From: Acidobacteriaceae bacterium
GTDB taxonomy: Bacteria > Acidobacteriota > Terriglobia > Terriglobales > Acidobacteriaceae
Direction: 5' to 3'
NCBI GenBank assembly: GCA_030039035.1
Contig: JASHQQ010000087.1
Coordinates: forward strand, 1-43,469
DNA: 43,469 nucleotides
Part shown: one piece after another, positions 1 to 43,469 of the stretch
Numbering within the stretch: the stretch's first letter is position 1
How the letters are laid out: every line of letters begins with the position of its first letter
The notes under the pieces: model-generated
The model's database searches: none
What the model saw: the letters and a program-made list of their open reading frames with translations, nothing else
Told to the model about the DNA's origin: nothing
Position numbers and translations under genes: made by a program

Positions 1-103
1 CTCGACTCCCAATTCGTCCCTGCTCCCCGGAGATTCATCCCACGCCCCCGAATGCATCCGCGCCGCATCGGCTATCCTGTAAACACGTCCAGGAGGTCCC
101 CGG

Positions 104-1537
104 ATGCTATCCCCTGCCGTAACGCCCCCTGTCTGTCCCACGCCGGTGGAAAAGATCGCGGAGGCTCTCGACCGCATCGGACCGTTGCACGGACTTCCGT
201 ATGAAGATCGCCTGTGGCTGGCGCGGCACGGAGAAGAACTGGTGGCCGACGCCGGCGACGTGCTCTTCGAGGAGGGCGCGCCGGCCGAGCGCATGATCCT
301 CATCCTCAAAGGGGAGATTCACGTCCGCCGCCAGGACGGCGGTCCCATGACCCTGTTCATCGGCCGCGCCGGACAAATGACCGGCCTGCTGCCGTTCTCG
401 CGCATGAAGAGCTTCGGCGGCCAGGGATTCGCCATCTCTCCCGTATGGTCGCTGGTGATTTCCAAAGAGCTTTTTCCCGAGATGCTGGCGACCATCCCTT
501 CCATGGCGCAACGGGTGGTCTCAACGTTGCTGGATCGCGTGCGCGAAGTCACACGGATCGAGCAGCAGGCGGAAAAGCTTGCCGCGCTGGGGAAACTGGC
601 CGGCAATCTGGCCCACGAACTCAACAATCCCGCTTCGGCGGCCCAGCGCGCCGCCGCGAGCCTGGTGATCGAACTCAACGCCAACCGCAAGAACCGGTTC
701 AGGCTGGTCAATCTCTGTCTCAACGAGGAGCAGATCCGCGGCATCGAGGCCTGGGAGCAGAAGGTGCTGGCGCGCAAGCCGCAGGACGGCCGCAACGCCC
801 TCGCGATCATCGGCGGCGAGGAATCGATCCGCAAGTGGCTCACCGGGATCGGCAGCTCCGAGATCTGGGAGATCGCGCCGCAACTGGCCGAGCAAGGCGT
901 CACGATCAGCGACCTCGAGGAGCTGCGCCCCCTGCTGCGCGACAGCGAAATCTGCGTCGCTCTGGGCTTTTTCGCCCGCTACCTGCGCACCTCGCGCGCG
1001 GTGGAGACGCTGGTCAACTCCTCGGCGCGCATCTTCGACCTGATCAGCGCGGTGAAGACATACTCCTCCATGGATCGTGCGCCGATTCTGGAAGTGGATG
1101 TGCCGGCGGGCCTGGACGCCACGCTGCAGATGTTCCAGTCGCGCATGACGCATGTGGCCGTGCTGCGCGACTACGAGCCCGGCCTGCCCTCGATCAGCGC
1201 CTATGGCGGGGAGCTGAACCAGGTTTGGGGGGCATTGATCGAGAATGCGCTCGACGCCATGGGAAAGCAGGGAGAGCTGAAGCTCGCCTGCCGGCTCGAG
1301 GCCGACATGATCCTGGTGGAGATCTGGGACTCCGGCCCGGGCATTCCGCCGGAGCTGCAGGACCGCATCTTCGAACCGTTCTTCACCACCAAGGCGCCCG
1401 GGCAGGGCCTCGGGCTCGGTCTCGACAACGCCATGCGCATTGTGCGCAAGCATAAAGGTCACCTGAGCGTGCGCTCCGAGCCGGGCTCGACCTGTTTCCG
1501 CGTGCGCCTGCCGCTCTCGCAGTTGCAGGCCTACTGA
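104..1537 (+). CDS. Sensor histidine kinase with N-terminal cyclic-nucleotide-binding-like domain
   Basis: 477-residue soluble kinase. Residues about 35-145 look like a cNMP-binding/CRP-type beta-roll (VLFEEGAPAERMILILKGEI, then a short helical end). A dimerisation/phosphoacceptor helix follows with His171 in LAHELNNP. The C-terminal GHKL ATPase shows an N box (ELNQVWGALIENALDAM, about 370-386), a G1 box (DSGPGIP), an F box (FEPFFTTK) and a G2 box (GQGLGLGL). No membrane segment is visible, so the signal is probably cytoplasmic: a nucleotide or another ligand of the beta-roll. The ATG at 104 is preceded by AGGAGG at 91-96, an ideal spacing. No response regulator gene lies beside it; the acetyltransferase gene begins 11 bp after its stop and may be cotranscribed. 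The canonical cNMP phosphate-binding cassette is not clear, so ligand binding is uncertain. The kinase call is firm. Confidence 0.88.
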   Translation: MLSPAVTPPVCPTPVEKIAEALDRIGPLHGLPYEDRLWLARHGEELVADAGDVLFEEGAPAERMILILKGEIHVRRQDGGPMTLFIGRAGQMTGLLPFSRMKSFGGQGFAISPVWSLVISKELFPEMLATIPSMAQRVVSTLLDRVREVTRIEQQAEKLAALGKLAGNLAHELNNPASAAQRAAASLVIELNANRKNRFRLVNLCLNEEQIRGIEAWEQKVLARKPQDGRNALAIIGGEESIRKWLTGIGSSEIWEIAPQLAEQGVTISDLEELRPLLRDSEICVALGFFARYLRTSRAVETLVNSSARIFDLISAVKTYSSMDRAPILEVDVPAGLDATLQMFQSRMTHVAVLRDYEPGLPSISAYGGELNQVWGALIENALDAMGKQGELKLACRLEADMILVEIWDSGPGIPPELQDRIFEPFFTTKAPGQGLGLGLDNAMRIVRKHKGHLSVRSEPGSTCFRVRLPLSQLQAY

Positions 1538-1548
1538 AAAACTCCCGC

Positions 1549-2088
1549 ATGAAACCGACCGAGCGCATCGAAACCGAACGGCTGCTCCTGCGCAAGCCGC
1601 GCGCCGACGACGCCGAAGAAATCTTCCGGCGATACGCCAGCGATCCCGAGGTGACGCGCTACCTGAGCTGGCCGACGCATCGCAGGCTGGAGCAGACGCG
1701 GGCTTTTTTGGAGTGGAGCGACGAAGACTGGAAGCGTTGGCCGGCGGGATCGTACCTGGTGTTTGAGCGGGGCGCGGAGCACCGCCTGCTGGGCGGGACG
1801 GGAATCTCGTTCCAGACTCCGGCCCTCGCCGTGACAGGATACGTGTTCGCCAGGGACGCCTGGGGCCAGGGATTTGCAACCGAGGTCCTCGAAGCGATGG
1901 TCAGGCTTGCCCGTTCCTGCGGCGTCAAACGCCTGGTTGCCGTGTGCCATCCGGATCACCGGCCCTCGGCGCGGGTGCTGGAAAAGTGCGGGTTCCTGCC
2001 CGACGAGGAAAGGCGCGATCCGCTTGAGTTTCCCAACCTCAAACCAGGGAAGCGCTGGAAAGCCCTGATCTACGTCAGGAACCTTTGA
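1549..2088 (+). CDS. GNAT-family N-acetyltransferase, RimJ/RimL-like
   Basis: 179-residue protein with the typical start of RimJ/RimL-like GNAT enzymes (RIETERLLLRKPRADDAEEI) and, around residues 100-115, the acetyl-CoA-binding stretch with WGQGFATEVLEAM. A later segment (VCHPDHRPSARVLEKCGF) matches the conserved family element in which neighbours are compared and an Asn/Ser-x-x-S-x-x-V-x-x-K-x-G-F signature occurs. Family members transfer acetyl groups from acetyl-CoA to protein N-termini, amino groups of small molecules or antibiotics; the substrate here cannot be read from the sequence. The ATG follows the kinase stop by 11 bp without a strong Shine-Dalgarno sequence, which suggests co-transcription and perhaps translational coupling. 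Confidence 0.9.
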   Translation: MKPTERIETERLLLRKPRADDAEEIFRRYASDPEVTRYLSWPTHRRLEQTRAFLEWSDEDWKRWPAGSYLVFERGAEHRLLGGTGISFQTPALAVTGYVFARDAWGQGFATEVLEAMVRLARSCGVKRLVAVCHPDHRPSARVLEKCGFLPDEERRDPLEFPNLKPGKRWKALIYVRNL

Positions 2089-2183
2089 CAGTTTTCTTAT
2101 GGCAATTTTGCAAGGAACTTCAGGGGAAAGGCCCTGGAGCCGGTTGGGTAAATACCCGCGGCCGCCCCAAAAAGCGCCCTTCC

Positions 2184-2311
2184 GGGGCTACAGCGGTTTC
2201 GATTCAAGTGTTGACAGGATCGAGGGCCCCGAGTGGCTTTTTCCCCGAGAAAAAGCCGCCTTGGGGACATTCGAGATGTCGAGAAGCGAAGCGAAACCGC
2301 TCTAAAGCCCC
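2184..2311. repeat. Structured 128-bp inverted-repeat element (MITE/REP-like)
   Basis: The ends form an imperfect inverted repeat: GGGGCTACAGCGGTTTCG at 2184-2201 against CGAAACCGCTCTAAAGCCCC at 2292-2311. Between them sits a second hairpin, GGCTTTTTC (2235-2243) with GAAAAAGCC (2249-2257), further extended by CCCC/GGGG at 2227-2230 and 2263-2266, and a small ACAT-TCGAG-ATGT palindrome at 2267-2279. No transposase and no clear target duplication is visible. The whole gap 2089-2424 contains no convincing gene. Confidence 0.5.
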
Positions 2312-2424
2312 GCGGAGCCTGCAGCTTTCTGCGGCGCGACTCAAGCCACCCCAACAAGCTGGAGCGGCTTGATGGAGACTCCGGCAAGTGGTGCCTTTTC
2401 AAAACCGGATTTATGCAATCCGTT

Positions 2425-2904
2425 CTAGAACGACACGTCTGCCGGCTGCGTCACGCGAAGCACCGACTGGTCGCCGGTCTTCTGCTTCCACGCCGAGCGG
2501 ATGGCATCGATCCTGGCCTGGTTTTCCCCGGTGCCGGGATAAAGGATGATCAGGATTTTGGAATGCAGGCGCTCCGGCGCGGACTTGCCTTTGCCTGACC
2601 ATTGCCCATAGATATCCTCGACGCTCAGGCCGGCGGGAAACCGCGGAGTCACCTCGCGGTCGAGGAAATCGCGCCATTGCGCCTCGCTGATGCCCTGATC
2701 GGGACGATCGGCCGGACCCAGCCCGAAGTAGAGCTCGGTGCGGACCCACCCCTGCGTCGCACCCGGATGCGCCGCATCGCCCTGCAGCGTTGGCGCGGGG
2801 GTGGACATCCCAAGCGCGGGACGATGCCCGCAGCCCGCCGGCAGAATTGCCGCCATCAGCAGAACGGAGCAGCAGGCTGGGAGACGAACCAATCCCCGGC
2901 GCAT
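2425..2904 (-). CDS. DUF3574-type small exported or lipoprotein-like protein
   Basis: 159 residues from the ATG at 2904, chosen because GGAGAG lies just upstream and the N-terminus then reads as a signal sequence (MRRGLVRLPACCSVLLMAAI, then LPAGC). The Cys in LPAGC could be a lipidation site, though Pro at -3 is unusual for a lipobox. The mature part carries the pattern known for DUF3574: WVRTELYFGL, QWRDFLDREVTPRFPAGLSV, GQWSGKG, SKILIILYPG and a C-terminal QSVLRVTQPADVSF. The biochemical role of this family is not known. It is preceded on the same strand by the DUF427 gene after 47 bp, so the two may share a transcript. An upstream extension of the frame is possible but lacks a signal-like start. 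Confidence 0.75.
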   Translation of the reverse strand: MRRGLVRLPACCSVLLMAAILPAGCGHRPALGMSTPAPTLQGDAAHPGATQGWVRTELYFGLGPADRPDQGISEAQWRDFLDREVTPRFPAGLSVEDIYGQWSGKGKSAPERLHSKILIILYPGTGENQARIDAIRSAWKQKTGDQSVLRVTQPADVSF

Positions 2905-2951
2905 GATCTCTCCACGCGCCTCGCGACGGGCATGGTCGCGGACGCGAGCCG

Positions 2952-3236
2952 CTACTTTTCCACCTCGACGCCGCGCCAGAACGCGACATAGCCCTTGATC
3001 TTGCGCGCGGCGGGTTTGGGATCCGGATAATACCAGGCTGCGTCGGGATTGTCCTGCCCGTCGATGATCAGGTTCATGTACCGTGCCTGACCCTTCCACG
3101 GGCAGGTGGAGGTGGTAGTGCTCGGTCGAAAATACTCGCGCTTCAGGCTCGACTCGGGAAAGTAGACGTTTCCCTCGACGATTTCGGTCTGATCGCTCTC
3201 GGCAATCACCTTGCCGTTCCAGATTGCTCGCGCCAT
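2952..3236 (-). CDS. DUF427 domain protein
   Basis: 94 residues from the ATG at 3236 (MARAIWNGKVIAESD). The sequence shows the DUF427 pattern: a short strand with WNG-V-A-S, then EGNVYFPESSLKREYF, the invariant TTTSTCPWKGQARY and a later DAAWYYPDPKPAA followed by VAFWRGVEV. The Cys-Pro-x-K-G motif is the hallmark of the family (Pfam PF04248). The family is small, cytoplasmic and functionally uncharacterised; the length is normal. A start 57 bp upstream is open but the family begins at this methionine. Only a weak GGGA ribosome-binding site is seen. Confidence 0.85.
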   Translation of the reverse strand: MARAIWNGKVIAESDQTEIVEGNVYFPESSLKREYFRPSTTTSTCPWKGQARYMNLIIDGQDNPDAAWYYPDPKPAARKIKGYVAFWRGVEVEK

Positions 3237-3363
3237 GGGCAGTTCCCGTTCACAGGCGTCGGATACACACCCCGCCTTGCCGGCAGGCGACAAGGCGAAG
3301 CTGCCGGATATGACACTAGCAGAGATTTTCGCGCATGGCGAGTCCCGGAGGCCGGCCGCGGGC

Positions 3364-3687
3364 CTACTTGGCGGCCGCGATCGAGTCGACGTGGACGCTC
3401 TTGTTGTCCGCGTCGGTCGTTGCCTGGATCGTTACATGGTCGCCGTAGAAACCCTTCACCGCGTCGGGGTTGTCGATCTTCCACACGGCTTTCTTCGACT
3501 CGTCGACAAAGACCGGAGCCATGCCGCCCTCGATGCACTTCTTGACGCACGCCGCGCCGCTGCCGGCATGCTTGGCTCCGCACATGGAGTCGGAAATCCA
3601 GCCGTTGATCGAGGTCGAGTCGGCGGCGCGGGCCGCGACCCAGGCGAAACAGACAACCACAGCCAGCAGAGCGACAGTTCGTTTCAC
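3364..3687 (-). CDS. Small secreted Cys-containing protein of unknown function
   Basis: 107 residues with a clear Sec signal peptide (MKRTVALLAVVVCFAWVAAR, cleavage likely after ARA near residue 21). The mature protein of about 85 residues begins STSINGWISDSMCGAKHAGS and has three Cys residues (SDSMCGAKH, AACVKKC) followed by a beta-rich half (AVWKIDNPDAVKGFYGDHVT, then VHVDSIAAAK). Small secreted proteins with a G-x-I-S-D-S-x-C-G start recur in acidobacteria, but no function is known to me. The gene stands alone; the DUF427 gene lies 127 bp downstream on the same strand. The promoter region 3688-3945 is shared with the divergent gene at 3946 and shows no obvious operator. Confidence 0.7.
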   Translation of the reverse strand: MKRTVALLAVVVCFAWVAARAADSTSINGWISDSMCGAKHAGSGAACVKKCIEGGMAPVFVDESKKAVWKIDNPDAVKGFYGDHVTIQATTDADNKSVHVDSIAAAK

Positions 3688-3945
3688 AGGTAGCCTCCGA
3701 AGGGGATTTTTATACCGTCCGCCAGTCTACCACCACAAGCCCAGGGGCCGGAATCAGGAGAATCGGCCGGATCTGGGCTGCGGGCACCCGGTTCCATGGA
3801 TTATAAAGGTGAGCTGGGGAAGAGTCCGCAATCCGGCGATGTCAGTCCGCGAAACCGGGGGAGCCGGCATCGCGGCGAAGATCCGAATCAATGAAAACGA
3901 GCGGTCCCCAATCCATTGCGCAGAATGCGCGTTCCGGAGGCTTTG

Positions 3946-4659
3946 ATGCAAAAGACAATCAGGATTCTCACCGTGCTTTTCGCAGGACTGGCGGCGTTAT
4001 TCGGCGCAACCTGTCAGGCACAGGGGCAGCCGGAGAAGACGGCCTATCCGGCCATGGCCCCTCTCGATGAGTATTTGATCCCGGACGAGAATGCCGAGAT
4101 CGCGCTGGCTCGCACCGCGGCTCCGAAATCCATCTCGGATGACGCCGCGGTGATGGTGCTGGGACGGAATGGTTACGTCACCGCGGTGAAGGGCAACAAC
4201 GGCTTCCTCTGCATCGTGGAAAGGGCATGGGGCGCCGCGGTCGATAACGCGGATTTCTGGAATCCGAAGGTCCGTTCGCCTATCTGCTTCAATCCGGCGG
4301 CGGCGAGGAGCTTCGAGCCGATCTACCTGTTGAGGACCCGGCTGGTCCTTGCCGGGAAATCGAAGCCGGAGATCGCCGCAGCGACGGAGTCGGCGCTGGA
4401 CCGCAAACAATTGCCAACGCTGGAGCCTGGCGCGATGTGCTACATGATGTCGAAGCAACAATACCTGAGCGACGCGGGCAAGAACTGGCACCCGCATGTG
4501 ATGTTTTTTGTGGCAAACGACGCGACGAAAAGCTGGGGAGCCAACCTGGACGGATCGCCGGTGATGGCGACGAATGACCCCGAGGAACGCGTGACGATCT
4601 TCATGGTCTGGGTCAGCCAGTGGTCCGATGGGACGTCGGGGCCGCCGATGGAGCAATGA
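3946..4659 (+). CDS. Exported protein of unknown function
   Basis: 237 residues from the ATG at 3946, which has CCGGAGG at 3934-3940. The N-terminus is a signal peptide (MQKTIRILTVLFAGLAALFG, cleavage probably after CQA near residue 26). The mature protein is mixed alpha/beta, with segments such as DAAVMVLGRNGYVTAVKGNN, FLCIVERAW, SPICFNPAAAR, GAMCYMMSKQQYLS and HPHVMFFV. Four Cys residues occur in the mature part, three of them in separate conserved-looking blocks. I do not recognise the family with certainty. The downstream gene is convergent, separated by about 90 bp that hold a perfect hairpin. Confidence 0.7.
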   Translation: MQKTIRILTVLFAGLAALFGATCQAQGQPEKTAYPAMAPLDEYLIPDENAEIALARTAAPKSISDDAAVMVLGRNGYVTAVKGNNGFLCIVERAWGAAVDNADFWNPKVRSPICFNPAAARSFEPIYLLRTRLVLAGKSKPEIAAATESALDRKQLPTLEPGAMCYMMSKQQYLSDAGKNWHPHVMFFVANDATKSWGANLDGSPVMATNDPEERVTIFMVWVSQWSDGTSGPPMEQ

Positions 4660-4703
4660 CAGGCAACTGGCGGCCCGAAAGCCAGGGAAAGATTCGAGAT
4701 TCT

Positions 4704-4727
4704 CGCGTTCGGTCAAAGACGAACGCG
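4704..4727. terminator. Hairpin between convergent genes
   Basis: CGCGTTCG (4704-4711), an 8-base loop, and CGAACGCG (4720-4727) form a perfect 8-bp stem in the 91-bp gap between the stops at 4659 (+) and 4751 (-). There is no real T tract on either side, so it is a plausible but not canonical bidirectional terminator. Confidence 0.45.
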
Positions 4728-4750
4728 TTGCTTCCGGGACCGCCCAACCG

Positions 4751-6985
4751 TCAAGGCCGGCCGTCAGCGGCTGCGTATCCGGGCAGAATCTTCGATTCCG
4801 AGCCGAACAGATGATAGCGGCTGAAGGTCACGTCATTCAGCAGTGTCTCGTACCGCCCGTAGACAGTGAACGATTCGCTCCATTCGTGCAGCGACCACTC
4901 AATCCGCTGACGCGAAATGACCACGCTGTGCACGGGGCAAATGCAGGTTTTGCCCCCAATCGAAATGGAGGCGTATTCCACCATCACCGCGGATCGGGTG
5001 ACAGGCAGGCCCGGTTGCAGGTCAGCCTCTACGGTGAGCCGAACGATGGCGCCGGTGGCCGGGTCGATCGCGATCTCTCCATGAAAGCCGGCCACGGGCG
5101 GCATGGACGCTGTTCCGGCCGGCCCCGCGGTGCAGCAGGAGTCCACCTGGAGTTCATCTGCGCGCTTCGAAGCCGCATAGCGAAAAACGGCAACCGGCGC
5201 TTCAATTCCTCGTTCCCAACGGCTAAATGCCACCCGGCTGTGCGCCTCGCCGGTGTGCGACAGCACGAGGTTGAGAATCGGTCCGAAGGTTCCTTCCGTG
5301 AGCAGATTGTGCTCGCCGGCTTCCACATGGCGCGTCCGATCGACAACTTCCCGACCATTGCGGATGAGCACCGTTGTCCGGGACGTCCCAGTCAGGTGCA
5401 GCGACTCATCGGCGGATACCTGTTTCCACGCTCCGGCCTTGGCCGCGATGGCGGGTTCATTAAACGCCGATGTGGTCCGCGTCGCGAACAGATCCGGGAG
5501 TTGCTCGATGGTCTTATGGAGGCCGGATGCCATCCGCGCCAGCATCTGACCCTGCGCCGCCGCATCCGGCGCAGGGATGGCGAGGACCTCATCGCGTGGC
5601 GGCGGGAGGAATTCCGAGCGGTCAGCGAGCGCCTCGAGCGACTGCTGAGAATTCGAATCCGGCAGCCGCGCTTTCAGCGATTCGCGCCGCGCCGCGCTCA
5701 GCCGCTCGGTCAATTCCGCGTGCTCCAGCTCCTTCGCAATCCGCGGTTCTCCGCCGCGGCTTCCCCTTGCGACCATCGCATCCAGTTGCGCCACGCTCAA
5801 TCGCTCTTCCGGGGCCGGCGGCTGATCGTAAAAGACCGGCTCGTCGTAGTAACCCGAGATCGCGTGCGCGGTCAGATTGCTTCCCGCGACCTCGAGTTTG
5901 AGTTCGTGGTACTCGTCAACCTGCGTGGTCCGCGCCGGGTTGAATGTAATCGAGTAGTAGGAATTCGCGCCGGCAGCGAGCTTCTCAATGGCATCGTAAA
6001 TGCTTCGCGCCAGAATCGTTCCGCCCCCGGTGTGCGCGGCCAGCACCGCCAGCGCCACGTTGCCCAGCCGGGCATCGGCCGGCGACTTCACCGGGTCCAT
6101 ATATTCCGGATCGCGAATGTCCGGCCGCAAAACCGGCCCGCCCGTCCCGGCCATTCCCGGCCCCCGGGAAAACTCGGGATTCAAGCTGGCGGCGGCATCT
6201 TCGCCCGGCCTCGGGTACGGCCATTGGCCAGCGCCCCAGACCGTCACTCGGGCTTCGCGGAGGCGCGTGGACAGCTCGACGATACCGAGGAAGAGCCGTT
6301 CGTCTTTGCGCCTGTTTGCGGCCCAGCCCGGGCCCGTCCAGACCAACACCTTGCGCGCCGGCCGCAAACGCTGCTCCAACGCGATCGCGCCCAGCGCTTC
6401 AGCCTGCAGTGGCATGATGTGAAACCAATCATCCGCCGGCGATCGCCTCCTGCGCGGCAGGCTGTCTGTGGCAAGCATCCTGGCCAGCACGTTGCCATCC
6501 CGGGAGGGCTCCGCCGATCCGGACAGTCCATCTTTCGTCAGCACATAAACGCTCACCGGCTGATCCAGCCGGCCCTCTTTGCTGCGCAGGAAGTTCTCCA
6601 GGGCGATTTGGGCCGCTTCTCCCTTCGGTTTATTCCTCAGCGAATTCAAATCCACGAGGTCGAGGACGAAGATCAGCTCGACCGGGACCGGCGGCGGAGC
6701 GGCGCCGTTGAACTCCTGAAACGTCGCAATTTCTGCAGGGTTGCCGTCGTCGAGCAGGGTGAAATCGCGCGCCTCGAGACCGGTCACCGCATCCCCGTTT
6801 GGACCAGTCACCTGCAAATCGAACCGGATCAGCCCCTCGGAAACGCCCGCCGCGCTTCGCGGCACCTGTGTCGCAACCGGAGCGCCATCCTGGCTTCGGC
6901 ATCGCTGGAGGGCGACTGAAGCCCCAATGCAGGCCAGTAGCAGGAGCCAGGTGCAAGCGCGCAACCCAACGAGGGAATCCGGCAT
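4751..6985 (-). CDS. VWFA-related acidobacterial-domain protein, exported
   Basis: 744 residues from the ATG at 6985, chosen because it opens with an export signal or membrane anchor (LRACTWLLLLACIGASVAL). An upstream in-frame start at 7111 would put this segment internally. The region RFDLQVTGPNGDAVTGLEAR with DFTLLDDGNPAEIATF followed by PVELIFVLDLVDLNSLRN is the signature of the VWFA-related acidobacterial domain (TIGRFAM TIGR03436), a family found mostly in this phylum. The classical DxSxS metal site is not intact (DLVDLNS). The C-terminal half (about residues 420-744) contains a long segment with alternating strands and a Cys pair (VDSCCTAG, GKTCICPVHS). The function is unknown; the family is exported and often sits near secreted or cell-envelope genes. 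No good Shine-Dalgarno sequence is visible. Confidence 0.85.
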   Translation of the reverse strand: MPDSLVGLRACTWLLLLACIGASVALQRCRSQDGAPVATQVPRSAAGVSEGLIRFDLQVTGPNGDAVTGLEARDFTLLDDGNPAEIATFQEFNGAAPPPVPVELIFVLDLVDLNSLRNKPKGEAAQIALENFLRSKEGRLDQPVSVYVLTKDGLSGSAEPSRDGNVLARMLATDSLPRRRRSPADDWFHIMPLQAEALGAIALEQRLRPARKVLVWTGPGWAANRRKDERLFLGIVELSTRLREARVTVWGAGQWPYPRPGEDAAASLNPEFSRGPGMAGTGGPVLRPDIRDPEYMDPVKSPADARLGNVALAVLAAHTGGGTILARSIYDAIEKLAAGANSYYSITFNPARTTQVDEYHELKLEVAGSNLTAHAISGYYDEPVFYDQPPAPEERLSVAQLDAMVARGSRGGEPRIAKELEHAELTERLSAARRESLKARLPDSNSQQSLEALADRSEFLPPPRDEVLAIPAPDAAAQGQMLARMASGLHKTIEQLPDLFATRTTSAFNEPAIAAKAGAWKQVSADESLHLTGTSRTTVLIRNGREVVDRTRHVEAGEHNLLTEGTFGPILNLVLSHTGEAHSRVAFSRWERGIEAPVAVFRYAASKRADELQVDSCCTAGPAGTASMPPVAGFHGEIAIDPATGAIVRLTVEADLQPGLPVTRSAVMVEYASISIGGKTCICPVHSVVISRQRIEWSLHEWSESFTVYGRYETLLNDVTFSRYHLFGSESKILPGYAAADGRP

Positions 6986-7110
6986 GTGGATACAGTAGGC
7001 CGAGCGGCGGGGCAAGTAAACTTCCAGCACGATTTGAAAACGGTCGCGAGCCGACCGCCTTCCTCGAACAATACCCTTGCGCTCGCGGATCGAGGCCTGC
7101 CCTCGAGGCA

Positions 7111-7593
7111 TCAGGATTTTTGCGGATAAAAGTAGTTGCCGGCTGCGGGCGCCGCGGAGGCCATGCTCTTGCGCCTCGCCTCGACATTTTTGAGCGTGTA
7201 CTCGTAGCGCGCCGCGGCGGCCGGGTACTTATCGACCAGTTCCGAGGTCTTTTTCAGGAATTGCGGCTGCTTTTGGCGAACGGCCTCCAGAATATGCGCG
7301 AACTTGGCAAGGATGAAGAAGCCTTCGGCGTTGCAATCGACAAACAATTCGGCCGAGACTGCGCCGTGCAGCACCAGGGCGGCCGCCATCTCCCAATAGG
7401 TGAGCACCTGGCGCAGGAACGGATTGTGCGGGTCGGCGGGATTGCCGGCAACGGCAAAGTAATCCTCGGCCGTGGCCGGCCAGAACTCGCCCGTCATCCA
7501 GGCGCGCGCCTGGCGCATCAGCGTCTCGGTGCGCAGCTCGTAAAGCTTGAGAATGATGTCGGCATCGGCGGGAGTTGCGAGCATTCGTTCCAT
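7111..7593 (-). CDS. Conserved hypothetical protein, all-helical
   Basis: 160 residues, no signal peptide or membrane segment. It is predicted almost wholly helical: a first block ADADIILKLYELRTETLMRQ, then ARAWMTGEFWPATAEDYFAV, a central VLTYWEMAAALVLHGAVSAE and LFVDCNAEGFFILAKFAHIL, and a final Lys/Arg-rich tail. Similar short helical proteins occur in acidobacteria, but I cannot name a function. The ATG at 7593 has CGGAGA upstream; a second ATG three codons on is possible. It reads in the same direction as the VWFA gene, with 125 bp between them. Confidence 0.65.
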   Translation of the reverse strand: MERMLATPADADIILKLYELRTETLMRQARAWMTGEFWPATAEDYFAVAGNPADPHNPFLRQVLTYWEMAAALVLHGAVSAELFVDCNAEGFFILAKFAHILEAVRQKQPQFLKKTSELVDKYPAAAARYEYTLKNVEARRKSMASAAPAAGNYFYPQKS

Positions 7594-7678
7594 GGGCGTC
7601 TCCGATGGCCATACTAGCAGTTCGACACAGGGAATTCGGACTCACCAGGACATATTGGAACCGCAGAATACGAAGGAT

Positions 7679-7864
7679 TCAGGCGGCAGGCGCCCTGGAC
7701 TGGCGCGATTCCGCGCGAGCCTTGCCGGTCGCCGCCCCGGCAGCCAGTTCCTCATCGGTATCGTAGCGGCCGGACCCATCGGGTTCGCCGGACTCAAGCC
7801 GGCGAGCGGCCTCCTCAAGTGCCCGATCAACCGAATCCAGGATTTCCCTTGAAGTCATTTCCAT
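7679..7864 (-). CDS. Small protein overlapping the zeta-like kinase gene
   Basis: About 61 residues (MEMTSREILDSVDRALEEAA then an Arg/Glu-rich helix and a loose Ala-rich tail). The start overlaps the end of the kinase-like gene: ATG codons lie at 7864 and 7858, and the second shares an ATGA with the kinase stop at 7855-7857, a classic coupling arrangement. Small acidic/helical partners next to zeta-type kinases are commonly antitoxin-like, so that role is possible, but in epsilon/zeta systems the antitoxin usually precedes the toxin. The role is inferred from position only. Confidence 0.5.
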   Translation of the reverse strand: MEMTSREILDSVDRALEEAARRLESGEPDGSGRYDTDEELAAGAATGKARAESRQSRAPAA

Positions 7865-8438
7865 GAAGCCATCCCCACCATTCTCGACCAACGCTCCGAA
7901 TCGTGAATCACAAGGGTGCACGCAGGTTCCTGATCGGCGATCAAGACTCTCCGTGTACCGCTATTATCGTAGATCGCGACGGTGTCCGCCAGTGGGAGAT
8001 AAAGCCCAAGCATATTCCCGAGGCCCGCATGGAACCTTCCGACGATCGTCTCGTCCGGAATTCCGTGACCGCCCTGAGCCACCTTCGTCGGACCCGGCTG
8101 ACCGCAAAGTCGGGCGAAGACAGCCAAGGACAAATCAAGGCAATTCGCCAGCCTTCTCGCTTGCACCGCTCCAGCAGCGGCAGATACGACTTTGCGGCGC
8201 AGGTCGTCTCAAACGCGAAGCTCCTGCGCTGGCTCACAAGCTCCCGCATGCGCTCAATCATTCGCCGCCCGGCCGCAAACGCCACGGCGTCCACGTTTTG
8301 TGGCGAGATTTCGCGGGCAATTTCGTCGGCGTTGAGATACTCGTACCGTTTCAATCCGAAAAACTCTGGCAGCAAGATGCGCGCGACTGTTGTTTTGCCC
8401 GTGCCATTCGGACCGCCGGGGATCACGATCTCATTCAT
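7855..8438 (-). pseudogene. Zeta-toxin-family P-loop kinase, disrupted by a frameshift
   Basis: The first part, from the ATG at 8438, reads MNEIVIPGGPNGTGKTTVAR (Walker A), then NADEIAREISP and SFAFETTCAAKSYL, the motif order of zeta-toxin or UDP-GlcNAc-kinase-like P-loop proteins. The same frame loses meaning after VSRVRRR. In the neighbouring frame, overlapping from about 8083 on, the family pattern resumes with VAQGGHGIPDETIVGRF, then GLGNMLGLYLPLADTVAIYD and a typical C-terminus to the stop at 7855. Joining the two needs one extra base near 8079-8084 (AGGTGG on the coding strand, probably once AGGGTGG), giving about 195 residues, the usual length. So either a one-base deletion inactivated the gene or the assembly has an error in a G run. 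It follows the methyltransferase stop by 15 bp. Confidence 0.75.
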
Positions 8439-8453
8439 ATTCGGGTTGCGAAG

Positions 8454-9941
8454 TCACGCCTCGATAAATCCCGCGCCATAGAAATATTGCAGGCTCGGCT
8501 CCAACTGCTTGCCGAGTTCTTCCCGGGGGATTTCTGGAAACTCCCCGGCGAGCGCCTCGAGCAGCGCGCCGCGATCGCGCGTTCCGTCGAGCAGCAGAAA
8601 GAACTTCTGTGCGACGGCATCGTCGAGCTTGACCATCGAGTGAAGGAGCGTAACTCCCTGCGAGTGCGCCCGGATTTCCTGCCGGCTTGCGGCGCTGGCC
8701 CTTGGACGCTCCGGCATTCCGGCGGGAAGCCGGGGCCGCCAGGCGTGCAGTTCGACGAACTTGGCGACAGCCATCCGCATCAGCATCGTTGCCCCGCTGG
8801 CATCGAGGGACAGGCCGGTTCCGGCGAGCCGCGGCTCGATCTCTTCGAATCCGAGTCCCCGCGGCCAGGCTCGCTCGAGCGCCAGCATCAGCGCTACCGC
8901 GCCGGGGTGATTCGCTTCCATCTTGATGCCGCCCGGCAAGGTGAAGATCATCGCTCCCGGCGCGTCGCCTTGGGCCGAGGTCGCCGGCGAAGCCAGTTGC
9001 AGCCGGCGGAATGACTCTGGCGGGTAATCGCGGCGCATTTCGCGATCGGCCCGGCACAGCAGCGTTTCGCGGAATTTGCGCGCCCGGGCGAAATCCAGCA
9101 TCTGCTCCTGGGCGATGATGTTTCCCGGCGCCATCGCCTCCATTGCCGAGCGTATCTCCTGCCGGTAGCACGGATCGGGCGGCGGCGGCAGCGCGGCCTC
9201 GCACAGGTATTGAAGACCGTTCTGCTGTGCATGCCGCATGAACCCGGTGAAGGAAACCGTATGAAACGCTTCGCTGAGCTCGTCGTGGAATGTGGCCGGC
9301 GCGGTGCGCTCTTCTATCTTCTTCAGGTGCTCTTCCATGAGCCGCCGGTACGCGTCGCCCTCGGACCTCGATGCGAGCAGGAAATGAACCAGTTCGAGTG
9401 CCCCGCCGACCTGCTTTTCCAGGTGCTCCGTGCCGTCGATGCGATAGAGCATGATTTCGCGAATCGCATCGCGAACCAATCCGCCGGGCAGCGTATTGTA
9501 GCTGACGAATGCGATTCCGTTCGGCGCGAGCAGCTCGCTGCAGAGCACGAGCAGACGCTCTCGCACCGGCGCCGGAACCCAGGAATAGAAGCCGTGCGCG
9601 ATAATGTAGTCGAACTCGCCGAGCTCCGCGCCCACCTCAAGCAGATCGGCCGCGAAGATGCGGATATTCTTCAGCCCCAGCGCGCGAATGCGCTCCTGCC
9701 CGCGCTCGATGGGAAGACGGGCCAGGTCGAATCCCACGAATTCGCTTGCGGGAATGGCATAGGCCATGGGAATGAGGTTGGCGCCTTCGTTGCAGGCCAC
9801 TTCGAGCACGCGACAGCGATCGACCGGCGCCGGCGAAAGGCCATGGAGAATGGCCATGGTGGCGAGGCGATCCGGGTGAGTGTCGGAAAACGCCAGGCGG
9901 GGATAGGCCACGGCGTCGTAGGGATTCTGCGCTCCTTGCAC
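8454..9941 (-). CDS. SAM-dependent methyltransferase with regulatory C-terminal domain (PKMT-like)
   Basis: 495 residues from a GTG at 9941 (GAGGAAC about 9 bp upstream). Residues 1-200 are a class I SAM fold: motif I is VLEVACNEGANLIPMAYAIP, followed by FVGFDLARLPIERGQERI, the acidic IRIFAADLLEV and FDYIIAHGFYSWVP (motif IV with the family-typical HGFYSWV). The rest (about 215-495) matches the methyltransferase regulatory domain that follows it in this family, ending in a winged-helix-like segment (ALMLALERAWPRGLGFEEIE then DGTRDRGALLEALAGEFPEI). Relatives include the outer-membrane protein lysine methyltransferases of Rickettsia; the substrate here is unknown. It heads a run with the kinase-like gene and the small coupled gene. 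Confidence 0.88.
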   Translation of the reverse strand: MQGAQNPYDAVAYPRLAFSDTHPDRLATMAILHGLSPAPVDRCRVLEVACNEGANLIPMAYAIPASEFVGFDLARLPIERGQERIRALGLKNIRIFAADLLEVGAELGEFDYIIAHGFYSWVPAPVRERLLVLCSELLAPNGIAFVSYNTLPGGLVRDAIREIMLYRIDGTEHLEKQVGGALELVHFLLASRSEGDAYRRLMEEHLKKIEERTAPATFHDELSEAFHTVSFTGFMRHAQQNGLQYLCEAALPPPPDPCYRQEIRSAMEAMAPGNIIAQEQMLDFARARKFRETLLCRADREMRRDYPPESFRRLQLASPATSAQGDAPGAMIFTLPGGIKMEANHPGAVALMLALERAWPRGLGFEEIEPRLAGTGLSLDASGATMLMRMAVAKFVELHAWRPRLPAGMPERPRASAASRQEIRAHSQGVTLLHSMVKLDDAVAQKFFLLLDGTRDRGALLEALAGEFPEIPREELGKQLEPSLQYFYGAGFIEA

Positions 9942-10089
9942 AGAGAAGTTCCTCGCCTTCGGTTCATCTGCCGGGGCATCCGGGATTTCGGGCGATGCCT
10001 GAACTCAGGCAAGAATTCTCTCATGGCAGCCCTGGAGAGTTTGCGCTGAGAAAGCCCGAACGCGCATGGTGTGGGTGTGCGAACCCGTG

Positions 10090-12759
10090 TCAGGCCGGCT
10101 GCAGTTCCTTTTGGCCGACCTTCGATTCGGGAACCGGCCCATGCGTCTCCGCAGTTGGAGGCGGAGGCGCATTGCCGATGCGCCTGGAGTAGGTGCAGAC
10201 CACGGCCTTTTCGGCAGGCTCCGCGGCCGCTTTCTTGCCGCGCTTTGCGCGCGACTCTTCTTCGGCGGACTTTTTCCTGTTCGGACATTCGAGATAGATG
10301 CCGGAGCGCAGCGTCTTCTCGACCAGATACGGGCTTCCGCACTGCGGGCACTTCTTCGGCACCGGCTTATAATTCGACGTGAAATCGCACTTGGGATAAC
10401 TCGTGCATCCCCAGAACACGTTGCCGCGCCGCGCCCTGCGCTCGGCCAGGTCGCCCTCGCCGCACTTGGGACACTTCATACCCTCGATGAGATTCTGCTT
10501 CACGTATTTGCACTTCGGGTAGCCGGAGCAGGAGACAAACTCGCCATAGGCGCCCTGGCGCAGCACCAGCGGCTTGCCGCACACCGGGCAATCTTCGCCG
10601 GTGGGTTCCGGCGGCTTCTGCTGCTGCTTCTGGCTCAACTTGCGGATCGTCTTGCAGGGCGGATCGGCGTTGTAGTCGGGGCACGCCATGAACGGCCCGA
10701 ACGGCCCGCGCCGCAACACCATTGTCTTTCCGCAATTCTCGCAGTACTCTTCTTTCTCGTCGGCCTCCATCCCCTCGGGCGTGTTCAGGTCCGGTTTCGA
10801 TGCGGTGTTTTCCTTGGTAAAGGTGCAGCTCGCGGGGTCCTTCTTGTCGTAGGCCGAGCAGGCGTAGAAGGTTCCGAACTTGCCCCACTTCAGAACCAGC
10901 GGCGATCCGCAAAGTTCGCACTTCTCGTTCGTCACTTGTTCAAGGCGCTTGATGTTGCGCATCTTCTTGCCGGCGTCTTTCAGTTCCTTCTCAAAATAGC
11001 TATAGAAGCCGTTGAGCAGGTCGGTCCACTTTTCCTTGCCGTCTTCGATGTCGTCGAGCTCTTCTTCGAGCTTTGCCGTGTAGGCGGTGTCGAAGATATA
11101 AGGGAAATTCTCGACGAGCAGATCGCACACGACCATGCCGATCTCCGTCGGATAGAAGCGGCCGCGCGAGCCGCCGTGCTTCACCACGTATTCCCGATCC
11201 TGAATGGTGTTGATGATCGACGCGTAGGTCGACGGGCGGCCGATGCCGCGCTCCTCGAGTTCCTTCACCAGCGAGGCTTCGTTATAGCGCGGTGGCGGCT
11301 GGGTGAAGCTTTGTTCGGGGAGAAGCTTTTCCAGCTCGAGCCGGCTCACGTTGTCGAGGTCGGGCAGCCGGTTGGCCGACTCATCGTCATCGTCCTTCTT
11401 TTCTTCAATGGCTTCGTAGATTTTCAGGAAGCCGTCGAAGCGCAGCACCGAGCCGGAAGCGCGAAAGTCGTAAGTCTTCCTGGTCTTGCGCGATGCCGCT
11501 TCGATCTTCGCCGTCGTCACGTCATAGACGGCCGGTGTCATCTGCGAGGCGATGAAGCGCTTCCAGATGAGCGTGTAGAGCTTGAGCTGCTCGTCGCTCA
11601 TGTACTTCGCAATCGACTCCGGCGTGCGCGAGACGTCGGTCGGGCGGATGGCCTCGTGCGCGTCCTGCGCGTCCTTTTTGCCTTTGAAGACGTTGGCGCT
11701 GTCGGGCAGATAGGCCGCACCGAGTTGTTTTTCGATCCACGCGCGAGCGCTCCCGATTGCGTCGGGCGCCACGCGCGGCGAGTCGGTACGCATGTAGGTG
11801 ATCAGGCCGACAGTGCCGTCGGGGCCGAGATCCACGCCTTCGTAGAGCCGCTGCGCCACGCCCATGGTGCGGCGCACGTTGAAGCCGAGCTTGCTCGAGG
11901 CATCGCGCTGCAACTGGCTGGTGATGAACGGAGGCAGCGGACGCCGCTGCCGCTCGCGCGACTGCACCGAAGCCAGCGACCACGTCGCGTCGTCCAGCGC
12001 CGCGACAACGTCGCGCATCGACTTCTCGTCGGGAAGCGCATTGGCAATGAACTGGTCCTTGCCGTCCTTGTCTTTTCCGTTGGGAACGCGCGCCGGCTCG
12101 CCGTCGATGCCGACGAAATGGGCCTGAAACGGCTTCTCCGGTTGTCTGTCGGGGTGCAGCAGCGCATCCAGCGTCCAGTACTCGACCGGCTGGAAGGCGC
12201 CGATCTCGCGTTCGCGCTCGACGATGAGGCGCAGCGCGACGGTCTGCACGCGGCCCGCGGAGAGGCCCCGGCGCACCTTGTCCCACAAGAGCGGCGAAAT
12301 CTGATAGCCCACGAGGCGATCGAGCACGCGCCGGGTCTGCTGCGCGTCCACCAGATGCTGATCCACGTCGCGCGGATGCTCGAAGGCTTCCTTCACGGCC
12401 TTCCTGGTGATCTCGTTGAACGTCACGCGCCGGATCTTCTTGCGTTCGGCGGCGGTGTGTCCCAACTGAAAGGCCAGATGCGCGGCAATGGCTTCGCCTT
12501 CGCGGTCGGGGTCGGGCGCGAGGAAGATCGCGTCGGCCCGGGCGCCGGCTTTCTTCAACTGCTCGACGATCTTCTCCTTGCCCGGAGAAACGATGAGGTG
12601 CGGCTCAAACGTGCGCTTCTTCAACTCGACGCCGATGTCGTTTTTGGGCAGGTCCATAATGTGCCCGATCGACGCCTTGACCTCGAACCCCTTGCCAAGA
12701 TACTTCTCGATCGTCTTGGCCTTGGCAGGCGATTCGACGATGACCAGTGATCGACTCAT
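10090..12759 (-). CDS. topA: DNA topoisomerase I (type IA)
   Basis: 889 residues. It relaxes negatively supercoiled DNA by passing a strand through a transient 5'-phosphotyrosyl break. The TOPRIM domain opens MSRSLVIVESPAKAKTIEKY and carries the metal-binding DPDREGEA at about residues 83-90. The catalytic tyrosine is Tyr322 in GLITYMRTDS. The arch and hinge domains follow (RGIGRPSTYASIINTIQDRE, FPYIFDTAYTA). The C-terminus is a row of five Cys4-type zinc ribbons: CELC, CENC, CPVC, CPKC and CPQC pairs, each with a later Cys pair, typical of a full-length bacterial enzyme; the tail beyond is basic. The ATG at 12759 has AAAGGATAGGA just upstream. dprA lies upstream on the same strand after 300 bp; the dprA-topA order is a common chromosomal arrangement. 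Confidence 0.98.
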   Translation of the reverse strand: MSRSLVIVESPAKAKTIEKYLGKGFEVKASIGHIMDLPKNDIGVELKKRTFEPHLIVSPGKEKIVEQLKKAGARADAIFLAPDPDREGEAIAAHLAFQLGHTAAERKKIRRVTFNEITRKAVKEAFEHPRDVDQHLVDAQQTRRVLDRLVGYQISPLLWDKVRRGLSAGRVQTVALRLIVEREREIGAFQPVEYWTLDALLHPDRQPEKPFQAHFVGIDGEPARVPNGKDKDGKDQFIANALPDEKSMRDVVAALDDATWSLASVQSRERQRRPLPPFITSQLQRDASSKLGFNVRRTMGVAQRLYEGVDLGPDGTVGLITYMRTDSPRVAPDAIGSARAWIEKQLGAAYLPDSANVFKGKKDAQDAHEAIRPTDVSRTPESIAKYMSDEQLKLYTLIWKRFIASQMTPAVYDVTTAKIEAASRKTRKTYDFRASGSVLRFDGFLKIYEAIEEKKDDDDESANRLPDLDNVSRLELEKLLPEQSFTQPPPRYNEASLVKELEERGIGRPSTYASIINTIQDREYVVKHGGSRGRFYPTEIGMVVCDLLVENFPYIFDTAYTAKLEEELDDIEDGKEKWTDLLNGFYSYFEKELKDAGKKMRNIKRLEQVTNEKCELCGSPLVLKWGKFGTFYACSAYDKKDPASCTFTKENTASKPDLNTPEGMEADEKEEYCENCGKTMVLRRGPFGPFMACPDYNADPPCKTIRKLSQKQQQKPPEPTGEDCPVCGKPLVLRQGAYGEFVSCSGYPKCKYVKQNLIEGMKCPKCGEGDLAERRARRGNVFWGCTSYPKCDFTSNYKPVPKKCPQCGSPYLVEKTLRSGIYLECPNRKKSAEEESRAKRGKKAAAEPAEKAVVCTYSRRIGNAPPPPTAETHGPVPESKVGQKELQPA

Positions 12760-13059
12760 TCCTATCCTTTAACTTTCTGCCTCGCTGAAAACGCCGTTCG
12801 TCCCGGCGAATTCGATCCCGGCGATTTTCGCATGGCTCGCCGGCCCGCCTGACCGGACTTCTCCGGCGAGCAGGACGGCCTTCCCTCGAAAATCAGGCCA
12901 TGAAATTTGCAAGCTACCACGGAACCCCATCCGATTTCCAGCGCCGAAGGATTCTTCCCGCAACGTCCGCCCCATTTTTTCCATCCCGCGCAAACCCGTC
13001 TCGCGCACGAAAACCCGCGAGAAACCACCCGGCCAGTTGGACGTTGAGCGAGGGAACCG
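12760..13059. other. 300-bp gap between topA and dprA without a recognised gene
   Basis: Short open frames occur here (for example 12769-13008, minus) but their products are Gly/Arg-rich shadows with no ribosome-binding site or family resemblance. No hairpin with a T tract was seen. The gap is probably leader and promoter DNA for topA. Confidence 0.4.
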
Positions 13060-14235
13060 TTACATCGTTCGCACGTAATTCTTTCCCGGCAACTGTCGCA
13101 CACGGCCGGCCAACTCGAGCTCGAAGAGCGCCGTAAACACCTCAGAAGATGTCAATTGCGTCTCCATCAGCTCGAGAATCCCATCGATCTGCAGCGACTC
13201 ATCCGAGCGTAGCACTTCCAGTACCATCGCCTCCTGGGGCCGCAGGACCGGGTCAGGCAGTAATGATGCGGCAGGAGACGGTTTGGATGCAGCCGGAACC
13301 TGCGACTCCAGTTCCAGCCGCACCTGCGAAGGCAGATCCTCCCAGACGTCTTCCCACGTGGCCACGAGCTTGGCGCCCTGTTTTATCAATGTGTTGGGGG
13401 TCCAGGAATTCTTGCTGGTCACGTTGCCCGGCACGGCAAAGAGATCGCGGTTCTGGTCGGCGGCGCAGCGCGCGGTCACGCGCGTGCCCGAGTTCTCGCC
13501 GGCTTCCACCACCAGCACGCCCACGCTGAGCCCGCTGATGACGCGGTTGCGCCGCGGAAAATTCTGCGGCGCGGGAAACGTGCCCATCGGCACCTCGCTG
13601 ACAATGGCTCCGCCGGAGGCCAGAATCTCTTCGGCAAGCTTCTTGTTCTCTTTCGGATAGACCACGTCGATGCCCGTTCCCCACACGGCCAGCGTGGGCA
13701 TGCGCGCCGCCAGAGCGCCCTTGTGCGCAGAGGAGTCGATGCCGCGCGCCATGCCGCTGATGACGAGCATGCCGCGCGCCGCGAGGTCGCGAGCCAACAT
13801 CTCAGCCACGCCGCTTCCGTAAGGCGTGGGATGCCGCGTTCCAATGATGGCGATCGCCGGACGCGCCAGCAGGCTCGCCGCTCCGCGCACCCACAGCACC
13901 GGCGGCGGATCGTAAATCTCCCGCAGGCGCTCCGGATACTCCAGACACGAATAAGTGAGAATTGTTGCGCCGTCTCCGGCGACCCGAGCCCACTCCTGCC
14001 CGGCCGCGGACCGCGCGCGGCCGTCGAAGACGAACTGCGCCGCCTCGGCGGGAAACTTCAACCCCTCGAGCGACGTGAGCGGAAGCGAAAAGAGCTGGCC
14101 CGGAGTTTCCAGCTCGCGCATTGCGTCCACAATGCGCCTGGGTCCCAGGCCCGGCGCGAGCACGAGAGCCAGCCACGCCAGCCGATCTTCGTCCAGTTGC
14201 GCCGGCAGCACCGCGCCATCCACGGTCACATGCAT
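13060..14235 (-). CDS. dprA: DNA-processing protein DprA/Smf
   Basis: 391 residues. DprA loads RecA on incoming single-stranded DNA during natural transformation. Residues 1-100 form the SAM-like N-terminal part (LAWLALVLAPGLGPRRIVDA). The extended Rossmann fold follows: AIIGTRHPTPYGSG, ARGMLVISGMARGIDSSAHK, VWGTGIDVVYPKENKKLAEE, SEVPMGTFPAPQNFPRRNRV, ISGLSVGVLVVEAGENSGT and a later FAVPGN. The usual SG-(S/T)-(L/R)-x-TA then AA-x-Q-x-R pattern is present (SGTRVTARCAADQNR). The C-terminal 70 residues form the winged-helix-like DprA tail. The ATG at 14235 has GGGAG upstream. The length is normal for the family. Confidence 0.97.
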   Translation of the reverse strand: MHVTVDGAVLPAQLDEDRLAWLALVLAPGLGPRRIVDAMRELETPGQLFSLPLTSLEGLKFPAEAAQFVFDGRARSAAGQEWARVAGDGATILTYSCLEYPERLREIYDPPPVLWVRGAASLLARPAIAIIGTRHPTPYGSGVAEMLARDLAARGMLVISGMARGIDSSAHKGALAARMPTLAVWGTGIDVVYPKENKKLAEEILASGGAIVSEVPMGTFPAPQNFPRRNRVISGLSVGVLVVEAGENSGTRVTARCAADQNRDLFAVPGNVTSKNSWTPNTLIKQGAKLVATWEDVWEDLPSQVRLELESQVPAASKPSPAASLLPDPVLRPQEAMVLEVLRSDESLQIDGILELMETQLTSSEVFTALFELELAGRVRQLPGKNYVRTM

Positions 14236-14358
14236 TTGGTCCCGCTCCCGCGCCCATACTTTCAGGCGGTGATCTCCGATGGGGAACGAAACACACGCTG
14301 AACAAGGGGTAATGCGCTCAAAGTAACGGTTGATGCGCTGGGTGTCAAGTCGGTGGGA

Positions 14359-14526
14359 AGCTTTCAGCCGTCAGCCGTCAGCTATTTGGCTTTCAGCTTT
14401 CAGCCTTCAGCCTTCAGCCTTTAGCCTTTAGCTTTTAGCTCTTAGCCCTTGGCCCTTGGCCGGTGAGCCGTCATCTGTTCCCTGTTCCCTGTTCCCTGTT
14501 CCCTGACCTCTGATCTCTGATCTCTC
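14359..14526. repeat. 24-unit heptamer tandem array (drifting unit sequence)
   Basis: From 14359 the sequence divides into 24 consecutive 7-mers without any slip. The unit drifts: AGCCGTC twice, CAGCTTT, CAGCCTT three times, TAGCCTT, TAGCTTT, TAGCTCT, TAGCCCT, TGGCCCT, TGGCCGG, then TTCCCTG four times (14478-14505), ACCTCTG and ATCTCTG. Adjacent units differ by one or two bases, as expected from local duplication. It occupies most of the gap between dprA and mqnA; the rest (14236-14358 and 14527-14545) shows no gene. Confidence 0.93.
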
Positions 14527-14545
14527 CGCTGATAATCTAAAGACC

Positions 14546-15424
14546 GTGAGTTCACTCCAGCACAGGCGGCTGCGCGTGGCCGCAATTGGCTTTCTCAACC
14601 CGGCGCCGCTGATGTGGGACTTCGATCATCCGCCGCTGGCTGCGGAGCTGTCCACGCGCTACCAGGTCGAATCGATGATGCCTTCGGAGTGCGCCGACCG
14701 CCTGGCCAACGGGACGGCCGACATCGGCCTTGTCCCCATTGCCGCCCTCGCCACCACGCCCGGCCTGCGCATCCTGCCCGGCTGCACCATCGCATCGAAA
14801 GGCCGGGTCCGGTCGCTGTTGCTGGTGCGCCGGGCCCGGCAGCCGCTCGAGAAGCTGCGCAACATCGCGGCCGACATCGCCAGCCGGACCACACTCATCT
14901 ATGCCCGCATCCTGCTCCACGGATGGGGGAATCCGGCGGTTCCTTTCGTGCCCATGGCGGCCGACCTCGACGCCATGCTCGATCGCGCCGACGCCGCCAT
15001 CGTCATCGGCGACCCCGCCCTGCTGGCTCTGGAAGAACGCGCCAACCGCGTCGAACGGACCGGTGAAGAGCTTGTCTACCATGATCTGGCCGGAGAATGG
15101 CACTCCCTGACGGGCAGTGCATTTATCTCCGCCGTCTGGGCGGCCGGCCCGGCTTGCAGCGGCACGCTCGACGAGAGCATTACCGCGGATCTGGTCCGCT
15201 CGCGCGATCGCGGTCTGGCCAGGCTCGATGCGCTGGTTGAGGAGTGGGCGCGCAAGCTGCCCTTGTCCGAGCAGACCATTCGTTCCTACCTGACGACGAA
15301 CATCCACTACGTTCTCGATGAAGAATGCATCGCGGGAATGCGAGAGTTTTTTCAAAAGGCAGGGGAGGTTGGTGCGCTGCCGGAGTACGCTCTCGGCGGA
15401 TTCGGCGGCAGCGCTGTTCGATAG
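14546..15424 (+). CDS. mqnA: Chorismate dehydratase MqnA (futalosine pathway)
   Basis: 292 residues from a GTG at 14546. MqnA removes water from chorismate to give 3-enolpyruvylbenzoate, the first step of the futalosine route to menaquinone. The fold is a periplasmic-binding-protein-like pair of lobes: VAAIGFLNPAPLMWDF at the start, then PSECADRLANGTADIGLVPI, LLVRRARQPLEKLRNIA, a DRADAAIVIGDPALLALEER motif and DLAGEWHSLTGSAFISAVWA. These match the family order and length. It implies this organism makes menaquinone via futalosine, but no other mqn gene lies in the window. The ribosome-binding site is weak; an ATAAT-like element sits just upstream in the end of the heptamer array. The gene is flanked on both sides by heptamer arrays. 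Confidence 0.93.
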   Translation: MSSLQHRRLRVAAIGFLNPAPLMWDFDHPPLAAELSTRYQVESMMPSECADRLANGTADIGLVPIAALATTPGLRILPGCTIASKGRVRSLLLVRRARQPLEKLRNIAADIASRTTLIYARILLHGWGNPAVPFVPMAADLDAMLDRADAAIVIGDPALLALEERANRVERTGEELVYHDLAGEWHSLTGSAFISAVWAAGPACSGTLDESITADLVRSRDRGLARLDALVEEWARKLPLSEQTIRSYLTTNIHYVLDEECIAGMREFFQKAGEVGALPEYALGGFGGSAVR

Positions 15425-15507
15425 CGCGAAGCAGGGTCAGCGAAGCCATGCGTAGTGGCATCTTCCGCAGCTGCTTTCGTTCGGGTTTCCACGAAGTTTG
15501 TGGCATT

Positions 15508-15553
15508 CAAAAACAACCGCAGATCCTTCACTTCGTTCAGGATGACAGCGGTA
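15508..15553. repeat. Dispersed palindromic repeat, copy A
   Basis: Contains AAAAACAACCGC, then ATCCT and AGGAT around an 11-base core, then GACAGCGG. Copy B at 33266-33308 begins with the same AAAAACAACCGC, has ATCCT and AGGAT around a different core that also base-pairs (CGCC/GGCG), and ends in AGGATGACA. A partial reverse copy is at 35607-35620. The remaining gap 15425-15621 holds no gene. Confidence 0.6.
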
Positions 15554-15583
15554 ATTAGAGGCATGAATTTCCGGGACCTGACT

Positions 15584-15618
15584 AGCTGAAAGCTAAGAGC
15601 TAGAAGCTAAGAGCTGCT
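15584..15618. repeat. Five-unit heptamer array, opposite orientation to the 14359 array
   Basis: AGCTGAA, AGCTAAG, AGCTAGA, AGCTAAG, AGCTGCT in exact 7-bp register. AGCTAAG is the reverse complement of CTTAGCT, which occurs in the middle of the 14359-14526 array. The array ends three bases before the fabH stop codon. Confidence 0.85.
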
Positions 15619-15621
15619 TTC

Positions 15622-16638
15622 TCACATCTCCCACCGCAGCAGCGACGCACCCACCGTAAACCCGGCGCCGACGGCCGCCAGCAGCACCAGGTCACCCTTT
15701 TTCAGCTTGCCCTGCTCGATCGCCGTCTCCATGGCCAGCGGAATGGTGCCGCCCGAGGTGTTGCCGTACTTGTCGATATTGATAATGACGCGCGCGGGAT
15801 CCATGCCCAGCCGGTCGGCGGTCGAGGTAATGATGCGCTTGTTGGCCTGATGCGGAATGAAGACGTCGAGATCCTTGCCGGTAATGCCGTTGCGTTCGAG
15901 CACCGTCGTTGTGGCTTCGGCCATTTTGCGCACGGCGAACTTGTAGACGGCCTGCCCATCCTGGTGGATGTAATGCCACTTCTTGTCGACGGTCTCGTGG
16001 CTGGGAGGATTCAGGCTGCCGCCGCCCCTGAGATTCAGCGACACGCCGCCCGAACCGTCGATCTCGTGCACGAAATCGATGAGCCCGATCTCGCCATCCG
16101 CGCAGGGTTCCAGCAGCACCGCGCCGCCGCCGTCGCCGAAGAGCACGCAGGTGGCGCGGTCGGTGTAGTCGGTCATGCGCGTGTTGGCGTCGGCGCCGAT
16201 CACCAGCACCCTGGAATGCGCTCCGCTCGCCACCAGCCCCGCGCCGGCCTGCAGCGCGTAGACGAATCCCGAGCAGCCGGCGGAGACATCGAATCCCCAC
16301 GCGCCCCTGGCGCCGATCTTCTCCTGCACCAGGCAGGCGGTGGAGGGAAACATCATGTCCGGAGTGACCGTGCCGACGAGGATGGCCTCAACGTCGGTGG
16401 GCGCCATGCCGCGCTGCCTGAGGCATCGTCGCGCGGCCACCGCGCACATATCGCTGGTGCCCTTTCCCTTTTCCAGGATGTGCCGCTCGCGGATGCCGGT
16501 GCGCTCCATGATCCACTGGTCGCTGGTCTCCACCATCTTTTCGAAATCCTGATTGGTCAGCACATCGGGCGGGACGTAGGTTCCGAGCGCCGTGATCTTG
16601 GCGCGCCGGCCCACGGCGGGGCGTACGGCGAGGGTCAA
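15622..16638 (-). CDS. fabH: Beta-ketoacyl-ACP synthase III
   Basis: 338 residues. FabH condenses acetyl-CoA (or another primer) with malonyl-ACP to start type II fatty acid synthesis. The active-site Cys122 lies in [14 protein letters not shown], His263 in IPHQANKR and Asn293 in [15 protein letters not shown], all in the right order; [17 protein letters not shown] and the [13 protein letters not shown] tail are typical. The length is normal. It is not clustered with plsX, fabD or acpP as in many bacteria; upstream on the same strand the nearest feature is the SRP RNA. Whether its primer is straight or branched cannot be decided here. Confidence 0.97.
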
Positions 16639-16716
16639 TGCATTTCTCCTTGCCCGAAGACCGGGGTCGCGGGAACCCTGGGAGGAACGTGCGCAACTCG
16701 CGCTCCGCGCACAAAA

Positions 16717-16814
16717 GTACCGGGTGACCTACTGCGCCCGTACTAGCCCGTTACCGTTGCTTCCTTCCGGACCTGGCGGGGTTGGCGGGATTACGTCGCG
16801 TAGGACCCGGCACT
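16717..16814 (-). ncRNA. ffs: Bacterial signal recognition particle RNA (4.5S-type)
   Basis: The minus strand carries the universal SRP apical-loop sequence CAGGTCCGGAAGGAAGCA. The distal ends pair: GTGCCGGGTCCTAC at the 5' end (plus strand 16801-16814) with GTAGGTCACCCGGTAC at the 3' end (plus strand 16717-16732), with one small bulge. The length of about 98 nt suits the small bacterial form. It works with Ffh and the FtsY receptor encoded at 40111-41094. A TAAAAT -10 element lies at the correct distance upstream. The exact ends are set from the pairing. Confidence 0.93.
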
Positions 16815-16819
16815 GAGCG

Positions 16820-16825
16820 ATTTTA
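16820..16825 (-). promoter_or_regulatory. -10 element of the SRP RNA
   Basis: TAAAAT on the minus strand ends six bases before the inferred 5' end of the RNA (16814). No good -35 hexamer was found at the usual distance. Confidence 0.45.
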
Positions 16826-16965
16826 GCATTCGTCAGGCGGATGCCGGGGAGCGGGACGGCAATCGTCTGTCTCTCCCTGCAAGTCCCGGAACGAAAGGCG
16901 CTTTCCTGCCCTTTGCCGGTCCCGCATGACTCGTTCGGGGTACATCCCGGAATCCCGGCATTCCT

Positions 16966-16971
16966 TATAAT
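16966..16971 (+). promoter_or_regulatory. Possible -10 element upstream of the membrane-fused synthase-like gene
   Basis: A perfect TATAAT in an AT-rich patch, followed by a leader of about 105 bases to the ATG at 17085. No -35 hexamer is convincing, so this is tentative. Confidence 0.3.
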
Positions 16972-17084
16972 TCGAAAAAACCTGAAGAGCACGCAGCGGA
17001 GCGAGATCGGCCTGCACCGGTCCCGAAGGAGACCAGGACGCGCGCCGTGCCGCTGCATGAGCATCCTGGGAAAGGTTCCAACGG

Positions 17085-19340
17085 ATGGCCACCACGCTCG
17101 GGCATCCCGATCGATCTCCGATTCCGGTCGCAACGGTCACAGGGACCGACGCGAGGACGTGGCCTTTCTATCTTCTGTTTTTCCTCTCCGGTTTTCCCGC
17201 CCTGCTCTATCAGATCGTGTGGCAGCGCGCGCTGTTTACGCTCTTCGGCGTGGACATCGAGTCGGTTACGATCATCGTCTCGGTTTTCATGCTGGGGCTC
17301 GGCCTCGGCAGCCTGGCCGGGGGCCGGCTTTCGGCGCGCCCGGGCATCCGCCTGCTCGCCGCTTTCGGCGCCATCGAGCTTTCGGTAGGCGCATTCGGCG
17401 CCGCATCGCTCTGGATCTTCCATCGCGCGGCAGCTTTCACCGCCGGCGCTTCTCTCATGGCTACCGGCGGCATCGCCCTGGCACTGCTGCTGGTGCCCAC
17501 GCTGCTGATGGGCAGCACGCTGCCGCTGCTGTCGGAGTACTTCGTGAGACGCACCGGGAATGTCGGCGAGTCTCTGGGAATCCTCTATGCGGTGAACACC
17601 TTCGGCTCCGGCGCCGCGTGCTTCGCGGCGGCTCACTGGCTCATGCGTCTGCTCGGCGAATCGGGCTCGGTGAGGCTTGCGGTCTGCTTCAACGCAACTG
17701 TGGGAGCCACGGCCCTGATCCTTCAGAAGGGGAGCGCACCCGCTCGCAACCGGGACACAGAACCGGAGGTAACAGGGCATCGGGAAACGATTCCCATGTG
17801 GATCGGAATGGTATTGGCAGGCGCGACCGGGTTTATTGCCCTGGCCTACGAAATCGTCTGGTATCGCGTGTACTCCTTCGCTACCGGCGCAAAGGCTCCG
17901 ATCTTTGCGCAGTTGCTCGCCTTTTACCTGTTCGGGATCGCCTACGGCTCGCTCAAGGTGCGCGACGCGTGCGTCAAGGGGCTTGACAGGGATCTTCGCC
18001 GCACGCTGGCCGCATGCTCCCAGGTGGTCCTGCTGGGAGCAATCGCCTCGTTTCTGCTTGGGCCCCTGCTGGCGCGCTGGATGTCGCACTTCGCCATCGT
18101 CCCCATGCTGCCGGTCTTTGTGGGAGCCGCGCTGCTTGGCTCGGCCTTTCCGCTGCTGTCGCATGCCGCCATCGACCCGGCAAAGCAGGCCGGAAAGGGC
18201 GTCGGTCTGCTCTACCTGAGCAATATCGCGGGTTCCACCCTGGGCAGCTTTCTTGTCGGATTTGTGGTGCTCGATATCTGGTCGACGCGCGCCACTTCGG
18301 TGCTGCTGCTGGTTCTCGGCTTCGCGGTTTCGGCGGCTCTGGCCATGCTCTCCGGCTGGAAGATGCGCAAGCCTCTCTTTGCCCTTGGCTGCGCCGGCTG
18401 TGTGGTCCTCGCGCTTGCATCCGGCCCGTTGTTCTCGGGCTTGTACGAGCGCCTGCTCTTCAAGGACTCGTACCAGCCGGGGATGGCCTTCTCCGATCTC
18501 GTGGAGAATCGCAGCGGCATCGTCGCCGTTTCCACCAGCAGCGCGCAATATGGTTATCCGGTCAGCACCGTGTACGGCGGCGGGGCCTACGACGGCTGCT
18601 TCAACACCGACATCCTGCACGATTCGAACGGGCTCTTTCGCGCCTATGCCTTCGCCGGAATGCATCCCGCCCCGAAGCATGTGCTGATGATCGGGCTCGC
18701 GTCGGGGTCCTGGGCGCAGGTCATCGCCAATGACCCGTCGGTCGAAGACTTCACCATTGTCGAAATCAACGACGGGTATCTTCCGCTGATTGCCCGATAC
18801 GCCGATGTCCGCAGCCTGCCTGGCAATCCCAGGGTGCACATCGTCATCGACGACGGACGGCGCTGGCTGGTGGCGCATCCGGACCGCAGCTTCGATTTCA
18901 TCGTAATGAACACCAGTTTTCACTGGCGCGCCAACAACACCAACCTGCTCTCCACGGATTTTCTGCGCCTGGCGCGCGCGCACATGAATCCCGGCGGAAT
19001 TCTCTACTACAACACCACGTGGTCCGAACGCGTGCTGGCCACCGGCGCCAGCGAATTCCCCTTCGCGCTGCGCGTCAGCAATTTCCTGGCCGTGAGCGAC
19101 AGCCCCTTCACGCTGGACAAGGCCCGCTGGAAGAGCATTCTCGAGCAATACCGGATCGACGGCCGCATCGTCTTCGATCCGGCGAACCCCGTTGCACAGG
19201 CAAAACTGGGCCAGTTACTGAGTCTTCCGGGCCAGCTCGATGCTCCCAAAGGCGAGCTGGAATCCCGCGACAGCCTGCTGAAGCGTCTCAAAGGAGCGCG
19301 GCTGATCACCGACGACAACATGGGCACGGAATGGGAGTGA
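17085..19340 (+). CDS. Membrane protein fused to a spermidine-synthase-like domain
   Basis: 751 residues. About the first 460 residues hold a long series of hydrophobic segments (for example LYQIVWQRALFTLFGV, IIVSVFMLGLGLGSLAGG, LALLLVPTLLMGSTLPLLSE and VLLLVLGFAVSAALAM) as in fused MFS/spermidine-synthase proteins. The C-terminal 270 residues form the aminopropyltransferase-like fold: GGAYDGCFNTDI, VLMIGLASGSWAQV, EINDGYLPLIARY, HIVIDDGRRWL. Where true spermidine synthases have a catalytic Asp in the D-x-I-x-x-D strand, this one has FDFIVMNTSFHWRANNTNLL, so polyamine synthesis is doubtful. The start has GGGAAAGG upstream. The role is unknown; substrate transport is one guess. Confidence 0.85.
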   Translation: MATTLGHPDRSPIPVATVTGTDARTWPFYLLFFLSGFPALLYQIVWQRALFTLFGVDIESVTIIVSVFMLGLGLGSLAGGRLSARPGIRLLAAFGAIELSVGAFGAASLWIFHRAAAFTAGASLMATGGIALALLLVPTLLMGSTLPLLSEYFVRRTGNVGESLGILYAVNTFGSGAACFAAAHWLMRLLGESGSVRLAVCFNATVGATALILQKGSAPARNRDTEPEVTGHRETIPMWIGMVLAGATGFIALAYEIVWYRVYSFATGAKAPIFAQLLAFYLFGIAYGSLKVRDACVKGLDRDLRRTLAACSQVVLLGAIASFLLGPLLARWMSHFAIVPMLPVFVGAALLGSAFPLLSHAAIDPAKQAGKGVGLLYLSNIAGSTLGSFLVGFVVLDIWSTRATSVLLLVLGFAVSAALAMLSGWKMRKPLFALGCAGCVVLALASGPLFSGLYERLLFKDSYQPGMAFSDLVENRSGIVAVSTSSAQYGYPVSTVYGGGAYDGCFNTDILHDSNGLFRAYAFAGMHPAPKHVLMIGLASGSWAQVIANDPSVEDFTIVEINDGYLPLIARYADVRSLPGNPRVHIVIDDGRRWLVAHPDRSFDFIVMNTSFHWRANNTNLLSTDFLRLARAHMNPGGILYYNTTWSERVLATGASEFPFALRVSNFLAVSDSPFTLDKARWKSILEQYRIDGRIVFDPANPVAQAKLGQLLSLPGQLDAPKGELESRDSLLKRLKGARLITDDNMGTEWE

Positions 19341-19356
19341 ACGCAAAACCGCTCTT

Positions 19357-19447
19357 CATCCCTGACTCCTGATCCCTGATCCCTGATCCCTGTTCCCTGT
19401 TCCCTGTTCCCTGTTCCCTATTCCCGATTCCCGGTTCCCGGTTCGCT
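19357..19447. repeat. 13-unit heptamer array overlapping the 3' end of ribD
   Basis: Units in unbroken 7-bp register: CATCCCT, GACTCCT, GATCCCT three times, GTTCCCT four times (19392-19419), ATTCCCG twice, GTTCCCG and GTTCGCT. The central GTTCCCT block is the same as TTCCCTG of the 14359 array in another phase. The last four units lie inside the ribD frame and encode its final residues (EPGTGNRE) and stop. Confidence 0.93.
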
Positions 19448-20635
19448 GACTTTCGGCCACGGGTCGCGAAGCAGCGCGCTCAAGCCAAGATCGTTGCCGT
19501 AGCGCTCCACCTCCATCCCGGGCATCATGATGGCGTTGGCCAGTCCCCGAAATGCGGGCACGGCGTCGGAGCCCATGATCTGGGGCGAGACGAACAGGTG
19601 CACGCGATCGACCAACCCGCAGGCCAGCAGCGCCGTGTTGAGCCGCGTGCCGGTCTCGGTGAGCAGGGTGAGAATTCCCTCCTCGCCGAGCCTGTCGAGC
19701 ACCCGGCCCAGAGGCACGCGCGCGGCCTGCAGACCCGTCGCGGAACTCCGTTCGCCGGGTGCAGGGGCCTCAGCCGGCAACGCTTCCACACGCACGCCGC
19801 GCCCGGTCAGTTCCCGGATTTTCGCTTCGTCCTTTGAGACGGTGAAGATGAGCACGTCGTTGTTCGCCGACTTGACCATCTTCGCGTCGAGCGGCATGCG
19901 CAGCGCCGAGTCGAGCACCACGCGCAGCAGCGGCCGGCGGCGGCGCAGGCCGCTGCGATCGGTGAGCATGGGGTCGTCGGCAAGCACCGTGTCCACGCCG
20001 GTCAGCGCGGCGTCGGCCTGCCAGCGCAGCGGCTGCACGGCGGCGCGCGCGGCCTCGCTGGTGATCCAGTAGGGCTCGCGAGCGGAGTGCTGGCCCGCCG
20101 GCGGCGCGATGCGGCCGTCGAGCGTCATGGCCACCTTCATCAGCACCAGCGGACGCTTGTGCTGGCTCCAGCGGGCGAATCCCTCATTGATGCGGCGCGC
20201 CTCGGCCTGGCAGACTCCCAGCGACGTCTGCACGCCCGCCGCCTGCAACGCCTCCATCCCGTGGCCCGCGACGTTGGGATTGGGATCGACGGTCGCCGCC
20301 ACCACCCGCTTGATGCCGGCTCCGATCAGCGCCTGGGTGCACGGTCCGGTGCGGCCCACATGGTTGCATGGCTCCAGCGTCACATACGCCGTTCCGCCGA
20401 AGAGGCGATTGTCGGTTCCATAGGAGGTCGCATGCTGGCCCGCCTCGCGCAGCGCGATCACCTCGGCATGATCGACCAGGTCATACTCGTGCCAGCCTTC
20501 GCCGATCACCTGCTCCGCGCGGTCGAGAATCACGCAGCCCACCGCGGGATTCGGCGAGCTGACGGCGATGCCGCGCGCGGCCAGCTCCAGCGCGCGGTGC
20601 ATCCAATAAATGTCTTTTTCAACATCGCTGCGCAT
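19418..20635 (-). CDS. ribD: Bifunctional riboflavin deaminase-reductase
   Basis: 405 residues. The N-terminal deaminase domain (residues about 1-150) removes ammonia from the pyrimidine of the GTP-derived intermediate; its zinc site is H56-A-E58 with C90 and C99 in PCNHVGRTGPC. The C-terminal reductase domain (about 165-395) has LMKVAMTLDGRIA, GVDTVLADDPMLTDR and LTETGTRLNTALL. Length and domain order are normal for RibD. The last eight residues and the stop are encoded by a heptamer repeat array (19357-19447), so the natural C-terminus has evidently been replaced or extended. No FMN riboswitch was seen upstream. The divergent catalase-like gene lies 222 bp away. Confidence 0.96.
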   Translation of the reverse strand: MRSDVEKDIYWMHRALELAARGIAVSSPNPAVGCVILDRAEQVIGEGWHEYDLVDHAEVIALREAGQHATSYGTDNRLFGGTAYVTLEPCNHVGRTGPCTQALIGAGIKRVVAATVDPNPNVAGHGMEALQAAGVQTSLGVCQAEARRINEGFARWSQHKRPLVLMKVAMTLDGRIAPPAGQHSAREPYWITSEAARAAVQPLRWQADAALTGVDTVLADDPMLTDRSGLRRRRPLLRVVLDSALRMPLDAKMVKSANNDVLIFTVSKDEAKIRELTGRGVRVEALPAEAPAPGERSSATGLQAARVPLGRVLDRLGEEGILTLLTETGTRLNTALLACGLVDRVHLFVSPQIMGSDAVPAFRGLANAIMMPGMEVERYGNDLGLSALLRDPWPKVSEPGTGNRE

Positions 20636-20727
20636 AACCCATGCCGTTTTGAAGAATCAAGTTTACATGCAGCGGGAATACCGCGGGCAAGCGGGCGGGG
20701 CCGGCGGGGCGCTCCGCGTTCCGGCCG

Positions 20728-20760
20728 TACAATCGGGTCAGGCTGCACGGAAGCCTGACC
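20728..20760 (+). promoter_or_regulatory. -10-like element and perfect palindrome ahead of the catalase-like gene
   Basis: TACAAT at 20728-20733 is followed at once by GGTCAGGCT (20736-20744), a 7-base loop and AGCCTGACC (20752-20760), a perfect 9-bp inverted repeat. It would lie at the transcript start, about 100 bases from the ATG at 20858, and could be an operator or a leader hairpin. The rest of the 222-bp gap shows nothing else. Confidence 0.45.
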
Positions 20761-20857
20761 TTCCTTCAACGGGCCGGCGCTCCGCATCGGAGTCCGGCAG
20801 TCCCGCCCGGAATTCACCTGCAAACGGAATCCTCACGATACAAGGAGAGAAATCAGA

Positions 20858-21805
20858 ATGCCACTCCCCAGCGATGAACGCGTTGTCGCACTCGCCAACG
20901 ATCTGCTGCGGCAGTTCGACCAGCTTTTTGGTCTGCATCCCGGCTTTCGAGCGGCGCACGCCAAGGGTCTCATGCTGACCGGCAACTTCAAACCGGCCGC
21001 AGCGGCGAAATCGCTCACCAGGGCCCCGCACATCCTGCGTGAATCCACGCCGGTCACGGTTCGCTTTTCCAACTCCACCGGTATTCCGCAGATCCCCGAC
21101 AACGTTCCCGACGCCAACCCCCGCGGCCTGGCGATTCGCTTCAATCTCGCCGAGCACGTGCACACCGACATTGTCAGCCACTCGATCGATGCGTTTCCCA
21201 CGCGCGACGGCTACGAGTTTCTCGAGTTCCTGCGCGCCGTCGCCGCCAGCGGAGCCGACGTGCCCTCGCCCAAGCCGGTGGAGAAGTTCCTCGGCGCGCA
21301 TCCGGCCGCGCTGGCCTTTGTGCAGGCGCCCAAGCCTTTTCCGTCGAGCCTCGCGCGGGAGAGCTACTTCGGAGTAACCGCGTTTGCATTCCTTAATGCC
21401 GCGGGCGACAAGCGGTTCGGCCGCTATCGCATCGTTCCGGAGCAGGGAAACGACTACCTCACGGACGCTCAGGTTGCCGGACTGGGCCCAAACTACCACT
21501 ACGACGAGCTCGCCGAACGCGTGGACAGGACGCCCGTCCGCTTCCGGATCCTCCTGCAGCTCGCAGAAGCCGGAGATGTCGTCGATGATGCGACGGTGCA
21601 TTGGCCCCAGAGCCGCAGGATCGTCGAGTTCGGGACCTTCGAACTGACGCATGTCCTGCCGGATTCCATCGCGCAGCAGAAGCAGATCATCTTCGATCCC
21701 ATTCCGCGCGTGGAGGGAATCGAGCCCTCGGCCGATCCGCTCCTCGAATTGCGGGCGGCGATTTATCTGCTGAGCGGAAGGCGCCGGCGCGCGGCGACGG
21801 CATAG
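20858..21805 (+). CDS. Catalase-family peroxidase (small SrpA-like type)
   Basis: 315 residues, shorter than a full catalase, as in the catalase-related peroxidase subfamily. The distal His34 lies in FRAAHAKGLMLTGNF, followed by the heme-pocket region PVTVRFSNSTGIPQIPDN and NPRGLAIRFNL. The proximal heme-ligand tyrosine is Tyr303 in LLELRAAIYLLSGRRRR. The protein probably uses hydrogen peroxide or organic peroxides to oxidise a small donor; no signal peptide is seen, so it acts in the cytoplasm. The ATG has AAGGAGA at a good distance. A perfect palindrome lies in its leader, hinting at regulation. The downstream SDR gene is convergent with a 34-bp gap. Confidence 0.93.
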   Translation: MPLPSDERVVALANDLLRQFDQLFGLHPGFRAAHAKGLMLTGNFKPAAAAKSLTRAPHILRESTPVTVRFSNSTGIPQIPDNVPDANPRGLAIRFNLAEHVHTDIVSHSIDAFPTRDGYEFLEFLRAVAASGADVPSPKPVEKFLGAHPAALAFVQAPKPFPSSLARESYFGVTAFAFLNAAGDKRFGRYRIVPEQGNDYLTDAQVAGLGPNYHYDELAERVDRTPVRFRILLQLAEAGDVVDDATVHWPQSRRIVEFGTFELTHVLPDSIAQQKQIIFDPIPRVEGIEPSADPLLELRAAIYLLSGRRRRAATA

Positions 21806-21839
21806 CGAATGCGGCCTCGCCGTCTTGACCGGGATCGCT

Positions 21840-22712
21840 TCACATCGGCTGATTCAGAAGTTTCATCACCTCCGCCGCCGGGTTCTCGGGGTTCTCCATC
21901 GCCAGCAGCCTGGAGGTGCGAAGCCGGATGACTTCGGTCCAATCGGGATGGGTGAGAATGTAGAACTGCTCCTTGCGGATCGCTTCGAAGACGATTTCGG
22001 CGACCTGGGAGGGCGGCATGCTGGACGCAACAAGAGCTTCCAGCGCGGCCCTCCCGGCCTGCATCTTCGGGGTCAGCGGCGCCGGTTCGTTGCGCAACTC
22101 AGGAGGGCGGTTGCGCTCCGCGTTGGCGATGTTCGTCCGCACCAGACCGGGGCAAAGAACCGACACTTTGACCAGCGTGCCCCTTTGCTGAAGCGTGAGA
22201 TAAAGGCTCTCCGAGAGCGCGACCACCGCGTGCTTGGTCACCGAGTAGGGAGCCGAGAAACCTCCGGCCGAAAGACCGGCGGCGGACGCGGTGTTGACGA
22301 TGTGGCATTCCGTATTCTGGGCGAGCATGAGCGGCGCAAATACTTTCACTCCATAAATCGCTCCCCACAGGTTGACTCCGATCACCCACTCCCAATCGTT
22401 CCAGGTTGCCTCCCACGGCGCGCCGCCCGCGGCAACCCCGGCATTGTTGAACAGCAGATGCACGTTGCCGAAGGCGTCAAACGCCCGCCGGGCCAGCGAT
22501 TCCACGTCGCCGCGTTTCGACACGTCCGTTCTTGCGCAAAGCACAGTCCCGCCCATGGCCTTCAGATCGGCGCCTGTCCTGTCCAATGAGACTTCCTCGA
22601 TATCGGCGAGAACCACGCTTACGCCGGCGCGCACGCACCATTCGGCGAGGCCGCGCCCGATGCCGCTCGCGGCCCCGGTAATGACCGCGACTTTGCCCGC
22701 AAATTCCCTCAT
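21840..22712 (-). CDS. Short-chain dehydrogenase/reductase
   Basis: 290 residues from the ATG at 22712, preferred over a GTG six bases upstream because GGGAG sits seven bases before the ATG. The NAD(P)-binding motif GAASGIGRG is at residues 13-21, the NNAG motif near 89, and the catalytic triad is Ser143 (NTASAAG), Tyr156 and Lys160 (APYSVTKHA). The residue after beta-2 is Asp (VVLADIEE), which favours NAD over NADP. The C-terminus carries an extra helical segment (LRTSRLLAMENPENPAAEVM) seen in one SDR subgroup. The substrate is not predictable. It stands alone: a 178-bp gap separates it from the lipoprotein gene, with two similar GAAAGTAG-GATCGC boxes at about 22754 and 22812. Confidence 0.94.
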   Translation of the reverse strand: MREFAGKVAVITGAASGIGRGLAEWCVRAGVSVVLADIEEVSLDRTGADLKAMGGTVLCARTDVSKRGDVESLARRAFDAFGNVHLLFNNAGVAAGGAPWEATWNDWEWVIGVNLWGAIYGVKVFAPLMLAQNTECHIVNTASAAGLSAGGFSAPYSVTKHAVVALSESLYLTLQQRGTLVKVSVLCPGLVRTNIANAERNRPPELRNEPAPLTPKMQAGRAALEALVASSMPPSQVAEIVFEAIRKEQFYILTHPDWTEVIRLRTSRLLAMENPENPAAEVMKLLNQPM

Positions 22713-22890
22713 TCGCACTCTCCCGAGCCGTTTCCTGAATCCCGGCTCGTTGAAAGTAGCGGATCGCGAGCGAAATTACAGCCTGTTTTTTCTCTCCTGG
22801 GAGCGTTAATCTGAAAGTAGAAGATCGCTGTGCGCCGCGCCTCGCCGGCCGATCGGCAGGTCCTTCCCAACGCAGCGGATTCACAGGCTT

Positions 22891-24057
22891 TCAGGGCAGA
22901 GGAGCCAGCTTCACTTCTACCGATATCAGCCGCACCTGGCTTGAAAACTCTCCCGTTGCCCGCGAGTAGCTGACAAAAAAGGTCTGGCCGCCGTTGAGGT
23001 CGTACTCCGTGTGCGCGTGCGCATCGTAGACGTTGCCCGACACCGGCTGGATAGCCTCGAATGCGACCATCTCGTCGGACCATGGTCCTTCAGGAGCCGG
23101 CGCGGTGCGAAGCATTACGTTCTGCGAGAAGGACGCGCTGTAGACGGCTACATACTTTTGCAGAAACCCGTTCCAGGCCACGCTCAGAATGCCTGGGCCG
23201 CCGGTAAAGACCGGCGCGGCATCGGCGATCTGCGCGGACCACCCTCCGTTTTCCGCGTAGAACGTCCACGCCGCGCGATTCTGCACCTGGGCCGGATCGA
23301 CTTTCGCCAATCTGCAGCCTTTATCGGAGCCATTGTCAGGAATGCCGCAACCATAAACGTAGAGCGTCGCGTTTCGAATCAGCGAGGCAGACCCGAAGGT
23401 GGGCTCACTTTCGGTAAACATCAGGTCGGGATGGCCCGCAACGATCGGCGGATTGAAGACCGGGCGAACGGGTACGACCGACAGGCTCTGCCACGTCGCG
23501 ACCGACTCGCCGATTCCCTGAAAGTTGAAGGCTCCGGGCAGCGCGCTCACCACCTGGTAGAAGATCAGGGCCCGATCCGCCACCGGATCGACGGTGATCG
23601 ACATGGGCCACAGCGCCCATCGTGCGCCGCAGGGCTGGGCCTTGCAGTCGTTCACGTTGTGCGCCTGGTTAAAGGCCTGTTCCGCGGAGGTCTCCGGCAG
23701 AATCATCTCCGGCGCGCCGGCCGGGTCGGTGCGCTCCTTGAAGCCGCTGAGGCCGTTCTGCGCATTCAGGTCCGTGGTATACGACCACGAGTCGCTGATC
23801 AGCGTAAAGTTTTCGGCGTTCGGTTGGGCGAGGAAAGTATCGCCGTAAAGCCACACCGAGTTGCCCTGGAACAGCGCGCTGTAGGCGCCGTCGCGCCCCA
23901 GAATGTCGGGATTCGTGGCGATGGGCCCGAGATCCTTGACCTGCACGATGGCAATGCCGGGATCGGAAGGCGACGGGGTGTTGTACGTGATCGACCCGCA
24001 TCCGCCGCAACCGGCCGCGAGGAGGAACGCGACGAAGACACGCGCGGCGGTGTGCAT
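22891..24057 (-). CDS. Lipoprotein with DUF4185-like beta-propeller domain
   Basis: 388 residues. The start is a lipoprotein signal: MHTAARVFVAFLLAAGCGGC, with lipidation likely on Cys17 (LAAGC). The mature part is beta-rich in a five-bladed propeller pattern: GPIATNPDILGRDGAYSALF, SVWLYGDTFLAQ, a central SASLIRNATLYVYGCGI, WTFYAENGGWSAQIADA and a final VYDAHAHTEYDLNGGQTFFV with SYSRATGE. This blade order, with GDT and YSR-like motifs, is what the DUF4185 family (related to glycoside-hydrolase propellers) shows. Hydrolase activity is not proven. It lies 72 bp downstream of the winged-helix/TPR regulator on the same strand and may be cotranscribed with it. Confidence 0.8.
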   Translation of the reverse strand: MHTAARVFVAFLLAAGCGGCGSITYNTPSPSDPGIAIVQVKDLGPIATNPDILGRDGAYSALFQGNSVWLYGDTFLAQPNAENFTLISDSWSYTTDLNAQNGLSGFKERTDPAGAPEMILPETSAEQAFNQAHNVNDCKAQPCGARWALWPMSITVDPVADRALIFYQVVSALPGAFNFQGIGESVATWQSLSVVPVRPVFNPPIVAGHPDLMFTESEPTFGSASLIRNATLYVYGCGIPDNGSDKGCRLAKVDPAQVQNRAAWTFYAENGGWSAQIADAAPVFTGGPGILSVAWNGFLQKYVAVYSASFSQNVMLRTAPAPEGPWSDEMVAFEAIQPVSGNVYDAHAHTEYDLNGGQTFFVSYSRATGEFSSQVRLISVEVKLAPLP

Positions 24058-24129
24058 GCAGGCCGGCTCCAGGGATGCATTCAGGCATTTGACGGACGAG
24101 CACTCCGGAAGGTCACCTGGCGGACAACT

Positions 24130-26565
24130 TCAGTGCCCGCCGGCGGCGAGTTTCGCGTATTCAGTCCTCGCCTGCTTCAGGACGGCGATATCGGGGTCCG
24201 CATCTTTCCAGAGCGCGAGGAAGTCCTTGTACGCGACCAAGGCAGTTGACTTGGCGGCAGCGGCATCGGCGGCCGGCGCCGTTCTCGACTCGAGAGCGTT
24301 CGCGCGAGCCAGGCCCAGATGCGCCAGGGCGCCCGTCCAGCAGTTCCAGACGATACCGCCGTGATCGAGAATCTTCTGGAACTCTACGGCTGCGGCACTA
24401 CCCTGACCGACCGAGAGATAAGCTTGTCCCCGCACGTAGGTTGGATAGAGGCAGGAGACGTTGTTGACATATGCGATGCTGCCGTACTCGATGGGCGAAG
24501 CTGTCTCCAACGGATTCAGGGAAGCTCCCGGCTTCTGCCGGCCAAGTGTCAGTTGCGTCTGGATCGCCGGCAACCACAGCGACTGCATTTGCGTGTCGAG
24601 CGGGAAGCGCTTGTTCAGATCCTGAGCCATCGATTGAGCTCGCGCCGATTGACCCGCCATGGCCAGCGCCAGCGCCGATTCGGCTGCAACTCCCGGACTT
24701 GCAGGCGCCAGTTGCATCGCCTCCGTGGCCGCTTGCCGGGCCTCCGCATCGTCGCCGTAAGCCGCTTGCACCAAAGCGAAATTGGCCCGGTACACCGCTG
24801 CGCCCTCTTTGTTGTCTGCGCGGATCGCCGACTCGACCGCCTGTCCCGTCAGTTCCCGCGCTTTCTTCACATGTCCGGCATATGCCTCGGTATCGGAGGC
24901 AAGTGCGAGCCCATAGTTCCCGTACCGGGGCCGGCTCGCAAACCACTTTTGCTGTTCGGCCATTCCGTTCGCATCGCCGCCAAGAAAAACAAGCCCGTAA
25001 AGATCGATATGGATCAGGTAGTCGTCGAGATTCCGTGCGCGTGACTGCTGAATGACCTGTCTCGCATCGCTGAAATGCTGCAAGGCCATTTCGTCGAGGG
25101 CGAGATTGGTGTAGGCGAACGTGTTGTCCGGGTCGAGCCGGAACAGGGTGCGGGCTGCTTCTGCAGATTTCTCATACTGACCGAGTTGCTCGTAGAGCAC
25201 GGCCAACTGGTTGTATGCGTGGCTGCCGCGAGGATAGATCGCCGTGACTTCCTCGAAGGTCTGCGCGGCTTTGTCCAGTTCACCGGAGGCATACCCATAA
25301 TAGGCGGCTGCGATGTGCAGCTTTTCCTCTTCGCTGACCCGGTCCCGCAACTGGAAGGCTTTGGCGAAGTACTCCTTGGCGCGACTCGTTTCATCCAGGG
25401 TGTAATAGGTCCCTCCCATTTGCGAGTAAGCCATGGCGAAATTCGGGTCGAGCTCGATGGCGTGCCGGGTGTAGGGCAGGGCTGCCGCGGGATCGTTGCC
25501 GATCATGGCCTTTCCGGCCAGGCTGAATGCTTTCAACGCCTCGAGCGAAGGCGTGGTGGCCTGGTAGAGCGGAATGTCATATTTCTCCACCGTAGCCAGC
25601 GACTCGCCCAATTTGGTGCGCAGCCTCGTCGCCGCCCGGCTCAGGGCATCGAGCACCTTCTCCTTCGCCGGCGCCGTCGCCTGTTCCTGGGCCAGCGTGT
25701 CCCCACTCTGGCAATTGACCGCCTCCACAGTCACGACGTACTGGCTGCCCAGGCTCGAAATCGATCCGGCAATATAGGCTTTGCTGCTCGCCCGCTGACA
25801 TACCTCGCGGACCACATCGGGCGCAAGTTTCGTGCCGGGCGGACGCGACATCAGCCGCAGGATCGCGGCGATCTTGTTGTCGGAAAGCACATTCAGAAAC
25901 GGAGACTGGTTGAGAGCCACGCTGAGCCCGGTCTTCAGAGTGTCGTCAAAGACCGGGTCGCCCGTGCGGTTGGCAAAATCGGCCAGCACCACGGTGTCTT
26001 TCTCGGTAAGCCGGCGCGCGTACCGAAGATGCAGAATATAACCCGTCACCGCGATGGTCCCGATGACCAGGACCAGGGCGCCGGTCCCGATCAGAGTCCA
26101 GAATCTCCGGGAGTACGGCCTGAGCTGTTCGGTCTCTTCAACAACGACATGGGTCCTGATCGTGTGCTGCTGCAAGAGCACCTGATTGGGGGCATCGCGC
26201 GCAACCGGCGCCGCTTCCGGAACCGGGATCAGGCCTTCCGCGGCGATCGCCCTGACCGGCAGAACAAACTGGTAACCCCGCCCCGGCAGGGTGACGATGT
26301 AGCTGTTCTCGCCCGGCTTCTCGCCGAGCGCCCGGCGCAGCACGGAGATGCTTTGCGCCAGGCTGTTCTCGTCCACAAAAGTGTCTGGCCAGACATTCTT
26401 CAGCAATTCGTCCCGGGTCAGAATCCTGCCGGAGTTCCGGACCAGGTACAGCAGCACATCGAAGGCCCGGCGATTGAGGGCCAAAACCTCGTCCCCTCGA
26501 CGCACGACTCGAGCCAGGGCATCGATCTGAAACTCGCCGAATTGAAATATCCCTTCCGTTTTCAT
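24130..26565 (-). CDS. CadC-like winged-helix regulator with TPR repeats, membrane-anchored
   Basis: 811 residues. Residues 1-104 form an OmpR/CadC-type winged helix (FGEFQIDALARVVRRGDEVL, NRRAFDVLLYLVRNSGRIL, VDENSLAQSISVLRRALGE, VTLPGRGYQFVLPV). A single membrane helix lies at about 156-180 (WTLIGTGALVLVIGTIAVTG). After it come a TolB-like alpha/beta region (DTVVLADFANRTGDPVFDDT) and a series of TPR units (for example AMAYSQMGGTYYTLDETSRA and HAYNQLAVLYEQLGQYEKSA). So the DNA-binding part is cytoplasmic and the TPR sensor lies outside, as in CadC. Such proteins are numerous in acidobacteria. Four TCA-centred boxes on a 10-bp repeat lie 14-48 bp upstream of its ATG, so it may regulate itself and the divergent genes. 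Confidence 0.93.
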   Translation of the reverse strand: MKTEGIFQFGEFQIDALARVVRRGDEVLALNRRAFDVLLYLVRNSGRILTRDELLKNVWPDTFVDENSLAQSISVLRRALGEKPGENSYIVTLPGRGYQFVLPVRAIAAEGLIPVPEAAPVARDAPNQVLLQQHTIRTHVVVEETEQLRPYSRRFWTLIGTGALVLVIGTIAVTGYILHLRYARRLTEKDTVVLADFANRTGDPVFDDTLKTGLSVALNQSPFLNVLSDNKIAAILRLMSRPPGTKLAPDVVREVCQRASSKAYIAGSISSLGSQYVVTVEAVNCQSGDTLAQEQATAPAKEKVLDALSRAATRLRTKLGESLATVEKYDIPLYQATTPSLEALKAFSLAGKAMIGNDPAAALPYTRHAIELDPNFAMAYSQMGGTYYTLDETSRAKEYFAKAFQLRDRVSEEEKLHIAAAYYGYASGELDKAAQTFEEVTAIYPRGSHAYNQLAVLYEQLGQYEKSAEAARTLFRLDPDNTFAYTNLALDEMALQHFSDARQVIQQSRARNLDDYLIHIDLYGLVFLGGDANGMAEQQKWFASRPRYGNYGLALASDTEAYAGHVKKARELTGQAVESAIRADNKEGAAVYRANFALVQAAYGDDAEARQAATEAMQLAPASPGVAAESALALAMAGQSARAQSMAQDLNKRFPLDTQMQSLWLPAIQTQLTLGRQKPGASLNPLETASPIEYGSIAYVNNVSCLYPTYVRGQAYLSVGQGSAAAVEFQKILDHGGIVWNCWTGALAHLGLARANALESRTAPAADAAAAKSTALVAYKDFLALWKDADPDIAVLKQARTEYAKLAAGGH

Positions 26566-26578
26566 TGACTTAAAGGCG

Positions 26579-26613
26579 ATTCAGAACCTGTCACAGCTTG
26601 TCAGAAGGCGTCA
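26579..26613. promoter_or_regulatory. Helically phased TGTCA direct repeats
   Basis: ATTCA at 26579, TGTCA at 26589, TGTCA at 26599 and CGTCA at 26609, each exactly 10 bp apart. Direct repeats at one helical turn are the usual target of OmpR/PhoB-type winged helices (the E. coli pho box uses the same TGTCA core). It lies between the divergent starts at 26565 and 26650. Confidence 0.65.
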
Positions 26614-26649
26614 CTGGCCTTTGGGGAAAGACCCCGCTACAGTCGCGGC

Positions 26650-26937
26650 GTGAATGACAGAGGCCGGTTGTACAGACTCTACCAGCGGCTATCGCGGCGG
26701 ACAACGATCTCCGCCGGGGAGCCTGCCGGCGGCGGTCGGAGCCGTACCGTTCGAACCGAGATGACCATCGAGCGCCAGGAGAATACGTTGCTTGTCTCCG
26801 GCACGCCGGCGGATCTGGACCACTGCCCTCTCTGCGGGCAAAAGCTCGCCCCGGGACAGGCAGAACGGGACCGGCTTCTTCTCCCGGGTGATTCGACCTG
26901 TCACCCATCTTTACCGGCGGATCGCGATCCTCCATGA
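26650..26937 (+). CDS. Small protein with a CPLCG motif
   Basis: 95 residues. It begins MNDRGRLYRLYQRLSRRTTI and has an ordered middle (EMTIERQENTLLVSGTPADL) followed by DHCPLCGQKLAPGQAE. The single CxxC may be half of a zinc-binding site shared between two molecules, or the knuckle may be incomplete. Short proteins of this sort occur near winged-helix/TPR regulators in acidobacteria, to my recollection; no function is known. A later in-frame ATG 37 codons on would remove the basic N-terminus. The C-terminus is loose. The gene lies divergent from the winged-helix/TPR gene across the TGTCA repeats. Confidence 0.5.
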   Translation: MNDRGRLYRLYQRLSRRTTISAGEPAGGGRSRTVRTEMTIERQENTLLVSGTPADLDHCPLCGQKLAPGQAERDRLLLPGDSTCHPSLPADRDPP

Positions 26938-27096
26938 GTTCGCAAGCCGGAAGCGGCGAGACCGTCGTTTTCCGGACGAATCGGCATTCACAGTCCCGAA
27001 TCGCAGCGCGCAGCCAACGCGGCAGTCGCCCGACGGGGACAAACCAGACAACACCCTCCCTTGGGGGCGGGACAACCTGAATTGGAGAAATCTCAA

Positions 27097-29853
27097 ATGA
27101 AAATGCAAAGCACCAAGAAGCTCCCCATGGAGCTCAATAAACGTATAACCCGAATTGGGCGTTCGATGGGCGCAATCCTGCTTTCCGCGTCCCTGTTCGC
27201 TCTCACTACGCTTTCCGGCCGGGCCGCAGCCGCTCCGGCCGGCGATTCCACCGCCAACGAGCCTTTGGTTACTCTCACCGATCTCACGCCGGGCGTGGTT
27301 CTCGACGGCCGGGCCATGCTGCTGGGCCACTACAACCCCTCCAATATGCTGCGCCTGGCGATTGTGCTCAAGCCGGCGCATCCTGAGGAGGCGCGCCAGT
27401 ATCTGGAAGACCTGCAGGACAAGAATTCGCCGGACTTCCATCAATTCCTCGAGCCCGAGCAGTGGGCGGACCGCTTCGGTCCCACTCGCGAGGCCGAGCA
27501 GGCGGTGGTGGATTGGGCGCAGAAGAACGGATTCACCGTCACTTACCGCTATCACCATCGCCTGGCCGTCGATCTCGAGGCCCCGGCGGGAGCGATCGAA
27601 AAGGCGCTCCACATCAGCATCAACCGCTATCAGATCCCTGAATTGAACGGTCACGAAGCGCGCATCGCGTTTTCCAACGACCGCGACCCGCAGCTTCCAG
27701 GCAGCGTGGCCGGGATGGTGGATGCGGTGCTCGGGCTCGACTCGGTGGCAGTCCTTCGGCCCGCAGCCGGTTCCGGCCGCCTCGTTCCGCAGCCCGACTA
27801 CATCCCCGGACCCGCGATTCAGCACATGGGCGCAGCACAGAAGGATGCCGACCCCGATGCCGTTCGCGCGCTCGTCGAGCGCCTCTCCGTCCACCCCGAT
27901 GTCCCGCCTCCTCCTTCCGGTTACTTCGAGCCCAGCGATTACTTCTCGACCTACGGGTACGACTACCAGGCGCTCATGAATCAGGGACACTGCTGCAATC
28001 CGCTCCACTCAGGCGGCGGCCACTCCCCGCGCGAGTCTTCCATTGCGATTGCGGGTTTCGGCGACTTCGCCTTCAGCGATATCGCCGGCTTCCAGTCGGC
28101 GTTTCCTTACCTCGCATATAACGTCGACAAAATCTCCGTCGACGGCGGCTACACCTGCAACAACTCGAACGGTTACGACGACAACTGCGGCGAGGTCACG
28201 CTGGATACGGAGTGGTCGCTGGCCATGGCCAACAACGAGGGTGCGTCCGCGGATACGGGCCGCGTGGTGGTCTATGAAGCTCCCAACTTCGGCACCCAGT
28301 CGATAGCCGACATCTACTACCACATGGCCGAGGATGAACACGCGCGGACGACCAGCGTCAGCTTCGCCCTGGTTGAGAGCGACGGTTCCGAGTTTACCAA
28401 CACGGAGATGCAGACGCTGGATGCAGACACCTTTGTCCCCATGAGCGGCATGGGATGGACGCTGCTCGGAGCCGCGGGCGACCAGGGCGCCACGGGGGGA
28501 TGCGACGACGGTTTGCGCGTGGAGTTTCCGGCGTCGGACCCGAACTTTGTTGCCGTAGGCGGCACGCAGTACGACCTGTACGCGAATGGTCCCGAAGTGG
28601 CCTGGACAGGATCCCAATCCGTATCCAACGCCGTCCAGGCCTGCGACAACAATAACGGCGGCGGAACCGGCGGCTACAGCGAGTACTTCGGCGTTCCCGG
28701 TTACCAGTCGTGGATGGGGATCTCAAAACGTTCCGTGCCCGATATGTCGCTGGATGCCTTCTATGGCCACGACACCTGGATCGACAATAGCTGGGCTCAC
28801 CCGGGCGGAACCAGCGTTTCGTCGCCCATGCTGGCCGGATTCTTTGCACAGGCCAATGCGTACTTGCTGTACATCGGCGACAAATGCGGTTCGAAGGGGA
28901 AATCGGCCTGCGCGCCGATCGGCAACGCGAATTATCCAATCTACGCGGAAGGCAGGAGCGAACTCGCCAACCAGGGCAATCAGGCGGCTCACGTTCCCTT
29001 TTACGACACGACTGAAGGCTGCAACTCAAACGGCTTGACCATTGAGTACGGCCTCAATGCCTGGTGCGCCAAGCCGGGCTACGACCGGGCCACCGGCTGG
29101 GGCTCCGCCAACATGCTGCAACTGGCCTGGGCCATCAACTGGGAGCTCGGGGCTGCCAACGGCTTGCCCTATGTGACTTTCTCCGGCCCGGCCACCAACA
29201 AGTGGTACAACACCAACCAGACCGTCAACTGGAAGATTCACGACTTCGCCGGCGCGCCCGGCATCCCCGGCACCGGCATCGCCGGCGAGGCGCAGGGCTG
29301 GGACTCGATCGCCCCGGATCCCCGCAGCGAGCCGCGCGGCCAGATCCAGGGCTCAACCGACAACTTCTTTTATAGCGGCCCGCAATTCCCCAACGGCGCA
29401 ACGGGCTGCCTGGCCTTTACACCCAATGGCTGCTCGGCGCTCTCCGGCACGAACGCCCAGATCCAGGGTTGCCATATCGTGTACGCGCGAGGCTGGAACA
29501 ATCAGGGCGAATCCACTGCGGGAAACAGCAGCTTTCCCGAAAGGTACGGACCGCTCTGCTACGACACCATCCCGCCGGTATCCGGCTACAGCATCTCGGC
29601 CAGCAACCTGACTTCGGTCACAATCACACTTGCCGCACAGGATCCGGGCTTCACCGACCATACCGGCTCGGGTGTCGCCAGAATCTACTACTCGGTCGAC
29701 AAGCCGTCTTGCAGTGCGACGGCCACGTCGAATTGCACGGTCTATACGAAACCTTTCAAACTCTCTTCGGGCACGCACACGCTGGTCTTCTTCGGCGTGG
29801 ACAACGCAGGCAATTTCGAGAAACCTCGCACCAAGACGATTGTCGTAAGTTAA
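27097..29853 (+). CDS. Exported S53 (sedolisin/pro-kumamolisin) peptidase
   Basis: 918 residues from the ATG at 27097, chosen for TTGGAGAAA upstream and the signal peptide it begins (MGAILLSASLFALTTL and AAAAPA near residue 47). The prodomain occupies roughly 60-220 (RLAIVLKPAHPEEARQYLED, SPDFHQFLEPEQWADRFGPT). The catalytic domain shows Glu366 and Asp370 (EVTLDTEW), the oxyanion Asp462 (GAAGDQGA) and Ser573 in GGTSVSSP, plus the calcium site GYDRATGWGSAN. About 200 further residues end in a chitobiase/Ig-like fold (YYSVDKPSC, LVFFGVDNAGNF). S53 peptidases are acid-active serine-carboxyl proteases; this one probably digests proteins outside the cell. Confidence 0.95.
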   Translation: MKMQSTKKLPMELNKRITRIGRSMGAILLSASLFALTTLSGRAAAAPAGDSTANEPLVTLTDLTPGVVLDGRAMLLGHYNPSNMLRLAIVLKPAHPEEARQYLEDLQDKNSPDFHQFLEPEQWADRFGPTREAEQAVVDWAQKNGFTVTYRYHHRLAVDLEAPAGAIEKALHISINRYQIPELNGHEARIAFSNDRDPQLPGSVAGMVDAVLGLDSVAVLRPAAGSGRLVPQPDYIPGPAIQHMGAAQKDADPDAVRALVERLSVHPDVPPPPSGYFEPSDYFSTYGYDYQALMNQGHCCNPLHSGGGHSPRESSIAIAGFGDFAFSDIAGFQSAFPYLAYNVDKISVDGGYTCNNSNGYDDNCGEVTLDTEWSLAMANNEGASADTGRVVVYEAPNFGTQSIADIYYHMAEDEHARTTSVSFALVESDGSEFTNTEMQTLDADTFVPMSGMGWTLLGAAGDQGATGGCDDGLRVEFPASDPNFVAVGGTQYDLYANGPEVAWTGSQSVSNAVQACDNNNGGGTGGYSEYFGVPGYQSWMGISKRSVPDMSLDAFYGHDTWIDNSWAHPGGTSVSSPMLAGFFAQANAYLLYIGDKCGSKGKSACAPIGNANYPIYAEGRSELANQGNQAAHVPFYDTTEGCNSNGLTIEYGLNAWCAKPGYDRATGWGSANMLQLAWAINWELGAANGLPYVTFSGPATNKWYNTNQTVNWKIHDFAGAPGIPGTGIAGEAQGWDSIAPDPRSEPRGQIQGSTDNFFYSGPQFPNGATGCLAFTPNGCSALSGTNAQIQGCHIVYARGWNNQGESTAGNSSFPERYGPLCYDTIPPVSGYSISASNLTSVTITLAAQDPGFTDHTGSGVARIYYSVDKPSCSATATSNCTVYTKPFKLSSGTHTLVFFGVDNAGNFEKPRTKTIVVS

Positions 29854-29893
29854 CTTGAATTACACGCTCGGGCCGGAACTCCGGCACGAGAAA

Positions 29894-29925
29894 GGGCGGC
29901 GAGACACATCCACGTCCCGCCGCCC
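29894..29925 (+). terminator. Strong GC-rich hairpin after the peptidase gene
   Basis: GGGCGGCG-A-GAC pairs with GTC-C-CGCCGCCC over an 8-base loop, 40 bp after the stop. It lacks a T tract, so it may act with other signals. The rest of 29854-30015 shows only a short GCCGG/CCGGC hairpin. Confidence 0.5.
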
Positions 29926-30015
29926 CTGTATTCCAGGGAGCGGTGCGGCGGCCCGACCCGGGTTTCCGGACAAAGGTCAGCCATTACCGGGTCGATGGTG
30001 CCCGTCCCATTCCTG

Positions 30016-30045
30016 TTGACAATCCAGATGAGACGAACGTATACC
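30016..30045 (+). promoter_or_regulatory. Promoter of the padR-permease operon
   Basis: TTGACA (30016-30021), an 18-bp spacer and TATACC (30040-30045), about 25 bp before the ATG. The CTAG-containing inverted pattern right after (CTCTAGTTAGCCTAG, 30046-30059) overlaps the start region and could be the PadR operator. Confidence 0.55.
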
Positions 30046-30070
30046 TCTAGTTAGCCTAGTGGAGAAGAGG

Positions 30071-30400
30071 ATGACGGACGAGTCGAGCGAGCTGGTGCCA
30101 GGAACCCTGGAGATGCTGGTGCTCAAGACGCTGGCCCTGGAACCCATGCACGGCTACGGCATCGCGCTGCGCATCGCGCAGATCAGCGCCGGAGCCTTCC
30201 GGGTGAATCCGGGATCGCTTCTGCCCGCCCTGAGCCGCATGGAACGCGCCGGGCGATTGAAATCCGAATGGCGAGCCTCGGAAAACAACCGCCGCGCGAA
30301 GTATTACGTGGTGACGCCGCGCGGCCTGAAAGCTCTTGAAAAAGAGCGGGTGCAATGGGATCGCCAGGTCGCGGCGATCGGAAGAATCCTCGAAGCATAG
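30071..30400 (+). CDS. PadR-family transcriptional regulator
   Basis: 109 residues from the ATG at 30071 (GGAG seven bases upstream; a GTG at 30059 is less likely). The PadR winged helix is clear: LVPGTLEMLVLKTLALEPMH, GYGIALRIAQISAG, VNPGSLLPALSRMERAGRLK and a wing with NNRRAKYYVVTPRGLKAL. PadR proteins are usually repressors that respond to small ligands or antibiotics. The form with an immediately downstream orphan permease is a known acidobacterial arrangement (TIGRFAM TIGR03433 covers this PadR type). The permease starts 12 bp after its stop, so they form one operon, probably self-repressed. Confidence 0.95.
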   Translation: MTDESSELVPGTLEMLVLKTLALEPMHGYGIALRIAQISAGAFRVNPGSLLPALSRMERAGRLKSEWRASENNRRAKYYVVTPRGLKALEKERVQWDRQVAAIGRILEA

Positions 30401-30412
30401 GAGAGAAGGCTC

Positions 30413-33163
30413 GTGTCGCTGCGTAGCGTCTTCAGCGGAATCAGGTCTCTGGTCCGTCCGGCCGAACGGAATGCCGGGATCGATGCCGAGGTGCGGGGCT
30501 TCTTCGAGTCATCTGTGGAGCACTGGATGCGGCAGGGAATGAGCCGCGACGAGGCAGAGCGCGCCGCCCGCGCCGAGATCGGAAGCCCGGAGATGGTGAG
30601 GCACAAGGTATGGGCCGCGGGGTGGGAATCCCAGGCTGAATCAGTCTGGAAGGACGTGCGCTTCGGCCTGAGACAGATATTGCGCTCCCCAGGGCATTCC
30701 CTCGTGGCGATTCTGTCGCTGGCTCTGGGCATTGGCGCCAATACCGCGATCTTCACCGTGATCGACGATCTGCTGCTCAAGCAATTGCCGGTGCACGACC
30801 CGCGGATGCTGGTTTCGTTCGGCGACGGCAGCGATGCCGGAATCATCGCCGCCTCCGACCCGGGACCCTATGACATCTTTCCCTACGATTTCTATCGCCG
30901 CATCGCGGGATACCGGAGTGAGCTGGAGGGGATCTGCGCATTCGCCAGCTTTCCCACCGTGGTGAGCGTGCGCACAGGGTCCGGCGCAGCAGGCCCTGCA
31001 ACCCAGGCGATCGGCCATCTTGTCTCGGGAACGTTTTTCAGCGTGCTGGGCGCCCAGCCTTTCCTGGGACGCGTCTTCAATCCGGACGACACCGCGACCG
31101 AGGGGAGCAACGCGGTTGCTGTCATCAGCCATCGTTACTGGCAAGAAGAGCTCTCCGCGGACCCCAACGTGGCGGGACGTTCGATCACGATCAACGGCAC
31201 ATCGTTCGTAGTGGTCGGCGTGATGCCCGCTTCGTTCTACGGAGTAACGTTGAATGCGCAGTCGCCCGACCTGTGGCTGCCCATCACCATGCAGCCGCAA
31301 GTCACGCTGCAACCTTCCCTTTTGAAACCGGACGGCTTGTTCTGGATCCACATGATGGCGCGGCGAAAGCCGAATGTATCCGTGGCACAGGCGCAGTCAT
31401 GGGCGACCGTCGAATTCCAGCGATTTCTCACTGAGCGCGAAGGGGCGAAAATCCCGGAACAAAGGCGAAAGCAGATCAGCGGAACATTCATTCCCCTGCT
31501 GCCGGGCGGTTCGGGACTGTCGGAGGTGCGGCAAACCTACCAGACTCCGTTGACGGTGCTGATGATCATGGTCGGCGTCGTGTTGCTGATCGCGTGCGCC
31601 AATCTGGCGAATTTGCTGCTGGCCAAAGCCACAGCGCGCGAACGGGAGTTTTCCACGCGCCTTGCACTGGGCTCGAGTCGCGGCCGGATCGTGCGGCAGA
31701 TCCTGGTTGAAGCACTGATGCTGGCGCTGGCCGGCGGCGGCCTGGGGCTGGGCCTCGCCTTCTGGTCGACGCGAGCGATCATTCGTTTCATCGACGGCGG
31801 GGCCGCGCACACGGCACTTTCCGCAACTCCCGATCTGCGCGTCCTGTTGTTCACCTTTGCCACCTGCATCGTGACGGCAATTCTGTTCGGCATCGCCCCG
31901 GCCCTGCGCGGCTCACGCGCCGACGTATCGGGGGCGCTCAACGCGAGCGCGCGCACTGCCAGCGGGACGGCGGCGCGATCGAACCGGCTGCTGCCGAAAG
32001 CGCTGATCGTGGCTCAGGTGGCTCTCTCGCTCGTATTGTTGTGCGTCGCCGGGCTGCTGCTGCGCACGCTCGAGAACCTGCACGGGAGCGACATCGGAAT
32101 GACCCGTACGCATGTTCTGCTCGTCCACACGAACCCGAAATTCGCCGGTTACCCGTCGGAACGGCTGAATGCTCTCTACGAGCGGATTCTCAGCCGCGTC
32201 GACGCGCTTCCCGGCGTTCGTTCCGCGAGCCTGGCCGGATCGCCGCCACTGCATCGTGGAATCTGGGGATCGCCGATCGCCATCGACAGCCGCCCCGCCA
32301 CGGCCGAGCAGGACAGCACCCTGCTGAACCGCGTATCCAGCGGCTACTTCGAAACGCTCGGCATTCCCCTGCGGCGCGGCCGCACGATCCAACCCGTCGA
32401 CACCGCCGATGCGCCGAAGTCCGTCGTGGTGAACAAGACATTCGCGGATCGCTATTTCCCGAACGGAGATGCGATCGGGCACACCTTCACGATCGCCGAT
32501 CCCGGTGCTTCAGGCGTCTGGCATATTGTGGGCATTGTGCAGGACTCGAAGCACCGGGGCCCCACGGAGAAGCCGGAGCCATTCGCCTACGTTGCCGTAA
32601 CGCAGTTTACCGGCGATGAGCACTATGCCTATTGGCTGCAAGCAAGAAGCGACGCCGATCCTGCGACGCTCACCGGAGAGGTTCGCGCCGCGCTTGCCGG
32701 GGCCGATCCGAATCTGCCCGTTCTCGAAACACAGACGATCGAAGAGCAATTCGACGACATGATCGGCCAGGAGACGTTCGTGTCGAAACTGGCCGGCTGT
32801 TTCGCGTTGCTCGCGCTTACCCTGGCCTGCATCGGGCTTTACGGCGTGATGACGTACAACGTGGTAAGGCGCACAAGCGAACTCGGCGTTCGCATGGCGC
32901 TGGGGGCTTCGAAGGCAGCCGTCCTTTGGATGGTATTGAAGGAGTCCATCGCACTGCTCGCGATCGGTATTGGGCTCGGCATTCCTTTGAGCCTTGCCGC
33001 CAGCCGCGCCATTCGGGCAGGTCTCTTTGAGGTCAGTCCCGCCGATCCTCTGACGCTGATCGCAGCCGCGCTTCTGATCGGCGCATGCATGCTTGCCGGC
33101 TCGTTCATGCCGGCGCGCAGGGCGGCGAGAATCGATCCCATGGCGGCCCTGCGTTACGAGTAG
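30413..33163 (+). CDS. MacB/FtsX-type permease, acidobacterial duplicated orphan permease (ADOP)
   Basis: 916 residues from a GTG at 30413 with GGAGAGAAGG upstream. An N-terminal helical extension (residues 1-85, EVRGFFESSVEHWMRQGMSR) precedes two FtsX/MacB_PCD halves, each with a large periplasmic domain and a core of membrane helices: GHSLVAILSLALGIGANTAI, LMIMVGVVLLIACANLANLL, LVEALMLALAGGGLGLGLAF, LVLLCVAGLLLRTLENL, LLALTLACIGLYGVMTYNV and LLIGACMLAGSFMPARRAAR. The final ARRAARIDPMAALRYE is the family end. It has no ATPase of its own, hence orphan; its partner is elsewhere or it works as a signal or lipid device. Function is unproven. About eight membrane segments are seen. Confidence 0.95.
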   Translation: MSLRSVFSGIRSLVRPAERNAGIDAEVRGFFESSVEHWMRQGMSRDEAERAARAEIGSPEMVRHKVWAAGWESQAESVWKDVRFGLRQILRSPGHSLVAILSLALGIGANTAIFTVIDDLLLKQLPVHDPRMLVSFGDGSDAGIIAASDPGPYDIFPYDFYRRIAGYRSELEGICAFASFPTVVSVRTGSGAAGPATQAIGHLVSGTFFSVLGAQPFLGRVFNPDDTATEGSNAVAVISHRYWQEELSADPNVAGRSITINGTSFVVVGVMPASFYGVTLNAQSPDLWLPITMQPQVTLQPSLLKPDGLFWIHMMARRKPNVSVAQAQSWATVEFQRFLTEREGAKIPEQRRKQISGTFIPLLPGGSGLSEVRQTYQTPLTVLMIMVGVVLLIACANLANLLLAKATAREREFSTRLALGSSRGRIVRQILVEALMLALAGGGLGLGLAFWSTRAIIRFIDGGAAHTALSATPDLRVLLFTFATCIVTAILFGIAPALRGSRADVSGALNASARTASGTAARSNRLLPKALIVAQVALSLVLLCVAGLLLRTLENLHGSDIGMTRTHVLLVHTNPKFAGYPSERLNALYERILSRVDALPGVRSASLAGSPPLHRGIWGSPIAIDSRPATAEQDSTLLNRVSSGYFETLGIPLRRGRTIQPVDTADAPKSVVVNKTFADRYFPNGDAIGHTFTIADPGASGVWHIVGIVQDSKHRGPTEKPEPFAYVAVTQFTGDEHYAYWLQARSDADPATLTGEVRAALAGADPNLPVLETQTIEEQFDDMIGQETFVSKLAGCFALLALTLACIGLYGVMTYNVVRRTSELGVRMALGASKAAVLWMVLKESIALLAIGIGLGIPLSLAASRAIRAGLFEVSPADPLTLIAAALLIGACMLAGSFMPARRAARIDPMAALRYE

Positions 33164-33265
33164 CGTCCCGGCGCGTTTTCCGTCTCGTTGCCAGTGTGGT
33201 GAATGCGAAATTCGTTCAAGAACAGCCGCAGTCGATCATGGAGCAGGGTTCCGCCAGAGACTCTG

Positions 33266-33308
33266 AAAAAACAACCGCGGATCCTCCGCCTTCGGCGCAG
33301 GATGACAA
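33266..33308. repeat. Dispersed palindromic repeat, copy B
   Basis: AAAAACAACCGC, then ATCCT and AGGAT around a CGCC-TTC-GGCG hairpin, then GACA. It matches copy A at 15508-15553 except for the paired core. The gap 33164-33340 has no gene. Confidence 0.6.
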
Positions 33309-33340
33309 GCCCGACCGATGCGCGTTTATGAATCACGACG

Positions 33341-34606
33341 CTAGCGTGTCTCTTCGAGCCGGGCCGCCCGCGTCATCAGATAATTCTGCTCCGGAATGCT
33401 GGTGGTTCGCGCCGCGGCCGCCCGATAGTGGCGCACGGCATTCCCGAAATCTCCGAGCATCTCGAACAAGTGCCCGCGCACTGCATCCAGCCGGTAATGG
33501 CCGGCCAGGCGTTCGTCGCTGTCCAGCGCCCTGAGACGTTCCAACCCTTGCGCCGGACCGTGCACCATGGCGACGGCGATGGCGTGGTTCAGCGTGACCA
33601 TGGGGCTGGGCGCCACGCGCTGCAGCAGTTCGTAGAGCGCGAGAATCTGCGGCCAATCGGTATCTTCGGCCCGCGCGGCCTCGTCGTGGACGGCGGCGAC
33701 CGCCGCCTGGAGCTGGTAGAGTCCCACGGCTCCTTTCGACAGGGCGAGCGCCAGCAGCTCCGAGCCTTCGGCGATCCCGGCCCGGTCCCACAAACTCCGG
33801 TCCTGCTTGTCGAGCGGGATCAGCTCTCCGTCCATCCCGGTCCGGGCCGCGCGACGCGCGTCGGTCAGCAGCATCAGCGCCAGCAGGCCCGCGATCTCCG
33901 CATCCTCGGGTTGCAGGGCCTTGGCGCTGCGCGTCAGCCGGATCGCCTCGCGAGCCAGATCGAGCCTCTGCAACTGCGCGCCGACGCTGCTCGCATATCC
34001 CTCGCTGAAGATCAGGTAGAGCACATGCAGCACCGCGGGCAGCCGCTCGCGGCGCTCCCGCGGAGCGGGCATGCGAAACGGAACCTGCGATGCCCTGATG
34101 CTCTGCTTTGCGCGGCTGATCCGCTGCGCCATCGTCGCCTCGGGAACCAGGAAGGCGTTGGCAATTTCCGCCGTCGTCAGCCCACCGACTGCGCGCAGCG
34201 TGAGCGCGATGGCCGAGGAGGTGCTCAGCGCGGGATGACAGCACATGAAGAGGAGAACGAGCGTGTCTTCCGGATCCATTTCGGTCTCCGTCTCCGCCGG
34301 CCCGATCGCCGGCTCCTCCCCGGCCGTCATCGCGTTTTCGCGCTGACGGCGCGCCATCTCGCTGCGAATTGTGTCCGTCATCCGTCTCGATGCCACGCGA
34401 ATGAGCCAGCCGCGAGGATTTTCGGGAACGCCCTCTCGCGGCCACTGCCTGAAGGCGGCCAGCAGCGCTTCCTGCACGGCGTCCTCGGCGGCGGAGAAGT
34501 CGCGAAAGCGCCGCGCGACGGCTCCGAGCACCTGCGGCGCCAGCTCGCGCAGCAGGTGCTCCGGCGCTTCGTCCCACGGCCTTGCTGTCGCAGGGTCGTC
34601 CGTCAC
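33341..34606 (-). CDS. ECF42-type RNA polymerase sigma factor (TPR-like C-terminus)
   Basis: 421 residues from a GTG at 34606 that overlaps the stop of the upstream gene by three bases (GTGA), with GGAG six bases before it. Region 2 is LAPQVLGAVARRFRDFSAAE plus DAVQEALLAAFRQWP and NPRGWLIRVASRRMTD; region 4 is LALTLRAVGGLTTAEIANAF plus PEATMAQRISRAKQSI. The long C-terminus contains a conserved VLHVLYLIFSEGYASS block and TPR-like helices (LALYELLQRVAPSPMVTLNH). This layout and its neighbours are those of the ECF42 group, which occurs with DGPF/YCII-domain genes. No anti-sigma factor lies beside it; the C-terminal extension is thought to regulate activity in this group. Confidence 0.93.
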   Translation of the reverse strand: MTDDPATARPWDEAPEHLLRELAPQVLGAVARRFRDFSAAEDAVQEALLAAFRQWPREGVPENPRGWLIRVASRRMTDTIRSEMARRQRENAMTAGEEPAIGPAETETEMDPEDTLVLLFMCCHPALSTSSAIALTLRAVGGLTTAEIANAFLVPEATMAQRISRAKQSIRASQVPFRMPAPRERRERLPAVLHVLYLIFSEGYASSVGAQLQRLDLAREAIRLTRSAKALQPEDAEIAGLLALMLLTDARRAARTGMDGELIPLDKQDRSLWDRAGIAEGSELLALALSKGAVGLYQLQAAVAAVHDEAARAEDTDWPQILALYELLQRVAPSPMVTLNHAIAVAMVHGPAQGLERLRALDSDERLAGHYRLDAVRGHLFEMLGDFGNAVRHYRAAAARTTSIPEQNYLMTRAARLEETR

Positions 34607-34995
34607 AGCATCTCCGGCGGCGGCGCGGTCATCACCGGGCGCACCTCAATCGGCATGTTGAGCGGCGTTCCTCCCGGCCCGGGCGCCGCCGAGATTCGAG
34701 CCGCGATGGCATAAGCCCGCCCCGGAGAATCGACATCGACGATCCAGAATCCGGCGAGGAACTCCTTCGACTCCGGAAAGATTCCATCGGTGACCGGAGC
34801 GCCGTCCCTGCCGGCTCGCACCAGCCGCGCCTGATCCGGGAACGAAAGTCCCTCCGCCGAGACCAGCTCGCCGGACTCGCGCAGGTCGCGGTTCAAGCCG
34901 ATCATGAATGCGATGTGTGCCTGCAGATCGGCTCTGGGCCACGAAGGAACTCCCGCTCCGGCCCGCATGGTGTTCATCATCAGAATGTATTTCAT
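34603..34995 (-). CDS. DGPF/YCII-related domain protein, copy 1
   Basis: 130 residues from the ATG at 34995, with GGAGGAGGAGAAAG directly upstream. The family pattern is MKYILMMNTM at the start, LRESGELVSAEGLSFPDQAR in the middle and APVTDGIFPESKEFLAGFWI later. The signature DGPF is DGIF here. The family is a dimeric ferredoxin-like fold of unclear activity; many occur with ECF42 factors. It overlaps the sigma gene by GTGA, so the two are probably translationally coupled. It resembles copy 2 over the whole length, so the pair likely arose by duplication. Confidence 0.92.
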   Translation of the reverse strand: MKYILMMNTMRAGAGVPSWPRADLQAHIAFMIGLNRDLRESGELVSAEGLSFPDQARLVRAGRDGAPVTDGIFPESKEFLAGFWIVDVDSPGRAYAIAARISAAPGPGGTPLNMPIEVRPVMTAPPPEML

Positions 34996-35046
34996 CTTTC
35001 TCCTCCTCCGATCCTGTCGAGAGGCGCCAGAAGGCAGCCTGAATCC

Positions 35047-35072
35047 GGATCCGGCCCGGGCGCCCCGGATCC
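35047..35072 (-). other. Stem-loop between the two DGPF genes
   Basis: GGATCCGG (35047-35054) and CCGGATCC (35065-35072) form a perfect 8-bp stem with a GC-rich 10-base loop in the 134-bp gap 34996-35129. It may stop or process part of the operon transcript; no T tract is present. Confidence 0.4.
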
Positions 35073-35129
35073 CGATTCCGCGACCTGGGAAACCATCATG
35101 CCGATGCTGCGAATTCGTGAGTCGAAGAA

Positions 35130-35525
35130 CTATCCCCGGGTGACGGTCCTGGGTTCCACGAACCGCCGCACTTCGATGGGCATGTTGGTCGGAACGCTTC
35201 CCGGTCCGGGTGCGGCCGAGATCCGGCCCGCGATGGCGCAGGCGCGCTCAGGCGTGGCCACATCGACAATCCAGTAGCCCAGCAGAAACTCCTTCGCTTC
35301 GGGGAAGACGCCGTCGGTAACCGGCAGCCCGTTCTTCTCGCCGCGCACGACTTTGGCTTCCCCCGGTTCGGCCAGCGGCTGCGTGGCGACGAACTCGCCC
35401 GTTTCCGCCAGCTCCTTCACAATGGCGCCCAGGGTTTCCATATGCATGTCCCGGTCGCTCTGCGTCCAGGATTGATATCCGGCGACACCGGCTTGCGTGC
35501 CCGACATCATCAGAATGTATTTCAT
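35130..35525 (-). CDS. DGPF/YCII-related domain protein, copy 2
   Basis: 131 residues from the ATG at 35525 (AAGGAGAAG upstream). It begins MKYILMMSGTQAGVAGYQSW and has LAETGEFVATQPLAEPGEAK, LPVTDGVFPEAKEFLLGYWI and the end block AIAGRISAAPGPGSVPTNMP. It shares most of these blocks with copy 1, and here DGPF is DGVF. Like copy 1 it is a small cytoplasmic protein of unknown activity. It is second in the row VOC, copy 2, copy 1, sigma factor on the minus strand; the gap to the VOC stop is 127 bp and contains a piece of a dispersed repeat. Confidence 0.92.
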   Translation of the reverse strand: MKYILMMSGTQAGVAGYQSWTQSDRDMHMETLGAIVKELAETGEFVATQPLAEPGEAKVVRGEKNGLPVTDGVFPEAKEFLLGYWIVDVATPERACAIAGRISAAPGPGSVPTNMPIEVRRFVEPRTVTRG

Positions 35526-35606
35526 GGCGACTTCTCCTTTGCCGATCTTGCCGTGAGTGAAATCCGCTCAGTTGGCGTCCTGAAACCGAAGTTCGCAACT
35601 TCAACG

Positions 35607-35620
35607 CCGCTGTCATCCTG
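35607..35620 (-). repeat. Partial dispersed repeat, copy C
   Basis: The minus strand reads CAGGATGACAGCGG, the same 3' part as copy A (15537-15551 region). The 5' arm is degraded. It lies in the gap 35526-35652. Confidence 0.4.
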
Positions 35621-35652
35621 CACAGCGTGTGGCGAATATCCAAGGCCAGGCG

Positions 35653-36066
35653 CTAACGCCCTTGATTGCAGTGAAACATCCATCGCACGCCGAATCTGTC
35701 GTTCAGCGCGCCATACATGCCGAAGAACATCTCCTTCAGCGGATCGGTCACGTCTCCTCCGTCCGAAAGGCGCGCAAACAGCCCGGTGGTCTCCTGAGGC
35801 GTTCCGCCGCTCAAATAAAGACAGACGGTGTTGCCGGGGACTCGCGGCCGGTCGAGCCGCAGCCAATCCGACGCCGAGAGATCGACGCTCCCGCTTTTCA
35901 GCCGGGCGTTGAGGGTCTTCTCGTGCTGAGACGACGGCATCGAGTCTTTCACCGGAGAGTCCTTCACCGCGATCCGCGTCAGCTCTCCACCGAAGCAGGA
36001 CTGGTAGAATTCCATGGCTTGTTTGCAGTTTCCGTCGAACAAAAGATAAGGGGTCAGGGTCGTCAT
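35653..36066 (-). CDS. VOC-fold (glyoxalase/PhnB-like) protein
   Basis: 138 residues from the ATG at 36066, which has GGGAGGAAA upstream. It is a PhnB-like VOC protein: MTTLTPYLLFDGNCKQAMEF and YQSCFGGELTRIAV, the paired strand-helix units, a conserved GNTVCLYLSGGTPQETTGLF block and MFFGMYGALNDRFGVRWMFH at the end. In this subfamily a metal is not always bound; the substrate is unknown. It heads the row that continues with two DGPF proteins and the ECF42 sigma factor, so it belongs to that set. A CCGG-CTCTC/GAGAG-CCGG hairpin lies in the leader at 36117-36139. Confidence 0.92.
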   Translation of the reverse strand: MTTLTPYLLFDGNCKQAMEFYQSCFGGELTRIAVKDSPVKDSMPSSQHEKTLNARLKSGSVDLSASDWLRLDRPRVPGNTVCLYLSGGTPQETTGLFARLSDGGDVTDPLKEMFFGMYGALNDRFGVRWMFHCNQGR

Positions 36067-36330
36067 TGCATTTCCTCCCGGCTTTCTCCTCGCGCCCAGC
36101 GTCGGGGTCCCCGATCCCGGCCTCTCATTCGAGAGCCGGTCTCCGAGGCCTCCGTTTCGCGCTTTCATCCCGTAGTCGGAGCCGCAATCGCATTCTCGAC
36201 ATGGCTTGCGAAGATTATTTTCGCCGGCAAACTTCCGGCTTCGTGTCGAATTTGCGTTCACGGCACGGGCCTGCGCGCGGAAGTTGGCCGAGGACGACCG
36301 ACGGGATGGTGGTGGATGTCAGCGAGGACC

Positions 36331-36580
36331 GGCTTCAGGTCTGTTCCGTCCAGGAGCGCTTCATGCGCCGTCCGACTCCGAACCATTGTCAGGTGGATTT
36401 GAACGCGCGCTGCCGGCAAGATGCGCGCCCTCGGCGGCGATTGCTACGACCTCGCCTGCCGGGAGGATGGCCGGATATCAATGCTTGTGGGCGATGCTTC
36501 GGGAAAGGGAGTTGCTGCCCCCCTCTCATGATGGCCAATGGGTCCTGCGAATGATCCGAGGGTCCCTGGCGCGCCGGCAG
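36331..36580 (+). pseudogene. Remnant of a SpoIIE/PP2C-type phosphatase (RsbU-like)
   Basis: Pieces of the catalytic domain appear in order but in changing frames. Near 36340-36375 one frame gives SVQERFMRRP, matching the VQ-x-R-(F/L) start of the RsbU phosphatase domain. From about 36424 the next frame gives LGGDCYDLACREDGRISMLV then GDASGKGVAAPL (the GGD-x-YD and GD-x-SGKG metal motifs). At 36528 a third shift gives MMANG, and the frame near 36545 continues RMIRGSLARR. At least three frame changes and a stop mean it is dead. It ends about where the convergent kinase gene ends. The gap from 36067 to 36330 shows only the hairpin noted for the VOC leader. Confidence 0.6.
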
Positions 36581-36582
36581 GC

Positions 36583-39500
36583 TCAGCGCACGGCCTGGCG
36601 CGGACCGTCGAAGGGCAGTACGAAACGGAATACGGTGCCTTTTCCCTGGGCGCTCGAAAAGCGGATCGATCCCTGGTGCTTTTCGATGATGTTCCTGACT
36701 ACCCAGAGGCCGAGACCCGTGCCGAATTCCATTTTCGTGGTGAAGAACGGCTCGAAGATTCTGGCCCGGTTCGGCTTGTCGATTCCCCGGCCGGTGTCCG
36801 CGATGGTCACGGCGATGCCGATCGTTTCTTTCTCCCGCCGGATCCTCGCGGTGCGGATCCGGAGCCTCAATCGTCCTTGCGAAGACATCGAATCGATGGC
36901 GTTGGCAACCAGATTTGCCAGCACCTGCTGAATCTCACCGGCATTGCAGATCACCGATGACCCCGGCGCGTACTCCCTTTGCACATGAAGGGCGAGGGAT
37001 CGGATCCGGGATTCGTTCAGGTAAAGAACCCGATCCAGAATCTCCTCGATCGAAACCTGTGAAGGAGCGCTCGACTGGCGGTAGAACTTCAGGCTCATCG
37101 ACGCGATGTGGGTCAGCCGTCGCAGTTCGCGATCGGCCATGCCGAGCATCTCCTTCGATTGAGCTGGCAGTTCGGGATCGTGCGCGCATAAATAGAGCAG
37201 GTTCGTCACCGCCTCCAGCGGGTTGTTCAGCTCATGCGCAATGCTGGCCGCCAGTCTCCCGGCGGTCGCCAGTTGTTCGGCGCGGCGCAATGCATCCTCA
37301 GCCAGGCGGCTGTCGGTCACGTCGCGCACGTAGGCGATGATTCCGCCTTCGGGCGACGGATAAACCCGATGCCAGAACCAGCGGTCCCAGGGTGCATAGT
37401 GGAAATGGAATTCGACCGGCTGGCGTGTATCCATCGTGAGCCGGTACTGTCTTTCCCATTCGGTTCCCACGATGCCCGGAAAAATATCCCACAGGCACTG
37501 CCCGATTTTCGATTCCCGCGTTCCCCGCGACAGCCGCTCGGCGGCGAGGTTCATGTAGGTGATTCGCCACGCGGGATCGAGGGTCCAGAATCCATCGGTG
37601 ATGAATTCAACCGCTTCGGCAACCTGCTTGCGAACTCCCTGGATCGCTTGCTGAAGTTCGGACTCCCGCCGGGCGGCGTCCCGCCGCAAACGCGCCATCC
37701 GGACGTGGGATTCCACCCTGGCCACCAGCTCGCGCGCGGTGAACGGCTTGACCAGATAATCGTCGGCTCCCGCCAGCAGCCCCTCGACGCGCGATTCCTC
37801 GCCGGCGCGCGCGGAAAGCATGATCACCGGAACGGTGCTTGTTTCCGGATTCGTCCTCAGTTTTTCCAGCAATTCGAACCCGTCCATTTCGGGCATCATG
37901 ACATCGGTGAGCACAAGATCCGGCGCCTGCTCGCCGATCACGTTCAGAGCCTCCCGGCCGTTGGACGCGGTGATGACTTTGAACCGCGCCTGGAGCAGTC
38001 GCTTTACATAGGTCCTCATGTCCCGGTTATCGTCGACAAGCAGCACCGTCGATCCCGGAAGGTTCGCGGGACCGGAGACCGGCATCCCGCCGTTGACCCC
38101 GGATTCCGGGAGGCCGGGGGAGATCGATCGCAATTCGTCAGGAAGCCATCCCAGCGCCTCGGCGATGTATTCGACGGCTGCGCCGCCTGCCGATTCCATC
38201 GGGTCCGATTCGGGCATCGCATCCGGCGAAAGGTGGAACATCCCCAGTGGCAGGGAGACGGTGAAGGTGCTGCCCGCGCCCATCTCGCTGGCCACGGAAA
38301 TCGTCCCCTGATGCAGGGCCACGAGCTCGTGGACAAGCGCAAGACCGATTCCGCTTCCCTCGTTGGTTCGCTTTCTAGCTCCCTCCACTCTCCTGAAGCG
38401 CTCGAAGATGTGCGGTATCTGCTCCGGCGGGATTCCGGTTCCGGTGTCGGACACGGTCAGCACGGCGCGCCCGTCCTGCTCCCGAAGACGAACCGCGATC
38501 TGGCCGTCAAACGTCGATTTGAGGGCGTTGGAGAGCAGATTCAGCATGATTCGCTCCCACATATCGCGATCGACGAATGCGGGCTGCGAGAGTGTGGCGC
38601 ATTCCACCGTGAGGGCGATGCCCACGCGCTCGGTGGCCGCGCGGAACACGCTCACCAGATCGGCGGTGATCGCCGGCAGATCGACGCGCTCGAACCGCGC
38701 CTTCAGGCGTCCGGCCTCGATTCTGGAGAAGTCGAGGAGCGTATTCACCAGCTTGAGCATGCGAAGGGAATTGCGATGCGCAAGCTCCAGACGCTCTCTC
38801 TCGTCGCTCCCGATCGCGGAGGATTGCGCGAGGAGGTCTTCGATGGGCCCGGAGATGAGCGTAAGAGGCGTCCGCAGCTCATGGCTGATGTTGCTGAAGA
38901 AAGTGGTCTTCGCCCGATCGAGCTCCGCCAGCGCCTCGTTGCGCCGTCTCTCCATCTCGTAGGCGCGGGCGTTGGCAATCGACGTCGCCATCTGCCCGGA
39001 AGCCAACTCGAGAAACCCGCGGTAATCGTTGTCGAACTGGAGGCGCGAGCTGATTCCGACCACCAGAAATCCCGCAAGCTGCCGCGGGATTTGCGACTGG
39101 ATCGGAACCACAGCCGCCGAAGCCGGCGGATCGGACCAGGGCCCCGAAGGCGCCCGCCCGAACCTTTCCGCGAGGTCGTCGACAACCACGATCTCGTCGC
39201 GGGCCAGGGCATCCTGAAACGGCCATTTCGCCGAAGCATCCTGCAGGTCGACATTTTCCGGACAGAGCGCGGAACAGTTTCCGGTCTCGGCGCGGCCGGC
39301 AAGGGAAGCCATACCCTGTTTCTCATCGAGCAGGTAGACCAGCACAAATGGCGCGTCCTTGCGATAGGAGGCGAGGGTGATGGCGGCTTCGGCACAGGCT
39401 TCCTCGGCGGATTTGGCCTCGGCGGCACGCGAGGCAAGGTCGCGCAGGGCGAGAATGCGCCGGTCTCCCACAATCTTGGCGCTGATTTCGTTCACAATCG

Positions 39501-39990
39501 CGATGACGCCGCCGATTCCGCCGGGCACGGACGGATCGGGCACCGGACTGTACGAGATCGTGAAATGCGCTTCCTCCTTGTAGGCGTAACGGCTCAGCTC
39601 CACCGGAATATCGTCGATCCACGTCGGCGGCCCGCCCCGGAACGGAACCTCGGCAAGCGGGCCCAGAACGTGGAACACCTCGGACCAGCACTGGCGAAAG
39701 GGCTTTCCCAATGCCCGGTGCGGATGTTTTTCGCCGAGTACCGGAATGTAGGCGTCGTTATAGAGCTGAATGAAATCCGGACCCCACCAGAGCAGCATCG
39801 GAAAGCTGTTGCTCAGCAGCATCCGGCTCATGGTGCGGAGAGTCGGAGACCACGTCTCAGGCGAACCGAGGGCCGATGAAGCCCAATCGAACGAGCGCAT
39901 GATCGCCCGCATCTCGCCGTCGCCGGCGAAAAGATCTTCTGAGACGATGTCGGAGGAGACGGTGGACACTGGGGAGGATTCCTTCACCAT
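36583..39990 (-). CDS. Double sensor histidine kinase with receiver and PAS domains
   Basis: 1135 residues, cytoplasmic. Domain order: PAS-like (about 40-170, LLWWGPDFIQLYNDAYIPVL), GAF (about 185-345), first kinase core with His370 (SNISHELRTPLTLI) and an ATPase with NLLSNALK and DTGTGIP, receiver with Asp696 (LVLTDVMMPEMDGF) and Lys (LVKPF), second PAS (about 780-890, WRITYMNLAAERLSRG), second kinase core with His919 (ASIAHELNNPLEAV) and an ATPase with NLVANAIDSM, DTGRGI and FFTTKMEFGTGLGL. Two full kinases on one chain with a receiver between them is uncommon; the first may phosphorylate the receiver, which could gate the second. No output domain is attached and no second regulator is nearby. 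The upstream Shine-Dalgarno is weak. Confidence 0.95.
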   Translation of the reverse strand: MVKESSPVSTVSSDIVSEDLFAGDGEMRAIMRSFDWASSALGSPETWSPTLRTMSRMLLSNSFPMLLWWGPDFIQLYNDAYIPVLGEKHPHRALGKPFRQCWSEVFHVLGPLAEVPFRGGPPTWIDDIPVELSRYAYKEEAHFTISYSPVPDPSVPGGIGGVIAIVNEISAKIVGDRRILALRDLASRAAEAKSAEEACAEAAITLASYRKDAPFVLVYLLDEKQGMASLAGRAETGNCSALCPENVDLQDASAKWPFQDALARDEIVVVDDLAERFGRAPSGPWSDPPASAAVVPIQSQIPRQLAGFLVVGISSRLQFDNDYRGFLELASGQMATSIANARAYEMERRRNEALAELDRAKTTFFSNISHELRTPLTLISGPIEDLLAQSSAIGSDERERLELAHRNSLRMLKLVNTLLDFSRIEAGRLKARFERVDLPAITADLVSVFRAATERVGIALTVECATLSQPAFVDRDMWERIMLNLLSNALKSTFDGQIAVRLREQDGRAVLTVSDTGTGIPPEQIPHIFERFRRVEGARKRTNEGSGIGLALVHELVALHQGTISVASEMGAGSTFTVSLPLGMFHLSPDAMPESDPMESAGGAAVEYIAEALGWLPDELRSISPGLPESGVNGGMPVSGPANLPGSTVLLVDDNRDMRTYVKRLLQARFKVITASNGREALNVIGEQAPDLVLTDVMMPEMDGFELLEKLRTNPETSTVPVIMLSARAGEESRVEGLLAGADDYLVKPFTARELVARVESHVRMARLRRDAARRESELQQAIQGVRKQVAEAVEFITDGFWTLDPAWRITYMNLAAERLSRGTRESKIGQCLWDIFPGIVGTEWERQYRLTMDTRQPVEFHFHYAPWDRWFWHRVYPSPEGGIIAYVRDVTDSRLAEDALRRAEQLATAGRLAASIAHELNNPLEAVTNLLYLCAHDPELPAQSKEMLGMADRELRRLTHIASMSLKFYRQSSAPSQVSIEEILDRVLYLNESRIRSLALHVQREYAPGSSVICNAGEIQQVLANLVANAIDSMSSQGRLRLRIRTARIRREKETIGIAVTIADTGRGIDKPNRARIFEPFFTTKMEFGTGLGLWVVRNIIEKHQGSIRFSSAQGKGTVFRFVLPFDGPRQAVR

Positions 39991-40110
39991 GAACGGTTGA
40001 AACAGGGCCCTTCTGAAAATTGGCGAAAGGCGACTTGGGCTTGGATGCGGAAAAGCCGGGAGCCGTTGTTCCCATGGATCCTGAAGGCTGTAACCGTTTT
40101 GCCGCGCAGG

Positions 40111-41094
40111 TCACCCCAGCAGCGAGTCGACAAACCCGGCCGGCGAGAACTCGAGAAGATCTTCCATCTTCTCGCCTACGCCGGCGAAGCGCACCGGCAG
40201 ATTCAGCTCGCGGGCGATGGCGACGGCGATGCCGCCCTTGGCGGTGCCGTCGAGCTTGGTGAGCACGATGCCGGTGACGCCGGCCGATGCTGTGAACAGC
40301 CGCGCCTGCTGCAAGCCGTTCTGACCCGTGGTCGCGTCCATCACCAGCAGCACCTCGTGCGGCGCATCGGGAATGAGCCGCGCGGCGGTGCGGCGCATCT
40401 TGTCGAGCTCGTCCATCAGGCCGGTTTTGGTGTGCAGGCGGCCGGCGGTGTCCACATAGAGATCGTGAATGCCGCGCGCCCTGGCCGCGCCGATGGCGTC
40501 GAAGAGCACCGCGGCCGGGTCGCCGCCCTGACGGGTCCTGATCATCTCCACGCCCGAGCGCGAGGCCCACACTTCGAGCTGCTCGATCGCCGCGGCGCGA
40601 AATGTATCCGCGGCACACAAGAGCACGGAGCGCCCTTGCCCGCGGCTCCACGCAGCCAGCTTGCCGCTGGTCGTGGTCTTGCCGGTGCCGTTCACGCCGA
40701 CAAGAAACGTCACCCTGGGCGGAGTTGCCGGCGTTGCCACAGGCCGCTGCGGAGCCTCGAGAATCGCCCGCAACTGCTCCCTGAGCAGCGAGCGCAGCTC
40801 TTCTCCGCCGGCAATATCCTGGCGGCGCGCGCGCTCGCGCAGCGCATCGAGAATTGCGGTGGTCGTGGGCACGCCGAGGTCGCTCGCCAGGAGCGCGTTC
40901 TCAAGCTCTTCGAGGGCCTGCTCGTCCACCGTGCGCGTCATCGCGACGATGCCTTCGATCCGCGTCGAGAACGACTCGCGCGTGCGCGAAACCGCCTGCT
41001 TCATGCGCTCGAACAAGCCGCGCTTCTCGCCTTCGGCCTCAGCCTGCGCCAGCGCCTTGTCGCGCTCTTCGTCGAATAGCTTGATCAGTTCCAC
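40111..41094 (-). CDS. ftsY: Signal recognition particle receptor FtsY
   Basis: 327 residues from a GTG at 41094 (AAAGAG upstream). FtsY receives ribosome-SRP complexes at the membrane and is a GTPase with Ffh. The N domain occupies roughly residues 30-125 ([33 protein letters not shown]). The G domain has [15 protein letters not shown] (G1), [13 protein letters not shown] (G2), [10 protein letters not shown] (G3), [11 protein letters not shown] (G4) and GVGEKMEDL (G5). The N-terminal acidic A domain is very short (about 25 residues, [17 protein letters not shown]), as in many non-enteric species. No ffh lies in the window, but the SRP RNA does. Confidence 0.97.
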
Positions 41095-41251
41095 GCTCTT
41101 TCAGTCTAGAGCAGGCGGTGCGATACGGCCGGTCCGGCCGGTGAGGCGATGACTTCGACTCCTAGCGAGCAAGACACGAGCGGATGAAAGAAATGGGGGA
41201 CATGGGCCGGGGCGGTGAGTATACTGCCGGGATACCCAACGCACTTCCCTG

Positions 41252-41801
41252 AGGAATCTCTGAATCAAGCGGCAACTTCGAGAAGGACGTTGCCTGGCCA
41301 GCAGCTTCCCATGTCGCGCATCTGGGCGGGCTGCAGTTTGCGCACAGCTTTTCCGACCCGGCGAGCATGGAATCGGAAGGCTGCCCGACCGGGGACCCGA
41401 AGGATCCCCCTTGCAATACGCTTACGCCGGACCAGGCGCTCGAGTATGTGCTCGAGGACAGCTATTTCGTGGGCACCGCGGTGGCGCCGGATTTCGACGC
41501 ATCCATCAGCGTGGTTCAGAACAACTTCCACTACATCGAGGCGCCGCTGAACTTTCTGCAGGTCTACGACGAGGACCTTCTTTATTCCGAAGGGTTGGGA
41601 AACTGCAAGATGAGGTACATCACGGGCAGTCCCGCGGCCAAAGGCGGACCCCTGGTGCCCGACTTGGCCTCCTGCATTGCGCTGCCAAACGAAACCGGCT
41701 ACGACATCACGCTGCGGTCACAGGCCGAGCTGGACGTGGCCGGCATGGCGCTCAATCTCATCGCCGAGCCTTACGAGCAGTATCCGCCGCCGCCGTACTG
41801 A
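41252..41801 (+). pseudogene. 5'-truncated remnant of a protein gene
   Basis: The frame is open from 41252 (after a TGA at 41249) and has coding character from its very start: [19 protein letters not shown], then [19 protein letters not shown], a Cys-containing [16 protein letters not shown] and a terminal [20 protein letters not shown]. Its only ATG is at 41367, well inside the conserved-looking region, and no GTG or TTG start precedes it with a ribosome-binding site. So either the 5' part was lost or a frameshift lies upstream; a product of 144 residues from 41367 is also possible. A GGGACA and TATACT pair (41198-41226) sits ahead like a leftover promoter. I do not recognise the family. Confidence 0.5.
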
Positions 41802-42031
41802 GCCTTGCACCGGCTCGCGTGGCGGTGACTCCCCCAAATGCCACTTTCGCGGCTCGTCCGTCGATTCGATCCGGATCGGCTCCGGAACCGTCTCGATTCG
41901 ATTGCAAAAATCGTAACTTAAATCATTTCAATGACTTTTGGGTCAAAAGCTCTTGTCCCAGACCGCGGTTTCGGGCAAGAATCCTAAGCGGATACTGGCG
42001 GTTCGCCGAATCCTCATTGGAGAGGAACTTC

Positions 42032-43210
42032 ATGAGCAAAGTCCGAGTCCTGGTGGGAACGCACAAAGGCGCATTCATTCTTTCCTCCGACGGCAAGCGC
42101 AAAAGCTGGGAGGTGAGCGGGCCGTTCTTTGCCGGCTGGGAGATCTATCACATGAAGGGATCGCCGGTCGATCCCAATCGCATCTACGTCTCCCAAACGA
42201 GCGGCTGGTTCGGGCAGATCATCCAGCGCTCCGACGACGGCGGCAAAACGTGGACCGTTCCCGGAGGCGAAAAGGTGCCAACCCCGGGCCCGGAGCCTCC
42301 TGCTCCCGGCAACCAGTTCGTCTATGACACCTCCGGCGATACCGGCGCTCCTCTCACCACGCACCAGTGGTACGACGGCACGCAGCATCCCTGGGAGTTC
42401 AAGCGCGTCTGGCACATCGAGCCATCGCTTACCGATGCGGAGACTGTTTACGCCGGCATCGAAGACGCCGCGCTCTTCCGCTCCGCCGACGGCGGCCAGT
42501 CGTGGCACGAACTGGCAGGATTGCGCGGGCACGGCACCGGCCCCAGGTGGCAGCCCGGCGCCGGCGGCATGTGTCTGCACACTGTCATCCTCGATCCCGG
42601 CAACCCGGACCGCATCTTCATCGCCATCTCGGCGGCCGGCGCGTTTCGCACCGATGACGGCGGCAAAACGTGGAAGCCGATCAACAAGGGTCTGCGATCG
42701 AACTTCATTCCCGACCCGACCGCCGAGGTCGGCCATTGCGTTCACCACATCGCCATGAGCCCCAAAAAACCCGGCGTGCTCTTCATGCAGAAGCACTGGG
42801 ACGTCATGCGTTCCGACGACGCCGGCGACAACTGGCGCGAGGTGAGCGGCAACCTGCCCACCGACTTCGGCTTCGCGATCGATGTGCACGCGCACGAGCC
42901 CGAGACGCTCTACGTGGTGCCCATCAAGAGCGACTCGGAGCACTTCCCCATCGACGGCAAGCTGCGCGTCTACCGCAGCCGCAGCGGCGGCAACGAATGG
43001 GAGGAGCTTTCCAGAGGATTGCCCGAGAGAGACTGTTACGTGAACGTGCTGCGCGACGCCATGGCCGTCGATCGGCTCGACGATTGCGGGATCTACTTCG
43101 GCACCACCGGCGGGCAGGTCTATTGCTCGCCGGACGGCGGCGACACCTGGTCTCCCATCGTCCACGAACTGCCCGCGGTCTTTTCCGTCGAGGTGCAGAC
43201 GCTGCCATGA
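42032..43210 (+). CDS. BNR/Asp-box beta-propeller protein, cytoplasmic
   Basis: 392 residues from the ATG at 42032 (GGAGAGG upstream). Five Asp boxes are seen: [32 protein letters not shown] and SPDGGDTW, each on the turn of a blade as in sialidase-type or VPS10-like propellers. It starts [20 protein letters not shown] with no signal peptide or membrane helix, so it acts in the cytoplasm. The catalytic residues of sialidases are not evident. Its stop overlaps the next start by ATGA, so it is coupled to a MoaD/ThiS-like protein. The region 41802-42031 is AT-richer than the rest and contains a CTTTT-GGGTC-AAAAG palindrome near 41934-41948. Confidence 0.88.
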
Positions 43211-43469
43211 CGGATCGGGAAACGGGCGCAAGGGGCGCCGCGCGTCCCGTTCGGGTCGTGCTTCCGCATCACCTTCGCACGCTGGCGAAAGCCGGGACCG
43301 AAGTTACTCTCGAAGTGGTTGCGCCGGTCACGCTGAGAGCGGTTCTCGACGCGCTCGAACTTCACTATCCCGTGCTGCGCGGAACCATTCGCGACCATGT
43401 GACGCAGCAGCGGCGGCCGTTTCTGCGCTTCTTTGCGTGTGAGGAAGATCTGTCGCACGACTCTCCGGA
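43207..43469 (+). CDS. MoaD/ThiS-like ubiquitin-fold protein (cut by window end)
   Basis: The first 87 codons are visible. The sequence ([20 protein letters not shown], then [20 protein letters not shown] and PVLRGTIRD) shows the beta-grasp pattern of MoaD/ThiS: a first hairpin with LP-x-x-LRTL, a strand, and the L-D-A-L-E-x-x-YP-x-L-R helix. It goes on [16 protein letters not shown]. The functional C-terminal Gly-Gly lies beyond the window, so sulfur-carrier function cannot be checked. The ATG shares ATGA with the stop of the BNR propeller gene, which means coupled translation. Confidence 0.85.

Follow-up and report, generated by a model that had tools for sequence, protein, structure and literature searches.

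Inward-facing heptamer arrays with a YAG anchor and a gene-edge polarity in the dprA–mqnA gap and elsewhere in an acidobacterial genome

The STRR repeats of cyanobacteria are tandem runs of heptamers dispersed through the genome, as are the acidobacterial arrays described here. They are known from Calothrix, as cited in PMC4692102. That paper (Rehm 2015) reports, without a mechanism, that the G-rich heptamers of Xanthomonas and Nostoc are polar relative to genes: beside stops the GGGNATC and GGGGA(C/T)T repeats occupy the sense strand, and beside starts the antisense strand, “irrespective of the ORFs orientation”, and the length and sequence of the runs vary between the same genes of two Xanthomonas. 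Runs of TAACTGA adjoin ORFs in Beggiatoaceae, cyanobacteria, and Bacteroidetes, according to MacGregor 2015 (PMC4679880); in BOGUAY they comprise two to six copies (up to 43 elsewhere) and were proposed to be a translational control site, and two Cyanothece strains differ at them mostly by 7-nt indels. Geobacter metallireducens has been annotated with opposite-strand paired sites of four octamers or five heptamers (consensus MTYCTGA), and the authors suggest that IHF/HU may recognise them (PMC2700814). Mrazek 2007, as relayed in PMC4679880, found heptamers to be the most frequent long repeats in the majority of the genomes surveyed, and the proposal that a 7-nt preference stems from the polymerase footprint is ascribed to that work. 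The 2007 and 2015 papers leave unexplained both the dominance of heptamers among long bacterial repeats and the leaning of G-rich units on the gene behind them. Dispersed heptanucleotide repeats are already known as a kind, and the acidobacterial arrays are a variant of it; the parallel with cyanobacterial repeats drawn by the initial annotation of this locus is apt. A search of open-licence full text, supplements aside, found no acidobacterial heptamer family in print, and in the open-licence literature we found neither polarity in pyrimidine-rich units or octamers nor re-formation at the same gene edge with different units.

The window, the whole stretch of DNA analysed here, is 43,469 nucleotides long and comes from an Acidobacteriaceae bacterium, a placement that the named relatives also suggest. 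Its main array (14359–14526) sits within the 310 bases that separate the divergently oriented genes dprA (13060–14235, minus strand; Pfam DNA_processg_A and DprA_WH) and mqnA (14546–15424, plus strand; Pfam VitK2_biosynth); the 168 bases of the array had been taken for the entire intergenic region. On the dprA side, the array starts 9 bases after a GTCAAG box (14344–14349, plus strand) that is kept in many relatives, and on the other side it stops 3 bases before a conserved −10-like box of mqnA, TGATAATCTAA (14530–14540, plus strand). Conservation and position suggest a promoter role for the latter box; a scan of the locus with the sigma-70 consensus found no promoter pair. With the GGGNATC and GGGGA(C/T)T repeats of Xanthomonas and Nostoc, the window arrays share the character of dispersed intergenic heptamer runs of variable length and unit. 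However, GGGAATC and GGGGA(C/T)T units are absent from the main array on either strand, and it occupies a divergent gap, a class under-represented in Xanthomonas and Nostoc (PMC4692102). TAACTGA is one fixed unit, and the array contains no direct repeats of it.

The period of seven in this array is real. Lag-7 identity across 14359–14526 is 0.795, compared with 0.291 ± 0.035 (maximum 0.422) in 2000 dinucleotide shuffles, and the best value at any lag from 2 to 29 in 1000 shuffles is 0.469; TRF also detects the array, and lags 8, 22, and 29 are raised as well. Neighbouring units are the most alike, as first claimed, with an adjacent-unit similarity of 0.795 versus 0.437 ± 0.044 when the order of the 24 units is shuffled (p = 2e-4). 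The register, described in the initial annotation as perfect and free of slips, is not: the AGC/GGC core shifts by one base twice, in 8-base steps at 14380–14388 and 14458–14466, and both period-7 TRF rows that cover the AGC part contain 1–2% indels. Since 168 = 24 × 7, any 168-base stretch can be divided into heptamers. The idea that selection or a mechanism holds a strict 7-bp phase also finds no support, because the array slips twice and octamer arrays are common.

The array resolves better into two oppositely oriented blocks, at approximately 14359–14461 and 14471–14526. The left block consists of (C/T)AGCYNT heptamers on the plus strand (AGCTTTC, which is the actual first unit rather than AGCCGTC, followed by CAGCCGT, CAGCCTT, TAGCCTT, TAGCTCT, and TGGCCCT); its YAG strand is the plus strand and is directed away from dprA, with the step at 14458–14466 at its far edge. 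The right block, on the minus strand, comprises GAGAGAT, CAGAGAT, CAGAGGT, four copies of CAGGGAA, and CAGATGA, and is directed away from mqnA; it is G-rich, as are the repeats of Rehm 2015. Together they form an inward-facing pair, pointing at each other. The stepwise drift of the unit that had been noted is genuine within each of the two blocks. No terminator-like site was found in the array. An assembly artefact is unlikely, because similar arrays occur in many assemblies, including the one-contig genome G060.

Two further arrays lie in the window. The second (15584–15621, minus strand; AGCTGAA/AGCTAAG/AGCTAGA on the plus strand) touches the stop codon of fabH and follows the polarity rule set out below. 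The third (19358–19449), with CAGGGAT, CAGGGAA, and CGGGAAY units on the minus strand, overlaps the 3′ end of a gene called at 19418–20635, whose N terminus we take to resemble RibD. Heptamer units encode the last residues of this gene, PGTGNRE, as well as its TAG stop; here the array has thus supplied a gene end. An Rfam scan of the whole window gave a sole match, to the bacterial small SRP RNA (RF00169, 69.9 bits) on the minus strand at 16715–16812, and none to the main array.

BLAST of the locus against its own genome returns at least 44 matches, self included (40 of 165 first-look candidates scored). Across 55 stretches of that genome, 579,202 bases in all, lag scans find 15 intergenic arrays with a period of 7 and 10 with a period of 8, versus 0, 0, and 1 at lags 4–6 and 2, 0, 0, 1, and 1 at lags 9–13. 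These stretches are runs of contig numbers not picked for matches, and C203 was skipped, being in the match list; 20 of the 76 stretches from this genome were picked for BLAST matches and are hence biased, and L033, L038, L053, L071, and L080, which are all N, were excluded. The expected period-7 excess in intergenic DNA is thus present in the source genome (15 versus 0–2 at the control lags), and it is found in related genomes too; 7-base units stand well above chance and have many intergenic copies in one genome. Searches with reversed patterns are less clean. In the source genome, the regular expression for unit A yields 65 chains on reversed sequence (63 observed), that for unit B 1 (33), and that for unit C 0 (13); the first result arises because the reversed letters of A form another YAG-like unit. 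Likewise, the backwards-pattern control picks up units of the TAGGGAC type and in a few genomes scores above the real pattern (real 0 versus backwards 23 in G031). We therefore rely on the lag scans.

An exact-pattern search of 80 genomes of the genus, the source genome included, found CAGRGAW-type units in 62, CAGCYNT-type in 47, and YAGTTCN-type in 37; at least one of the three is present in 71 and none in 9. The CAGRGAW-type pattern occurs in 31 of 396 genomes of the phylum, scattered across families. It matches 9 of the 15 genomes sampled from one distant family (f33), and G454 carries near-perfect CAGGGAT arrays (L203, 9005–9072); the phylum holds at least one further array-rich lineage.

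The unit has a fixed and a free part. In a motif-free alignment of 112 arrays by strand and phase, three successive columns are dominated by C (.75), A (.71), and G (.88). When 1104 units from 212 distinct arrays are phased on YAG, position 1 is C in 81% and T in 15%, A fills position 2 in 95%, and G fills position 3 in 98%, the A and G figures being partly built in by the phasing; the set includes loci drawn by unit type, so its unit frequencies reflect that choice. Most units are YAG followed by four bases (N4), most commonly GGAA, GGAT, CTTT, TTCT, TGGT, GGGT, AGAT, or CTCT, and N4 can change in blocks while YAG keeps step, for example in the gap at L025 11912–12078. Octamer arrays also occur, mostly of T(G/A)AGGGAC. 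Among arrays of at least six units, neighbours are more alike than in shuffled order in 58 of 60, the window's included, and significantly so (p < 0.05) in 34 of the 60. Recurrent local tandem duplication, the origin put forward in the initial annotation, is well supported by this likeness.

The arrays are also oriented relative to genes. Of 106 intergenic arrays from five genomes, 89 have a YAG strand whose 5′-to-3′ direction leads away from the nearer gene, and 17 have one that leads toward it (Fisher p = 1.3e-12). Polarity was scored by CAG versus CTG in 112 arrays, with six ties left out; arrays lying half or more inside called genes, or without a called gene on both sides, were excluded, and genes were called by a custom codon-score script rather than a standard caller. 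The rule was derived from the source genome (51:11) and then tested in four genomes not used to find it (G169, 9:1; G030, 9:0; G060, 20:4; G454, 0:1), which together give 38:6 in stretches mostly picked around CAGGGAW-type matches. It applies beside gene 3′ ends (52:13) and 5′ ends (37:4), to purine-rich (70:13) and pyrimidine-rich (19:4) YAG strands, and in every type of gap (++, 45:7; −−, 24:4; convergent, 11:4; divergent, 9:2), the divergent gaps still obeying it although no terminator is expected there. Scoring by the G strand gives 80:32 (hand-summed from a table), and a motif-free, purine-driven alignment gives a weaker 77:35. Octamer arrays scored by the G strand run away from the nearer gene in 21 cases and toward it in 2, and 90 further loci, drawn by three unit types and a few of them overlapping, yield 73:23 (20:6, 25:7, and 28:10). 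Exceptions amount to 17 of the 106 arrays and 23 of 96 in the short-locus set. Taken as a whole, the family leans toward the ORF on its 5′ side in either ORF direction. The left block of the window lies nearer to mqnA than to dprA and is scored as a miss, while the right block fits.

A polarity that ignores both transcription direction and composition asks for a directional cause at the DNA level. The four CAGGGAA units of the right block provide four GGG tracts with 4-nt loops, making that strand quadruplex-capable by sequence, and similar repeats form quadruplexes in vitro (Rehm 2015, PMC4692102), so the arrays might act through nucleic-acid structure or RNA-level regulation, as a G-quadruplex or an element of a UTR. 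We consider this very unlikely. The rule is obeyed by C/T-rich units and octamers too, which speaks against an origin in quadruplexes or mRNA and in favour of a directional one at the DNA level; orientation is independent of transcription direction; and the array folds no better than its shuffles (z = −0.09 and −0.53, in a model that ignores quadruplexes). Undirected polymerase slippage, with the 7-nt preference set by the polymerase footprint and the polarity produced by composition or gene calling, would account for the local duplication and for the dominance of period 7 here and in most genomes of Mrazek 2007 (as given in PMC4679880). It is improbable, however, given that the polarity extends to both gene ends, both compositions, octamers, and Xanthomonas and Nostoc.

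Rehm 2015 frames its rule in terms of the G-rich strand, whereas the polarity described here extends through YAG to pyrimidine-rich units (CAGCTTT, CAGTTCA) and, by the G strand, to octamers. YAG is not universal, since GGGGACT of Nostoc has CAG on the other strand than in the acidobacterial arrays. TAACTGA reads CAGTTAT on its other strand and so has the YAG + N4 form of the acidobacterial units. In PMC4679880, the TAACTGA runs of BOGUAY lie mostly just upstream of starts in the orientation that the acidobacterial rule predicts, but a sample from Microcystis is of mixed orientation, unlike the acidobacterial arrays. The Geobacter metallireducens consensus MTYCTGA is a CTG-phase unit. In both that species (PMC2700814) and the Acidobacteriota, short 7- or 8-mers form opposite-strand pairs with several classes per genome; the Geobacter classes each have a fixed consensus and are read as regulator sites, unlike the variable acidobacterial units.

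Arrays lie close to the gene end behind them. Where that is a 3′ end, the median distance is 3 bp and 35 of 58 arrays lie within 10 bp, counting overlaps; where it is a 5′ end, the median is 33 bp and 6 of 48 lie within 10 bp. Such spacing is expected if arrays fill dispensable DNA up to a functional edge. For neighbouring arrays less than 200 bases apart, with duplicates removed, CAG is followed by CTG in 12 pairs and CTG by CAG in 2, and 3 pairs have the same sense. At the G030 locus, 9 of 12 orthologous loci can be read, counting that of G030, whose two arrays stand on either side of a terminator hairpin kept by relatives; an array is present on one side only in two relatives and absent from six, and gaps measure 155, 177, and 186 bases with arrays and 144–177 bases without. 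Because the conserved terminator stands between them, the two arrays look like separate events. A mobile element with heptamer arrays as its inverted ends, akin to a MITE, would produce inward pairs (14 inward versus 4 outward before duplicates are removed) and a patchy distribution. We give this explanation scarcely any chance: the spacers that separate paired arrays look dissimilar by eye, that of G030 being a terminator kept by relatives, single chains make up 43 of the 72 clusters in the source genome, and units differ at the same gene edge.

Inward pairs would also arise at once if both 3′ ends at a double-strand break in the gap were extended by YAG units, as the telomere G strand is, and then joined. 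The polarity is what 3′ extension of the two ends would produce, some pairs meet almost without a gap (that of the window and that at L028 290–391), and the source genome encodes the NHEJ protein Ku. Such repair is nevertheless quite unlikely to be the source of the arrays, given the apparently separate events at G030 and the distribution of the enzymes. Ku was found in 23 of the 80 genus genomes and was not seen in the array-rich drafts G018, G072, G035, G070, and others, and an RVT_1 reverse transcriptase was not found in the source genome (86% complete). The median number of matches is 34 in the 23 genomes with Ku and 16 in the 57 without (p = 0.10). A telomerase-like reverse transcriptase was considered and set aside: RVT_1 is present in 45 of the 80 genus genomes, and its link to array number has p = 0.12. 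Neither Ku nor RVT_1 is needed for, or significantly linked to, the arrays.

At the fabH stop codon, the edge abutted by the second array of the window, arrays recur with different units. This edge is readable in 24 of 48 loci, at least two genomes being counted twice. Eight loci pass a strict lag-7 or lag-8 score; shorter runs are visible by eye in five more (the window, L095, L127, L106, and L111), and 11 have none. In L116, one of the eight, the gap is long and the score may lie elsewhere, but units are visible at the edge. The units include AGCTAAG types and ATCACTG/TTCACTG; two Granulicella have TTCCCTG and another has CAACCTG, and L120 carries an octamer. In the 13 loci, CTG or CTA lies on the plus strand, so that the arrays are directed away from fabH, with some AGCTAG units reading both ways.

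The array between dprA and mqnA, by comparison, is missing from most readable relatives. mqnA was detected in 57 of 60 genomes, the source genome included; none of the 56 matching relatives is close, the best mqnA identity being 76% over part of the protein. In 35 relatives' loci (three genomes counted twice), dprA and mqnA could both be placed as divergent neighbours or near-neighbours. The gap is 165–205 bases in 21 of these, compared with 310 in the window; the remaining gaps measure between 64 bases and several kilobases, apart from an overlap due to a partial dprA. The best 35-base lag-7 identity upstream of mqnA is 0.94 in the window, 0.63 in L092, which has CTGATCC-type heptamers and where dprA is not seen, and at most 0.51 in the other scored loci; in L127, a few CACCTG/TTCACTG units can be made out by eye. 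The GTCAAG and −10-like boxes are 184 bases apart in the window and a median of 57 (35–293) in the 21 other loci with both motifs matched, some large values reflecting an upstream GTCAAG or other inserts. The excess over the median is +127 bases for a 168-base array; the array therefore seems to have entered between the two promoter regions, displacing about 40 bases; the relatives are too diverged to mark the point of entry. In L092 and L096, the gap upstream of mqnA is occupied by another kind of insert, whose hairpin resembles GCACGACTTTAGTCGTGC and whose ends resemble TTGCATAAA...TTTATCCAACCAG; it may be a MITE-like repeat.

That arrays return to the same gene edge fits selection, and paired opposite-strand sites have been proposed in Geobacter metallireducens (PMC2700814). 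The arrays could accordingly be sites for a chromosome-organising or regulatory protein, either IHF/HU-like or a reader of heptameric direct repeats, with inward pairs marking the sides of the gap. We judge this unlikely, because N4 varies freely within an array and between genomes at the same edge, most readable relatives do without the dprA–mqnA array, and nine genomes of the genus lack all three of the unit types searched for.

The reading that we favour, with a probability of roughly 0.4, is recurrent local slippage duplication that grows in one direction, the surviving arrays being those that start at gene edges and point into the gap. While non-coding DNA is being synthesised, a 3′ end with YAG would free itself and re-anneal one step of 7 (or 8) bases back on YAG, through a 3-base microhomology. 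N4 would then be copied again, and the array would lengthen toward the 3′ side of its YAG strand at the expense of the sequence ahead, which would be displaced or overwritten. Arrays advancing into a gene would be removed by selection; the survivors would therefore begin at a gene edge and point into the gap, and two edges would give inward pairs. We infer the direction of growth, the use of YAG as the re-annealing anchor, and the status of the arrays as mainly a tolerated by-product; their effects on abutting promoters would be at most incidental. Slippage alone does not explain the preference for YAG units.

Homogeneity along the YAG strand, compared between equal halves of each array, gives a gradient of 30:23 in 118 arrays (p = 0.025). 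When arrays overlapping or near genes are left out, the ratios are 21:20 (92 arrays, p = 0.09) and 13:12 (49 arrays, p = 0.20), which identify no firm growing end, and the repeats fade out similarly on both sides of the arrays. A growing-end signal of 66:28 was rejected as a product of unequal halves.

Directional slippage growth may also be a general bacterial process, in which 3′ ends add YAG-anchored steps of 7 or 8 bases into non-coding DNA and remake gaps with new units, and which would underlie the heptamers of cyanobacteria, Xanthomonas, Beggiatoaceae, and Geobacter. On this view, the YAG anchor (template CTG or CTA) may reflect the triplets at which DnaG primase starts. This extension is doubtful; if true, one directional process at gene edges would unite heptamer repeats reported piecemeal across bacteria. 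A directional DNA-level cause could be tested in culturable Acidobacteriota. The rewriting of gene gaps and some stop codons by repeats in these genomes matters for promoter comparison, strain typing, and the annotation of gene ends.

The longest of the 112 arrays, L231 2922–3161, belongs to G060 and spans 240 bases, with approximately 34 CAGTGGT/CGGTGGT heptamers. In the same genome, all 13 plus-strand matches to CAGGGAA-type units fall within 2.3–3.5 Mb, and the 17 minus-strand matches lie elsewhere, except at one place at 2.52 Mb, a partition that may follow replication direction or gene-strand bias.
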